A stretch of 58,911 bases of DNA from Thermoleophilia bacterium (GTDB taxonomy: Bacteria; Actinomycetota; Thermoleophilia; Gaiellales; Gaiellaceae), in the NCBI GenBank assembly GCA_009694305.1, contig SHVL01000009.1:1-58911 (forward strand). The letters are read 5' to 3'. This document shows, in pieces, positions 1 to 58,911 of this stretch (the first letter of the stretch is position 1; the number at the start of each line of letters is the position of its first letter). The translations under genes were made by a program, and so were the position numbers. The notes beneath the pieces are model-generated. The model made no database searches and was not told the DNA's origin. It saw only the letters and a list, made by a program, of their open reading frames with translations.

Positions 1-257
1 CCGCCCGTATCCGCGCGTGCCGAGGACGCTGTCGAGATCGCGCGGATCGCCCAGGCCCACTGGCGCATCGGCGGCAACGCGAGGAGGCCGTCGCCGCCGC
101 CGCGCGCGAGGGCACCAGCGGCCAGGCGGTGACACCGTTCGTGCTCGCGTACCTGCACGAGCACTCCGACGGCGAGACCCGCCGCGTGAACCGCGATCTC
201 ATCGTCGCGAACGCCGGCCTCGCAGGTGCAATTGCATCCGCCTATGCGACCCTCTGA
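1..257 (+). pseudogene. psuG: 3' end of pseudouridine-5'-phosphate glycosidase, apparently frameshifted
   Basis: Partial at the window start. From about position 78 to the stop at 255-257 one frame reads as the typical PsuG C-terminus (G-x-A-V-T-P-F-V-L-A-Y-L followed by a VNRDLIVANAGLAGAIA-like helix). From position 1 to about 75 the family-like sequence (PPVSARAEDAVEIARIAQAHW, which resembles the segment before the conserved NPIP region) lies in a different frame. The glycine-rich plus NPIP-like stretch of roughly 15-20 residues expected between them is missing, so a deletion that also shifts the frame is likely near 70-80. PsuG cleaves pseudouridine 5'-phosphate to uracil and ribose 5-phosphate. 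I cannot tell whether this is a true pseudogene or an assembly error at the contig edge. Confidence 0.6.
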
Positions 258-270
258 GGAGATCCCTCAA

Positions 271-1317
271 ATGAGCCTCTACGACACCGTCCGCAACCTG
301 CCCCTCACGGTCGAGAGCTACAGCCTGGAAGGCCTCGAGCTACAGGTCTCGAGCACGTTCCTGCGCAAGACGACGCTGATCCACCTCCGAGGCGGCGGCG
401 AGGACGGCCTCGGCGAGGACGTCACCTACGACGCTGCGGAGCACGATCTCGCCCAGGCGCAAGGGGCTGTCCACGGTCTCAGGGGCCGGTGGACGCTCGA
501 CACGTTCTCGGAGCATCTCGAGACGCTCGAGCTCTTCGACCACGAGCCCGACCAGCACGCCTATCTCGACTACAGGCGCTGGGCCTACGAGAGCGCCGCG
601 CTCGACCTCGCGCTGCGGCAGGCGGGACTATCTCTCGGCGCCGTCGTCAACCGTGAGGCGCAGCCGCTGACGTTCGTCGTCTCGATGCGGCTCGGCGAGC
701 CGCCCACCACCGGTCGCCTGCACACCTGGCTCGCCCTCTACCCCGGCCTGCGCTTCAAGCTCGATGCGACGCCCGACTGGTCGGACGAACTGATCGCGGA
801 ACTGGCCGCGACCGGTGCCGTTGACACCGTGGACTTCAAGGGCCAGTACCGCGGGACGGGCGTGGACACCGCGCCCGACGCCGGCCTGATCCGACGCATC
901 GCCGCGGGGCTCCCCGACGCATGGCTCGAAGACCCCGCACTGACCCCTGAAACCGAGGTCATGCTCGAGCCCGAGAACGCACGGGTCACCTGGGATGCGC
1001 TGATCCACTCGGTCGCCGACATCGAGGCTCTGCGGTGGCCGCCGAGCACCGTCAACATCAAGCCGTCCCGCTTCGGGTCGGTGGCGAAGCTCTTCGCCGC
1101 CTACGACTACTGCGCAACCGAGGGGATAGGTGCCTACGGCGGCGGACAGTACGAGCTCGGCGTCGGCCGCGACCAGATCCAGCTGCTCGCGGCCCTCTTC
1201 CACCCCGGGACGCCGAACGACGTGGCACCGGGTGGCTTCAACATGGATCCGGCGGCGGGGCTGCCGTCCAGCCCGCTTACCGTCGTCGAGCGCTCGACGG
1301 GTTTCGCCGTCGCCTGA
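271..1317 (+). CDS. Enolase-superfamily enzyme (mandelate racemase/OSBS-like fold)
   Basis: 348 aa. Start chosen at ATG 271, which has GAGGAG 8 nt upstream. An enolase-like N-terminal cap (residues 1-110) is followed by a TIM-barrel. Candidate superfamily residues are K163 and D165 (FKLD), D188 with K190 (VDFKG), E220-D221 (WLEDP), D250 (VADIEAL) and K264 (NIKPS). This pattern of Lys bases around an Asp/Glu metal triad is known in dipeptide epimerases, o-succinylbenzoate synthases and muconate cycloisomerases. The substrate cannot be read from the sequence. No other menaquinone-ring or muconate genes are adjacent, so OSBS is not favoured. The gene lies just downstream of psuG and could share its transcript (13 nt gap). 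Confidence 0.8.
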   Translation: MSLYDTVRNLPLTVESYSLEGLELQVSSTFLRKTTLIHLRGGGEDGLGEDVTYDAAEHDLAQAQGAVHGLRGRWTLDTFSEHLETLELFDHEPDQHAYLDYRRWAYESAALDLALRQAGLSLGAVVNREAQPLTFVVSMRLGEPPTTGRLHTWLALYPGLRFKLDATPDWSDELIAELAATGAVDTVDFKGQYRGTGVDTAPDAGLIRRIAAGLPDAWLEDPALTPETEVMLEPENARVTWDALIHSVADIEALRWPPSTVNIKPSRFGSVAKLFAAYDYCATEGIGAYGGGQYELGVGRDQIQLLAALFHPGTPNDVAPGGFNMDPAAGLPSSPLTVVERSTGFAVA

Positions 1318-1404
1318 GCCGGAGTCGTTTTCGACACCGGCACGTCGTTCCCCATCAGGGCCACCTCGATCGTGGACACCGCTGCAGCCTCCTCGCGGCA
1401 GCGC

Positions 1405-2124
1405 CTACTTCGCTGCAGCGTGCTCGGCGGACCGTGCGGCGAGGCGCTCCGCACGCGTTGTGCCGACGCGGGCCGCAAGGTCGATGAAAAGGAGTGCGCC
1501 GCCGAGGAAGAGCACCGGGCCGAGCACCGTGTCGGCCAGGAAGATCGCAACCCGCAAGGTGTTGTCGGCCTGCTGTCGGAGGAGAAAACCCATCGCGAGA
1601 CGGGAGATCCCGAACATGACGACGAGGGTCGCGAGCCCACCGAGCGCATGGAGGAGATCGGCCCGTGCCACTTCGAGCGAGCGCCTCAGGGCCGCCAGAG
1701 GCGAACGATGCTCGATCACCACGGCCGGCACGGCATTACCGAGGAGCGCCAGCACAGCGATCGCAGCGAGAGCGAACCAGGGAAACAGAAAGGCGGCGGG
1801 GAGGAAGACGACGGTGCCGATACCCACGGCGGTAGCCCATGTGCGGAGCGAGGGCCTGCTCTCCACGGCGAGTGCAGCCGCTGCCGCGAACGCGGCGCTG
1901 AAGATCGGCGCGGCGACGAGAAGCACCGCAATGCGACCGGACAGATCGAGCCCGAGCGACACCTGATCGGCGAGCGCAACCACGAGGCCGAGTGGCAAGG
2001 CCACGAAGAAGTGCCGCCCGTAGAGATGCAACGTCTCGGCGACGAGTTGCCCGACGGTACGGGTTGCGGGAGAGAGCGGCGCCGGCAGCGCACCACTCGC
2101 CGCCGGGTAGCGCGGGCGGGCCAT
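1405..2124 (-). CDS. Integral membrane protein, hypothetical
   Basis: 239 aa. Residues 1-35 are a basic and polar cytoplasmic stretch. About five to six hydrophobic segments follow, several Ala/Val/Leu-rich, then a basic tail. The composition resembles actinobacterial YihY/DUF-type and glycerophosphodiester-phosphodiesterase-membrane-domain proteins, but I recognise no catalytic motif and assign no function. Start ATG 2124 is preceded by TACGGT at 2138-2133 and 8 nt of spacer, with no Shine-Dalgarno. It may therefore have its own leaderless transcript even though it lies 17 nt after mqnB. It converges on the enolase-family gene. Confidence 0.75.
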   Translation of the reverse strand: MARPRYPAASGALPAPLSPATRTVGQLVAETLHLYGRHFFVALPLGLVVALADQVSLGLDLSGRIAVLLVAAPIFSAAFAAAAALAVESRPSLRTWATAVGIGTVVFLPAAFLFPWFALAAIAVLALLGNAVPAVVIEHRSPLAALRRSLEVARADLLHALGGLATLVVMFGISRLAMGFLLRQQADNTLRVAIFLADTVLGPVLFLGGALLFIDLAARVGTTRAERLAARSAEHAAAK

Positions 2125-2132
2125 CACGTCAG

Positions 2133-2138
2133 ACCGTA
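2133..2138 (-). promoter_or_regulatory. -10-like hexamer TACGGT for the membrane protein gene
   Basis: TACGGT on the minus strand lies 8 nt before ATG 2124, with no ribosome-binding site between. It fits the leaderless pattern seen repeatedly in this window, but overlaps the end of the upstream operon. Confidence 0.35.
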
Positions 2139-2141
2139 CCT

Positions 2142-2707
2142 TTACGGGCGCGGGACGGAGGCAATCGAGGCAACGAGGGCAGGGACGACAGACGAAAGCG
2201 CAACGATCGCGTCGTCGATCTGCCACCTGCTGCGGTCGGGTTCGCCGATCTCGTTGGAGATCGCCCTGACCTCGACAGCGGGCACGCGGGCGAGCGCTGC
2301 AGCCCGGAGCACGCCGAACCCCTCCATCGCCTCGACGACGAAACCTCGGTTGACCCCACCCACCGCGGCGCTCGTGCCGATCGGGAGGATGCGCGCGTCG
2401 GGGACAGCCCGCCGGGCCGCTGCCACCAGCCGGTCGTCGGCCTCGACGCGATCGCTGAGATCGATCGCAGCAGCGAGATCGCAGTAGACCGCCTCGCTCC
2501 CGACAACGATCGAGCAGCTCTCGAGCCCGCGTCCTCCCGCAACGCCGATGTGGAGCACCGCTCCCCAGTCGCGTTGCGCAAGCGCACGAGCCGTTGCGGC
2601 TGCAGCTTCGACCGGGCCTACGCCGCATACAAGCCCGTTACGTCCGTCGAGCTCGCGCTCCGTCGCAGCGACGAGAAGGACGTCGAGCAGCGTGCGATCC
2701 TCGGACA

Positions 2708-2708
<1 letters not shown>
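2142..2708 (-). CDS. mqnB: Futalosine hydrolase
   Basis: 188 aa, nucleoside phosphorylase/hydrolase (PNP_UDP) fold. Visible family signatures are the GVGPVEAAAA glycine loop near the N-terminus, HIGVAGG, and a C-terminal block MEGFGV...A.VPAVEVRAISNEIGE.DR..W. The Met-Glu-Gly that contacts ribose and the RaISN...W ending are typical of MqnB rather than of MTA/SAH nucleosidase. MqnB removes hypoxanthine from futalosine (or 6-amino-deoxyfutalosine) in the alternative menaquinone pathway. The start codon overlaps the clpB stop by one base (TGATG), so translation is probably coupled to clpB and the gene is the last enzyme gene of the heat-shock operon. MTA/SAH nucleosidase is the main alternative. 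Confidence 0.8.
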
Positions 2709-5188
<2,480 letters not shown>

Positions 5189-5207
5189 CGCGTCATCCTT
5201 CCTTTGC

Positions 5208-5243
5208 GGGCGGTCGGGCGGTCGGTCGGTCGGTCGGGCGGGC
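5208..5243. repeat. Short GGTC-type tetranucleotide repeat between hspR and clpB
   Basis: The stretch contains several tandem GGTC units flanked by GGGCGG variants. It lies in the hspR-clpB gap, upstream of the clpB ribosome-binding site. Such a run is prone to slippage. It may only alter the length of the intercistronic leader. Confidence 0.7.
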
Positions 5244-5255
5244 CAGGTACCGCCC

Positions 5256-5618
5256 CTACGGGTTTCTGGCCGGCGGTTTTGGGCGGTAGAGGACGACCTC
5301 GCGGCGGTACTGCCGGTGTGTCTCGTGGATCTCGGTTCGGAGCTGCGCCTCGAGCTGTGCCATCCGCGACCTCACGCGGCGCAACTCGTCCTCGAGCCGG
5401 AGGACGTGCTCGACGCCGGCGAGGTTGAGTCCGAGCTTCGTCGTCAGCTGCTGGATCAACTGGAGCCGCTCCACATCCTGCTGCGAGTACAGCCTCGTTC
5501 CACCCGGCGTTCGTCCGGGCGTGACGAGGCCCTTCGCCTCGTAGGTACGCAACGTCTGGGGATGCATACCGGCGAGCTCGGCGGCGACGGAGATCATGAA
5601 GCGAGGCCTGTTGCTCAT
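5256..5618 (-). CDS. hspR: MerR-family heat-shock repressor HspR
   Basis: 120 aa. The N-terminal winged helix-turn-helix of the MerR type (residues about 8-75) contains [25 protein letters not shown] leucine-rich coiled coil and a basic tail follow. HspR represses dnaK and clpB operons through HAIR-type inverted repeats and uses DnaK as co-repressor. The start overlaps the dnaJ stop by 4 nt (ATGA), the same position as in streptomycete dnaK operons. The candidate operator is the inverted repeat at 9244-9266 upstream of dnaK, which would make the whole operon autoregulated. Confidence 0.95.
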
Positions 5619-6703
5619 TCGTTGAACGCCCGGTCGCGGGGCCGCTCACGGAGCACCCTGTCATACCCTTCGAGCGCCTCTTTCTCGGCCTTCGTCAGCT
5701 TCTGCGGCACCGTCACACGGATGCGCGCGAGGAGGTCTCCCTTCCCGCCACCCTTCAGCCGGGGTGCGCCACGGCCCTTGACCCGCAGGAGCTTCCCGCT
5801 CTCGGTGCCGGCCGGAATCTTCAGATTGACAGGGCCCTCCGGGGTCGGGATCTCGACCGTCGCGCCGAGCGCTGCCTCCGGGTAGGTGATCGGCACGTCG
5901 AGCACGAGGTCGGCGTCGCGGCGCTCGTAGAGCGTGGAGGCCACAACGGAAACGACGACGAAGAGATCGCCCGCAGGCCCACCGTTGGCTCCGGGCTCGC
6001 CCTTGCCCTTGAGCCGCACCTTCGTGCCGTCCTTCGCCCCCGGGGGAATCTTGACCGCGTACTTCCTCGTCACGCGCTCGTGCCCGGCGCCACGGCAGGT
6101 CTTACAGGGCTTCTCGACGACGACGCCGTTTCCGCGGCACTGCGGGCATGGCTGGGACAGTGCAAAGAGACCGTGCGAGTCGGAGACGTTGCCCGAGCCG
6201 CCGCACCGCGGGCAACCGACCGGTGCCGTGCCCGGCTCGGCACCGGTGCCATGACACGCATGACACGCGGCCTCGACCTCGACGGGAACCCTGGCCTGCG
6301 CTCCGGCAAGGGCATCCTCGAACGACAGGCTGACACGCGACTCGAGGTCGGCACCACGCTGCGGCTGTGACCTCCCCCTCCGCCCGCGGCCACCGCGGCC
6401 GAACATGCCCCCGAACTGACCGAGGAGGTCGGAGAGGTCAACGTTCTCGTAACCGAACCCACCCTGCCCCGGCCCACCACCGCGCGGTCCACCCGCGCCA
6501 AAGGTGTCGTACTGCTTGCGCTTGTCGGCATCAGACAGCGTGTCGTAGGCGCCCTGGATCTCCTTGAACCGCTCCTCGGCCGCGGCGTCGCCCTGATTCG
6601 CATCGGGATGGTTCTCGCGGGCCAGCTTGCGATACGCCTTCTTGATCTCGTCGTCGGTCGCTGTTTTCGTCACCCCGAGCACCTCGTACGGGCTGCGCGC
6701 CAC
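5615..6703 (-). CDS. dnaJ: Chaperone protein DnaJ (Hsp40)
   Basis: 362 aa. J domain (1-70) with HPD at about residues 33-35 (ENHPDAN), a Gly-rich linker, then four zinc-finger repeats [24 protein letters not shown] and CKTCRGAG, and two C-terminal substrate-binding domains. This is a full type I DnaJ. It stimulates DnaK ATPase activity and delivers substrates. It lies 2 nt after grpE and overlaps hspR by 4 nt, so it is co-transcribed with both. Confidence 0.97.
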
Positions 6704-6705
6704 GC

Positions 6706-7277
6706 TTACTCCGCCACGATCACGCGAGCGGGACGAAGCACGGCGTCGCCGAGCCGGTAGCCCCGCTGGACGACCTGCACGATCGAACCGGGCTCGACTC
6801 CCTCGACAGGCTGGGCGAGCAGCGCCTCGTGCACGTGTGGGTCGAAAGCGCCCTCGGCCTCGATCTCCTCGAGCCCCTCGGAGGCGAGAGTGGCTGCGAG
6901 CGCCGACCGGGTCATCTCGACACCCGCGATCACCTTCGCCTCCTCGTGGTCGGCAGCCGCCGCGAGAGCGCGCTCGAGATCGTCGAGCACGGGCAGGAGC
7001 TTCGTCACGAGACGCTCGGAGGCCCTGGTTGCGAAGGCGTGCTGGTCGCGGATCGCCCGCTTGCGGTAGTTGTCGAAGTCGGCGGCGAGTCGCTGCAGGT
7101 CGCCGAGATACTCGTCCCGCTTGGCCTCGGCGACCTCGAGCTCCGACAGGGGTGGCGCGACCTCGATCTCGATCTCGACCTCGGCTTCGACCTCGGCTTC
7201 GACCTCGACTTCGATGGTGTCGGCGTCGTCGAACTCGGGCACCTCCTCGGTCGCGGCGTCGCCGACACGCTCGTCGG

Positions 7278-7281
<4 letters not shown>
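6706..7281 (-). CDS. grpE: Nucleotide exchange factor GrpE
   Basis: 191 aa. The N-terminus is strongly acidic with alternating Val/Ile-Glu repeats (residues about 22-42), encoded by a near-repeat of GACCTCGGCTTC units on the plus strand. The long dimerisation helix with DFDNYRKR follows, then the beta-domain ending in [22 protein letters not shown], which is diagnostic of GrpE. It promotes ADP release from DnaK. The start overlaps the dnaK stop by 4 nt (ATGA). The Val-Glu repeat is unusual but falls in the non-conserved tail. Confidence 0.97.
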
Positions 7282-9197
<1,916 letters not shown>

Positions 9198-9243
9198 CTA
9201 AAATACGTCCCTTCCTAATTCTAAGTGTTAGTGACTAAGGTAA

Positions 9244-9266
9244 ATCTGATAGAGATCATATCAGAT
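9244..9266 (-). promoter_or_regulatory. HAIR-like inverted repeat upstream of dnaK (candidate HspR operator)
   Basis: ATCTGATA, a 7-nt spacer, then TATCAGAT: perfect 8-bp arms. The known HspR element HAIR is CTTGAGT-N7-ACTCAAG, so the arm length and 7-nt spacer match while the arm bases differ. A second small palindrome, TTAGTGACTAA, lies at 9228-9238, and a TAGAAT hexamer (plausible -10) lies on the minus strand just before the ribosome-binding site. Confidence 0.6.
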
Positions 9267-9284
9267 ATCAGCCGTCACCGTCGG

Positions 9285-10133
9285 CTACCGAGAGAGACCG
9301 ATCGCGACCCCACCGGCGACGACGAAGAGCGCTCCCACCACGAGGCGCCGGCCGACGCCCTCGATGCGCCTGAGAAAGAGGGCCGAGAACCCGATCGCCC
9401 ACAACGACTCGGTAGCGACGAGCGGGGCGACGACGCTGAGCCGGCCGCGGAAGACCGCCTCGTAGAGCGAGACATACGAGAGCCCGAACATGATGCCCAC
9501 CGGCACGAAGGGCGGCAGCGACCGCAGGCTGAGCGGCCGGCGACTCACGAGCACGACGATCAGGATCGTCAGGACTCCCGCAAGGAGTGTGGCGCTGATC
9601 GCAAGCTCGGGCGAGACGTCCGCGTCCACGGCAAGCCAGCGGGCGAAGGTGTCGCGCGAGGCGATGGTGCCCGCGGCAGCGACGGCGAAGACAAGGCCGA
9701 TGGTCTTCACGTGACCTGGCCGGTGGCTCTCGCTCACGAGCAGGATGCCGCCCGTCACGATGAGAACGACACCGGCGACGATGCCGGCGACGAGCGGCTC
9801 GCCGAGCAGCACCACGGCGAAGAAGACGGCAAAGAGCGGCGCCACCCCGACCGTTGCCGACGCGCGGGCAGGGCCCGCGTTACGCACGGCCAGGACGAAG
9901 AGGATCTGTGCCACGCCCGGGCCGAGAATCCCCGCGAGGGCAAACGGCCACACGGCGGCGACGTTCCAGTTTCCCGCGATTGCCGCGGCGACGAGGGTGA
10001 CACCGACCGCCGGAACCACGCTCCAGAGGGCGCCGACGAAGGGATCGACTCCGCGTGCGAGCGCAGACCGGAGAGCAACGCTCATACCCCCGAACAGGGC
10101 CGCAGAGCAGAGGGCGAGAACGACTGCGTCCAT
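9285..10133 (-). CDS. DMT-superfamily (EamA-type) transporter
   Basis: 282 aa with about ten hydrophobic segments in two repeats, each carrying the EamA ending (VVLLGEPLVAGIVAGVVLIVTGG in the first half, ALFLRRIEGVGRRLVVGALFVVAGG in the second). Members export or import metabolites such as amino acids or nucleotide sugars; the substrate cannot be predicted here. Start ATG 10133 overlaps by one base (TGATG) the stop of a short upstream EamA-like fragment, so the pair is probably co-transcribed. The gene converges on nothing and ends 87 nt before the dnaK start on the same strand. Confidence 0.85.
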   Translation of the reverse strand: MDAVVLALCSAALFGGMSVALRSALARGVDPFVGALWSVVPAVGVTLVAAAIAGNWNVAAVWPFALAGILGPGVAQILFVLAVRNAGPARASATVGVAPLFAVFFAVVLLGEPLVAGIVAGVVLIVTGGILLVSESHRPGHVKTIGLVFAVAAAGTIASRDTFARWLAVDADVSPELAISATLLAGVLTILIVVLVSRRPLSLRSLPPFVPVGIMFGLSYVSLYEAVFRGRLSVVAPLVATESLWAIGFSALFLRRIEGVGRRLVVGALFVVAGGVAIGLSR

Positions 10134-10399
10134 CAGGCGACTTCCGGTGTTCTCCGCGCGAGACGGCGGAGCACGACGGCCGCCGCCGGCTCGGACGTAA
10201 GGATCCCGGCCAGCATGATCGCGCAGCCCGCGCCCCCGACGAAACCGAGGCGCTCTGCGAGGAGCACGACGGCCGTGACACGTGCGACGAGCCCACAGCG
10301 CGGGAGAACGCAGAGCGAGTGCCAGGCGAACGGCTCCAGGACGACCGGCGAGAGTCCGAAGCGGGTGGCGAGAAAGGGCGGAAAGTGACGAAGCAGCAT
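10133..10399 (-). pseudogene. Truncated EamA-like fragment
   Basis: 88 codons. The C-terminal half reads AVVLLAERLGFVGGAGCAIMLAGILTSEP, the last hairpin of an EamA repeat, and the N-terminal part is cysteine/histidine-containing and poorly hydrophobic. A whole EamA protein has ten segments; only about two survive. Directly upstream, within about 80 nt, lies the divergent moaA start, so no room remains for the missing portion. I read it as the remnant of a second transporter (dual-gene DMT pairs exist). A genuine small membrane protein is possible because its stop is coupled (TGATG) to the next start. Confidence 0.45.
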
Positions 10400-10462
10400 C
10401 CGGGCAGAGTACTGCCGTGCGGTACCCGGGTGAAACACCAACATCGGCCCCCGGAGACTGGG

Positions 10463-10468
10463 TACGCT
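10463..10468 (+). promoter_or_regulatory. -10-like hexamer TACGCT for moaA
   Basis: TACGCT lies 8 nt before ATG 10477. The short GACGGG just before ATG is at best a weak ribosome-binding site, so leaderless or near-leaderless transcription is likely. Confidence 0.4.
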
Positions 10469-10476
10469 GCGACGGG

Positions 10477-11490
10477 ATGACTGCAGCCACGACGACAAGA
10501 GACACGCTGGGCCGCCCGCTCCACGATCTGCGGATCTCGGTCACCGACCGCTGTAATTTCCGTTGCGTCTACTGCATGCCAAAAGAGGTTTTCGGCCGCG
10601 GCTACCGCTTCATGGACAGGAAGGAACTGCTCTCCTTCGAGGAGATCGAGCGGCTCACGCGGGCCTTCGTCGCGCACGGGGTCGGGAAGATCAGGATCAC
10701 CGGCGGTGAGCCGCTCCTGCGCCGCGACCTCGAGCTGCTCGTCGGTCGTCTCACCGGACTCGGCGGCCTCGACGTCGCACTGACGACGAACGGCGCGTTG
10801 CTGCCACAGAAGGCGGAGGCGCTCGTCGCAGCCGGTCTCGACCGCGTCACCGTCAGCCTCGACTCACTCGACGACGCCACCTTCCGCACGATGAACGACG
10901 TGGGATTCCCGGTGGCCCGGGTGCTCGACGGAATCGCCGCCGCCGCCGCCGCCGGCCTCCGGGTAAAGGTCAACGCGGTCGTGAAACGCGGGGTCAACGA
11001 CGACCAGGTCGTTGCGCTCGCACGCCACTTCCGTGGCAGCGGTCACATCCTCCGCTTCATCGAGTACATGGACGTTGGTGCCACGAACGGCTGGCGACTG
11101 GACGATGTCGTCCCTGCCGCAGAGATCGTGTCGCTCGTCTCTGCCGAGCTTCCGCTCGAACCGGCAGAGGAGAACTACCGCGGTGAGGTGGCCCGCCGCT
11201 TCAGGTATCGCGACGGCAGCGGCGAGATCGGCGTGATCGCATCCGTCACGCAACCGTTCTGCGGAGACTGCAGCCGGGCCCGGATCTCGGCCGAGGGACG
11301 GCTCTACACCTGTCTGTTTGCGGCGAAAGGCCATGACCTCCGCGCCCTCGTCCGCGGCGGCGCCGATGACGCCGAGATCCACGCGATGATCGGACGTGTC
11401 TGGAGCCGCCGGGCCGACCGCTACTCCGAGGAACGCTCATCGCGGACGACCGAACTGCCCCGGGTCGAGATGTCCTACATCGGAGGCTGA
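10477..11490 (+). CDS. moaA: GTP 3',8-cyclase MoaA (radical SAM, molybdenum cofactor)
   Basis: 337 aa, normal length. The radical-SAM cluster motif is CNFRCVYC (about residues 29-36), followed by [12 protein letters not shown]. The second, C-terminal 4Fe-4S site is [10 protein letters not shown]...LYTCLF. The protein ends in the conserved Gly-Gly (SYIGG) that is needed for activity in this family. MoaA converts GTP to 3',8-cyclo-7,8-dihydro-GTP, the first step of molybdopterin synthesis. No other moa gene is within the window. The start was placed at ATG 10477 because it follows a TANNNT hexamer and gives the family N-terminus ([15 protein letters not shown]). Confidence 0.95.
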
Positions 11491-11534
11491 CGTACGCGCC
11501 CCGGCAGGGGGTAGAGAGAGTCATCCCCTCTCGT

Positions 11535-11540
11535 TAGACT
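11535..11540 (+). promoter_or_regulatory. -10-like hexamer TAGACT for the PAP2 gene
   Basis: TAGACT lies 7 nt before ATG 11548 with no Shine-Dalgarno. The same hexamer precedes the inositol-phosphate synthase start at 13014. Confidence 0.4.
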
Positions 11541-11547
11541 TCGGCGA

Positions 11548-12300
11548 ATGACGAGCTATGCCCAGACCGCCAGCCGCCGCTTGCCGCGCGGCTGGCTTCA
11601 TCTCGTCGCCCAGTTCTCCTTCTGGCTCATCTTCTACGCCGTCTACCAACTGGCGCGCGGGGTGGCCGATCGTGACGTGGGTACGGCGTTCCTGAACGGG
11701 ATTCACGTGATTCGGATCGAGGCGTGGTCGGGCACGCTGTTCGAGCCGGCGCTGCAGCGACTCGTTGACTCCTCCTCTCTACTCGTCACCGCGACCGTGT
11801 ACACCTACTGGCTCTCCCAGTTCGCCGTCGTCCTCTGCACGCTCCTCTGGGTCTACTTCAAACATCACGAGCGCTTCACCGGCTTCCGTAACTGGCTCAT
11901 CGCGGCAAATCTCGTCGGCCTGGTCTGCTACATGATCGTCCCGACGGCGCCGCCTCGGCTTTTCCCCGAGTGGGGCTTCGTCGATACGCTGGCGCAGCAC
12001 TCGGGCGTCAATCATGAGTCGGGGCTGGTCGCGCTCACCGCAAACCCGTACGCGGCAATGCCGAGCCTCCACTCGATGGACTCTCTCATCGTCGCCGTCG
12101 TCATGGTCGGCGTCTGCCGCAGCCTGCTCGTTCGCGTGCTCTGGATGATCTGGCCGGTGTGGGTCTGGTTCTCGGTCATGGCCACAGGCAACCACTACTG
12201 GCTCGACGTCTTCGCCGGTGTCGTCCTCGGCGTCGCTGTGGGACTCCTGCTATTTCGCCGTCGCATCTTCTCATACTGGCGTCCGGCAAAGATTCCATGA
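11548..12300 (+). CDS. PAP2-superfamily membrane protein, probable inositol phosphotransferase or phosphatase
   Basis: 250 aa with about six hydrophobic segments. The PAP2 catalytic core is visible as PTAPPRL (motif 1-like, about residues 135-141), AMPSLHSM (motif 2 with its His) and GNHYWLDVFAG (motif 3: His base and Asp). The PTAPPR form is the variant of the Aur1/inositolphosphotransferase-like PAP2_3 branch. The next gene starts within its stop codon (ATGA) and encodes a CDP-alcohol phosphatidyltransferase, and inositol-phosphate synthase follows. A role in inositol phospholipid or phosphatidylinositol-phosphate dephosphorylation is therefore the best inference. A generic phosphatidic acid phosphatase is the alternative. 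Confidence 0.8.
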   Translation: MTSYAQTASRRLPRGWLHLVAQFSFWLIFYAVYQLARGVADRDVGTAFLNGIHVIRIEAWSGTLFEPALQRLVDSSSLLVTATVYTYWLSQFAVVLCTLLWVYFKHHERFTGFRNWLIAANLVGLVCYMIVPTAPPRLFPEWGFVDTLAQHSGVNHESGLVALTANPYAAMPSLHSMDSLIVAVVMVGVCRSLLVRVLWMIWPVWVWFSVMATGNHYWLDVFAGVVLGVAVGLLLFRRRIFSYWRPAKIP

Positions 12301-12959
12301 GCAACACGGGCAGGGGTAGAACCAAGACGAGCGAACTCGACCGAGTCAAGCAGGAGTACACCCAGGCCGCACGGCAGATCCTACAACGCTCCATGACGGG
12401 TGTCGCGAAGACGAAGCTGACACCGGACATGCTGACGATGGCCGGTGTCACGCTCTGCCTCGCCGGCGCCGTGCTCGTCGGCTTCGAAGCACGCAACCCG
12501 AAACTGTTCTTCTGGCTCGGCGGCGGCCTCTTCCTCGTAGGCTCCGTCGCTGACATCCTTGACGGTGCCCTCGCTCGCGCGGCAAGCAAGGGCACCGTGT
12601 TCGGTGCCTTCCTCGATTCGACGTTCGACCGGCTCGGCGAGGCGGCAATGCTCGCCGCGATCGGGCTCGTGTTCGCGCGCGAGGGTAATGACATCGCGCT
12701 GGTGGCAGCCTTCGCCGCCGTAATCGGATCGTTCCTCGTCTCGTACACGCGCGCCAAGGCGGAGGCTCTCGGGCTGCGCGGGGATGTCGGTTTCGGCTCA
12801 CGGGTCGAACGCGTGGCGCTGATCTCCGTCGGGCTCGCGATCGCCCCCTGGGGCTGGCTGCAATGGCCGATCTACGCCCTTGCTGCGATGGCCTGGATCA
12901 CGGTGTTCCAGCGGATCCTGTTCGTGCGACGGCAACTGCGCGAGCTCGCCGCGGCGTAG
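12297..12959 (+). CDS. CDP-alcohol phosphatidyltransferase, probable phosphatidylinositol-phosphate synthase
   Basis: 220 aa. The full family motif D-x2-D-G-x2-A-R-x8-G-x3-D-x3-D is present as DILDGALAR...G...D...D in the first half, and about six membrane segments surround it. Actinobacterial enzymes of this size join CDP-diacylglycerol to inositol 1-phosphate, which the next gene would supply. Phosphatidylglycerophosphate synthase is the alternative. The start overlaps the upstream PAP2 stop by 4 nt. The N-terminal 35 residues are basic and cytoplasmic. Confidence 0.85.
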   Translation: MSNTGRGRTKTSELDRVKQEYTQAARQILQRSMTGVAKTKLTPDMLTMAGVTLCLAGAVLVGFEARNPKLFFWLGGGLFLVGSVADILDGALARAASKGTVFGAFLDSTFDRLGEAAMLAAIGLVFAREGNDIALVAAFAAVIGSFLVSYTRAKAEALGLRGDVGFGSRVERVALISVGLAIAPWGWLQWPIYALAAMAWITVFQRILFVRRQLRELAAA

Positions 12960-12994
12960 TACAGCCGCAGTCCGTTCCTGTCATCCGTCTCTTC

Positions 12995-13027
12995 GCGCTA
13001 GACTGCTAGCACTTTGACTGCTAGCGC
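12995..13027 (+). promoter_or_regulatory. Repeat-rich promoter/operator at the inositol-phosphate synthase start
   Basis: GCGCTAG (12995-13001) and CTAGCGC (13021-13027) form an inverted repeat with a 19-nt spacer. Nested inside is an exact direct repeat of GACTGCTAGC (13001-13010 and 13016-13025, period 15). Three CTAG cores begin at 12998, 13006 and 13021. TAGACT (12999-13004) can serve as a -10 box for leaderless translation from TTG 13014, so a protein bound here would block both transcription and the start codon. Ribbon-helix-helix proteins typically bind such closely repeated short sites. Confidence 0.5.
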
Positions 13028-14540
13028 TTCTGCACGAAAGGGAGTCCTCGTTCGAGCCCCGTCCTCCATCAAGGAGGCTCTCGTCCGTGAGACGGCCCGC
13101 CGGGGTGCCAGCCTCAACGACGTCGCGGTCGGTATTCTCGCCACCGCCTTCGGCGTCGACTACGTACCGACGAACCGTAGGAGCCCGTTGCCGGGCTCGA
13201 GCCCCGTCGTGCTACTCCGCATGCCCGAGGATCTCAAGACCACGATCCAGGCCGAGGCGTTTCGGATCGGCTCGAACACGAACGACGTCATCCTCGCCGC
13301 GCTCTCCGATGAGCTCGGCGTCTCCTTCGAATCCAATCGCAACAGGTCTGTCCCCTTCGGGGGCGGCCGCGGAAAGGACATATCCATGGCCGCTACCAAC
13401 GGCAGAGCAAAGAACGCCACCCGTCAGAAGGACAAGGTGCGCGTCGCCGTCGTCGGCGTCGGCAACTGCGCCAACTCCCTCCTCCAAGGCGTCGAGTACT
13501 ACAAGGACGCCGACCGTGATGCCTTCGTCCCCGGACTCATGCACGTAGACCTCGGCGGCTACCACATCTCCGACATCGAGTTCACGGCGGCGTTCGACGT
13601 CGTCAAGGGCAAGGTCGGGGAGGACCTCGCCGACGCTATCTGGGCGCACCCGAACGACACGATCAAGTTCTCGGACGTGCCGAAGACCGGCATCAAGGTG
13701 TCGCGCGGCATGACGCACGACGGCATCGGCAAGTACCTCTCCGAGGTGGTCGAGAAGGCTCCAGGGGAGACCGTGGACATCGTCAAGATCCTGAGGGAGA
13801 CGGGTACCGACGTCGTCGTCAACTACCTTCCGGTCGGCTCCGAGGCAGCGGCGAAGTGGTACGCCGAGCAGATCCTGGAGGCTGGGGTCGCGATGGTCAA
13901 CTGCATGCCGGTCTTCATCGCCCGTGAGCCCTACTGGCAAAGGCGCTTCGAGCAGGCCGGTGTACCGATCATCGGTGACGACATCAAGTCGCAGGTCGGC
14001 GCAACGATCTCGCACCGCGTGCTCACGAGCCTCTTCCGCGAGCGCGGCGTCCACCTCGACCGCACGATGCAGCTGAACGTCGGCGGCAACTCGGATTTCC
14101 GCAACATGCTGGAGCGCGAGCGCCTGGAGTCGAAGAAGATCTCGAAGACGAACGCCGTCACCTCGATGCTCGACTACGACCTCGGCGAGGGCAACGTCCA
14201 CGTCGGGCCGTCAGACTACGTGCCGTGGCTGACCGACCGCAAGTGGGCGTACATCCGGATGGAGGGCACAGCCTTCGGCGATGTCCCGCTCAACCTGGAG
14301 CTGAAGCTCGAGGTCTGGGACTCGCCGAACTCGGCCGGTATCGTGATCGACGCCGTCCGGATGGCGAAGCTCGCGCTCAACAACGGCATCTCGGGCGCGC
14401 TCGAGGGGCCGTCGAGCTATCTCATGAAGTCGCCGCCCGTTCAGATCGTGGACGACGAGGCGCACCGGAACACGGAGACGTTCATCAAGCAGTACGGCCT
14501 CAAGACCGCGAAGAAGGGCCGTACGGCAACGAAGGCGTAG
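13014..14540 (+). CDS. ino1: Inositol-3-phosphate synthase with N-terminal tandem ribbon-helix-helix domain
   Basis: 508 aa if read from TTG 13014. Residues 125-508 are a complete myo-inositol-1-phosphate synthase: NAD-binding [14 protein letters not shown], then [30 protein letters not shown] and [15 protein letters not shown]. This converts glucose 6-phosphate to inositol 3-phosphate for the adjacent lipid genes. Residues 9-107 are two ribbon-helix-helix-like units (LVRAP...LNDV and LLRMPED...TNDV) with an exact 55-residue period. ATG 13386 (residue 125) has its own ribosome-binding site (GGAAAGGA) and would give a 384-aa enzyme of normal family length. Either a fusion is made, or the upstream in-frame cistron and an internal start yield two products. 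Family members normally lack this N-terminus. Confidence 0.9.
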
Positions 14541-14562
14541 AAGGACGAAGGCGACAGTGGAT

Positions 14563-14603
14563 GGCCACCCACGGGTGGCTGTTCACTCCCGCCACGCGGG
14601 TGG
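14563..14603 (+). terminator. Probable terminator after inositol-phosphate synthase
   Basis: A perfect hairpin GCCACCC-AC-GGGTGGC (14564-14579) is followed by a second, imperfect GC-rich stem within 14585-14603. There is no T-run. It lies between converging genes and may serve both. Confidence 0.5.
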
Positions 14604-14607
14604 AGAG

Positions 14608-14823
14608 CTAGGTGGCGCGGGGTGCAGCGTCGTCGGCCTCGAAGCCGACATCTCGGTGCGTCACGTCACAGAACGGCTGGTTCTTCGAGTGGCCGCAGCG
14701 ACACAGCACGACCGAGGTTCCCGGCGGCAGTTCGAATGGAACGCCCTTTGCATCGAGGATAGTGATCGGACCGGTGACCTTCAGCGGCCCGTTCTCGCGT
14801 ACCTGGATTGTCACGTCACTCAT
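14608..14823 (-). CDS. CDGSH-type iron-sulfur domain protein
   Basis: 71 aa. The cluster motif reads C-x-C-x2-S-x3-P-x-C-D-V-T-H, three Cys and one His, as in mitoNEET-like 2Fe-2S proteins. The usual Gly-(Ser/Ala) of CDGSH is Val-Thr here, but all ligands are intact. The preceding GPLKVTGPI.I.D..G segment is typical of small bacterial family members. A redox or iron-sulfur storage role is presumed. ATG 14823 follows TAGTGT (14835-14830) after 6 nt with no ribosome-binding site. It converges on ino1. Confidence 0.85.
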   Translation of the reverse strand: MSDVTIQVRENGPLKVTGPITILDAKGVPFELPPGTSVVLCRCGHSKNQPFCDVTHRDVGFEADDAAPRAT

Positions 14824-14829
14824 AGAGAC

Positions 14830-14835
14830 ACACTA
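14830..14835 (-). promoter_or_regulatory. -10-like hexamer TAGTGT for the CDGSH gene
   Basis: TAGTGT on the minus strand lies 6 nt before ATG 14823 with no Shine-Dalgarno. It matches the leaderless pattern of the window. Confidence 0.4.
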
Positions 14836-14869
14836 GCTGCAACCGGCCAAGGCTAGAATCGGAAGGGCC

Positions 14870-16615
14870 ATGACCCTTCGGATCTGCCTCGTCACACCCT
14901 TCTCGTGGTCACAGCCGCACGACGTGAACGAGCACGTCCGGGGTGCGGCAGCCGCGCTGCGCCGACGGAGCCATGAGGTGACCATCGTCGCGCCCTCCTC
15001 ACGCGCCGGCGATCTCCTCGAGGGCCGGCGGATGCTGCAACGCGGCGTGATCGGCGAGGTTGTCGCGATCGGAGCAGCGGTGCCGACATCGTTGACGGAG
15101 CGTACGGCGCTGCCGATGGGCGTTCGCGCCAACCTCGCGGCGGCACTCGCGCTCGGGTCGTTCGATGTCGTGCACGGCTTCGAGCCCGGCGTTTCGAGCC
15201 TCTCCTCCACAGCACTCCTCGAGGCCGAGACGACGACAGCGGCGACGTTCTTCTCGACCGAACGCATCGCCGTGCCGCCACGGAAGAACCAGCGCGTCAA
15301 GCTGCTCGCCCGGGTTGACGTGCTACTCGGTACCTCCGAGGAGGCGATCCTGCGCGCGTCGGAGCGCTTCCCCGGTGACTACGAGAAGGTCTCCATCGGA
15401 GTCAACTCGTCGGACTTCGTGCCGGGCAGGAAACGCAAGATCATCGTCGTCGAGCTTGCACCCGGCCAGAGCGCAGTCGCGAAGGCGGTTCTCCGGCTCC
15501 TGCCGCTACTCCCGGGGTGGGAGGTCGTCCTCGCCCGGACGGCGCACCTCACCCGCCGGCCGGCGATCCCCGCCGCACTCCGAGAGCGTGCGCGCGCACG
15601 CTCGCTCGTGAAACCCGACACACGACGGGCCTTTCTTGCCGAGGCGGCGATCTTCGTCCCGGTTCCCGGTGGCAGCTCTCGTCTCCACCTCGAGGCGCAG
15701 TCATGCGGCTGTGCGATCGCGGAGCCCACCGGGCTCGAGGAACAACCGGAGCTCGCGGCCACAGCCGTCGCGCTGCTCGCGAGGGACGAGGCGCTGCGAA
15801 CACGCGCAGGGGCAGACGCTCGCTTCCGGGGCGTGCTCGCCGACTTCGACAGGTTGGCCGAGCGGCTCGAACAGGTCTACTCGAAGGCCGCAGGCCGCCG
15901 ACGCCCGTCTTCATCTGGCCCGACTCCTGACGCCGATCTGCTCGGTGAGCGCGACTGGATCATCGTCGATCTCCACATGCACACGAGCCGGTCGCACGAC
16001 TGCTCTATCGAACCAGAGGTTCTCGTCCACCACGCCGAGGCCGAGGGCCTCGGAGCCATTGCGGTGACCGACCACAACGTCTTCGCAGGAGCGCTCGAGG
16101 TGGTGGAGCTCGCCCGGAGACGGAAGCTAATCGTGATTCCCGGCGAGGAGGTGAAGACCGACAGCGAGGGTGAGGTGATCGGCCTCTTCCTGCACACGGA
16201 GATCCCACGCGGGATGACCTTCGCCGAGACGATCGCAGCAATCCGTGAACAGGACGGAATCGTCTACATCCCCCACCCCTTCGACCGGATGCACGCCATC
16301 CCGTCGGCCGCGACGCTGCTGCGGCACATCGCCGACATCGACGTGCTCGAGGTCTACAACGCAAGACTCCTGTTCGAGGCCTACAACGACGAGGCGCTCC
16401 GCTTCCAGCGCAAGTACGGTTTGCTCGCCGGCGCAGGGTCCGACGCGCATGTCCTCCAGGGCGTCGGCACGGGCGCCCTCCGGATGCGCCGTTTCAACGG
16501 CCCCGAGGAGTTCCTGTTGTCGCTCCGCAGCGCCGAGGTGCTACGACGGCCGAAGTCTCTTGCCTACCTGCAATCACTGAAATGGGCCGCCCAGGTCAAG
16601 GAGAAGGTCCGTTAG
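14870..16615 (+). CDS. GT4-like glycosyltransferase fused to a PHP phosphoesterase
   Basis: 581 aa. Residues 1-345 are a divergent GT-B fold. The start RICLVTPFSWSQPHDVNEHVRG resembles the N-terminus of phosphatidylinositol mannosyltransferase PimA, and the acceptor-side motif HLEAQSCGCAI.EP.GLEE corresponds to the GT4 E-x7-E region, but the usual Arg/Lys sugar-nucleotide residues are hard to find. Residues 360-540 are a PHP domain with H369-x-H371 (DLHMHTS), AVTDHN, PGEEV, PHPF and GSDAH, so its metal site looks complete. SD GGAAGGG and TAGAAT (14854-14859) precede ATG 14870. Next to PI-synthesis genes, it may modify inositol lipids or their head groups; this is inference. Confidence 0.8.
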   Translation: MTLRICLVTPFSWSQPHDVNEHVRGAAAALRRRSHEVTIVAPSSRAGDLLEGRRMLQRGVIGEVVAIGAAVPTSLTERTALPMGVRANLAAALALGSFDVVHGFEPGVSSLSSTALLEAETTTAATFFSTERIAVPPRKNQRVKLLARVDVLLGTSEEAILRASERFPGDYEKVSIGVNSSDFVPGRKRKIIVVELAPGQSAVAKAVLRLLPLLPGWEVVLARTAHLTRRPAIPAALRERARARSLVKPDTRRAFLAEAAIFVPVPGGSSRLHLEAQSCGCAIAEPTGLEEQPELAATAVALLARDEALRTRAGADARFRGVLADFDRLAERLEQVYSKAAGRRRPSSSGPTPDADLLGERDWIIVDLHMHTSRSHDCSIEPEVLVHHAEAEGLGAIAVTDHNVFAGALEVVELARRRKLIVIPGEEVKTDSEGEVIGLFLHTEIPRGMTFAETIAAIREQDGIVYIPHPFDRMHAIPSAATLLRHIADIDVLEVYNARLLFEAYNDEALRFQRKYGLLAGAGSDAHVLQGVGTGALRMRRFNGPEEFLLSLRSAEVLRRPKSLAYLQSLKWAAQVKEKVR

Positions 16616-16638
16616 AGCAGAAGGTAATCGGGACACCC

Positions 16639-17232
16639 GTGTCTACCGCCACGCCCACTGACGAAATCTACGAACGCTATCTCCGCAAGGCGATCAGCGA
16701 GATCAACGAGCTGCAGCACGAGCTCCTCGCCATCGCCGACGAGACCCACGTTCCGGTGCTCGGATCCGGGCATCCGCTGGCGGACATCTTCCTGCTCAAG
16801 CACACGCCGCAGCAGGCGGAGATCGCAGAGGGTGTCGCCTTCTTCGGCCGCTCGGGGAACGCGCTCCTCAAGTCGCTGCAGCGCCTCGACGTTGACCCGC
16901 TTGGGATCTACGGGACGAACTGCCTCAAGTTCGGGACGGAGGACAACACGCAGGCTACTCCGTGGCTGACACGCGAGCTGCACATCGTCCAGCCGAAACT
17001 CCTGATCGTGATGGGCGACGCCTCGACATGCTTCCTCGACGGCCTCGAGTTCCCGCTCGCCGACCCCCTGGGCGGCCTGGAGATGGGAGTCCTGCACCGC
17101 TTCACGCCAACGATCGAGGCGATCGTGACGCCCGACATCGACGGAGCGCTCGACGACCAGGCCGCCAAGACAGCCTTCTGGAACGCGTTCAAGGCGCTCG
17201 GGCCGTGGTGGGCGGAGCTGCCGCCGTACTGA
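16639..17232 (+). CDS. Uracil-DNA glycosylase superfamily protein
   Basis: 197 aa from GTG 16639. An upstream in-frame ATG at 16582 would overlap the previous gene by 34 nt and is less likely. The UDG fold is suggested by the order: strand with HPLADIFLLKHTP, F-F-G-R-S-G-N-A-L-L (compare F-x-G-x-A-G-x-L-L of family 4), IYGTNCLKFG (compare YITNVVKC), then HIVQPKLLIVMGDAS (compare P-K-I-I-V-x-L-G). The four iron-sulfur cysteines of family 4 are absent. Base excision repair is the family role, but the catalytic motif GEAPG is replaced, so its activity is uncertain. Confidence 0.65.
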   Translation: MSTATPTDEIYERYLRKAISEINELQHELLAIADETHVPVLGSGHPLADIFLLKHTPQQAEIAEGVAFFGRSGNALLKSLQRLDVDPLGIYGTNCLKFGTEDNTQATPWLTRELHIVQPKLLIVMGDASTCFLDGLEFPLADPLGGLEMGVLHRFTPTIEAIVTPDIDGALDDQAAKTAFWNAFKALGPWWAELPPY

Positions 17233-17945
17233 GCCCTCGACGGTCAGTGCTGCTCGCTGCCGTCGCCGCCCTTCTCGTTGCCTGGGACGCCGGGGCCGGC
17301 GTGCTGCCCGACGTGGGGCACTGGCCGGACATCGTGGTCGTGGCCTTCCTCGTGCTGCCGGTTACCTTCTCGGTGCCGTGGCTCGCTCTCCCGGCAGCAG
17401 CCTCGCGCTGGATTCCCGGCGTCGCAGCGGCTCTCGTGGCGCTCTCGTTCCTGCTCTACGTGGCCGGCTTCGACTCGCTCTTCAACGTCGCGAAACTCCT
17501 TGCCCTGACAGCCGTCGGCTTCTGGTTCATGTCCGTCTTCGAGGCGCTGTCGTGGGTCGTGCTCGTCGCCGTCGTCGTTCCCTGGGTGGACGTGCTCTCG
17601 GTCTGGCGAGGCCCAACCGAGTACATCGTGTCGGAGCAGCCGAGCCTCTTCGACCGTGTTTCCATCGCGTTCCGACTGCCGGGAGAGGAGGGATCGGCCA
17701 ACATCGGCCCTCCCGACATCCTCTTCTTTGCACTCTTTCTCGCAGCAGCAGACCGCTTCGCGCTGCGCGTGGGCTGGACGTGGATCTCGATGGTCGGCCT
17801 ACTCACGCTGACGCTGCTCGCGACCGACGCCTTCGATCTCAACGGCCTGCCTGCACTCCCCGCCGTCGCGTTCGGATTCCTGGTGCCGAACGCCGACCTG
17901 CTCTGGAAGGCCTGGCGCGAGCGCGGGTTCGAGATTCGCGACTAG
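17208..17945 (+). CDS. Presenilin/signal-peptide-peptidase-like membrane protein (putative intramembrane aspartyl protease)
   Basis: About 245 aa from GTG 17208 (start uncertain; GTG 17247 is an alternative), with eight to nine hydrophobic segments. Three features occur in the order known for presenilin-type GxGD proteases: an Asp at the end of a membrane helix (D128 in WVDVLSVW, where the family has Y-D), a second Asp in the next helix (D170 in NIGPPDILFF, where the family has G-x-G-D), and a PAL motif in the last helix (P215-A216-L217 in GLPALPAVAFGF). The GPPD variant departs from GxGD. It overlaps the UDG-like gene by 25 nt and converges with the rlmD-like gene. If wrong, it is simply a membrane protein of unknown role. 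Confidence 0.5.
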   Translation: MGGAAAVLSPRRSVLLAAVAALLVAWDAGAGVLPDVGHWPDIVVVAFLVLPVTFSVPWLALPAAASRWIPGVAAALVALSFLLYVAGFDSLFNVAKLLALTAVGFWFMSVFEALSWVVLVAVVVPWVDVLSVWRGPTEYIVSEQPSLFDRVSIAFRLPGEEGSANIGPPDILFFALFLAAADRFALRVGWTWISMVGLLTLTLLATDAFDLNGLPALPAVAFGFLVPNADLLWKAWRERGFEIRD

Positions 17946-19342
17946 GCGGCGTCGGGCGGAGCGGCGTCCGCGGCGGGCGCGACGCGTTCGAGCAGGTTGA
18001 CCGTCTCGATGTGCGGCGTGTGAGGGAACATGTCCACCGGGCGACAGCGACGAAGCTCGTAGCCGAAGTCCTCGCGGAGCACCTTCAGATCCGAGGCGAG
18101 CGTCGTCGGGTTGCACGAGATGTACACGATGCGCGGCGCGTGCAAGCGAGCCAGCCGCCGCAGTGCCTTCCCAGCGAGACCGGCACGCGGAGGATCGACG
18201 ACGAGGACATCCGGCGCACCGGCGCGTTCGTGGAGCTCCTCGAGCGCAAGCGAGACGTTGCCCGCGAAGAAGGCCGCATTCGTGATCCCGTTCAGCTCGG
18301 CGTTCTCGATCGCACACGCAACCGACTCCTCGGAGATCTCGACGCCCCACACCGTCAGCGCATCGGGGGCGAGCGTGAGGCCAATCGTGCCCGTGCCGCA
18401 ATAGAGGTCGTAGACCGTCTCCGTGCCGGTGAGCCCCGCGAACTCGCGAGCAATCGAATAGAGCGTCTCGGCCATCTCGGTGTTCGTCTGGAGAAAGGCG
18501 TTTGGCCGCACGCGGAACCGGAGGCCGAGAATCTCCTCCTCGATCGCATCCTCGCCCCACAGGAGCACCGTCGGCAGATTCGTGATCTCCGCCGGGGTCT
18601 CGTTGACGGCCCAGTGGATAGAGCGCACCTCGGGAAACTTGCGCAGCACCTCGACGAGGTAGCCCTCCTCGAACTTCTTGCCCTTCGCGGTGACGAGCTG
18701 CACGAGCACCTGCCCCGTGTTGCGTCCTTCCCGGAAGACGAGATGCCGGAGATACCCCTTCTGATCGGTCTGGTCGTACGCGACGAGATTCTCTTCGCGC
18801 GCCCAGCCCTGCACCGCATCGCGGATCGCGTTCCCGAGGTCGGTCGTCAGCAGACACACCTCGAGGGCCAGCACCTCGTCCCAGCGGCCTGCACGATGGA
18901 AGCCAAGGGCCGGTCCGTCAGGCGTCTGCGTGAACGAGTACTCCAGCTTGTTGCGGTAGCCGTACTGCGAGGTGGCAGGCACGATCGGCTCGACCGGAGG
19001 CTCGATGATCCCGCCCAGGCGCACGAGCGCATCGCGCACCTGCGCAGCCTTCGACTCGAGCTGCCGCTCGTAGGCATAGTCCTGGAAGCGGCAGCCGCCG
19101 CACGCTCCGAAGTGCGGGCACGGCGCCACGACTCTGTCGGGGCCCGGCGAGAGGATCTCGAGTGCGGTCGCCTCCGCAAAGCCGCGCTTGACCTTGGTCA
19201 CGCGGGCGCGCACCGTGTCGCCGGGCAACGCACGGCGCACGAAGACGACGAAGCCGTCGAGGCGCGCGACACCGTTGCCGCCGAAGGCGAGCGAGTCAAC
19301 GTGGAGCTCGAGCTCCTCACCGTTCGAGACAGGGGCGGCCAT
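17942..19342 (-). CDS. 23S rRNA (uracil-5-)-methyltransferase, RlmD/RumA-like
   Basis: 466 aa. An N-terminal TRAM domain (1-60) precedes the iron-sulfur site C-x5-C-x2-C (CPHFGACGGC) with a fourth Cys downstream. The SAM-binding domain has YDLYCGTGTIGL and VDPPRAG. The catalytic Cys lies in VYISCNPTTLASDL, and the ending PVDMFPHTPHIETV is typical of TrmA/RumA. It methylates U1939 or a related uridine in 23S rRNA. TrmA or RlmC activity cannot be excluded. The stop overlaps the converging upstream membrane gene by 3 nt. The start is preceded by TAGGCT (19357-19352) and 9 nt. Confidence 0.9.
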   Translation of the reverse strand: MAAPVSNGEELELHVDSLAFGGNGVARLDGFVVFVRRALPGDTVRARVTKVKRGFAEATALEILSPGPDRVVAPCPHFGACGGCRFQDYAYERQLESKAAQVRDALVRLGGIIEPPVEPIVPATSQYGYRNKLEYSFTQTPDGPALGFHRAGRWDEVLALEVCLLTTDLGNAIRDAVQGWAREENLVAYDQTDQKGYLRHLVFREGRNTGQVLVQLVTAKGKKFEEGYLVEVLRKFPEVRSIHWAVNETPAEITNLPTVLLWGEDAIEEEILGLRFRVRPNAFLQTNTEMAETLYSIAREFAGLTGTETVYDLYCGTGTIGLTLAPDALTVWGVEISEESVACAIENAELNGITNAAFFAGNVSLALEELHERAGAPDVLVVDPPRAGLAGKALRRLARLHAPRIVYISCNPTTLASDLKVLREDFGYELRRCRPVDMFPHTPHIETVNLLERVAPAADAAPPDAA

Positions 19343-19351
19343 GAGAACGGG

Positions 19352-19357
19352 AGCCTA
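19352..19357 (-). promoter_or_regulatory. -10-like hexamer TAGGCT for the rlmD-like gene
   Basis: TAGGCT on the minus strand lies 9 nt before ATG 19342 and no ribosome-binding site is visible. Confidence 0.35.
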
Positions 19358-19502
19358 CCGACGACGAGAAAACGTCCCCGCCCGCTCCAGCGGAAAAACA
19401 GGCCGACGCCTCACACCCTGGCCACCAGACCGGTAAACGCTGAACCGGAAAGAGCCAGATGCGAAGACACACTTTCTCATCTTTGCCATAGTCAGACACG
19501 AG

Positions 19503-21068
19503 ATGTCCGATTCCTACGATGCAGTCTTTGTCGGCGCGGGCCACAATACTCTTGCTGCAGCCCTGCACCTCTCGGTGCGTGGCTGGCGTGTTGGCCTGTT
19601 CGAACAGGCATCTGTGGCGGGCGGCGCGGTAAAGACCGGCGACTACACTCTCCCCGGCTTTCGCCACGACTGGGCGGCAATGAACCTGTCGCTCTTTGCC
19701 GGATCGACATTTTTCGAGACACATGGCCCTGAGTTGATTCAGCACGGACTGGAGTTTGTGCCGGTCTCGAACTCCTTTGCCACCGTGTTCCCTGATCACA
19801 CCTGGTGTGGCGTCTCCACCGATCTCGCCGCCACCACCGCCCGGATCACAACCCATTCAGCCGCCGATGCCGCGACGTGGAATCGCCTGATGGCCGACTT
19901 CCCCACCGAGGCACCGCATCTGTTTGGCCTGCTCGACAGTCCCATGAAAATGCGCGCGCTTGCCTCTCGGACGATCAAGCTCCTACGCGCCAAGGGCCTC
20001 GGCGGCACGCTCGACATGGGGCAGTTTCTGCTCCAGTCGCCGCGCCAGTGGCTGACGCAAACCTTCGAGTCGCCGCACGTCCAGGCCATGCTTGGCGCCT
20101 GGGGCCTGCATCTTGACTTTGCCCCGGACATCGCAGGGGGCGCGATCTTCCCCTACTTCCACGCCATGGCCAGCCAGGCCTCCGGGATGGTTCTCGGCAA
20201 AGGCGGTACCGACACGATCATCCGTGCCATGGTCGCCACGATCGAGACCCACGGCGGCACCGTCGAAACCGACGCAGCCGTCACCCGCATCCTGCACGCA
20301 AACGGCAAAGCGTACGGCATCGAACTCGCCGATGGCCGCACGATCACCGCCACGCGTGCCGTCATCGCCGGAGTTGCGCCACGCGCACTCCCGCTCCTGA
20401 CCGGCACCTCGAGCGCGTTCGACGCAAAGATGACCGCCTACACCCATGCCCCCGGCACCATGATGATCCATCTGGCGCTCCGCGATCTTCCCGACTGGAA
20501 TGCGGGTCACGAGCTGCAATCCTTTGCCTATATCCATATCGCTTCCAGCCTCGATCAGATGGCGCGCACCTATCAACAGGCCGTTGCGGGCCTCTTGCCG
20601 GACGAACCGATGGTGGTCGTTGGCCAACCCACCACCGTCGATCCCACCCGCGCACCCTCCGGCCAACACGCGATCTGGCTGCAGGTTCGCATGGCCCCTG
20701 GCACGATCACCGGCGACGCCGGGGGCGAGATCACCTCGACCGACTGGGCTCAGGCTGGAGAGCCCTTTGCCTCACGCGTGCTGGATATCTTCGAATCGCA
20801 CGCCCCCGGCACCCGCGCAAAGATTCTTGGCCAGCGCATCGTCACCCCTCTGGAACTGGAGCGAGACAACCCGAACCTCATCGGCGGCGACCAGGGTTGC
20901 GGCAGCCACCACATGAGTCAGAACTTCCTCTTCCGCCCCGCTCGCGGCCATGCGGACGGCTCCACTCCGATCAAGAACCTTCACCTCACCGGAGCCGCCG
21001 TCTGGCCCGGTGCGGGACTCGGCGCAGGATCGGGATTTCTTCTCGCCCGGAGCCTGGTCGGAAAATAG
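19503..21068 (+). CDS. Phytoene-desaturase-like FAD-dependent oxidoreductase
   Basis: 521 aa. The N-terminal dinucleotide-binding motif is VFVGAGHNTLAAALHLSVRGWRVGLFEQ, and GGAVKTGDYTLPGF follows as in carotenoid desaturase-type amine oxidases. The C-terminal FAD motif is NLHLTGAAVWPGAGLGAGSG. It is closest in style to the PYROXD2/CrtI-like clade, whose substrates are mostly unknown; no phytoene synthase is nearby. Codon choice differs from its neighbours, with many more TTT, CTT, CCC and CAA codons, which suggests acquisition. It is divergent from rlmD and convergent with the broken MFS gene. Start ATG 19503 follows ACACGAG without an obvious ribosome-binding site. Confidence 0.8.
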   Translation: MSDSYDAVFVGAGHNTLAAALHLSVRGWRVGLFEQASVAGGAVKTGDYTLPGFRHDWAAMNLSLFAGSTFFETHGPELIQHGLEFVPVSNSFATVFPDHTWCGVSTDLAATTARITTHSAADAATWNRLMADFPTEAPHLFGLLDSPMKMRALASRTIKLLRAKGLGGTLDMGQFLLQSPRQWLTQTFESPHVQAMLGAWGLHLDFAPDIAGGAIFPYFHAMASQASGMVLGKGGTDTIIRAMVATIETHGGTVETDAAVTRILHANGKAYGIELADGRTITATRAVIAGVAPRALPLLTGTSSAFDAKMTAYTHAPGTMMIHLALRDLPDWNAGHELQSFAYIHIASSLDQMARTYQQAVAGLLPDEPMVVVGQPTTVDPTRAPSGQHAIWLQVRMAPGTITGDAGGEITSTDWAQAGEPFASRVLDIFESHAPGTRAKILGQRIVTPLELERDNPNLIGGDQGCGSHHMSQNFLFRPARGHADGSTPIKNLHLTGAAVWPGAGLGAGSGFLLARSLVGK

Positions 21069-21116
21069 CTCCTGCGCCCGAGGGCGCACGTCCGACGATC
21101 GCGGCAACGCGAGTGC

Positions 21117-22305
21117 CTACTTGCGGATAACGAACTCGAGCAGGAGGGCGATCAGCAGCGATCCGGCGACTACGCCAAAAACTGGCGGGTAGGCGAGGCC
21201 GCCTACACCGAACTGGCCGATCAGCAAGGTGATTCCGAAGGCCGCGATCGACATACCCAACGCGAACGATGCTGTCGCGACCCCCCAGAGAGCGCGGTGC
21301 CGTGACGGATCGCCTTCGGTGATCTGCTGGCTGCGCAGAAGGAAAGTGGCGATCAACGCCGGCATGGCAAGACCTCCGAGGAAACTCGCGACGGCAAGGG
21401 TCACGGTCGAGGAGCCGGCCAGTAGCAGTGCGACCGCGACGAACTGCACACCGATTTCCACCTCCAGTGTGGTGCGAAGGCCGATCGACCGCGAGCCGAG
21501 GGTGGAGATCAGAGGCCCGATGACCGCTCCAGCGCCGTAGAGGAGAAAAAAGTGTGCGCCGACGCTCACGCCACGCCCGAGGTCGCGCGCGATGTAGTCG
21601 GCGAGGAAGACCATCTCCGGCACCACGCCGACGGCTACCAGTGCGTACTGCACGCAGAAGAGCCGCGCATGCTCTGATTCTTGCTTGACCACGACTGCGG
21701 GCGGCGCCGTGGCGGCCACATCCGCCACGTGGTCGCTGCCGTCAGCAGTGAGAGCACACCGAGCACGATCCAGCCGAGCTCGACGCTGCTCTGCAGCACC
21801 ACCGGCATCAGGGCGCCGGCGGCGACGATGCCAATGGTAAAGCCGTAAAGCACCATCTCACCGATGAAGTCGCGCCGGGACTCCGACACATGGGCAAGGA
21901 CCACGGGCCCGGCAAGAGTCATGATCGTGCCCCCGGCGACGCCCGAGGCAACACGCCAGAAAAAGAACCAGATGAAGGGACGCGAGGAATCGGCGCAGAC
22001 GAGGAACGAGACGGCCACCACCAGCATCGCGGCACGAATCACCGTCGTGGCAGAGATCCGGCGCGCAACGCGCGAGGCGCTCAACGCGCCGATCAGATAG
22101 CCACAGAGGTTCGCGCGGCCAGCAACGAGGCGGTGCTAGCACTCAACCAGCCGTCTGCAACAAGCGCCGGTTGCAACGGCGCGAATGCAAACCGAGCGAG
22201 CCCTTCCCGGAGCACCACAGCGCCGATCGCGGCAGCGGTCGCTACGCCGACCCGTACAGACTGGTCTCCCCGCACACCCGGCTCAGCTTCCGCGCAGGTC
22301 GTCAT
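21117..22305 (-). pseudogene. YbfB/YjiJ-family MFS transporter with two frameshifts
   Basis: Three consecutive frames together spell one MFS protein of about 390 aa. The first begins at ATG 22305 and contains LREGLARFAFAPLQPALVADGWLSAS...SLLAA. It breaks near 22112-22117, where one inserted base would restore AANLCGYLIGALSASRVARR in the second frame. The second frame runs through WFFFWRVASGVAGG and ends around TTWRMWPP near 21690-21725, after which the third frame continues with ARLFCVQYALVAVG to the stop at 21117. The family's G-R-F-A-Y-T-P-L-L-P and GWLSA signatures are clear. Either the gene is dead or two base errors exist in the assembly. Confidence 0.75.
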
Positions 22306-22396
22306 CGATGATGATCACAGGTTGTGGGAACGCAGCTGGACGGACAGCATTCGAAGCTATGCCGCTTCACGGATGATCTCCAGGCCTGTCGCGCTA

Positions 22397-22795
22397 CTAC
22401 TGAACGACACTCACGAACACGGATCTCTCGCGTGGCCCGTCGAACTCACAGAAGAAGATGCCCTGCCACTGACCGAGAGCGAGCGTGCCGTCGTCCCTCA
22501 TCGGGATCAACACGCTCGGGCCCATGAAAGCGGCTCGGATGTGCGTCGGCGCGTTCTCCTCCCCTTCCTCGATGTGCTCCCACGGCCAGCCGGACGGCAC
22601 GATGCGCTCGAGGGCGGTCTCGAAGTCACGGCCGACAGCCGGGTCGGCGTGCTCGTTGATCGTCACCCCGGCGGTCGTGTGCGGCACGTACACGAGCGCG
22701 GCCGAACCGCTCTGCCCGACGAGTGCATCCCTGACGAGCTGCGTGATGTCGAGGAGCTGGGTCTGCCGCTCGGTCTGAACCCTGAGCTCGACCAC
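22397..22795 (-). CDS. yjbQ: YjbQ/UPF0047 family protein (secondary thiamine-phosphate synthase-like)
   Basis: 132 aa from GTG 22795; a start further upstream would run into the ferritin gene. Family hallmarks are YVPHTTAGVTINEHADPAV, then W.HIEEGEENAPTHIRAAFMGPSVLIPM and the ending LALGQWQGIFFCEFDGPR. A homotrimer with a His/Asp/Glu-rich pocket is known for the family. Weak thiamine-phosphate synthase activity has been reported, but the real role is unclear. It lies 7 nt after ferritin on the same strand and is probably co-transcribed. Confidence 0.88.
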   Translation of the reverse strand: MVELRVQTERQTQLLDITQLVRDALVGQSGSAALVYVPHTTAGVTINEHADPAVGRDFETALERIVPSGWPWEHIEEGEENAPTHIRAAFMGPSVLIPMRDDGTLALGQWQGIFFCEFDGPRERSVFVSVVQ

Positions 22796-22802
22796 GGAGA
22801 TG

Positions 22803-23333
22803 CTAGAGCGCCACGCCAGCAGCCGTCGGCGCGCCGATCTCGAGGGGAGTCCCGGCACCGCTCGACTCGCGGACGAGGTAGTCCTCGACGAGCATCACGT
22901 TGTCCTTCAGACGCTCGACCACCTGAAGTAGGGCCGACATCGAGGAGATCTCCTCACGCTGCTCCTGGAGAAACCAGTGCATGAACTGCTCGGCAACGAG
23001 GTCGGTGCTCTCCCGCGCCGTCACGGCGAGCTGCGAGATCTGCTCCGTGACACGCCTCTCCTGATCGAGAGCGAGGGCAACCGGGGCAACGTCGTCCGCA
23101 AACACTGTTTGCGGGGCGGCGACGGCGGAGATCGTCACCGGATCGCCCGAGTCGAGAAGGTACTGCACCATCATCATCGCGTGATTTCGCTCCTCGACCG
23201 ACTGGCGGTAGAAGTGCGCCGCGAGCTGCGGCAGGGTCCGCGCGTCGTAGTGGACGGCTATTGCGATGTACTGCTGCGAGGCGGCAAACTCGTACGCGAT
23301 CTGCTCGTTGAGTTTTTCACAAAAGGATGTCAT
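22803..23333 (-). CDS. Non-haem ferritin
   Basis: 176 aa, one four-helix ferritin domain. The ferroxidase-centre residues are visible as Glu in LNEQIAYEFAASQQY, then VEERNHAMMM (E-E-x2-H) and a later Glu in LDQERRVTEQI. The family also has the MHWFLQEQREE motif near residue 130, present here. Iron is oxidised and stored inside a 24-mer. Start ATG 23333 follows TAGAGT (23346-23341) after 7 nt with no ribosome-binding site. It is divergent from argF with overlapping promoter regions, and an uncharacterised yjbQ gene follows. Confidence 0.93.
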   Translation of the reverse strand: MTSFCEKLNEQIAYEFAASQQYIAIAVHYDARTLPQLAAHFYRQSVEERNHAMMMVQYLLDSGDPVTISAVAAPQTVFADDVAPVALALDQERRVTEQISQLAVTARESTDLVAEQFMHWFLQEQREEISSMSALLQVVERLKDNVMLVEDYLVRESSGAGTPLEIGAPTAAGVAL

Positions 23334-23340
23334 ACGCCGG

Positions 23341-23363
23341 ACTCTAGCGTCCCGGGCTAGCAT
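23341..23363. promoter_or_regulatory. Back-to-back -10-like hexamers for ferritin and argF
   Basis: TAGAGT for ferritin (minus strand, 23346-23341) and TAGCAT for argF (plus strand, 23358-23363) lie only 11 nt apart. Each is 6-7 nt before its start codon. The two promoters overlap almost completely, so polymerase binding at one should exclude the other. Confidence 0.45.
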
Positions 23364-23369
23364 CCCGTC

Positions 23370-24314
23370 ATGGCAGGCATCCCTGACAGCCTGAAGGGCC
23401 GCAGTTACACGCGGGTCTCCGACTGGTCGCGAGAGGAGCTCGAACTCGCCCTCGACCTCGCTGACGAGCTGAAGCAGGAGCGGCTGCGACGCAAGGAGCT
23501 CCGGGTTCTTCCCGGCCGCACGATCGGAATGATCTTCCACAAGCCTTCGACGCGCACCAGGGTCGGGTTCGAGGTAGGCATCGCAGAGCTTGGTGGCATG
23601 GCTCTCTACCTGCCGGCCTCCGACCTGCAGCTTGCGCGCGGCGAGAGCTACCGCGACACGGCTCTCGTGCTCTCCCGCTTTCTGAGCGCCCTCCTGATCC
23701 GCACGTTCGACCAGGCCGAGGTGGACACGTTCGCCGAGCATGCGTCGATCCCGGTGATCAACGGGCTCACCGATCTCGCCCACCCGCTACAGGCACTCGC
23801 AGACGCGATGACGATCCGTGAACGGCTCGGCGGCCTCGAAGGAGTTCGCCTCACCTACCTGGGCGACGGCAACAACGTCTGTCACTCGCTGATGCGGATC
23901 GCGGCGCTCTTCGGCATGCATTTCACGGCCGCGTGCCCAACCGGCTACGAGCCGTCGGCGGCCGTCGTCGCGGCAGCACAGACCGATGCTCTCGTGAGTG
24001 GCGGCTCGGTGAGGCTGACGTCCGACCCGCTCGACGGCTCGGATGCGGCCGACGTGCTGTACACGGACGTCTGGACGAGCATGGGTCAGGAGGAAGAGCG
24101 CGCGCAGCGGCTTCTCGACCTCGAACGCTTCAGCCTCGATGCCGAGCTGCTGTCGGTTGCGAGCCGCGAGGCGGTGGCGATGCATTGCCTGCCCGCCCAC
24201 GTCGGCGAGGAGATCACCGAAGAGGTGCTGTACGGCCCGCGATCGCTCGTGTGGGATCAGGCCGAGAACCGCCTCCACACCCAGAAGGCGATCATGGCGC
24301 TCGTGATCCGCTAG
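23370..24314 (+). CDS. argF: Ornithine carbamoyltransferase
   Basis: 314 aa. The carbamoyl-phosphate site is FHKPSTRTRVGFE, the second is LTDLAHPLQALAD (H-P-x-Q), and the ornithine motif is HCLPAHVGEEI. It joins carbamoyl phosphate and ornithine to citrulline in arginine biosynthesis. The STRTR and HCLP signatures separate it from aspartate carbamoyltransferase. No other arg gene lies in the window. It is followed 8 nt later by a small zincin gene with a good ribosome-binding site, and the two are probably an operon. Confidence 0.95.
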   Translation: MAGIPDSLKGRSYTRVSDWSREELELALDLADELKQERLRRKELRVLPGRTIGMIFHKPSTRTRVGFEVGIAELGGMALYLPASDLQLARGESYRDTALVLSRFLSALLIRTFDQAEVDTFAEHASIPVINGLTDLAHPLQALADAMTIRERLGGLEGVRLTYLGDGNNVCHSLMRIAALFGMHFTAACPTGYEPSAAVVAAAQTDALVSGGSVRLTSDPLDGSDAADVLYTDVWTSMGQEEERAQRLLDLERFSLDAELLSVASREAVAMHCLPAHVGEEITEEVLYGPRSLVWDQAENRLHTQKAIMALVIR

Positions 24315-24322
24315 GAGCCCGG

Positions 24323-24649
24323 GTGAGCTTCGACGACCACGTGCAAGCGGCGCTCGACTCGCTGCCGCCCCACCTCGCCGCGGCGCTCGAGAACATCACC
24401 GTCGTGATCGAGGACGAGCATCCCGACGAGCCCGACCTCTTCGGTCTCTACGAGGGGGTTCCACTCCCGGAGCGCGGCGACATGGCCGGCGAGCTACCCG
24501 ATCGAATCACGATCTTCCAGCTGCCGCTCGAGGACGAGTTCGACGACCCGCAGGAGCTCGAGTCCGAGATCAGAATGACCGTCTTGCACGAACTCGGCCA
24601 CTACTTCGGACTCGACGAGGAGCGCCTGGACGATCTCGGCTACGCGTGA
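24323..24649 (+). CDS. Small zincin-like metallopeptidase family protein
   Basis: 108 aa from GTG 24323, with AGGAG 6 nt upstream in the argF tail. It ends with HELGHYFGLDEERL, i.e. HExxHxxGxxE, typical of the Zincin_1 metallopeptidase family; the N-terminal part LPPHLAAALENITVVIEDEHP is likewise family-like. Substrates are unknown. Its placement directly after argF is frequent in no pathway I know, so I propose only a small Zn protease. Confidence 0.85.
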   Translation: MSFDDHVQAALDSLPPHLAAALENITVVIEDEHPDEPDLFGLYEGVPLPERGDMAGELPDRITIFQLPLEDEFDDPQELESEIRMTVLHELGHYFGLDEERLDDLGYA

Positions 24650-24750
24650 CGCCCACCGGGCCGGAGTCGTCCGCGCGTGCAACGTTGCGTTTCCGTTGCG
24701 TCGCTCCGTGTCACGGGAATGTCCAGGTTCGGTTCAGCGTTTTAACAGGT

Positions 24751-24993
24751 ATGAACATCGTCGAACGCCTCAACGCAGAGATAGAAGAGGTCAGCAAGCG
24801 CCGGACAGAGCTCTGGCATCAGCTGTCCGACCGCCGCAACTCTGACACTACGACGCAGATCAGGGAACTCGAGGCCAGGCTCGCGACTCTCTGGGACGAG
24901 CACCGCACGCTCCGAGCCCGGATCAGGTTCGGTGAGCGCGAGCAGATCATCAAGCGGGCACGGACGCAGGAGCGGCTGGATCGCGTAGCCTGA
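24751..24993 (+). CDS. Small coiled-coil protein, hypothetical
   Basis: 80 aa. Almost entirely charged alpha-helix with heptad-like Leu spacing (NAEIEEVSKRRTELWHQL, IRELEARLATLWDEH). No signal peptide, no cysteine, no known motif. A weak CAGG lies before ATG 24751. The function is unknown. It precedes another coiled-coil protein gene. Confidence 0.6.
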   Translation: MNIVERLNAEIEEVSKRRTELWHQLSDRRNSDTTTQIRELEARLATLWDEHRTLRARIRFGEREQIIKRARTQERLDRVA

Positions 24994-25038
24994 ACCGCCC
25001 CGCTGTGCAAGCGGTGCAACCCGATCTTCCGCCCGCCG

Positions 25039-25044
25039 TACACT
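25039..25044 (+). promoter_or_regulatory. -10-like hexamer TACACT for the coiled-coil repeat protein
   Basis: TACACT lies 7 nt before ATG 25052 with no Shine-Dalgarno. Confidence 0.4.
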
Positions 25045-25051
25045 CTCGGCG

Positions 25052-25804
25052 ATGTCGTTCAAACGAAGAGAACCACCGACCTCGATCGACCAGGAGCGCA
25101 TGGCCCTCCGCGAACAGCACGCGGCCCTCGAGGAGCTGAAGCGCCAGCTGGCCGACCGGGTCGCAGCCGTCCGCGAGCGTGAAGTCGAACTCCAACATGC
25201 ACTCAACGACGTCGTGGCGAGCGAGACGGAAGCGGCCGCCACTGCTCCCGCGCCCGTCGTGCCTCAGAACGCGGAAGGCGCCACGGACGAAGATGCCCTC
25301 CAGGCAGCACGCCGCGAGAAAGAGCTCCTCGAGCGCGAACGCACAATCGCGGAACGCGAGGTGCTCCTGGAGAGCCGTTCGCACGAGCTGGAGAGCCGTT
25401 CGCACGAGCTGGAGAGCCGTTCGCACGAGCTGGAGAGCCGTTCGCACGAGCTGGACGCAATGCACACACCGGCTGAACCACCTCATCACCCCGACGAGGC
25501 AAAGCTCGCACAGATCGACTCACGCGTGGCAGAGCTCCGTGGCGCCGAGACCCTGTTTCTCCGTACCCGTGACGAGCTCGCGGCGCGGAGTGAGGCCGTG
25601 GCCGCGCGCGAGCGGCTCGTCAGTCAGCGCGAGCGAGAAGACGCGGAGGGCGACGATCGGGCTGCGAGCCCGGAGTTCTCGGAGATGGAGGCCCGGCTCC
25701 GCCGGCTCGAGCAACAACAGCAGTCGCCGGGCGAGCAGACCCTCGGATTCTCCGGCGGGCTGCGGAAGCTCGAGCAAGGGACACGGCAGCAGCGACCAAG
25801 CTGA
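25052..25804 (+). CDS. Coiled-coil protein with ESRSHEL heptad repeats, hypothetical
   Basis: 250 aa, rich in Glu, Arg, Ala and Gln. Long stretches have heptad periodicity (residues about 15-60, 85-135 and 165-235). Residues 106-133 are four exact repeats of a seven-residue unit L-E-S-R-S-H-E, matching four exact 21-bp DNA copies. No signal peptide or membrane segment is visible. I recognise no family. It sits between another small coiled-coil protein and a tRNA gene. Confidence 0.7.
   Translation: MSFKRREPPTSIDQERMALREQHAALEELKRQLADRVAAVREREVELQHALNDVVASETEAAATAPAPVVPQNAEGATDEDALQAARREKELLERERTIAEREVLLESRSHELESRSHELESRSHELESRSHELDAMHTPAEPPHHPDEAKLAQIDSRVAELRGAETLFLRTRDELAARSEAVAARERLVSQREREDAEGDDRAASPEFSEMEARLRRLEQQQQSPGEQTLGFSGGLRKLEQGTRQQRPS
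25367..25450 (+). repeat. Four exact tandem copies of a 21-bp coding repeat
   Basis: Copies at 25367-25387, 25388-25408, 25409-25429 and 25430-25450, identical at DNA level and followed by a partial copy (CTGGA). Synonymous sites are also unchanged, so the expansion is recent, and the unit is in frame (seven codons). Confidence 0.95.
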
Positions 25805-25826
25805 CCGCGCTACGCTACAGATGCTC

Positions 25827-25899
<73 letters not shown>

Positions 25900-25941
25900 C
25901 TGAACGACGAGTCGGCCGGCCGCGTGAAGCGGCCGACCGGC

Positions 25942-25947
25942 TACTCT
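25942..25947 (+). promoter_or_regulatory. -10-like hexamer TACTCT for hemH
   Basis: TACTCT lies 7 nt before ATG 25955. A weak GACGGG sits in between. Confidence 0.4.
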
Positions 25948-25954
25948 CGACGGG

Positions 25955-27040
25955 ATGAGCACCTCTGTTCTCAGAGCACCCGCCGACGGCTTCGCGTCCA
26001 CGTTTCCTGAGACGCACTTCGACGCGATACTCGTGGTCTCGTTCGGCGGGCCAGAAGGAATGGATGACGTGATCCCGTTTCTCGAGAACGTCACCCGCGG
26101 CCGCAACGTGCCCCGCGAGCGGCTCGAAGAGGTCGCGCACCACTACGAACTATTCGGGGGCGTCAGTCCGATCAACGCCCAGAACCGCGACCTCATTGCG
26201 GCGCTCCGCACGGAACTCGATACCCACGGCATCGCGCTGCCGATCTACTTCGGCAACCGCAACTGGGATCCGTTCCTTGCCGACGCGCTCGGCCAGATGG
26301 CCGCTGACGGCATCGAGCGGGCTCTCGCGTTCTTCACGTCGGCGTACTCGTCGTACTCGGGGTGCCGCCAGTACCGCGAGGATCTTTTCAACGCCCAGCA
26401 AGAGGTTGGAAAGCAGGCGCCGGAGGTGCTCAAAACCCGCGCATTCTTCAACCATCCGGGCTGGATCGAGGCGAACGCCCATCACGTGCAGACAGCGCTC
26501 GCAGAGTTTCCGGCCGGCGAACGGGTTCATCTTGCTTTCACAGCGCACTCGATCCCGGTCGCAATGGCGCACGCGTGTCGCTACGACGATCAACTCCACG
26601 AGTCGGTCCGGCTCGTGGCCGAAGCCGTCGCTGTCGGCCCCGGTGACACGGCCCTCGTCTACCAGAGCCGGAGTGGCCCCCCGCGTGTCCCGTGGCTCGA
26701 GCCCGACATCCTCGACCATCTCCGCACGCTCGCCGAACAGGGCATCGAGAACGTGGTCGTATCGCCCATCGGGTTCGTCTCAGACCATCTCGAAGTGCTC
26801 TTCGACCTCGACATCGAGGCAGAGGGGGTGGCCCGTGACCTCGGCCTGAACCTCGTTCGGGCATCGAGCGCATCCACGCATCCCGCCTTCGTGGGAATGA
26901 TCCGCTCGTTGATCGAGGAGCGGCTCGGCACCCGTGCAGGTCGGCCTGCGCTCGGTCGCTACGCGGCGAGCCACGACACCTGCCCGACGGATTGCTGCCT
27001 GCCCGGAACCGGTCGCCCGAGTCCCTGGGCGTCCGGCTAG
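25955..27040 (+). CDS. hemH: Ferrochelatase (coproporphyrin-III type)
   Basis: 361 aa. Family motifs: LVVSFGGPEGMDDVIPFL at the start, GGVSPINAQNR, FGNRNWDPF, FTSAYSSYSG, AFTAHSIP (catalytic His in T-A-H-S-I-P) and VSPIGFVSDHLEVLFDLD. It inserts Fe into coproporphyrin III or protoporphyrin IX for haem synthesis. The C-terminal CPTDCC cluster is the kind seen in actinobacterial iron-sulfur-containing enzymes. It ends 1 nt before a converging gene and follows the tRNA. No other haem gene is in the window. Confidence 0.95.
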   Translation: MSTSVLRAPADGFASTFPETHFDAILVVSFGGPEGMDDVIPFLENVTRGRNVPRERLEEVAHHYELFGGVSPINAQNRDLIAALRTELDTHGIALPIYFGNRNWDPFLADALGQMAADGIERALAFFTSAYSSYSGCRQYREDLFNAQQEVGKQAPEVLKTRAFFNHPGWIEANAHHVQTALAEFPAGERVHLAFTAHSIPVAMAHACRYDDQLHESVRLVAEAVAVGPGDTALVYQSRSGPPRVPWLEPDILDHLRTLAEQGIENVVVSPIGFVSDHLEVLFDLDIEAEGVARDLGLNLVRASSASTHPAFVGMIRSLIEERLGTRAGRPALGRYAASHDTCPTDCCLPGTGRPSPWASG

Positions 27041-27041
27041 G

Positions 27042-27494
27042 CTAGAGGCTCTCCTCCTCCGGGCGAACGCTGAAGGCCAGACGCCAGTCCTCGTCGCCGT
27101 CGCCGTTGATCGAGAGCCGCCACTCGTAGCGACTCCCCGGCTCGAGTGACAGCGGCCCGGAGTTGACCGCGAGAGGCAGTTCGAGCGGCGTGCCGGGCTT
27201 GATCCCGGCGGGCCTCCCTACCTCGAACTCGACGTCGTTCAGAAACACGACGGGCTCGCCGTCAGCGTCTCCCTCCTGATCCTCGGCGGGTACCGTCACG
27301 GCCCGACCATCGGCATCGACGAGCTCGAGGCGCAGCGTGTGCCGCCGGTTTGCCTGATCCCACGGCACGTGCACGAGGATCGCAATCCCGAATGGTGTGG
27401 GGTCGGGTCCCGTGAGTGACCAGCCTCCGCCGACGACCGTGAGCTTGCCATCCGCGACCTGAGCGAAATCTGCGAGGAGCATGGTCACCTTCAT
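27042..27494 (-). CDS. DUF6941-like protein, hypothetical
   Basis: 150 aa, start ATG 27494. It begins MKVTMLLADFAQVADGKLTVVGGGWS, the recognisable opening of a small actinobacterial family (DUF6941-like) of unknown role. The rest is a beta-rich domain with acidic loops and a conserved RYEWRLSI block near the end. No signal peptide or membrane segment. It converges on hemH with one base between. Confidence 0.65.
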   Translation of the reverse strand: MKVTMLLADFAQVADGKLTVVGGGWSLTGPDPTPFGIAILVHVPWDQANRRHTLRLELVDADGRAVTVPAEDQEGDADGEPVVFLNDVEFEVGRPAGIKPGTPLELPLAVNSGPLSLEPGSRYEWRLSINGDGDEDWRLAFSVRPEEESL

Positions 27495-27709
27495 GACCCG
27501 TACTCTTGCAGAGCGGCGCAACCCGGGGAAGCAGAGCCATCATGTGATGGCCCTCCTGACGGACTCGAGATACGTGGAACCCCACGTTCGAGTGACGCGA
27601 TTCACTCACGCACGGGGATCTCGGGCCCACACTCGCCCGCCGATGGTCTACCTAGATCGGAAGCGGCCATCCGATGGCAGATACAAGACAACCAACAAGG
27701 GAGCACCCC

Positions 27710-27952
27710 ATGCATCGAAGGCCACTCATGATCCTCGTATTCGCCGTCGTTCTCCTCGTGCTCGCGACGTCTGCAGTCGCCGGGCGTGGCGGACACCCGG
27801 GCGACGGAAGATCGTCCGTCACTCCGCCGCCGCACAAGCACGGCCACTGCCACAAGAAGAAGCACCACCATCCTCCGTGCAAGCATGATCACAAGAAGGG
27901 CGACCGGGGCGAGCACGGTGGCGCACAGGATGAGGGAAGAAGCGATGACTAG
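27710..27952 (+). CDS. Small secreted His/Lys-rich protein, hypothetical
   Basis: 80 aa. Residues 1-24 are a signal peptide (LMILVFAVVLLVLATSAVA). The mature part is almost entirely His, Lys, Pro and Gly (HKHGHCHKKKHHH and KHDHKKGDR), with two Cys. SD CAAGGGA precedes ATG 27710. A metal-binding periplasmic or exported role is inferred from composition only. The stop overlaps the start of the next glycosyltransferase gene, suggesting co-transcription with the polysaccharide operon. Confidence 0.7.
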   Translation: MHRRPLMILVFAVVLLVLATSAVAGRGGHPGDGRSSVTPPPHKHGHCHKKKHHHPPCKHDHKKGDRGEHGGAQDEGRSDD

Positions 27953-29018
27953 CACCATGGAGCTTGGAGGGCCGGCGACCATCGCCGGCCCTCTCTGGCT
28001 CGAGCGGCCCGACCTCCGACTCGTCAACGAGAGCGCCCTCACGCGGCTGCCGGTTGCAAAGCTCGTCATCGTGATCCCGGCTCTGGACGAGGAAGCGACG
28101 ATCGGTGACGTCGTCGCCCGGGTGCCGAGGCAGATCGCCGGCGTCGGCGTCGTCGAGGTGATCGTCGTTGACGACGGGTCGACCGACTCCACCGCCGCCC
28201 TCGCGACGGGCGCCGGAGCCGACGCCATCGTCCATCACGCGCAACGCCGCGGGCTCGTGCACTCGTTCAAGGACGGCATCCATGAAGCGCTCCGGCGGGG
28301 TGCCGCTATCGTCGTCACGCTCGACGCAGACGGCCAGCACGACCCCGCCCAGATCCCCGAACTCATTGCCCCTATTCTCGCCGGTAGAGCAGACATCTCG
28401 CTTGGTGCGCGCTCCCTCGCCAACACGTCGGAGGGTATCTCCTCGACGCGCCGGTACGGGAACATCGCCGGGTCGCGCGTGGCGAGCTCCGTGCTCGGCG
28501 TACAGCTTGCGGATGCAACCTCGGGCTATCGTGCCTTCACCCGCGAGGCCCTCCTCCGGCTCAACGTCGTCTCGCGTTACACCTATACGCTCGAGACCCT
28601 GATCGAGGCGGCGCGCAAGAACCTGACCATCGCGGAGGTCGCCATCCCCGTCCTACCGCGACTCCACGGAGAATCCCGGATGACGCATTCGATCACGCGG
28701 TACATCCGGCGAACCGGTGGCCAGGCAGCCATGTCCGTTGTCCGCGAGAACCTCGTCTCGATCCTCGTCCGGGGGGCCATCGTAGTCGGCCTGATCGCGG
28801 CGGCCTGCACGGCTCTCTTTCTCTTCGGGTACCACGTAGACGGCGCGGGCCGGCACCTGCCGTCGCTCCTCGCGTCCGTGATGACGTCGATCGCCGCTAC
28901 CGGGCTGTTCGTCGCCGCGCTCCTCGCCTCGGGGATCGAGGCCAGCCGCCGGCTGGTCGAAGATGCCCTCTACCACATCCGCTGTGTAGAGCTCCTTCGC
29001 TCGAGCGACAACGACTGA
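27945..29018 (+). CDS. GT2 family glycosyltransferase (polyprenyl-phosphate sugar transferase-like)
   Basis: 357 aa from ATG 27945, with SD GGGAAG. The GT2 domain carries VIPALDEEATIGDVV, VIVVDDGSTDST and LDADGQHDP (D-x-D-like). Two C-terminal hydrophobic segments (about residues 270-340) anchor it. It resembles DPM1/GtrB-type enzymes that make undecaprenyl-phosphate sugars for later GT-C transferases, and two GT-C-like proteins follow in the operon, so this role is plausible. It overlaps the preceding His-rich gene by 8 nt. Confidence 0.88.
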   Translation: MTSTMELGGPATIAGPLWLERPDLRLVNESALTRLPVAKLVIVIPALDEEATIGDVVARVPRQIAGVGVVEVIVVDDGSTDSTAALATGAGADAIVHHAQRRGLVHSFKDGIHEALRRGAAIVVTLDADGQHDPAQIPELIAPILAGRADISLGARSLANTSEGISSTRRYGNIAGSRVASSVLGVQLADATSGYRAFTREALLRLNVVSRYTYTLETLIEAARKNLTIAEVAIPVLPRLHGESRMTHSITRYIRRTGGQAAMSVVRENLVSILVRGAIVVGLIAAACTALFLFGYHVDGAGRHLPSLLASVMTSIAATGLFVAALLASGIEASRRLVEDALYHIRCVELLRSSDND

Positions 29019-29044
29019 TCTCCGAACTGCACCCCGGCCAGCAG

Positions 29045-30232
29045 ATGACCTCGATCACCGATCTTCCCGTGCGACTGCAGTCGGTCGCTACCCGGTCGCC
29101 CCACGTGACAGTGGTGGCGACAACCCACCCTCTCACGGTCGGTGCGGCACCGTTCAACACCGCGATGGTGGCCGCGATGCGACACCGCGGGCCGGTTGAC
29201 CTGATCTCGTGGAAGCGCCCCTACCCTCCGCTCCTCTATCGCACCGCCGCCCACGACCATCTCTCAAACCCTCCCCGGGTCGAATCGGCAGCGTTCATAC
29301 TCGACTGGGCCGATCCGTGGAGCTGGCGGCGGGCCGTGCGACGGATGCGAGAACTCGAGACGGACGCCCTCGTGATTCCGTGGCTTCACCCGGTCGTCGC
29401 GCCTCCCGTCTCATGGCTGCTGAAGCACGCGCCCGCCCGAACAACGCGGGTCGTCGTCTGCCACAACGTCGTCACGCACGAGCGTGTCCCGTTCGGCGAC
29501 CGGATCACGGCCCGCACGCTCCGGCGCGCGGACGTGTTCGTCACCCACGCCCCACATCAGCGCGCCGAACTGGCTACTCTCGGCCTCGCTTCCACGCCCA
29601 TCGTCGAAGCATTCCACCCACGCTTCGTCGCTGCCGACCTCGCACACCCACCAACGGCGGACGCCGTCCTCGGGGAGCGGGCACGGCAGGGCGACCCCGA
29701 CCTCGTTCTTCTCTGCTTCGGAGCTGTCAGGCCGTACAAGGGCGTCGATATCGCGCTCGCGGCACTTCCCCACGTTGACCCGGCACTCACCGTCCGCCTC
29801 GTGATCGCAGGCCGATTCTGGGAGGGACGTGCCGACTACGAGGCTCTGATCCGCACGCTCGGGGTCGAGCGGCAGGTCGAGATTCGTGACAGGTACGTGG
29901 GCAACGACGAGGCCGCTCTTCTGTTTGCTTCGTGTGATGCCGTGGTGCTGCCGTATCGATCCGCGAGCCAGTCCGGGGTCGTTGGGCTCGCGTTTGCGCA
30001 CGAACGCCCCGTGATCGCCACCCGCGTGGGCGGATTGCCCGAAGCGGTGTCCGACGGCATCGACGGGCTCATCGTCTCGCCGGAGGATCCGATTGCGCTC
30101 GCCCGCGCGATCGAGCGGTTGGCCCGTGAACGCACCGGGTTGCGCGAAGGGGTACAGCGAGGCCAGGATGCTCAATCCTTCGACGTCTACGCCGAGTTGC
30201 TCGAGTCCGGCATAGCGAAAACGACCTGTTGA
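29045..30232 (+). CDS. GT4 family glycosyltransferase
   Basis: 395 aa, GT-B fold. The C-terminal domain has FGAVRPYKGVDIALAAL (Lys of the nucleotide-sugar site) and SASQSGVVGLAFAHERPVIATRVGGLPEAV (acidic E-x7-E-like acceptor motif, with the first acidic residue replaced by S). The N-terminal domain holds the HNVVTHERVPFGD acceptor region. It probably adds one sugar to the surface polysaccharide repeat on the cytoplasmic face. It overlaps the next gene by TTGA. Confidence 0.85.
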   Translation: MTSITDLPVRLQSVATRSPHVTVVATTHPLTVGAAPFNTAMVAAMRHRGPVDLISWKRPYPPLLYRTAAHDHLSNPPRVESAAFILDWADPWSWRRAVRRMRELETDALVIPWLHPVVAPPVSWLLKHAPARTTRVVVCHNVVTHERVPFGDRITARTLRRADVFVTHAPHQRAELATLGLASTPIVEAFHPRFVAADLAHPPTADAVLGERARQGDPDLVLLCFGAVRPYKGVDIALAALPHVDPALTVRLVIAGRFWEGRADYEALIRTLGVERQVEIRDRYVGNDEAALLFASCDAVVLPYRSASQSGVVGLAFAHERPVIATRVGGLPEAVSDGIDGLIVSPEDPIALARAIERLARERTGLREGVQRGQDAQSFDVYAELLESGIAKTTC

Positions 30233-33200
30233 GCGGCCTCGTAACCGAGTCGTTCGTCGGGCTCGAGCGAACGTCGGCGCTCCCACGGCGCTCACTACGA
30301 GTCAACGTCAGCCTCGCCTTCGTCGGTGATGTTGCGGTCAAGGCCTCGAGCCTGCTCGTACTGCTCGCACTTGCGCGCATTCTCTCGACCCCCGAGCTCG
30401 CGCATCTGGGTATTGCGCTCGCGCTCGGTACGGTTGCGGCGACCGTCCTCGACGGTGGTGCATCCACGATCCTCGTGCGGGACGGCTCCACCCCGGGCCT
30501 CCGCACCGCGCTCGCGCTCGGGTCGGGCCTCGCACGACTTCCCGTCGCCTGCGCCGTTGTCGCCGCAGGCGCCGTCATCGGCATGGTGTTCGGTCAGATC
30601 GGCCTCGGGCTGGCGACTGCTGGCCTGGCCATCGCCATGGCCTCTGCGCTCACGTTCCTCGCCGCCTACCGGGCAACGCAGGATTTCACCACCGAGGCAC
30701 TGGCGAAGATCGTCGTGGCCGCTTGCACTCCTCTCCTCGTGCTCGGCCTCGCTGTCTCTCGCCCGACTGCCACTGTCGCCGTCCTCGGCTTCGCCCTCTC
30801 GTGGGTAGCAGGAATCCTCCTCCTCTGGGCTCGCGCGTCCCGCGTTGGGCCGTGGGGCATCGCCGCACCGATGCTGCCGTCTCTGCTCGCGGGGATGCCG
30901 TTCGCGGCGATGGCCGTTGCGACTCTTGCCTACTACCGCTCGGGCACGATCTTCCTGGGCCTGACGGCTCCGGCGGCAGAGACCGCCGGCTACACCCTCG
31001 CCGCGGCAATCGGATTCGGCCTGCTCGTCCTCCCGAACGCAATCACTACGGGCCTCCTTCCGCGCCTCTCGGCCGAGCCCGACCTCGCGCGTCGCCGGGA
31101 TGCGGTCGGAGCCTCGCTTCGCTGGTGCACGGCCCTCTGCGGGATCCTCGCGACAGCCGTGCTCGTGTTTGCGGCGACCGGGGTAGGCCTCGTCTTCGGG
31201 AAGGAGTACGAGAACGCGGCGGTGCCGCTCGCGATCCTCGGGCTCGCACTCGTCCCGGTGGGAATCAGCTCCGTTCTCGGCACGGCGCTGATCGCGCAGC
31301 GCCGGACGACCGTGGTGGCACACCAGGTCGGCATCGCACTCGTGCTCAACCTCGCCCTCTGCGCGGTGCTCGTACCGCGCCTTGGCGCCTCGGGGGCCGC
31401 TCTCGCGACGCTGGTGACCGAGGTGTTCGCCGTCGGCTATCTCGCGTCACGGTCTACGGCGCTCACCCCGTGGTATCTCGCGCTCCCTGCAGCACGACGA
31501 CTCGCTGCCGGTGTCAGCGGAGGTATTGCAGCGCTGCTCGCACTCGAGGTCGTGGCGATCAACTCGAGCTACGGGTTGCGCGTGATCTCGGACGCTCCGA
31601 GCTACCTCGCACTTCTCCCGCGTATGGCGGCCCGCCCGCTGGAGCCCGTGAGCGCATTCTTCACCACCTCCACGCTCGCCGAGAATCATGCGGGGCCCTA
31701 TACCCAGGCGCTTGCATCCCTCTGGAATGTGATCGGTGGCGACACCTGGAATGCCGGCCAGCTACCCCGGTTCCTCGGACTCGTCGGCCTCGGCACAACC
31801 CTGCTCCTGCTCCACGCAACGTTCGTGTGGTGCCGCTCGCAGGCCGGGTCGCGTGCGGCGTGGATCACGCTCCCTGTCCTGCTCGTCCTCTTTGGCCCCG
31901 CTCACGTGATCTGGGCTGGCGACTTCACCTTCCACGGCTTTCTCTACGCCGCCTACTACCCGCAGACAGTCGGGATGGCGCTGATGCTGTACACGCTCGT
32001 CGTGACCGAAGGGCCACCCCGCCGCCTGGGTATCGGCTTCGGCTCGACGCTCGTCTGCGCCACCTTGCTCGTCCATCCGTTCACGGGACTGCTGCTGTGC
32101 GTGCTGCTGCTCGTGCGCGGCATCGTCGCAGCGAACGCCCGTCGTGCCGGCTGGGGAGCAGGCAGTAAATGCCTGCTGATCGGCTTCACCGTGGCGCAGG
32201 TCTGGCCATCGTTCTCGATCACGCAGGCGCTCGGTGAATCCGGTGTGCACGGAGCACTGCTCGTGGCGATCTGCACGCTCGGGCCGGTTGCCGGGCGCGT
32301 AGCTCCCCCTGTCGGAAACCGCCTGGGCCACGCCTACCGGCGGGTGCTCGAGGGACTCTCCTCGCGAGATGCGATCCTGGCGCTCGCCGTCGCCGGAGTG
32401 GGCACGCTCGTCATACTTGCCGGGTTCGAGGTACTGCTCTTCGGGCAGCCCAATCCGGATCCGCTCGTGCATACGAACCGCCTCAGCCTCTACTGGGTCG
32501 AAGACCGTTGGCGCTGGCCGCTCATGCTCGCCGGCGGCTGGGTCGGGATCGTCGGCCTCGCACGCCTTGCGCTGAAGACGACCGCGCTACCCCTTGTCTG
32601 GTTCGGAGGCTGCTATCTCGTCGGCATCGCGGGTGCAGTCGGCCTGCCCCTGCCTCTCTGGTGGCGGCTCCTCCTCTTCTGCCAGATCCCGCTCGCGCTC
32701 GGTGTTGCAGTTCTCCTCGCCGATCGGCAACGGATACCGCGTCCCGTTGTCCTCGCCACTGCGGGACTGATCGGATCGGGCACGCTCAAGATCCTCACCC
32801 TCGTCCTCGCCCCCGCGACAATCACGTACTTCGGCACGCAACTTCAGCCGTCCTACTCGCTCGGGACGATCGTCCCGAAGGCACCCGGCATCGTCGCGTC
32901 CGACCCCTTCACGAGCTACTTCGTGCCCGGAGCGACGGGCCATCGTGTCCTCGTCGTGACGAAGGCTCACGTCACCTCGCAGGCCGAGCTCGAACAGGCA
33001 CAACGCGGCTACCAGCTCCTGCATCGGTTCGCAATGGACAACGACTGGTGGGATGCCGCGCAGACGATGTACCGACAGGGTGTCCGCTACGTCGTCGTCG
33101 AGAAGTCAACGTCGCTTCGAGCCCCGACCCTCGAGCGCTTCTCCACCGGCCCGACACCGCTTGTCCGCACACAGAGCGACCGCGCGCTGCTCGGTCGCTA

Positions 33201-33291
33201 CTTCTACCGCAACAATCGCGTCGGCACCCTCCTCTACGACGAGGAGCCGTACGTGGTCTACCGGCTCGAGCCAAAGAAGCTCTTCCCGTGA
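30229..33291 (+). CDS. Polysaccharide flippase fused to a GT-C-like membrane protein
   Basis: 1020 aa from TTG 30229. Residues about 15-430 form a 12- to 14-segment MOP/Wzx-type flippase (VKASSLLVLLALARI, GVGLVFGKEYENAAVPLAIL typical). Residues about 440-890 add another roughly ten membrane segments of GT-C/PMT style, with an exoplasmic loop after the first (VISDAPSYLALL...). Residues 890-1020 are a soluble domain ending in YVVVEK, DEEPYVVYRLE. One polypeptide would both flip and extend or polymerise the glycan. TTG start and stop overlaps (TTGA, GTGA) tie it to its neighbours. Two genes fused by sequencing error is unlikely as one long frame persists. Confidence 0.8.
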   Translation: MSGLVTESFVGLERTSALPRRSLRVNVSLAFVGDVAVKASSLLVLLALARILSTPELAHLGIALALGTVAATVLDGGASTILVRDGSTPGLRTALALGSGLARLPVACAVVAAGAVIGMVFGQIGLGLATAGLAIAMASALTFLAAYRATQDFTTEALAKIVVAACTPLLVLGLAVSRPTATVAVLGFALSWVAGILLLWARASRVGPWGIAAPMLPSLLAGMPFAAMAVATLAYYRSGTIFLGLTAPAAETAGYTLAAAIGFGLLVLPNAITTGLLPRLSAEPDLARRRDAVGASLRWCTALCGILATAVLVFAATGVGLVFGKEYENAAVPLAILGLALVPVGISSVLGTALIAQRRTTVVAHQVGIALVLNLALCAVLVPRLGASGAALATLVTEVFAVGYLASRSTALTPWYLALPAARRLAAGVSGGIAALLALEVVAINSSYGLRVISDAPSYLALLPRMAARPLEPVSAFFTTSTLAENHAGPYTQALASLWNVIGGDTWNAGQLPRFLGLVGLGTTLLLLHATFVWCRSQAGSRAAWITLPVLLVLFGPAHVIWAGDFTFHGFLYAAYYPQTVGMALMLYTLVVTEGPPRRLGIGFGSTLVCATLLVHPFTGLLLCVLLLVRGIVAANARRAGWGAGSKCLLIGFTVAQVWPSFSITQALGESGVHGALLVAICTLGPVAGRVAPPVGNRLGHAYRRVLEGLSSRDAILALAVAGVGTLVILAGFEVLLFGQPNPDPLVHTNRLSLYWVEDRWRWPLMLAGGWVGIVGLARLALKTTALPLVWFGGCYLVGIAGAVGLPLPLWWRLLLFCQIPLALGVAVLLADRQRIPRPVVLATAGLIGSGTLKILTLVLAPATITYFGTQLQPSYSLGTIVPKAPGIVASDPFTSYFVPGATGHRVLVVTKAHVTSQAELEQAQRGYQLLHRFAMDNDWWDAAQTMYRQGVRYVVVEKSTSLRAPTLERFSTGPTPLVRTQSDRALLGRYFYRNNRVGTLLYDEEPYVVYRLEPKKLFP

Positions 33292-34145
33292 GCGCGCCCG
33301 AGCCCCTGCTCACGGTCGTCGTGTGCACGCACGGCCGCCCGAACGACCTCCGTCGCTGCCTCGCGAGCATCGCGCTGCTCGACGACCCGGTCGAGGCGAT
33401 CGTCGTGGACTCTGCCTCCGACCCGCCGTGTGCCGACGTCGTTGTACCGTTCCGGGCCCGGTACATCCGTGAAGACGAGCCGGGCCTCTCGATTGCGCGA
33501 AACACGGCTCTCCGCGCCGCGTCTTGCGGGCTCGTCGCGTTCGTTGACGACGACACCGAGCTCGAGCCAGACTGGGCCCGTAGGATCCTGGCGCCGTTCT
33601 CCGATCCACGCGTCGGCTGCGTGGGCGGCACCTGCGTGGCACGCTTTGCCACGACCCGGCCCGCCTGGCTCTCGGATCGACTTCTGCAGTACGCCGGGAT
33701 CACGCACTTCGGGCAGCAGGCTCGTCTCTCGACGACGACGGCAGACCTCCCGTTCGGCGCCAATCTGTGTGTTCGGCGCGACGCGGTGCTGGCGGCCGGC
33801 GGCTTCCCGGAGACACTCGGGCGGATCGGCACCGATCTCCTCTCGGGCGAGGAGTCGGCGCTCATGGTGTCGCTGCGCCGGGACGGCTGGCTGATCTGGC
33901 TGCAGCCGGATGCGGTCGTCCACCATCACGTTTCGGCAGAACGGTGCGCGGGCGACTACTACTGGAGGCGACTCTGGTGGCAGGGCATCTCACGGGCCCG
34001 GGGCGGCCCCACGGTAGGCATCACGGCACGGTTGCTGATTGCCGCCCCCGTGCGTCTCGCCCTCTGGGCACTCACCCGCGACCGCTTCTACCTCTACCGT
34101 ACTGCGGAGACCGTGGGCTACCTCCGCGAGGCCGCCCGCTCGTGA
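33288..34145 (+). CDS. GT2 family glycosyltransferase
   Basis: 285 aa from GTG 33288. GT2 A-fold: TVVVCTHGRPNDLRRCLAS, IVVDSASD, AFVDDDTELEPDW (D-x-D) and FGANLCVRRDAVLAAGGF (GT2 acceptor motif). A C-terminal amphipathic segment suggests membrane association. It starts within the stop of the flippase fusion (GTGA) and ends in the start of the next GT2 gene (GTGA). Confidence 0.88.
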   Translation: MSAPEPLLTVVVCTHGRPNDLRRCLASIALLDDPVEAIVVDSASDPPCADVVVPFRARYIREDEPGLSIARNTALRAASCGLVAFVDDDTELEPDWARRILAPFSDPRVGCVGGTCVARFATTRPAWLSDRLLQYAGITHFGQQARLSTTTADLPFGANLCVRRDAVLAAGGFPETLGRIGTDLLSGEESALMVSLRRDGWLIWLQPDAVVHHHVSAERCAGDYYWRRLWWQGISRARGGPTVGITARLLIAAPVRLALWALTRDRFYLYRTAETVGYLREAARS

Positions 34146-34972
34146 GTGTTGGCGCGGATCCCCTGATCACCGTGGTCATCCCGGCCTGGGGCGACTACGT
34201 CTCACTGCTTCCCGGATGCGTCGCATCGGTGCTCAGCCAGGAAGGGCCATCGATACGCGTCGTTGTCGTGGACAACGCATCTGATCTCCCGCTTCCCGGG
34301 CTTCCAGAAGCGGTGGACGTTGTCCGGTTGCCGGAGCGCCTGGGAGTCGGAGGCGCGCGGAACGCGGTGCTGGGCCACATCGAGTCGCCGCTCGTGTGCT
34401 TCTTCGATGTAGACGACCTGATGCTTCCCGGGATGCTCGCGGCACTGACTCGTGGCCTTGCTACGAGGGAGGACTCCGTCGGATGTGTCGGGAGATTTCT
34501 CTCCTGGAACGCCGCCACGGACGTGCGAACGGATACGGCGCGGATGCCTCGGCCGGTCGTCTACCGCCTCTCGCCTCACCGGCGGCTGTTCGCCGCATCC
34601 AGCCTGCTGTTCAACTCGTTCCTCGTCGCGGGCGGGGTCTACCGCACGCAGGCCGTCCGCGACGCGGGCGGCTTCGGTGACGGCAACCTCGGGGAGGACT
34701 GGCTCCTTGCGATCGGCCTCTCACTACGCGGCAGCCTCGTGTTTCTCCCTGACCCGCTCTTCCTCCACCGTATCGAAGCCGGGTCGCTCTGGCACCGACG
34801 GCACGAACGCGCTGACGTCGAGCGCCTCTACGCCGCGGCCAGGGAGAGGATTGACCGGGACACCGCGGCACCGTCGTGGGTACGCCGATCGCTCCCTGCC
34901 GCACACCTCGTCCATCGGTTCGAGGTCTTCCGCCGCACGCGCGGAGGGTCACTCCACCCGGCAGTGCCATGA
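34142..34972 (+). CDS. GT2 family glycosyltransferase
   Basis: 276 aa from GTG 34142. The A-fold core is TVVIPAWGDYVSLLPGCVAS, VVVVDNASD, CFFDVDDLMLPG and GVYRTQAVRDAGGFGDGNLGEDW (the E-D-W acceptor motif). A second GT2 of similar size directly after the first probably adds a different residue to the same glycan. 4-nt overlaps on both sides. Confidence 0.88.
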   Translation: MSVGADPLITVVIPAWGDYVSLLPGCVASVLSQEGPSIRVVVVDNASDLPLPGLPEAVDVVRLPERLGVGGARNAVLGHIESPLVCFFDVDDLMLPGMLAALTRGLATREDSVGCVGRFLSWNAATDVRTDTARMPRPVVYRLSPHRRLFAASSLLFNSFLVAGGVYRTQAVRDAGGFGDGNLGEDWLLAIGLSLRGSLVFLPDPLFLHRIEAGSLWHRRHERADVERLYAAARERIDRDTAAPSWVRRSLPAAHLVHRFEVFRRTRGGSLHPAVP

Positions 34973-36465
34973 GCGTGCTCCAGGGCACGGTACGGACGGC
35001 ACGGCCCGCGACACGGTTCACGACCACGGTCGTTGCCGTGTCTGCAGCCACGGGCCTTGCTTCGGTGGTCGCATTTATGATCCGGACGGCACAGGCCCAT
35101 GTGGGCCTCCTCTACCCGGACGGCTACCAGTACCTCCTCATGGCCCGCGGGCTTGCCGAGCACCTGAGTCCGACCACGCGACTCGGGCCTGCGGGAGACC
35201 TGTTCGTTCCGAGCCTCGACGCCGCCGTCAAGCCACTGTTTCCCGCTCTGATCGCTGCCGCAGACCGGCTCGGAGCCGACCCGCTCGTTGCGGCACGCAC
35301 GATCACGACGCTCGCTGCAGCGGCCGTGGTCGTCCTCGCAGGCCTCCTCGTCCTGCGACTGACGGGATCGGCCGCAGGGGCGATCGTCGCGGGGGCGGCG
35401 TGTCTACTCAGCCCCACGCTGACGTTCTGGTCCGGCTTCATGGGGGCCGACCCCCTCGCCCAGGCGCTCGCTCTCGGTTCGGGGCTCGCCTGTGCGTCAC
35501 GTCGTCCGGTCGTTGCCGGCTCCCTCGCGGGCCTTGCGATAGCCACGCGGCCAGAGTTTGCCGTCATCGGGATTGCGGCGACGCTCGCAGCGCTCTGCTC
35601 CGGGCGGCTTCGACACGATGCAATCCGTGCGGCCGCAAGCGGCGCACTGTCCCTCACAGCGGCCTACCTCGTCGTCCACCCCACGCTTGCACTTCCCGCC
35701 CCTGCCCTCGTTGTCGCCGGTTTGCTCGCAACCTGCCTCGCCGCCACCGGCATGGTCGCCGCCTACCGCGAGCCCCGGGTCGGTGTGGCAGCAACCGCCG
35801 TCACGGCCGTGTTCCTCGCATCCGGGGCAGCGGGTCACACCGTTGTGCGAGCCGACGCTCTCGTCCTCGGGCTCGCCGTGGCCGGCGTGCTCCTCCTGGC
35901 CCTCACGGGCGGTGACCGCCTGATGACCGCGTTCGTCACCACCTCCGCCGTCTCGCTCGTCGTCGTCTACACGCTCAAGAACCCGAATGCCGACCGGTAC
36001 CTCGCCGTCCTCGTCCCGATGGCCGCCGTCGTGGCCGGCGCCGCCGTCGCGCATCTCGGCAAGATGCCGGGCCGCCGTACGCTCGCAGTTCCCGTCGTCG
36101 CGACACTCCTCGTCGCGGCACTCCTCGTCGCGACGACGGTTGCACCGACCCGGCCCGACGTCGGCCCGGACGCGTTCGCCACACTCGCCCCGCAGCTCAC
36201 CGATGAGCCTGCTCTACCGCTCGTGACAGCTGCCCCGGACGCGTTCGGCTGGCTCCTGCCAGAGCGGAGCGTTCGCGCACTGCGCCCGGGGGCGCGCGGC
36301 CTGATCCTGCTCGACGGCGCCCAACGGCTCTACGCACCCGACCTCGATGCCCGCGGCTCCGAGGTTGCGCGGTTCGACCAGGCGTCCTTCCTGCGGCCGA
36401 ACGGCTCGGTGGACACCGGACAGATGTTCCTCGTCACGGGCGTCGTCACCCGTCGTTCGCACTAG
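34969..36465 (+). CDS. GT-C-type glycosyltransferase (PMT/ArnT-like membrane protein)
   Basis: 498 aa from ATG 34969, about twelve membrane segments. An exoplasmic loop after the first helix holds YPDGYQYLLMARGLAEH (the D-x-Y-like acidic motif of GT-C enzymes), and a later Arg-Pro pair is present (ATRPEFAVIG). The C-terminal 90 residues are soluble. GT-C enzymes use lipid-linked sugars, possibly produced by the GT2 at 27945. Last gene of the operon; its stop overlaps the converging Mur-ligase-like gene. Confidence 0.78.
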   Translation: MSVLQGTVRTARPATRFTTTVVAVSAATGLASVVAFMIRTAQAHVGLLYPDGYQYLLMARGLAEHLSPTTRLGPAGDLFVPSLDAAVKPLFPALIAAADRLGADPLVAARTITTLAAAAVVVLAGLLVLRLTGSAAGAIVAGAACLLSPTLTFWSGFMGADPLAQALALGSGLACASRRPVVAGSLAGLAIATRPEFAVIGIAATLAALCSGRLRHDAIRAAASGALSLTAAYLVVHPTLALPAPALVVAGLLATCLAATGMVAAYREPRVGVAATAVTAVFLASGAAGHTVVRADALVLGLAVAGVLLLALTGGDRLMTAFVTTSAVSLVVVYTLKNPNADRYLAVLVPMAAVVAGAAVAHLGKMPGRRTLAVPVVATLLVAALLVATTVAPTRPDVGPDAFATLAPQLTDEPALPLVTAAPDAFGWLLPERSVRALRPGARGLILLDGAQRLYAPDLDARGSEVARFDQASFLRPNGSVDTGQMFLVTGVVTRRSH

Positions 36466-37847
36466 CTGCTCTCGGGCAGCAGACGGTCGCACCCGGCAAC
36501 GAGAGCCTCGAATCCTGCACGCTCCTCGAGCGGCAGGGGGTGCAGCGGCGAGAAGACGATCGCCGCTGCACCCGCGGCACGGTCTCCCGCCGCACGCACG
36601 GCCGCTGCGATGTCGTCCACGATCACTGCGTCTACCTCTCGCTGTTCGAGCAACGGGCCGAGCCTCGCGCCCCCGGCCCCGAAGAGGACAACGCAACGGG
36701 CTGCGCGTGCGATCTCGTCGCAGGCACGATCGAGCAACGCAGACTCCTCTGCAGTCGCATGGACAGGGCCTCCACCGGCATCGTCTCTTCCTCCCGCGAT
36801 CAGAACGACGGAGCAATCGGGATATCCGGCAAGCAATGCGGCGGACTTCATGGGGGTCGCGGCCATCCCGTCGTCAACAACGGGAACTCCTCGTAACGAG
36901 GCGACGGGCCGGGCGCGGTAGGGCAACGACGCGGTCGAGCCGATGAGGCCGGCGATGGCGCCGGCCGAGACGCCAGCCGCTCTCGCGATCGCAGCCGCCG
37001 CAACGACGTTTCCCCGGTGAGTGCCGCCCTCGGCCAACGGGCCGAGGCGAACCTCCGCACCTGAAGGCTCAACGAGGACGACGTTCGAGCCGTGGTCGAG
37101 ATACGCACCTTCCCCGGGCGAATCTCGGAGCGAGAACGCGACAACGCGGCCCGGCGCGTCATCGGCAAACCGCACCGAGGCGTCGTCTGCGTTGACGACG
37201 AGCACATCGTTGACGCTCTGGTGTCGCACGATCGTCGCCTTTGCCGCGTGGTAGCGCGGGAGGTCACCGTGGAGCTCGAGATGGTCGGGCCAGAACGAGA
37301 CGACAGCGGCAACCGTCGGGCTGTGACACATGAAAGCGAGATGCGAGCTCGTCAGCTCGACGAGAAGCACCTGCTGCCGAGAGAGGCCTGTGCGGGTCAG
37401 CAGGTCGAGCAGGTCGGCGGTGGGCCAGAGGTTCCCGGCGCGTGCACCTGCGCTCAGGGCAATGTCTCGTCCATCCGCGCGGAGCATTGAGGCGACGAGC
37501 GACGTGGTCGTCGTCTTGCCGGCGGTGCCCGTGATCCCGATCGTGGGGCCCTGCCAGCGTTCGAGGAGAAGGTCTCCGAGACACGAGATGCGTGTTCCCT
37601 GCGCGCGAAGCCGAGCGACGCGAGGGGCGACCTCCGGTGTCCAGACATCGAGGTAGGCGACCTCCGCTTCTCCCGGCTCGGCGTCGAGATCGGTATCAGG
37701 CTCGACGCTGATCCCGAGGCCGCGCAGTGCCGAGACCTCGGCCGTCTCCGACTCCGGTGCGGCGATCCGTACCGCCTGCCCTTCGCCTGCGAGGAAGCGA
37801 GCGAGTCCGCAGGCGTCGGCGTCGAATCCCTCGACGAGCGCCGTCAT
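36462..37847 (-). CDS. Mur ligase family protein (MurD-like)
   Basis: 461 aa. N-terminal Rossmann domain, ATP-binding GITGTAGKTTTT (Walker A), middle domain with VVSFWPDHLELHG..P.YHAAKATI (compare MurD N-x-x-P-D-H-L-x-x-H-x-x-x-x-Y-x-x-A-K), and C-terminal domain with LIAGGRDDAGGG. It is of MurD length, but key MurD residues are altered (F-W for N-I before PDHL), and it lies beside polysaccharide genes rather than in a mur cluster. It may be a genuine divergent MurD, or join an amino acid to another cell-envelope acceptor. It is convergent with the polysaccharide operon. Confidence 0.7.
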   Translation of the reverse strand: MTALVEGFDADACGLARFLAGEGQAVRIAAPESETAEVSALRGLGISVEPDTDLDAEPGEAEVAYLDVWTPEVAPRVARLRAQGTRISCLGDLLLERWQGPTIGITGTAGKTTTTSLVASMLRADGRDIALSAGARAGNLWPTADLLDLLTRTGLSRQQVLLVELTSSHLAFMCHSPTVAAVVSFWPDHLELHGDLPRYHAAKATIVRHQSVNDVLVVNADDASVRFADDAPGRVVAFSLRDSPGEGAYLDHGSNVVLVEPSGAEVRLGPLAEGGTHRGNVVAAAAIARAAGVSAGAIAGLIGSTASLPYRARPVASLRGVPVVDDGMAATPMKSAALLAGYPDCSVVLIAGGRDDAGGGPVHATAEESALLDRACDEIARAARCVVLFGAGGARLGPLLEQREVDAVIVDDIAAAVRAAGDRAAGAAAIVFSPLHPLPLEERAGFEALVAGCDRLLPESS

Positions 37848-37856
37848 CGCTCGCAG

Positions 37857-37885
37857 GCCCGGCGCCGCTCATGCGGGCGCCGGGC
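37857..37885 (-). terminator. Hairpin terminator after mmsA
   Basis: GCCCGGCGCC, 9-nt loop, GGCGCCGGGC: perfect 10-bp stem between the mmsA stop and the downstream Mur-ligase gene. No U-run on either strand, so it may be Rho-assisted or only partial. Confidence 0.6.
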
Positions 37886-37896
37886 TCGAGCGTCCA

Positions 37897-39441
37897 CTAT
37901 CGCGTCTGCGGGAATCCGAGATCCACCCTGCTCGTGGCAGGGTCGGGCCAGCGGCTCGTGACGACCTTCCCCCGCGTGTAGAAGTGGATGCCGTCGGGTC
38001 CGTAGATGTGGCTGTCGCCGAAGAGAGACGCCTTCCAGCCACCAAAGGAGTAGTAGGCAACGGGAACCGGGATCGGCACGTTGATCCCCACCATGCCGAC
38101 GTTGACGTCGAACTGGAACTGGCGGGCAACACCCCCGTCACGGGTGAAGATCGCCGTGCCGTTGCCGTAGGGATTGTCGTTGACCAGCTTCAGCGCCTCG
38201 TCGTAGGTGCCGACGCGGACGACCGACAGCACCGGCCCGAAGATCTCGTCGCGGTAGCAATCCATGTCCGTCGTGACACCGTCGAGCAGCGAGACCCCGA
38301 GGAAGAAGCCGTCGCCCCCGGGCACCGACTCGCGCCCGTCGGCAAGCAGTCTGGCACCCTGCTGCGTCCCCGATTCGAGATAGGATGCCACCTTGTCGCG
38401 ATGCGCCTGCGTGACGAGCGGGCCCATCTCCGAGGCCGGGTCCATTCCGTCCCCGACGGTGATCGCGGGAAGGCGCTCCTGGATCGCCGCGACCAGGGGA
38501 TCCGCCACGTCTCCGACGGCGAGGACAACCGAGACCGCCATGCACCTCTCGCCCGCCGAGCCGTAGGCCGCACTGACGGCCGCATCCGCCGCCATCGAGA
38601 TGTCCGCGTCGGGAAGGACGATCATGTGATTCTTCGCGCCACCGAGCGCCTGCACGCGCTTGCCGTGCTTCGTCCCGGTCTCGTAGATGTAGCGGGCGAT
38701 CGGTGTCGAGCCGACGAAGCTCAGCGCGGCAACGTCCGGATGCTCGAGCAGCGCGTCAACCGCGACCTTGTCGCCGTGGACGACGTTGAAGACGCCGTCC
38801 GGCAGACCCGCCTCCCTGAGCAACTCGGCCGTGAACACCGATGCCGAGGGATCCTTCTCCGACGGCTTCAACACGAACGTGTTACCGCAGGCGATCGCCG
38901 GGGCCCACATCCACATCGGGACCATCGCCGGGAAGTTGAACGGTGTGATACCCGCGACGACCCCCACGGGTTGCCTGATCGAGTACACGTCTACGCCCGT
39001 TGAAGCCTGCTCCGAGAACTCCCCCTTGAGCAACGTGGGAATACCACATGCGAACTCGATCACCTCGAGACCCCGCGTCACCTCGCCCATCGCGTCGGAG
39101 AGCACCTTCCCGTGCTCGGCGACGAGCAGCTTCGCGATGTCCTCCTTGTGCGTGTGAACCAGCTGGCGGATGTTGAACATCAGCTCCGCCCGCCGGGCAA
39201 GCGAGACGGTGCGCCAGGAGACGAACGTCTCCTTCGCAACCCGCACGGCGGCGCCGACCTCGTCGGCCGATGCAAGGTCAACTGCACCGGTCTGCCGGCC
39301 GGTTGCCGGATTGAAGACCGGACTCGTTCGGCCCGATGTCCCGGCTACGCCGCGGCCGCCGACCCAGTGGTGGATGGGCGCGATAGCATCGTCGGTCGTT
39401 TTCCCGGCGCTCTCACCTGATGCCGATACGAGTTCTGTCAT
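37897..39441 (-). CDS. mmsA: Methylmalonate-semialdehyde dehydrogenase (CoA-acylating)
   Basis: 514 aa from ATG 39441, with AGGAGG 7-8 nt upstream. ALDH fold with ITPFNFPAMVPMWMWAPAIACGN, LGGAKNHMIVLPDAD and the catalytic Cys in GSAGERCMA. The sequence PTLLKGEFSEQ.STGVDVYSIRQPVGV is characteristic of MmsA/IolA and not of other aldehyde dehydrogenases. It converts (methyl)malonate semialdehyde to propionyl- or acetyl-CoA in valine or inositol catabolism. With ino1 in the same window an IolA role is possible, but no other iol gene is present. Confidence 0.92.
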   Translation of the reverse strand: MTELVSASGESAGKTTDDAIAPIHHWVGGRGVAGTSGRTSPVFNPATGRQTGAVDLASADEVGAAVRVAKETFVSWRTVSLARRAELMFNIRQLVHTHKEDIAKLLVAEHGKVLSDAMGEVTRGLEVIEFACGIPTLLKGEFSEQASTGVDVYSIRQPVGVVAGITPFNFPAMVPMWMWAPAIACGNTFVLKPSEKDPSASVFTAELLREAGLPDGVFNVVHGDKVAVDALLEHPDVAALSFVGSTPIARYIYETGTKHGKRVQALGGAKNHMIVLPDADISMAADAAVSAAYGSAGERCMAVSVVLAVGDVADPLVAAIQERLPAITVGDGMDPASEMGPLVTQAHRDKVASYLESGTQQGARLLADGRESVPGGDGFFLGVSLLDGVTTDMDCYRDEIFGPVLSVVRVGTYDEALKLVNDNPYGNGTAIFTRDGGVARQFQFDVNVGMVGINVPIPVPVAYYSFGGWKASLFGDSHIYGPDGIHFYTRGKVVTSRWPDPATSRVDLGFPQTR

Positions 39442-39559
39442 GTCTGCCTCCTGGAGATGTTCCGACAGGGTATCTCGTCTTCGCCCCATGGCCGCGGCGA
39501 ACACGGCCCGCATCGTGCACGCTCATCTCCAGAGGCGCGCTCCTGCACTCGACGGCGCT

Positions 39560-40648
39560 CTAGCTCTGGAGCCCGGCCTCCGTAAGGGGGCGACGTGCCC
39601 ACGCGAACGTCTTCGTGTACCAGCCTTCGAGCGGCTGCAACGTGACCCCCGCACCCGAGGAATGGGCGAACCATCCGTTCCCGATGAAGATACCGGTGTG
39701 TCCGACCTCCGCCGCAGACGACCGCGGGCCCTTGCTGCCGAAGAAGATGACGTCACCCGGTTGCAGCCCGTCGATGCCGATCCGGGCCGGCTGTTTCACC
39801 TCGGCGCTCATCGCGTAGGTCGTCCTCCCCTTGAGCATGTCGCTCAGGAGAAGCGCGCCGGGATACGGCTTCGTCTTGTACACCCGCCAGACAAATCCCG
39901 AGCAGTCGAAGCCGCCCGGCAGCGTGACCGTCCCGCCGGGCGCAGTGGCGCTCCAGAGCTGCTGCGTCCTCTCCGAGGTACCGGCCCAGACGTAGGGATA
40001 CCCGACGAACCGAAGGGCCCTCGTGAGAACTGCGCGTTGCCAGTCGCCGGTCTCGGGTACCGAGAACGTCTGACTGACCTGGTCGAGCCAGGTGATCTGT
40101 CCCGATGTCAACGCCAGCGCGCGCGCCAGTGAATAGGCAGCTTCTGCCCGTGTTGCAGGCTGCTGCGGAAGAAGCTCGAGCTCGTCCGACCCCAGCGGAT
40201 GGTTGACCCTGAGGCCGAGCAGCCGGGCAACCGTCTCCGTCCCGAGCATGGATGTCGGAGCGAGCCCGGCGTCCCGGGCCGCAATCCGGATCCTGCGCGC
40301 AGCCGGCGTCAGCCCGAGCGCGCCCACGAGCTGTGCGTCGAGCTCGCGGATCGTCACGAGGTGGCCTGGATCGGCGGGTGCGACAGGGCTCTTACCCCAG
40401 GCGACGAGCGCCGCTGCCAGCTCACCCCGCGTGAGCGGGTCGTCGGGACGGAAGGTGGCGGGGTCGGTGCCCAGGATCGATGCCGCCGTAACAGCCCTGA
40501 TCTGCGCGCTGGCCCACGATACGACGACGGGCGGCAACGAACCACCGGGGACGCCGGTGAACGACACGGCAGGGAGTGACGCAGTGGAAGCGCCCGCCAC
40601 GCCGAGCGCAACGAGAAGGGTTGACAGGAACGCGATCATACGTCGCAT
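39560..40648 (-). CDS. Secreted SLH-domain and NlpC/P60 cell-wall hydrolase
   Basis: 362 aa. Residues 1-25 are a signal peptide (IAFLSTLLVALGVAGAS). One to three S-layer-homology repeats follow (ILG.DPATFRPDDPLTRGELAAALV and LL.QQPATRAEAAYSLARALAL). The C-terminal NlpC/P60 domain has the catalytic triad Cys in GGFDCSGFVW, His in EVGHTGIFI and His in WFAHSSG. It should cleave peptidoglycan stem peptides and be held at the wall by SLH repeats. It is divergent from the selenoprotein candidate gene. Confidence 0.88.
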   Translation of the reverse strand: MRRMIAFLSTLLVALGVAGASTASLPAVSFTGVPGGSLPPVVVSWASAQIRAVTAASILGTDPATFRPDDPLTRGELAAALVAWGKSPVAPADPGHLVTIRELDAQLVGALGLTPAARRIRIAARDAGLAPTSMLGTETVARLLGLRVNHPLGSDELELLPQQPATRAEAAYSLARALALTSGQITWLDQVSQTFSVPETGDWQRAVLTRALRFVGYPYVWAGTSERTQQLWSATAPGGTVTLPGGFDCSGFVWRVYKTKPYPGALLLSDMLKGRTTYAMSAEVKQPARIGIDGLQPGDVIFFGSKGPRSSAAEVGHTGIFIGNGWFAHSSGAGVTLQPLEGWYTKTFAWARRPLTEAGLQS

Positions 40649-40772
40649 TTCCCGTGTATCGGGCAGTTCCCCCGGGGACTTGAGCGGCCCCCGGACGATG
40701 CAGAGCAGATCAGCGAAGGGCCGAGCTCTTCCACGTTGATGAAGAATGACGGGCGAGGGACCTCCCGGCCGC

Positions 40773-40778
40773 TACGAT
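40773..40778 (+). promoter_or_regulatory. -10-like hexamer TACGAT for the thioredoxin-like gene
   Basis: TACGAT lies 6 nt before GTG 40785, which supports that GTG as a leaderless start over ATG 40746. Confidence 0.4.
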
Positions 40779-40784
40779 ACCTCT

Positions 40785-41279
40785 GTGCTCCGGCGGCTGA
40801 CCCCACTCCTCCTCACCCTCACGGCGCTCGCGGTGCTTGTCGCAGTCGCGACGGCTGCCGCTGCTGTCCGCCCGCCTGCACCGGCAACCGCAGGCCCGAC
40901 GGTCACGGGTGGGAAGGCCTCGCTCGCCGCTCTCCGCGGCAAGCCGGTGTTCATCAATGTCTGGTCGTCCTGGTGAAGCACGTGTCAGGGCGAGGCAGTT
41001 GCCTACGCACGTTGGGTGAAGCAACAGGGCAAGGCCTACGGCTTCCTCGGCCTCGACGCCGGTGACGCGATCGCCGACGGACGCGCGTTCGTGAAGCGTT
41101 ATGGCTGGACGTGGCCGTCGATCGCCGATCCGCAAAGGATTCTCTCACGCAGATTTGGCGCGAACTCCCAGCCGGCCATCCTGCTGATCGACGCGCAGGG
41201 CCGGTTCGTTGCCGGCTTCCAGGGACGTGGAACGCCCGCGCGCTGGAACGATCTGAAGCGCAAGCTCCGCTCGCCGTAG
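40785..41279 (+). CDS. Thioredoxin-like (TlpA/ResA-type) protein with in-frame UGA at the first redox Cys: candidate selenoprotein
   Basis: 164 residues from GTG 40785 if the TGA at 40974-40976 is read as selenocysteine (U64); from ATG 40746 it would have 13 more. Residues 1-27 are a signal anchor. The thioredoxin-like domain has LRGKPVFINVWSSW-U-S-T-C-QGEA, FLGLDAGD, YGWTWPSIADP, and QPAILLIDAQGRF with the cis-Pro. UGA falls exactly on the first Cys of CxxC, and the same reading frame is open, with family-like sequence, on both sides. Extracytoplasmic thiol reduction is the family role. A nonsense mutation or base error (TGT/TGC to TGA) is the alternative, in which case this is a pseudogene. 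Confidence 0.6.
40980..41012 (+). promoter_or_regulatory. SECIS-like hairpin downstream of the UGA codon
   Basis: GCG-AGGC, loop AGTT, GCCT-a-CGC (40990-41008) gives a 7-bp stem with one bulged A. It is capped by a 4-nt loop starting 20 nt after the UGA with G in its second position. ACGTG (40980-40984) and CACGT (41008-41012) add an outer stem. Bacterial SECIS elements lie in this range and need a G within the first two loop bases. The structure overlaps coding sequence, as it should in bacteria. Confidence 0.45.
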
Positions 41280-41316
41280 GAACTCGGGCGCGAGGCCGCC
41301 GTGACAGGATGACCCG

Positions 41317-41718
41317 ATGACCTCCGACGAAGCGCTTCTCGGTGCTCTCCAACAGGCCGAAACCGTCACCCCGGAGGAGCGGTCTGTCCTCCTCTGTTTT
41401 CTCGCGGGGCGCTGCGTTGTCCCGGATGCGGTGGAGCTGACCGCCGCCCTGCGGCGCTCCGAGCTCCTGCTCGCAGCAGGCGGTGACCCACGTCGCCCGC
41501 TCGAGCTCTATGGCCGCGCGGTGACCGCTCTGGCAGACGACCTGGACGACTCGACGCTGCGCGCACAGCTCGCTACGGGACTCGCCTCGCTCGGCCCCGC
41601 AGCCGAGGGACTCCCCTCCACCACCACAGCCGTGGCACAGCTCCGCCACGATGCGGACCTCGCGTGGCAGTGCTACGCGATGGCCCTGCTTGCAGAGGCG
41701 CTCGCCGACCCCGGGTGA
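41317..41718 (+). CDS. Hypothetical alpha-helical protein
   Basis: 133 aa. Mostly Ala, Leu, Asp and Glu helix (VELTAALRRSELLLAAGGD, ADLAWQCYAMALLAEALAD), without signal peptide, membrane segment or known motif. It lies 37 nt after the thioredoxin-like gene on the same strand. GTG 41715 in its stop (GTGA) opens a frame that runs into the ABC gene antisense-like; that frame is not called. Confidence 0.55.
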   Translation: MTSDEALLGALQQAETVTPEERSVLLCFLAGRCVVPDAVELTAALRRSELLLAAGGDPRRPLELYGRAVTALADDLDDSTLRAQLATGLASLGPAAEGLPSTTTAVAQLRHDADLAWQCYAMALLAEALADPG

Positions 41719-41842
41719 GCCAGACATCCGTCGAAAGACTCTCGCTACTGGCAACGATCTCGGTCCGCGCCTTCGGGGGTCCGGAAGCGGGAAGGTGGTT
41801 CGCGCACCGGATCGTCTTCGGCTTGCGGGCCGACGAGGCTGG

Positions 41843-41967
41843 TAGAATACGTTTCCGGCCGCCTCGGAGCCTTGCTCCGGGCCGCATGCTTGTCGTCAGA
41901 TCGAGGCGACAGCCATCTCTGACAACCGCGTGCCGTCCCGGCACCGAGCCAGGAGTCCGACCCGCGC
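41843..41967 (+). promoter_or_regulatory. Promoter and structured leader of the ABC exporter
   Basis: TAGAAT (41843-41848) resembles a -10 box. About 120 nt separate it from GTG 41968. The leader contains a perfect hairpin CGGAGC-CTT-GCTCCG (41865-41879) and a weaker TGTCG/CGACA pairing further on. SD CAGGAG lies about 12 nt before GTG. No known riboswitch class is recognised. Confidence 0.4.
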
Positions 41968-43725
41968 GTGCAAGATGTGAACCCTCCCGATCTGACCCTC
42001 GGCCCGACATTGCGCCACCTCTACCCGCTGTGGCGCGAGCAATGGCGTCTCGTCATGGTCGGCATCCTCTGCGCACTCGCCTTTACGGGCCTCTCGCTGG
42101 CGATCCCGATCCTGATCCAGCGCACGATCGACAATGCGATCGACGGCGGCGACACCTCACTCCTCCTTCGCTATCTCGGTCTGATGCTCGTGATCGGAGC
42201 GCTTCGCTTCGGCGTCAACTTCATGCGTCGCTACTCGGCTGCCCGCATCGGCATCACGGCCGAGGCGCGGTTGCGCGGGATGATGTACGACGCCTACCTC
42301 CGCTTCCCGCGCGCCTTCTACGACAGGCATGCGACCGGCGAGGTGATCTCCCGCGCAACGAACGACATCTACCCGGTGCGCTACTTCATCGGCTGGGGCG
42401 TCATCCAGGCGATGCAAAGCGCGATGATGCTGATCGGCGCTGCCGTCGTCCTCACCTCTGTCAACGCCAGGCTTGCCCTCTACGCGGCCCTCGCGATGCC
42501 TGCGGTTGCGGTGCTGACATACATCTTCGCGCAGAGGGTTCATCCCATCTCACGCGCCGTCCAGGCGAGGAAGGGAAACCTGACCGAGGCCACCGACGAA
42601 GCGGTGATCGGGATCGAGATGGTGCAGGCATTCGGCCGAGAGGAAGATATCCGCAACCGCTTCGGAGACAGAGCCGATGCTCTACGCGCCGAGACGATGC
42701 GACAGGCGGGCCTCGAGGCGCGGTTTCTTCCCGGCCTGATCTTCCTCCCGACACTCGGGATCGCCGCCGTTCTCTACTTCGGCGGTAAGGATGCGATAGC
42801 CGGAACGCTGACAATCGGTGAGTTCGCGCTGTTCACGACACTGCTGCTGCAGCTCGTGTGGCCGCTCGAGGCACTCGGCTGGATCATCAACCTCGGCCAG
42901 CGGGCGACGGCCGCGGCGTCCCGGTCGTTCGCCTGGCTGAGATTTATCGAGCCACTCGCCGAACCGGCACACCCCATTCACCTCCCGGATGGCCCTCTGG
43001 CGATCCGGTTCGAGAGCGTCCACTTCAGCTACGGGGTCGGCAGCGAGGTGCTCTCCGGCGTCGCCCTCGATGTCGCTCCCGGCGAGATAGTCGCGGTCTG
43101 CGGAGCCACCGGAGCCGGAAAGACCTCGCTGCTCAACCTGCTGCCGCGGTTCTATGACCCCACCGAGGGCCGCGTGCTCGTTGGAGGGATCGACAGCCGG
43201 GATATAGCGCTGCAGGAGCTCCGCGGCGCCGTGGCTCTCGTGACGCAGAAACCCGTTCTCTTCTCCGTGCTCTTACGCGACAACCTGCTCGCGGGCCGCC
43301 CCGACGCAGACTGGGCCGACGTGCTTGCCGCCTGCGAAGCAGCGGGCGTGGCCTCGTTCGTCAACGGGCTCCCGAACGGCTACGACACGCTCATCGGCGA
43401 GCGCGGGGTCAACCTCTCCGGGGGCCAGCGCCAGCGCGTCGCACTGGCCCGGGCGCTCGTCGCCCGGGCTCGGGTGATCGTGCTCGACGACCCACTGTCG
43501 GCCGTTGACACCCAGACCGAGCGTCACCTCGTGGCAACCCTTCGTCCTGCGGTTCTGGGGCGCACCGTGCTGATCGCCGGGCAGCGCCTCTCGACCATTC
43601 TCGTCGCAGACCGGGCGATCGTCCTGAAGGACGGCCGCGTGGTCGAGAACGGGGCCCCACGCGACCTGCTCCGCCTCGGCGGCGTCTTCACCGCCCTCTT
43701 CGGAGACGAAGTACTTGCCGCCTGA
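41968..43725 (+). CDS. ABC exporter half-transporter with degenerate ATP site
   Basis: 585 aa: six-helix exporter TMD (1-320) and NBD (345-585). Walker A GATGAGKTS, Q-loop VTQKPVLF, signature LSGGQRQR. The Walker B end is VLDDPLSAVD, with Asp where catalytic Glu is expected, and the H-loop is GQRLS (Gln for His), so this site is probably non-catalytic. Such a chain pairs with a competent partner in heterodimeric multidrug/lipid exporters. The next gene overlaps it by 11 nt and has canonical motifs. Start GTG 41968 follows CAGGAG. Confidence 0.9.
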   Translation: MQDVNPPDLTLGPTLRHLYPLWREQWRLVMVGILCALAFTGLSLAIPILIQRTIDNAIDGGDTSLLLRYLGLMLVIGALRFGVNFMRRYSAARIGITAEARLRGMMYDAYLRFPRAFYDRHATGEVISRATNDIYPVRYFIGWGVIQAMQSAMMLIGAAVVLTSVNARLALYAALAMPAVAVLTYIFAQRVHPISRAVQARKGNLTEATDEAVIGIEMVQAFGREEDIRNRFGDRADALRAETMRQAGLEARFLPGLIFLPTLGIAAVLYFGGKDAIAGTLTIGEFALFTTLLLQLVWPLEALGWIINLGQRATAAASRSFAWLRFIEPLAEPAHPIHLPDGPLAIRFESVHFSYGVGSEVLSGVALDVAPGEIVAVCGATGAGKTSLLNLLPRFYDPTEGRVLVGGIDSRDIALQELRGAVALVTQKPVLFSVLLRDNLLAGRPDADWADVLAACEAAGVASFVNGLPNGYDTLIGERGVNLSGGQRQRVALARALVARARVIVLDDPLSAVDTQTERHLVATLRPAVLGRTVLIAGQRLSTILVADRAIVLKDGRVVENGAPRDLLRLGGVFTALFGDEVLAA

Positions 43726-45466
43726 ACCCCGCACCGGGCTCTCTCGCCTCCTGCGCTACACGGTCGGCCGCCGAAGGCAATTCGCCATTGTCATCCTGCT
43801 TGCAGCCGTCTCCGCCGCCGCACCCGTCGTCGGGTGGGCGATCATCGGGGACGCGATCGACAGCGGGATCAAGGCAGACAATCCCTCACGGCTCACCGTT
43901 GACGTCGTCCTCTACATCGCCGTCGGCCTGACCGCCTGGATCCTCGGGTCGCTGACCTGGCAGATGCTCGCGGGAATCGGCCAGCAGATCGTGCTCGACC
44001 TGCGCCGCGACGTGTTCGGGCACCTCACGTCTCTCTCGCTCCGGTACTTCTCGCAACAGAAAGCGGGCTGGATCATCGCGCGTCTGACGAGCGACGTCGA
44101 TGCGCTCTCCGAAGTGCTCAACCAGGGTCTGACGACGCTCGTGATCAACTCGATGACTCTGGTTGCCGCGGTCATCGGGCTCTTCGTCCTCGACTGGCGA
44201 CTCGGCGTCGTCGCGCTCGTCATCCTGCCACCGGCCGTCGTCGCTACCCGGTGGTTCCAGGCCACGTCGCTCATCGCCTTTGCCGACGTGCGAACCCGGA
44301 TCGCGGTCGTCACGGCCCAGCTCGCCGAGTCTGTCTCCGGGATGGCAGTGATCCAGGCCTTTGGCCGCGAGCGCGCGTTTCAGTCCGAGTTCGACGGCCT
44401 GAACGAGGCAAACAGGGTCTCGAACGTCTACGCACAGAAGCTCTCGTCGTTCTTCTTCCCCGCGATCGAGTTCCTCGGCGTGATCGCCACGGTCTGCGTG
44501 CTCTTTGCCGGCGCGAGGATGATCGGCGCCGGCTCGCTCGAAATCGGGACGCTGATCGCTGCGATGGGGATGCTTCAGCTCGTCTTCCAACCACTCCAGG
44601 AGCTGTCGGAGCTGTACGGCCAGGTGCAGGCGGCGAGCGCGGCAATGACGAAGATCTCGACCGTCCTCGATGCCGAACAGGACATCACCGACCGTGAAGG
44701 CGCTCCCGAGATCGGCCACATCGCGGGTCATCTGCAACTCGAGAACGTCGTCTTCGCCTACGGCGACGAGACCGTCATCCACGGCATCTCGATCGACGTC
44801 CCGGCGGGCGGATGTGTCGCCCTCGTGGGCGAGTCGGGGGGCGGCAAGTCCACGACCGCGAAGCTGATCGCCCGGTTCTACGACCCGCTCGAGGGGTCGG
44901 TAAAGGTAGACGGCGTCGATCTTCGAGACATCCAACTCGGGTCGCTACGCCGGCAACTCGGTGTCGTGCTCCAGGACCCGTTCCTCTTCAGCGGCACGAT
45001 CGCCGACAACATCCGCTTTGGTCGCCCCGGGGCGACCGACGAGGAGGTCGCCTCGGCGGCCCGGGCGATCGGCGTAGACAGGGTCACCGCACGATTCGAG
45101 GATGGCCTCGCTCACGTCGTACGCGAAGGCGGATCGGGCCTGTCGGCAGGCGAGCGACAGCTGATCTCGATCGCACGGGCCCTGCTCGCCGACCCACGAA
45201 TCCTGATCCTCGACGAGGCGACCTCGAACATCGACCGCCCGAGCGAGATCCTGATCGAGAAGGCGTTCGACACGCTGCTCCGCGGACGAACGTCCGTGAT
45301 CATCGCCCACCGCCTCGCGACGGTGCGGAGAGCCGACGAGATTCTCGTGATCGAGCACGGACATGTGACGCAGCGTGGCACCGAGGCGAAACTGCTGTCC
45401 GAGGACGGCCCGTTTCGCCGGCTAGCGGAAACGATGCACGGCATGCCCATCCGCGATGTCGCGTAG
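43715..45466 (+). CDS. ABC exporter half-transporter, catalytic partner
   Basis: 583 aa from TTG 43715. TMD (1-330) with the coupling-helix region typical of the MsbA/LmrA type. NBD with GESGGGKST, VLQDPFLFSG, the signature LSAGERQ (Ala for the first Gly), Walker B ILILDEATSNID with Glu, and IAHRLAT with His. With the preceding gene it forms an asymmetric heterodimer. Substrate unknown; multidrug or lipid-linked compound likely. Two inverted repeats downstream (45502-45536 and 45555-45571) may terminate the operon. Confidence 0.9.
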   Translation: MPPEPRTGLSRLLRYTVGRRRQFAIVILLAAVSAAAPVVGWAIIGDAIDSGIKADNPSRLTVDVVLYIAVGLTAWILGSLTWQMLAGIGQQIVLDLRRDVFGHLTSLSLRYFSQQKAGWIIARLTSDVDALSEVLNQGLTTLVINSMTLVAAVIGLFVLDWRLGVVALVILPPAVVATRWFQATSLIAFADVRTRIAVVTAQLAESVSGMAVIQAFGRERAFQSEFDGLNEANRVSNVYAQKLSSFFFPAIEFLGVIATVCVLFAGARMIGAGSLEIGTLIAAMGMLQLVFQPLQELSELYGQVQAASAAMTKISTVLDAEQDITDREGAPEIGHIAGHLQLENVVFAYGDETVIHGISIDVPAGGCVALVGESGGGKSTTAKLIARFYDPLEGSVKVDGVDLRDIQLGSLRRQLGVVLQDPFLFSGTIADNIRFGRPGATDEEVASAARAIGVDRVTARFEDGLAHVVREGGSGLSAGERQLISIARALLADPRILILDEATSNIDRPSEILIEKAFDTLLRGRTSVIIAHRLATVRRADEILVIEHGHVTQRGTEAKLLSEDGPFRRLAETMHGMPIRDVA

Positions 45467-45501
45467 CTGCCCCTGGGGGCGGGTGAGAGCGCGTACCAGA
45501 C

Positions 45502-45571
45502 CTGCCGCCACTCCCTCGCTTCAAACCACGGCAGGAGAGACCTACAGTGTGCAATGCCGCATCACGGCATG
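45502..45571 (+). terminator. Inverted repeats downstream of the ABC exporter
   Basis: CCTGCCG (45502-45508) pairs with CGGCAGG (45530-45536). ATGCCG-CATCA-CGGCAT (45555-45571) is a second, tighter hairpin. Neither has a T-run. The rest of the gap to 45654 shows no gene. Confidence 0.4.
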
Positions 45572-45654
45572 CTTCGAGGTCAACTCAAACCGCTGATCGA
45601 TCGCCGCCTGGCGACAGGTCAGCCGGGTCGAACGACCACCCGGAGATGCTCTAT

Positions 45655-45990
45655 CTACTCGCCCCAGTCAAAATCGCGCGAGCGACCCCAGAGGCCTTCT
45701 TCGAGCACCGGAGCTTCGGCGTCCACGACATTCTCGACGGTGTCCTCGCCGGGCCAGGGCAACGCGAGCGAGTGCAGTTCGATGGCGGGCTCACCGTCGA
45801 GGGTCTCCTCGATCCGGGCCTGTTCCTCTGACTTGAACAGCGGGTGGTTCTCGAATGGATCCTCGACCTGATAGCCGTCGAGCGGCATCGCCCCGTCGAG
45901 CTCGGCGTTCTGCTTCTTCAACTCGAGGTGATCCTGAATAACGCTGGCAAAGGGTGATGCGGGAAACTGCGTTTCGGTATCAACAGCCAT
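45655..45990 (-). CDS. Hypothetical acidic protein
   Basis: 111 aa from ATG 45990 with AGGAG 9 nt upstream. Acidic, Glu/Asp-rich, containing LELKKQNAEL, FENHPLFKSEEQARIEETL and a Trp-rich end (LWGRSRDFDWGE). No hydrophobic segment. The family is not recognised. The ribosome-binding site and the clean start support a real gene. It converges on the ABC exporter. Confidence 0.6.
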   Translation of the reverse strand: MAVDTETQFPASPFASVIQDHLELKKQNAELDGAMPLDGYQVEDPFENHPLFKSEEQARIEETLDGEPAIELHSLALPWPGEDTVENVVDAEAPVLEEGLWGRSRDFDWGE

Positions 45991-46132
45991 AGAATCTCCT
46001 GGCTCGGGGACAGAACAGGGGACACGGAATCTGGCCCCGCAGGGAATCGTAGCCGAACCGCGGGCCGCGCGGAACCTCACGTTCAAACGCCGCATTCGGT
46101 GCCCTTCCGCCCCGGGGTGTCATACTGAACAG

Positions 46133-46324
46133 ATGCCAGGACCGATTCCGACGAATCCGGTAGCCGCCGGCTGGCTCGCCTACCGTATGTGGCAGAAGCT
46201 TCCGCCCGCCCAGCAGCGTCTTCTGCTGCAGGCAGCCCGCACACACGGCCCCCGCGTCGCTGCTGCCGCAGCGGCAGCGGCGTCTACTGCCGCGGCCGCA
46301 GCGAAGACGCGAAAGCGAACCTGA
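46133..46324 (+). CDS. Small Ala-rich protein, hypothetical
   Basis: 63 aa. PTNPVAAGWLAYRMWQKLPPAQQ followed by an Ala-rich helix and a basic tail KTRKR. A CATACT-like hexamer precedes ATG 46133 by 6 nt and there is no ribosome-binding site. It could be a membrane-surface peptide or a spurious frame. It converges on sucA. Confidence 0.4.
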   Translation: MPGPIPTNPVAAGWLAYRMWQKLPPAQQRLLLQAARTHGPRVAAAAAAAASTAAAAAKTRKRT

Positions 46325-46390
46325 TCCCGGCTACGGAAGTGCAGCCCCGCCTGCGTCGTTGGGAGCGAACCGGTTGCTCCGAAGAGCCGA

Positions 46391-49300
46391 TCACCCGGCG
46401 GGAGTCCCGAGTGCGACCCGGACGATCCGATCCTGCTCGAGCTGGTGTGCCGTGGGATAGCCTTCGCTCGGAGATGCCTGCCACGAGCGGCCGGTGTAGG
46501 TGACACCAGGAACCGACGAGCTCGACCGCGCTGCGTCGTCGAGGCGATGCCTGATCGAACGCCATGCCCCCATGTTCTGGGGCTCCTCCTGGGCCCACAC
46601 GATCTCCTCGAGCCGCGGCAGGCTTGCGAAGAGTTCGGCCACGGCCTCGACCGGAAACGGGTAGAGCTGCTCGAGTCGCGCGACAGCGACTCCGACCGCG
46701 CGAGACCGCTCTTGATGGCCGACGATGTCGTAGTAGAGCTTCCCGCTGCAGATGACGAGCCTCCGCACATCGCTCCCGGCCTCCACATCCGGGATGACGG
46801 GCAAGAACGAGCCTTCGGAGAGATCCTCGAGGGCCGATGTGGCCTGCTTCAGGCGCAGCAGGCCCTTGGGTGTCATGACGACCAGCGGCCGCGCGGTGAC
46901 GTCGAGCGCCTGCCGCCGGAGCAGGTGGAAGAACTGCGCCGCCGTCGTACAGTTGGCGATCCGGATGTTGTCCTGCGCTCCCTGCTGCAGGAACCGTTCG
47001 AGTCGGGCGCTCGAGTGCTCGGGGCCGTTGCCCTCGTACCCGTGGGGAAGCAGCAGAGTGAGCCGTGACGTCTGACCCCACTTCGACCGTCCCGCTACGA
47101 GGAACTGGTCGATCACGATCTGGGCGCCGTTGACAAAATCGCCGAACTGCGCCTCCCAGAGCACGAGTGCATCCGGCGCGGCAACGGAATAGCCGTACTC
47201 GAACCCGAGTGCCGCATACTCCGAGAGCGGTGAGTTGTAGATCTCGAACGATGCAGCGGCGGTGACGAGATTCTTGATCGGCGCGTACGTCTCACCGGTG
47301 GTCGGGTCATGGAAGACGAGGTGCCGATGGGCGAACGTGCCGCGCTCGGTGTCCTGGCCCGAGAGCCGGAGTGGGATGCCGTCCTCGAGCAGTGATGCAT
47401 AGGCAAGAGCCTCGCCCTGGCCCCAGTCGATCCCGCCCTGGTCGATCATCTCGTGGCGGCGGTCGAGTTGCTTCGCAAGCTTGTCGTTGATCGTGAACCC
47501 CTCCGGAACGGCCAGCAGTTGGTCGTTCAGAGCGCGCAGGCGATCGGCGGCGACAGCCGTAACGACGTTGGCGGACGCATCGCCGGGCATCTGCTCCGGG
47601 GTGTCGTCGGCGACCGCCACCGGAACCGCCCCACCACTGATCGAGGTTCGGAGCTGCTCGTGCGCGCGACGAAGCGTGGCCGTCACATCGGCAGCGTATG
47701 CCTCGCACTCCTTCTCGGTGACCACGCCGTCCTTCACGAGTCGTGTTGCGTAGAGCGCACGGACGGTCGGCTGCCTCAGGATCCGCTCCACCATCAGAGG
47801 CTGGGTATACGAAGCGTCATCCTGCTCGTTATGGCCGAACCGGCGGTAGCCGACCAGATCGATCACGAAGTCGTGTCCGAACTCGACCCGGTAGGCGAGT
47901 GCCAGCCTCACAGCCGACAGGGCTGCCTCGGGGTCGTCGGCGTTGACGTGGACGATCGGGACGTCGAACCCCTTGGCGAGGTCGCTCGAGTAGCGCGTAG
48001 ACCGGCTCTCCGTCGGGTCGGTGGTGTAGCCGATCTGGTTGTTCGTGATGAGGTGCAGCGTCCCGCCCGTCGAATACCCCTCGAGCGACTGGAGGTTCAA
48101 CGTCTCCGCGACGACGCCTTGCCCCGGGAAAGCTGCATCACCGTGGATCAGAACAGGAAGAGCGACCGAGGGATCGTGGATGCCCGCACCGCTCGAACGA
48201 TCCGTCTGCTCGGCTCGGGCGCGACCCTCTACAACGGGATCGGCCGCCTCGAGGTGGCTCGGGTTGGGAACGATCATCACGTCTATCTCGCCGGCGTCGG
48301 TGAGGCGGGTGCCCGAAGCCGGCAGATGATATTTGACGTCTCCGGTGCCGCCCTCGGGATCGACAACCAGTGCGTCCATCGACCGCTCGCCCTCGAACTC
48401 CCGCAGGATCGACTGGTACGACCGGCCGACGGTGTGCGCGAGGGCATTGAGCCGTCCCCGATGTGCCATGCCGATCACGACCTCGTGCGCTCCAGCGGCG
48501 GCAGCGAGGGCGATGGTCTCGTCGAGCATCGGCACGAGGGAGTCGAGACCCTCGAGAGAGAACTGCTTCTGTCCGAGGAACGATCGGCGCAGGTACTGCT
48601 CGAACCCCTCGACCTCGGAGAGGCGCCGGAGGAGCGCCCGCCGCTTCTCTGCGGGAAGCGGTTGCCGGAAGCGTCCCGACTCGATCGCCTGCCTGAGCCA
48701 GACGCGCTCCGCGTGATCCGAGATGTGCTCGATCTCGTAGGCCATCGACCCGGTGTACACGTCCCGGAGAAGCGGCAATGCCTCGAGCAACGTCTCCCCC
48801 CCGACGTAGAGACGGAGGAGCGACGCCGGAACCCGGGCCTGCAGCATCGGCGTGAGCGCGGGCACGAGTCGTGACTCGTCGAGTGCAGGATCACCGATCG
48901 GCTCCGAGCCGAGTGGGTCGAGTCGCGCCGCAAGATGACCGTGCATCCGGTAGGCCTTGACGAGTGCCATGGCCGCCGCAACCCCGCCGAGAAGCGTCTC
49001 GTCAACCATCGCGGAGACCGTCGCGGGCCGATGGCCGGGTTCGGCCGGTACACGAGGCCCTGGCCCGGCCGGCGCGGGCACTGACACTTCGAGGCCGGAC
49101 GGTTCCGGCGTAGCGCTTGCGGGTGCGCTTGCGGACACGACCACCGGTGTAATCACCGGAGCCGCAGCCCTAGTTTCGACGGGAGTCCGGGGGGCAAGTC
49201 CGACAACCGGCACCGCTACGGCCCCGGGAACGGTAGGCCCGGCGCTCGGCCGGTCGAGCGCGAACGGGTCGGCAAGCCCTGGCGGTGCTGGGGGAAATGC

Positions 49301-49423
49301 CTCACGGTCACGCTCGAATAACGCACGCCACTCGTCGGGCACGCTGTCTGGCGCATCGAGATAGGACTCGTGCATCTCGGCGACATACCCCGCGTTGAGA
49401 CTGCTCAGATCGATGCCACTCAT
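46391..49423 (-). CDS. sucA: 2-oxoglutarate dehydrogenase E1 component
   Basis: 1010 aa from ATG 49423. The N-terminus SGIDLSSLNAGYVAEMHESYLDAPDSVPDEW is the usual E1 opening. A Pro/Ala-rich linker (about 65-130) follows, then the TPP domains with IGMAHRGRLN, GDAAFPGQGVVAETLNL, DLVGYRRFGHNEQDD, and transketolase-like LWEAQFGDFVNGAQ, GLRLKQATS-type and EEPQNMGAW. It lacks the E2 acyltransferase fusion of mycobacterial Kgd. It decarboxylates 2-oxoglutarate in the TCA cycle and feeds E2/E3, which are not in the window. It lies 38 nt after three small membrane-protein genes on the same strand. Confidence 0.96.
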   Translation of the reverse strand: MSGIDLSSLNAGYVAEMHESYLDAPDSVPDEWRALFERDREAFPPAPPGLADPFALDRPSAGPTVPGAVAVPVVGLAPRTPVETRAAAPVITPVVVSASAPASATPEPSGLEVSVPAPAGPGPRVPAEPGHRPATVSAMVDETLLGGVAAAMALVKAYRMHGHLAARLDPLGSEPIGDPALDESRLVPALTPMLQARVPASLLRLYVGGETLLEALPLLRDVYTGSMAYEIEHISDHAERVWLRQAIESGRFRQPLPAEKRRALLRRLSEVEGFEQYLRRSFLGQKQFSLEGLDSLVPMLDETIALAAAAGAHEVVIGMAHRGRLNALAHTVGRSYQSILREFEGERSMDALVVDPEGGTGDVKYHLPASGTRLTDAGEIDVMIVPNPSHLEAADPVVEGRARAEQTDRSSGAGIHDPSVALPVLIHGDAAFPGQGVVAETLNLQSLEGYSTGGTLHLITNNQIGYTTDPTESRSTRYSSDLAKGFDVPIVHVNADDPEAALSAVRLALAYRVEFGHDFVIDLVGYRRFGHNEQDDASYTQPLMVERILRQPTVRALYATRLVKDGVVTEKECEAYAADVTATLRRAHEQLRTSISGGAVPVAVADDTPEQMPGDASANVVTAVAADRLRALNDQLLAVPEGFTINDKLAKQLDRRHEMIDQGGIDWGQGEALAYASLLEDGIPLRLSGQDTERGTFAHRHLVFHDPTTGETYAPIKNLVTAAASFEIYNSPLSEYAALGFEYGYSVAAPDALVLWEAQFGDFVNGAQIVIDQFLVAGRSKWGQTSRLTLLLPHGYEGNGPEHSSARLERFLQQGAQDNIRIANCTTAAQFFHLLRRQALDVTARPLVVMTPKGLLRLKQATSALEDLSEGSFLPVIPDVEAGSDVRRLVICSGKLYYDIVGHQERSRAVGVAVARLEQLYPFPVEAVAELFASLPRLEEIVWAQEEPQNMGAWRSIRHRLDDAARSSSSVPGVTYTGRSWQASPSEGYPTAHQLEQDRIVRVALGTPAG

Positions 49424-49461
49424 ACGGTGCGCTGCACCGGCCCTGACCGACGCAGCAACAC

Positions 49462-49752
49462 TCAGATCAGGGGATTCTCGGTGATCACGGCGAGTGTCAT
49501 TCCGATCACCCATGCGACCGTTGCAAACAGAACGGCCTTGAGGGCAAGCGACTGATAGCGCTCACTCAATCTCGCCGCTACGAGCGCCAGGATGACCGCG
49601 ACGGTCTCCGTCCGCACGGGTCGGGCATCCAACTCCAGCAACAGCCCGAGACCCATCGCGATCGCAGAGAGCACGATCGATGCGACGGCGAGCAGACCGG
49701 CGACGACATCTGCTGCCGAGTGGCGATCGCTCTGACTCTCGATGGTGCTCAC
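49462..49752 (-). CDS. Small membrane protein, hypothetical
   Basis: 96 aa from GTG 49752. Three to four hydrophobic segments (VVAGLLAVASIVLSAIAMGLGLLL, VAVILALVAARL, AVLFATVAWVIGMTLAVI). No known family. It overlaps the stop of the upstream small membrane gene (GTGA). Last of three small membrane genes in the peptide-export operon. Confidence 0.6.
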   Translation of the reverse strand: MSTIESQSDRHSAADVVAGLLAVASIVLSAIAMGLGLLLELDARPVRTETVAVILALVAARLSERYQSLALKAVLFATVAWVIGMTLAVITENPLI

Positions 49753-50006
49753 GACCGCACCGTACCCCTTGACGCAGACGTGGTGGCACGACTACCGCGT
49801 CCCGGGGTGTGTGGGCGACCCGGGCGCCTGCTCCGTGTCCGCCGCGAGCGCGGGGAGTTACCGGGCACGGGAGTGTCTTCGAGCACGGCAGCACCAACGG
49901 TGACCTCCGGCTCCGGCTCTGCCCGGATCGCCCACCAGACGACGACGCAAAGGTAGACGATCGGGATCTTCAGGATCACCATCATGAAAAGAATCTCCCA
50001 GCCCAT
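49749..50006 (-). CDS. Small single-span membrane protein, hypothetical
   Basis: 85 aa. One N-terminal membrane segment (LFMMVILKIPIVYLCVVVWWAI), then an acidic and finally strongly basic, Arg/Ser/Pro-rich tail with no fold. The membrane-proximal region resembles short anchor peptides. The Arg-rich tail is unusual. 6 nt after the preceding gene, and overlapped by the next (GTGA). A role in the peptide-export operon is only inferred. Confidence 0.5.
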   Translation of the reverse strand: MGWEILFMMVILKIPIVYLCVVVWWAIRAEPEPEVTVGAAVLEDTPVPGNSPRSRRTRSRRPGRPHTPGRGSRATTSASRGTVRS

Positions 50007-50012
50007 GAAGTT

Positions 50013-50294
50013 TCATTCTACGCGATCGCGATGACGTCCGGAGCGATGCCTGATCAACTGTGCCGCCGCAAGGTTCGCGATTCCACCCAGCAAAGCAACG
50101 AGAAAGAGGCCGGAGCCGAAGGTCGTGACGGCCGTCGTCGTCTCGCGGGCGACCGAGACGACGACGAACGGCCCGAGTGCGACGTCGAGGGATCTGCCGG
50201 CAGCCTGGGCCGTCACCGCGAGTGCTGCAGCAATCGTGTATGCGAGTACGGCGACCGCCACCGCGCCGAGAGCAAAGGCTTTCAGATCCCGCAT
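50013..50294 (-). CDS. Small membrane protein, hypothetical
   Basis: 93 aa from ATG 50294, with GGGAGGG 6-7 nt upstream. Two to three membrane segments (LGAVAVAVLAYTIAAALAV, GLFLVALLGGIANLAAAQLI) and a basic C-terminus. It overlaps the end of the RRE/M50-like gene by 13 nt. No known family. Confidence 0.6.
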   Translation of the reverse strand: MRDLKAFALGAVAVAVLAYTIAAALAVTAQAAGRSLDVALGPFVVVSVARETTTAVTTFGSGLFLVALLGGIANLAAAQLIRHRSGRHRDRVE

Positions 50295-51103
50295 GCAACC
50301 CTCCCGTCGCCGCCGATCATGGTCAGTGACAGCGCGTGTGCCGTAAGCGGGAGCCCCAGGATCACGAGACCCGGCGTAACGATCGCCACGCCGGCGACCA
50401 CGAATGCCAACCCGACCATCACCACCATGCCGGGGCCACAAAGAGCGACGAAAGCCCGCCGCCTCTCATCGACCGGGGCGTGCAACACGAACGTTCGGCG
50501 GCCACGGAGCACGAGGGCGCTCGGAACGCCTCTGAGTGACGCAACGTGGCCGGCCTCGTGAAGCCCCAGGCCGATTCCCGTCCCGGCCCCGAGCGCCATT
50601 GCGAGAAGGAAGACACTCCCAGTTGCTCCAGATGCCGCCGCAAGCTGCAGGGCGACCGCGGTTGCGAGGAGAGCGACAGCGGCGATCCGTGGCCCGGTCG
50701 CTGTCAGCGCGCTAGCGAGAGCGCGCGGCACGCTCCGGGTGTCGAGCGAATGCCGACGCGCAAGCGGGATCGGGAATGCCCCGGCGGGCGCCAACCGCAG
50801 GGCGAGAGTAACCCAGTCAGCCAGACGGCGGATGCGAGATCCACGCTGGACGACGTTGACGAGGGCGAGCGTGTTGAGCGCCCATGCGAATCGAAGCACG
50901 TCGAGCCGGGCCGCCTCGAGTGGAAGCTCGAAGGCGTCCGAAATCTCACGCACGATCACGTCGAGCGGACAGCCCACCCGACCGAGAACAAAGGCTCCGC
51001 TGCCGTTGAGCGCCCAGCTGTCGCCCCGCACGATGTCTTCCAGGCGTCCCTCCCGCAGCGAAACACCGGGGGGGAGATCCACGCTGTCTGTACCGGCGAT
51101 CAC
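50282..51103 (-). CDS. PqqD-like (RiPP recognition element-like) domain fused to an M50-like membrane metallopeptidase
   Basis: 273 aa from GTG 51103. Residues 1-80 resemble a PqqD-type winged helix (VDLPPGVSLREGRLEDIVRGDSWALNGSG). About six membrane segments follow. H182-E183-A184-G185-H186 (GLHEAGHVAS) is the M50-type zinc motif, and D266 in TMIGGDGRVA is a candidate third ligand near the C-terminus. Such domains bind leader peptides, and M50 enzymes cleave within membranes. The start overlaps the permease stop (GTGA). With the adjacent small peptide gene and ABC pair it suggests leader recognition and cleavage followed by export, as in yyd-type clusters. That function is inferred. Confidence 0.7.
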   Translation of the reverse strand: MIAGTDSVDLPPGVSLREGRLEDIVRGDSWALNGSGAFVLGRVGCPLDVIVREISDAFELPLEAARLDVLRFAWALNTLALVNVVQRGSRIRRLADWVTLALRLAPAGAFPIPLARRHSLDTRSVPRALASALTATGPRIAAVALLATAVALQLAAASGATGSVFLLAMALGAGTGIGLGLHEAGHVASLRGVPSALVLRGRRTFVLHAPVDERRRAFVALCGPGMVVMVGLAFVVAGVAIVTPGLVILGLPLTAHALSLTMIGGDGRVACGI

Positions 51104-52500
51104 TGCGCATCGCTCTCGAGACGGCGGCGAAGACTCAGTAGCGCAGCACTGATAAGGGCTCCGCAGACGAGAACGGCAACGGCCGGGCCGGGGAGCCCCA
51201 GAGACGTGAGTCGCGGAGCCACGAGGCCCATGAGAAGCGATGCTGCGACCGCAACCGCAGCAAAGACGGCAAAGGAGCTCAGCTGATCGCCGACTCCCTC
51301 TCCTCGCCACAGGGCGAGCGAGCCCGCGATCGTCGCGACTGCCGCGCCTGCGACGACGACCACGGCCACGAACTCCAGAGCTCGCCAGGATGCGCCGGAC
51401 CCGGCGGCAGCGACCGCGGCAACGATTGCGACGGGAACAGCTGCCCCCACGAGACCGACGTACCAGGCGGTCGCGATGATCGACGGGCGGCCGTGAGGGG
51501 AGCTCCACCACATCCAGTACCCGGTCGAGAGAATGCCGCAGACGGCGAGGGCCCCGACGACAGAGCCGAGCAAGGTGGTCGTCGCCGCAAGCAGGAATGG
51601 TCCCGGTGCCTCGGCTCCGGCGGCGACCGCGACCAGAGCGCCGACGGCGCCAAACCCGAGCGCCGCGACGTTTGCGAGCCGCACATCGTCTCGTCGCACG
51701 ACGAGCGACGAGACAGCGGCAGGAACGGGAATGCGCCAGGCAAGCCCAAGGCTCCGCCGTCGCCTCACGGGCGACCGCCGCTCCGGGCGGCTAGCAGCGA
51801 GCACGATCCACAGGAAACCCAGTCCCGCGGCCGTGCTACCCGCTGCGGCGATGCCCTCCCAGGCCGGACCCGACCCGGCTAGCGCGCGGCCGACCGGGGC
51901 GAGCATCCCGAGAGGTGCTGCTCCCGCTGCGGCACCGGTCGCCACCCAGGCACCGACCCCGACTCCCACTCCGAGGGGCCGAGCCCACTGGCCCCGGCCG
52001 GCAGCCTGGACGCCTTCGGCAACGACGGCCCCCGCCGGCAAGGCCGAGACGACCGCGAGAGCGAGAGCCACTCCCGCGACGCGTCCACCCGGAAGCTCCC
52101 CGGCAAACGCGAGACAGAAGGAGACGAGGGACGGCAGCAGCGTGAGCATTGCCAGAAGAGATGGGAAGAGCAGGCTCGCAGTGACCGCGGCAAGATCACC
52201 GCACGGGCCGGCCGCGATCTGCTGACCAAGCGCTTCTCTTGCCGGGAGCGACACGGCCAGCGCTGCGCCTGCTGCCGCCGCGGCGAGAACCGGGCCGAGC
52301 ACGAGTGCCGTGGAAACGTCCGCCGAGCTCCCGGCGGCGGCGATCTCGGTACCGACGGCGCAGCCGATGCGAACGAGAGCGAGCGGAGCAAGTGCAACGA
52401 GAATCACGACGAGGGCAGCGGGGAGCGGAGCAGCCGCGGCCATCGCACGCAGGCGCCGCGCCTGACATCGCGCCACGGCCCTACAGAGCTCGAAACGCAT
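51100..52500 (-). CDS. ABC transporter permease (multi-span, peptide-export-like)
   Basis: 466 aa from ATG 52500. About ten to twelve Ala/Val/Leu-rich membrane segments arranged in two halves, each starting with a short basic cytoplasmic stretch (ERRSPVRRRR, RRDDVRLAN). It resembles ABC-2 type permeases, but no diagnostic motif was found. Overlaps the ATPase gene by 20 nt and the peptidase start by 4 nt. It is most likely the membrane partner of the ATPase at 52481. Confidence 0.75.
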   Translation of the reverse strand: MRFELCRAVARCQARRLRAMAAAAPLPAALVVILVALAPLALVRIGCAVGTEIAAAGSSADVSTALVLGPVLAAAAAGAALAVSLPAREALGQQIAAGPCGDLAAVTASLLFPSLLAMLTLLPSLVSFCLAFAGELPGGRVAGVALALAVVSALPAGAVVAEGVQAAGRGQWARPLGVGVGVGAWVATGAAAGAAPLGMLAPVGRALAGSGPAWEGIAAAGSTAAGLGFLWIVLAASRPERRSPVRRRRSLGLAWRIPVPAAVSSLVVRRDDVRLANVAALGFGAVGALVAVAAGAEAPGPFLLAATTTLLGSVVGALAVCGILSTGYWMWWSSPHGRPSIIATAWYVGLVGAAVPVAIVAAVAAAGSGASWRALEFVAVVVVAGAAVATIAGSLALWRGEGVGDQLSSFAVFAAVAVAASLLMGLVAPRLTSLGLPGPAVAVLVCGALISAALLSLRRRLESDAQ

Positions 52501-53242
52501 CTCTGACCCTCGATCGAAGTCGGCTGTCCCCGAGCGCAGCGAGGAACACGTCCTCGAGGGAGTCGGCGGAGTGGCGTGCACGCAGAGCCGATGGTGCGCC
52601 ACGGTCGATGACGACCCCCCGGTGGAGAAGAACTATCTCGTCGCAGACCTCTCCCGCGAAGTGGAGGTCCTGCGTTGCGAGCAGAACACCGCACCCGCGC
52701 GCTGCACGTGCGGCAAGAGCCTCACCGAGAACGACGACCGCTTCGGGATCGAGGGTTGCAGTCGCCTCGTCTACGAGGATGAGCGGAGCACCGAGCGAAA
52801 GAGCGGCAACGGCGCTTGCCTGCCTCCGGAGCCCGCGCGAGAGCGTGCCGAGACGTTGCTCGAGTCGGTCGCCGAGGCCGAACGCCGTCGCAAGGATGAG
52901 CGAACGCTCTCGGGCCTCGTCGCCCACACCCCAGAGCGCATGGGTGAGAGAGATGAACTCGGCACCTGTCAACTCGTCGAACCCACTCGGCTCGTCAGGC
53001 ACGAGCGCAATCGAAGCGCGTGCGGCGCCAGACCCGGCGGGCGCTCCTGCCACCGTGATCGCCCCCTCGTCGATCGTGATCAACCCTGCCGTCGAACGTA
53101 GGAGCGTCGTCTTGCCCGACCCGTTCGGGCCGACAAGCCCGACGATCGACCCGGCGTTCACGCAGAGATCGACGCCTGCCAGCGCGACAGATGCGCCATA
53201 GCGTTTTCCGACCCCCTCGACCGCGAGTGGGACAGGATCCAC
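52481..53242 (-). CDS. ABC transporter ATP-binding protein
   Basis: 253 aa from GTG 53242. Walker A GPNGSGKTT (about residue 40), Q-loop-like LVPDEPSGFDEL, signature LSRGLRRQ (altered from LSGGQ), Walker B LILVDEATATLD with catalytic Glu, H-loop replaced by Q (LLATQDLHF, where His is expected). These changes resemble peptide or bacteriocin exporters of low turnover. It follows the peptide gene, separated by a strong hairpin, and overlaps the permease. Confidence 0.85.
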   Translation of the reverse strand: MDPVPLAVEGVGKRYGASVALAGVDLCVNAGSIVGLVGPNGSGKTTLLRSTAGLITIDEGAITVAGAPAGSGAARASIALVPDEPSGFDELTGAEFISLTHALWGVGDEARERSLILATAFGLGDRLEQRLGTLSRGLRRQASAVAALSLGAPLILVDEATATLDPEAVVVLGEALAARAARGCGVLLATQDLHFAGEVCDEIVLLHRGVVIDRGAPSALRARHSADSLEDVFLAALGDSRLRSRVRDAFRAL

Positions 53243-53247
53243 CGCCC

Positions 53248-53282
53248 GGACGGGAGGGCAGCCAGCGGCTGCCCTCCCGTCC
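53248..53282 (-). terminator. 16-bp perfect hairpin between peptide gene and ABC genes
   Basis: Left arm 53248-53263, loop 53264-53266, right arm 53267-53282; all 16 base pairs are perfect. It lies between the peptide stop (53304) and the ATPase start (53242), 6 nt before GTG. There is no U-run, so it may act as a partial terminator or mRNA-stabilising element that lets the peptide be made in excess of the transporter. Such hairpins are typical of bacteriocin operons. Confidence 0.6.
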
Positions 53283-53303
53283 ACTTCGTGCCCGAAGGCC
53301 CTA

Positions 53304-53522
53304 CTAGCGGCTATGACAGGCAACCTTGAACCCTGTCCAGCCAAACGAGATTTCTGCGCTGCCGCCGTTGCGACGGCACCACGTCGCCCAGGCGAGAGCG
53401 ACCGCGTAGGCGAATCCTACGACCACGATCCACCAGACGACATCCTCCGTCTCGGCGGGGTCTCCGGTGAAAGCGAGCGCCGGTGCCGTATACGGGCCGA
53501 CGAGCGCGAGTGCTGTGTGCAT
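53304..53522 (-). CDS. Small membrane-spanning peptide, candidate exported or processed precursor
   Basis: 72 aa. SD AAAGGAGG, spaced 4-5 nt before ATG 53522, is the strongest ribosome-binding site seen in the window. Residues 1-27 are an Ala/Leu/Pro-rich leader with acidic DPAETED, 28-48 a Trp-rich membrane segment (VVWWIVVVGFAYAVALAWATW), and 49-72 a tail CRRNGGSAEISFGWTGFKVACH with C49 and C69 and a Gly-Gly at 53-54. First gene of an operon with ABC ATPase, permease and RRE/M50 peptidase. I propose a processed peptide, released from the membrane by the M50 enzyme. A simple small membrane protein is the alternative. Confidence 0.6.
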   Translation of the reverse strand: MHTALALVGPYTAPALAFTGDPAETEDVVWWIVVVGFAYAVALAWATWCRRNGGSAEISFGWTGFKVACHSR

Positions 53523-53688
53523 GTTGCCTCCTTTGAGTTCACCTGCTGATGTCGTGTACGCTAGAGAGGCAAGACGCGCGGGTGTGTGCCGACTTTGTGC
53601 CTAAACCGTGTCGGCGAGAGCGTTCTTACAGATACCTCACAGCCCCTCGCTACGCTGTGCCGCAGACCTGATCAACAAGGAGGAAGGC

Positions 53689-55098
53689 GTGCGCTACACC
53701 CCACTCGTTGCTGCCGTTGTCGTCGCAGTCGTTCTTGCCCCAATCGCAGCCTCCGCCGATCGGATGTGGATTGGCTTCCACGACGACCCGATCCTGCGGT
53801 ACGACGCAAACCGGCAGAGCGAAATAGAGTTGGCAACGGGAACGAACAACGCATCGGTCATACGGTCGCTCGTCACCTGGGCCGATGTCGCACCCACGAG
53901 ACCGGCGAATCCCGCTAACCCGTTCGACTCCGCCTATCACCTCGATGATCTCGACGAGTTCGTCCGCACCGCACAGAAGGACAATGCCGAGGTTCTCCTC
54001 ACGCTCTGGGGTACGCCGAAGTGGGCGAACGGCAACAAGGGCCGCAACTATCTACCGACGGCCATGGCCGACTTCCAGAACTTCGCCAGGGCCATCGCCT
54101 CTCGCTACTCCGGCCGTACCCCGGGATTTCCGTTCGTGCGGTTCTTCGGGATCTGGAACGAATCGAACCTGGGCCTCTTCCTGAAGCCGCAGTTCAACGC
54201 ACAAGGGCAGATCGTAAGTCCCGCTGCCTACGCGAAGCTGGCGGCTGCCGGGTATGCGGGGATCAAGGCCGGCAACTCGAAGGCGCTCGTGGCGGTCGGC
54301 GAGACATCGTCGAGCGGGCGGGACAAGCCGAAGGCCGGAGCGAGCGACGCAGTAGCTCCCGGCACGTTCGCCCAACTCGTCGCGAAGGCGAACAAGAAAC
54401 TGAAGTTCGACGCCTGGGCGCTGCATCCGTACCCGGTGCCGGTGAACCAGAAGCCGACGCAGAAGGTGAAATGGCCGAATGTCGCCCTCACCTCGCTGCC
54501 CCAGTTCGAGAAGTCCCTCGACACCTGGTTCGGACGCAAGAACATCCCGATCTGGATCTCCGAGTACGGCAGCGAGACGAAGCCCGGCGAGCCGAACGGC
54601 GTCACCGAAGCGCAGCAGGCGGTGTACGTTTCCCAGGCGATCGACATCGCGAAGAAGGACCCACGTGTGCCGATGTTCATCTGGTTCGTGCTGCGGGATT
54701 CCAAGGGAAGCCCCTGGCAGAGCGGCATCTACAGGGACAACGGCGTGTCGAAGCCCGCGCAAGCAAGGTTTGCCACCGCTGCGAAGCCACTCAGCCCGGT
54801 GAACGGAAAGGTCAGCATCAAGGCCGGGACGAAGAATCCCGCGCTGACGATCTACCTCCGGTCGTTCTGTGCCAATAATCCGATCGGAGGCAGGGTCGGG
54901 GCAATCGTGCATGCGACGAAGGGCGGGAAGCTCGTCGCCGTATCTCAGCCCGAGACGAAGCTCGCAATCGACTGTACGGGAACCATCAGAGTCTCCGGGC
55001 TCACCGTCGCAAAGGGCTCGACGTACACCGTCACGGTCGATGCCAACACGACCAACGGGAACACGGCCCATCGAGTGTTCACGATCATCGGGGTCTGA
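53689..55098 (+). CDS. Secreted glycoside hydrolase of clan A (cellulase/GH5- or GH39-like)
   Basis: 469 aa from GTG 53689, with AAGGAGGAA 5 nt upstream. Signal peptide about 1-22 (PLVAAVVVAVVLAPIAASA). TIM-barrel with EVLLTLWGTPKWANG, the acid/base Glu in FGIWNESNLG (W-N-E), and nucleophile Glu in PIWISEYGSET. The C-terminal beta domain (about 370-469) contains an Ig-like adhesin fold (RSFCANNPIGGRV, GSTYTVTVDANT). Substrate unknown; a beta-glycan is likely. Divergent from the peptide operon. Confidence 0.85.
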   Translation: MRYTPLVAAVVVAVVLAPIAASADRMWIGFHDDPILRYDANRQSEIELATGTNNASVIRSLVTWADVAPTRPANPANPFDSAYHLDDLDEFVRTAQKDNAEVLLTLWGTPKWANGNKGRNYLPTAMADFQNFARAIASRYSGRTPGFPFVRFFGIWNESNLGLFLKPQFNAQGQIVSPAAYAKLAAAGYAGIKAGNSKALVAVGETSSSGRDKPKAGASDAVAPGTFAQLVAKANKKLKFDAWALHPYPVPVNQKPTQKVKWPNVALTSLPQFEKSLDTWFGRKNIPIWISEYGSETKPGEPNGVTEAQQAVYVSQAIDIAKKDPRVPMFIWFVLRDSKGSPWQSGIYRDNGVSKPAQARFATAAKPLSPVNGKVSIKAGTKNPALTIYLRSFCANNPIGGRVGAIVHATKGGKLVAVSQPETKLAIDCTGTIRVSGLTVAKGSTYTVTVDANTTNGNTAHRVFTIIGV

Positions 55099-55173
55099 TC
55101 TGACCGTGGCCCCGGCGGCAAGGTACGCCTCGCGCCGCCGGGAGCCATGGTCGTGCGGGGGGGCGCCCTCTGA

Positions 55174-57117
55174 TTACCCGAGTTGTTCGACGCGAACGGC
55201 CCAGCTGACGCTACCGCGCGGATGAACGTGCGCCGTGTACGTCCCTGCGCCGCTCAGCGGGGCGACCGTTTCGGAACCGACCGTCGGACGCCGGATCTGC
55301 CCCGAGCCGGTTCCTTCCCACGAGAAGGTCGCGGAGCCAGAGCCGAAGATCAGGTAACGCGGGCGCAGTTCGACGACGATTCTCCAGTCACCTTCGGGGA
55401 CGGTCACCCGGAAGGGGGCCGAATCGTAGGTGCCCGAGCCACTCTCTGACCACGCGGTTTCCCATTCGGGCGTTCTGGCAACCGTGAGCGTCACCGTCGA
55501 GCCGAGAACTGCCCGGCTACCCGGGCCGGGGGACTGGCGCAGAACCGACCCCGGCTCGGCCGTCTTCGATCCCTCCGTCACGACCTCGGTGTCGAAACTG
55601 CCGTCGAGGCGCGCGACCGCATCGTCGGCAACGACTCCGCGGACATCGGGGACGGGGGCGCGAGGCGGCCCACTCGAGACGACGATTCCGATCGGCCCGG
55701 GCCGCCGGGCCCTGTCTCCACCTGCAACGTCGCTCGAGACGACCCTTCCCGGAGGAATCTCCCACGAGGCCTCCGAACGAACGCGTGCGGCGAACCCGGT
55801 GGCCCGGAGCGCGGCTGTCGCATCCTCCAGCACCGCTCGCTCGACGTCGGGTACCGCCGCGTACGCCGTCCCCAGGCTGACGCGCACGACGACGTCGAGC
55901 GATGCACGCTCGACCCGGGCCGCGGGTCGCGGTACCTGCGAGACGACCTGCCCCGCAGCAACCGACTCCGAGTAGATTCGCGCCCCGATGGCCAGGGGTG
56001 CATCTGCCGGGTCAACGTGCGCGGCAGTCGCAACGGTGGCCCTCGCCTGCGCCACGGTCATCCCCGTCACGCGCGGGACGTCAACCACGCGGTCGGCATT
56101 CGCGATCGTCGCGCCCACGAAGGCAAGGGCCGCAGCGGCTGCGATGCCGACAATCGCAAGGGCCATCCGTCGAACCCGCCGGCGCTTTCGGGCAGTATGT
56201 CGGTTCGGAGGGTCGAGAACAACGGTGCCGGGAGGGGACGGGAACAGGGCCGTGACCCGACTGGAATCTTCGACCGCAAACGCGGCGGCATCGGCTATCG
56301 CAGGTCGCAAGACCCCGAGCAGCTCCTGAATCTCGATCGCGGTCGGCCGGTTTGACGGGTCGGCAGAGAGAAGTGCGTCGATCATGTCGGCCGCCTCGGG
56401 CGTCGCTTGAGGGACGAACGTCGCGAGGGCCGGGGCATCCTCGTGGGCGCGCCGTAGCCCCACTGCGAGCCGGTCGTCTCCCTCGAACGGCGTCCGCCCT
56501 GCAAGGAGCCAGAAGAGCAGGCATCCGAACGCGTACATGTCCGAAGCGGGCGAGCTCTCGAGCCCACACGCCTGCTCGGGCGACCAGTATTCGGGCGTCC
56601 CGAGCAACATCCCCCGCGTCGAGACGCTCGTCGAGGAGCGGGCGATCCGCGCCAGTCCGAAGTCCGAGACGACAACGCGCCCCGTCGCGCTCTCGATCAG
56701 GACGTTGCCCGGTGAGAGGTCGCGGTGAACGATTCCGCGGGCATGCGCATACGCAAGCGCTGCCGCGATGGGACGCGCAAGCTCCGAGACCTGCTCCCAC
56801 GTCCAGTTGCGCCCGCTTGCGACAGCTCCGAGGCTCGCTCCGCCCACGTACTCCATCACGAGGAACGGCGTCTCACCGTCCTCGCCGTAGTCGTAGAGGC
56901 GAACGATGTGCTCGTGTTCGAGTGGCGCGAGAACCTGTGCCTCTCTGGCAAACCGCCGGCGCAGCTCTGCATCTTCGGCAATCCAGGGATGCAGCAACTT
57001 GACTGCGACATCACGCTGCAGATGAAGGTCGTAGGCCTGCCAGACGGCACCCATGCCCCCTTTGCTGATGCGAGCACGAAGCTCGTAGCGACCGGCGAGG
57101 AGGTCTGTCATACGCAT
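55174..57117 (-). CDS. PknB-type Ser/Thr protein kinase with PASTA repeats
   Basis: 647 aa (645 from the ATG at 57111). Kinase domain 1-265: ISKGGMGAVWQAYD (Gly loop), VAVKLL (Lys), GIVHRDLSPGNVLI (catalytic loop; Ser replaces the usual Lys after HRDL), VSDFGLA, GTPEYWSPEQ (activation segment). A membrane helix follows (about 340-365, AIVGIAAAAALAFVGATIA). Three PASTA repeats (VPRVTGMTVAQAR, VPDVERAVLEDA, VPDVRGVVADDA) and a final beta domain lie outside the cell. It senses cell-wall fragments and controls growth. Divergent from rpoD; the DLSPGN change should be checked but HRD and DFG are present. Confidence 0.92.
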   Translation of the reverse strand: MRMTDLLAGRYELRARISKGGMGAVWQAYDLHLQRDVAVKLLHPWIAEDAELRRRFAREAQVLAPLEHEHIVRLYDYGEDGETPFLVMEYVGGASLGAVASGRNWTWEQVSELARPIAAALAYAHARGIVHRDLSPGNVLIESATGRVVVSDFGLARIARSSTSVSTRGMLLGTPEYWSPEQACGLESSPASDMYAFGCLLFWLLAGRTPFEGDDRLAVGLRRAHEDAPALATFVPQATPEAADMIDALLSADPSNRPTAIEIQELLGVLRPAIADAAAFAVEDSSRVTALFPSPPGTVVLDPPNRHTARKRRRVRRMALAIVGIAAAAALAFVGATIANADRVVDVPRVTGMTVAQARATVATAAHVDPADAPLAIGARIYSESVAAGQVVSQVPRPAARVERASLDVVVRVSLGTAYAAVPDVERAVLEDATAALRATGFAARVRSEASWEIPPGRVVSSDVAGGDRARRPGPIGIVVSSGPPRAPVPDVRGVVADDAVARLDGSFDTEVVTEGSKTAEPGSVLRQSPGPGSRAVLGSTVTLTVARTPEWETAWSESGSGTYDSAPFRVTVPEGDWRIVVELRPRYLIFGSGSATFSWEGTGSGQIRRPTVGSETVAPLSGAGTYTAHVHPRGSVSWAVRVEQLG

Positions 57118-57359
57118 GGGAAAACGCGTTCCAGAGGAGAGAAACAGCGAAGCCCGGCGTGACTGTAGCTGCGAGACCCCCGGGGCAAGTTGTAAAGAAA
57201 GAGGAAAATTCCTGCGACTAGGGAATGACAGGAGCCAGAGAACGTTATACACTGTGAGGACATCGTTCCCGCGGGAACGCGTTTGACGGGGTCACGCGCA
57301 GCGGGCACCGAACCGAACGATGTCAACGGGACTTACAGAGACAAACACGCGTTCCATAA
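57118..57359. promoter_or_regulatory. Divergent kinase/rpoD control region with repeated 9-mer and palindrome
   Basis: ACGCGTTCC occurs at 57124-57132 and 57347-57355, and inverted (GGAACGCGT) at 57274-57282. A perfect 16-bp palindrome CGTTCCCGCGGGAACG lies at 57264-57279 and overlaps the inverted copy. A TTATAC-type -10 lies at about 57245 upstream of rpoD. The near-even placement around both promoters suggests a shared regulator. Confidence 0.45.
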
Positions 57360-58484
57360 GTGTGCGCGGACGATGATGAGAGAGCGAAAGGATTTACGCT
57401 GACCACCACGATCGATATTCCTGCAGTTGACACCTTCCTCACGGACGCACAGGAGCGCGGCCGGGTCGAGACCCCCGAGCTCGAGGCGCTTGCGCTCGAG
57501 CTCGATCTCGGCGAAGTCGCACTCGAGGAGGTTCGCGCAGCACTCGCCGACCGGGCTATCCCGGTTGACGGTGCCGACGACGCGGACGAGACCGATGCCG
57601 TCGCAGCTGCGGAGGAGGCCACGTGGGCCGCAGATACCTCCCAGATGCTGACCGACTCACTCCAGCTCTTCCTCCAGGACGTTGGCAAGCACAAGCTGCT
57701 GACGGCCTCCGAGGAGGTCACGCTCGCGAAGAAGGTCGAACGCGGCGACCTGAGGGCCAAGGAGCGCATGATCAACGCGAACCTGCGGCTCGTCGTCTCG
57801 ATCGCGAAGAAGTACCGCGGCCATGGTGTGCCGTTCCTCGACCTGATCCAGGACGGTGTGATCGGCCTCAACCGGGCCGTCGAGAAGTTCGACTGGCGCA
57901 AGGGTTACAAGTTCTCCACGTACGCCACCTGGTGGATTCGCCAGGCCTGCCAGCGGGCGATCTCGAACCAGGGCGCCACGATCCGCGTGCCGGTGCACGT
58001 GCAGGAGCGGCAGCAGAAGCTCGCCCGAGCGCGCCAGCGCCTCGAGGTGAAGCTCGAGCGCGAGCCGACGATCGAGGAGCTTGCCAAGGAGACGGGCCTG
58101 AAGGAGTCGCACATCGAGGAAGCTCTCTCGACGGCAGATGCTTCGGTGTCCCTGAACCAGTCGGTCGGTTCCGACGGTGACGGCGAGCTCGGCGACCTGT
58201 TCGCCGACCGCAGCGCTGTCGATCCGGCAGACGAGGCCGACGAGACCCTGCAGCGGCTCGAGGTGCGTCGCGCAGTCGAGGGTCTGCAGGAGCCCGACCG
58301 CCGCGTGCTCGAGCTCCGCTTCGGCTTCACGGGCGACCAGTGGACGCTCGAGGCGATCGGCAAGGAACTCGGGTTGACCCGCGAGCGCGTACGCCAGATC
58401 GAGTCCCGCGCGCTGACGCGCCTCCAGCACCAGCTGAAGGATGTCGTGCGGGCCGACGGCGGCGACGTGGTGCTGGCCGCGTAG
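57360..58484 (+). CDS. rpoD: Principal RNA polymerase sigma factor (RpoD/SigA type)
   Basis: 374 aa from GTG 57360; 361 aa if CTG 57399 is used, which alone has a well-spaced SD (GAAAGGA). Region 1.2 ([20 protein letters not shown]), region 2 ([69 protein letters not shown]), region 3, and region 4 ([25 protein letters not shown] helix-turn-helix) are all present. Region 1.1 is short and acidic. This is a primary rather than an ECF factor. Followed by a clean hairpin terminator. Confidence 0.95.
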
Positions 58485-58491
58485 CAGCCAC

Positions 58492-58513
58492 GGGTGAGGC
58501 TTCAGCCTCACCC
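58492..58513 (+). terminator. Intrinsic-type terminator of rpoD
   Basis: GGGTGAGGC, loop TTCA, GCCTCACCC: perfect 9-bp stem starting 7 nt after the rpoD stop, followed by TCCCGTCGTTTC, a weak T-stretch. Also lies between converging rpoD and ppc. Confidence 0.75.
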
Positions 58514-58537
58514 TCCCGTCGTTTCTGCTCCGTCGGC

Positions 58538-58911
58538 CTAGCCCGTGTTTCGAAGCGCAGCGGCAATCCCCGCGATCGAGCGGAGCAGAGGTCGCCGCGC
58601 GGCCTCGTCACCGGCGCGCCACGCACGGAGCAGCTCGACCTGGATCGCGTTCAGCGGATCGACGTAGGGATTGCGAAGCCGGATCGACGTAGGGATTGCG
58701 AAGCCGGATCGAGCGTTGCACGACCGGGTGGCGATCGAGCAACTCGTCCGCCTCGACGATCGTGAGCACGGCGTCGACGGTACGCCCGTGCTCGTCGGAG
58801 AGGGCCTCCCAGAACCGGTCGCGCTCGGCTCCTGCGAGCACGAGCGAGACGTACGATTCCGCGATCTCGAAGCTCGACTTGGCGAGCGTCATCTCGGGGT
58901 TCTCGACGAGC
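58538..58911 (-). pseudogene. ppc: 3' end of phosphoenolpyruvate carboxylase, frameshifted by a 25-bp tandem duplication
   Basis: Partial; the 5' part lies beyond 58911. The C-terminus reads [40 protein letters not shown], as in PEP carboxylase. The copy at 58656-58705 adds 25 bp and shifts the frame; without it the frame continues [13 protein letters not shown]...[13 protein letters not shown] to the stop at 58538-58540, exactly the family ending (catalytic Arg and N-T-G). PEPC carboxylates PEP to oxaloacetate. A true mutation would remove the C-terminal active-site tail, but the assembly could also be wrong. Confidence 0.8.
58656..58705. repeat. Exact 25-bp tandem duplication inside ppc
   Basis: Two identical 25-bp units, 58656-58680 and 58681-58705, with a further 7 bp matching the next unit start. 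It is out of frame (25 is not a multiple of 3). Confidence 0.95.

Follow-up and report, generated by a model that had tools for sequence, protein, structure and literature searches.

A predicted TlpA/ResA-family selenoprotein with an active-site UxxC motif in Gaiellales-type actinobacteria

A review from 2026 (PMC13188914, Table 1) lists selenoproteins with a UxxC motif, of the PF00578/cd02966 type, together with a UGC-containing TlpA protein, and an earlier survey placed Actinobacteria, including Rubrobacter, among the selenoprotein-rich phyla (PMC1794560). The gene that we describe here lies in a 58,911-nt stretch of DNA (the window), which is contig C23 of a 2.47-Mb genome that is 97% complete. 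Its predicted product shares with the Prx-like and TlpA-like proteins of that review (PF00578; cd02966 "thiol-disulfide isomerase-like") the domain family, the UxxC motif and a Sec at the first Cys position, but it belongs to a different lineage, most likely Gaiellales, and the likeness noted here is one of family and motif. With the ResA-like WAxxUGC selenoprotein NF041054 (NCBIfam) it has in common a ResA-like fold and the selenoprotein class, while its motif is WSSWUSTC (U-S-T-C) instead of WAxxUGC. Membership in this family (WAxxUGC_long) was rejected, as the protein scores 33.7 bits where the cut-off is 300 and the motif is also unmatched. The thioredoxin-like fold, the predicted export, the layout of the active-site motif and the cis-Pro are shared with Bacillus ResA, CcmG/DsbE and mycobacterial DsbF (PDB 1st9, 2b1k and 3ios), but these use Cys where the window protein is predicted to use Sec, and its substrate may differ. 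The initial annotation had regarded both protein and lineage as new. For the lineage this is consistent with an open-access literature search, in which no paper on selenoproteins of Gaiellales or Thermoleophilia turned up, but it does not hold for the type of protein. Since TlpA/ResA-like UxxC selenoproteins are known, the finding is a new subfamily of a known class, in an apparently unreported lineage.

The gene occupies positions 40785-41279 of the plus strand, starts with GTG or alternatively with an in-frame ATG at 40746, ends with TAG and specifies 164 residues from the GTG when its UGA is counted as Sec. The initial annotation had described this frame as open but for one TGA, placed at the first Cys of a CxxC motif and flanked by family-like sequence that includes the cis-Pro segment, and every part of this description is borne out. 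The single internal stop in the translation is a TGA at codon 64 (40974-40976, plus strand), the predicted Sec64 and first redox residue of UxxC in the motif W-S-S-W-U-S-T-C. In a 29-row alignment, the resolving Cys67 (TGT, 40983-40985), the Glu after this second Cys and the cis-Pro130 of the thioredoxin fold (41172-41174) are invariant. Pfam matches to PF00578 (55.5 bits) and PF08534 (44.7 bits) are both over cut-off, and an AlphaFold model with a pLDDT of 91 finds its best PDB matches in ResA from Bacillus, with TM-scores by target length of up to 0.88. The best solved sequences for the profile are DsbF and ResA. The protein thus has what defines the TlpA/ResA/DsbE group, namely a thioredoxin fold, an active-site UxxC in place of CxxC, and a cis-Pro.

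We searched for homologues in genomes of the order, first 61 and later 129, and scanned a public genome collection. This yielded 21 distinct full copies whose codon 64 is TGA, from about 19 genomes (some 18 related species besides that of the window), plus one further copy that is truncated. The named records among the carriers are metagenome-assembled genomes assigned to Thermoleophilia, Actinomycetota and Actinomycetes. Among the UGA-carrying genomes, G010 encodes four UGA TlpA paralogues (L059, L060, L061 and L062), some of which display long Pro/Ala-rich linkers after a lipoprotein-like N terminus. The TGA codon is kept down to about 30% identity across independently assembled genomes, while the nearest Cys proteins are free of stops. 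When UGA copies and Cys homologues are aligned, as the initial annotation had proposed, codon 64 is TGA in 21/21 members of the UGA clade and TGC or TGT in 32/32 Cys homologues; the in-frame UGA is thus aligned with the catalytic Cys of homologues, as in bacterial selenoproteins. In the tree, one branch (support 100/98) separates all the UGA copies from all the Cys copies. Sequencing or assembly errors at an original TGC or TGT would be conceivable in assemblies that are of draft, metagenome-type quality throughout, but the TGA is common to independent assemblies from about 19 species, which leaves this explanation a negligible probability. A separate TlpA-like frame, about 26% identical, was seen in a Nitrospirae metagenome-assembled genome (L165:2899, JACRHK010000180.1), where TGA takes the place of the first Cys of CxxC (TGA-P-F-C); it is likely an independent selenoprotein.

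TGA is a normal stop in the genome of the window, and the gene could on that account be a pseudogene ending at codon 63, followed by a relic of its former frame. However, an identical stop placed at the active site in 21 divergent copies, which are devoid of other internal stops, is hard to reconcile with decay, and so is the pattern of selection. Past the UGA, the window gene differs from its closest relative by a dN of 0.119 and a dS of 0.48 (dN/dS of about 0.25), and other pairs of close relatives give dN/dS values of approximately 0.05-0.3. This is purifying selection, as expected if the frame past the UGA is translated, and it sets aside the prospect, raised at the outset, of a conserved stop with no reading frame behind it. 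We therefore consider a premature stop very improbable.

The SECIS of Escherichia coli fdhF is a hairpin located just 3' of the UGA within the coding sequence, with GU in its apical loop. The window gene exhibits a SECIS-like hairpin at 40990-41008 (plus strand), in which 40990-40996 pair with 41001-41004 and 41006-41008 (GCGAGGC/GCCU-A-CGC), A41005 is bulged and the loop is AGUU (40997-41000). The seven pairs, the single bulge, the four-base loop with G in second position and the spacing from the UGA (13 nt to the stem, 20 nt to the loop) are all as the initial annotation had described them. The position immediately after the UGA in the coding sequence and the apical-loop GU resemble fdhF, but the stem sequence is different and the adenine bulge is on the 3' side; SelB binding is putative. 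All seven pairs are kept in 15 of the 21 UGA copies, while the remaining six show a register-shifted eight-pair stem with a 3-nt loop, in which eight pairs form in three copies, seven in two and five in one. Counting against the hairpin, its lower stem is broken in the homologue from genome G100. Another candidate, in which GCGA/UCGC enclose a loop of 5 nt, is broken in six homologues and is thus less likely to be the functional one.

Taken by itself, the window hairpin is unexceptional (p of about 0.1 against synonymous shuffles). The minimum-energy fold of the window sequence differs from it (42 nt, z = -1.3), and we discarded this single-sequence energy z-score as uninformative. The hairpin rises above chance because it is kept along with the UGA in about 20 further homologues. 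Against synonymous shuffles, its mean energy z is -1.75 in the UGA set versus +0.16 in the Cys set, values that are not independent since the copies are related. At codons +5 to +9, agreement on the same synonymous codon is 0.88 in the UGA set (0.48 expected) versus 0.68 in the Cys set (0.61 expected), and in the former Ser+5 is AGC in 15/15 copies and Ala+9 is GCC in 20/20. Synonymous sites beneath the hairpin are therefore nearly frozen, in UGA copies only. A covariation test found zero pairs with compensatory changes and is uninformative, since the pairs are almost invariant. In the absence of classical covariation, the RNA argument rests on conservation and sequence constraint: as in bacterial selenoproteins, the UGA is followed by a hairpin constrained at the RNA level, as judged from synonymous sites and kept pairing.

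Decoding of UGA as Sec requires dedicated machinery, for which the initial annotation had proposed searching the genome, and all of it is there. Within 6 kb of contig C66, a single locus harbors selA (510 bits, 29114-30388), selB (351 bits, with the conserved part at 31166-32182 in an ORF of 578 aa) and a tRNA-Sec (34739-34830) that scores 62.5 bits in Rfam and is called tRNA-SeC with anticodon TCA by ARAGORN. SelD (355 bits) is encoded on contig C5 and contains the Cys and Lys expected of its active site (SLAKAGGCAAKYP). About 230 nt downstream of the tRNA-Sec lies a gene that by eye we would name DsbA/FrnE-like (L058:11064-11942, on the same contig). A second tRNA-Sec-like match, on C90, was identified as tRNA-Ser(UGA).

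Could an unusual tRNA or general read-through instead insert Cys or Trp at the UGA, at least in genomes lacking sel genes? Seven of the 19 UGA-carrying genomes, all incomplete, have neither SelA nor SelB over cut-off (G002, G004, G008, G078, G088, G099 and G100), while both are found in the other 12. However, the window's genome has canonical machinery, and among the tRNA-Sec-like loci scanned, none besides the tRNA-Sec has a UCA anticodon. Nor is TGA a sense codon in general, since it terminates many long frames of the window (21 of the 36 open stretches that reach 400 codons or more). Genes missing from draft assemblies are plausible as well, because contig ends frequently interrupt selA. 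We therefore give reading as another residue very little credence.

The seven genomes are an anomaly that counts against Sec decoding, since completeness predicts only about three negatives, versus the seven observed (P = 0.016); one of them, G078, shows 9% contamination. SelA is found in about two-thirds of the genomes of the order, with or without the UGA gene, and the presence of sel genes alone is thus not discriminating. By our count from the table of matches, some 18 of about 80 SelA matches are fragmentary, many at contig ends, which indicates a locus that assembles poorly. Missing assembly likely explains the absent selA and selB, and there is only a slim chance that in these genomes the UGA would be decoded, as Sec or another residue, outside the known SelA/SelB pathway. 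A further point against Sec decoding comes from G001, which has selA and selB but in which a search for tRNA-Sec found none, either beside them (L099, G001:C35) or elsewhere in that genome. In G003 (C1:1901018-1902291), selA is matched by two pieces that overlap and apparently lie in different frames, which may reflect a frameshift or a sequencing error.

As for its location, the window protein has an N-terminal hydrophobic helix (40785-40865, plus strand; VLRRLTPLLLTLTALAVLVAVATAAAA; helix 6-26 in the model), a probable signal peptide or membrane anchor; the N termini of relatives are lipoprotein-like, with a Cys. The best reading is thus a presumably exported reductase or oxidase. Upstream, a divergent gene on the minus strand (39560-40648) encodes a protein assigned by Pfam to NlpC/P60 with an S-layer homology domain, which is kept beside the UGA gene in the window's genome, in G001, G002 and G004 (one genus) and in record L110, and hints at a role of the UGA protein in the cell envelope. 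A small ORF of 133 aa without Pfam match (41317-41718, plus strand) is kept downstream in G001, G002 and G004. Further downstream (41968-45466) are two consecutive ABC transporter genes with membrane and ATPase domains, the first of which was covered by the Pfam run. A promoter scan found nothing.

The selenoprotein interpretation of the initial annotation is upheld by the machinery in the gene's own genome, the TGA in independent assemblies and the purifying selection past it, and a selenoprotein with a predicted Sec64 is well supported at the sequence level. We put at roughly 0.93 the probability that the gene encodes an exported TlpA/ResA-family oxidoreductase whose attacking residue is Sec, with the UGA decoded via SelB and the hairpin. 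Sec insertion, export, redox direction and substrate are what we infer, as follows. The hairpin, from inside the coding sequence, would recruit SelB, which would bring the Sec-tRNA-Sec(UCA) that decodes the UGA. The mature protein would act outside the membrane, where Sec64 would attack a disulfide or another oxidized substrate, Cys67 would resolve the mixed selenylsulfide, and re-reduction of the protein would fall to a membrane electron donor, putatively CcdA/DsbD-like.

Uncultured Gaiellales-type actinobacteria thus appear to have a complete Sec system, with a predicted use in an exported redox protein present in up to four copies per genome. Standard gene calling has such genes stop at the UGA or begin past it, so the whole TlpA-like clade has probably been missed. 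Its 21 sequences represent a compact SECIS family for testing recognition by actinobacterial SelB.
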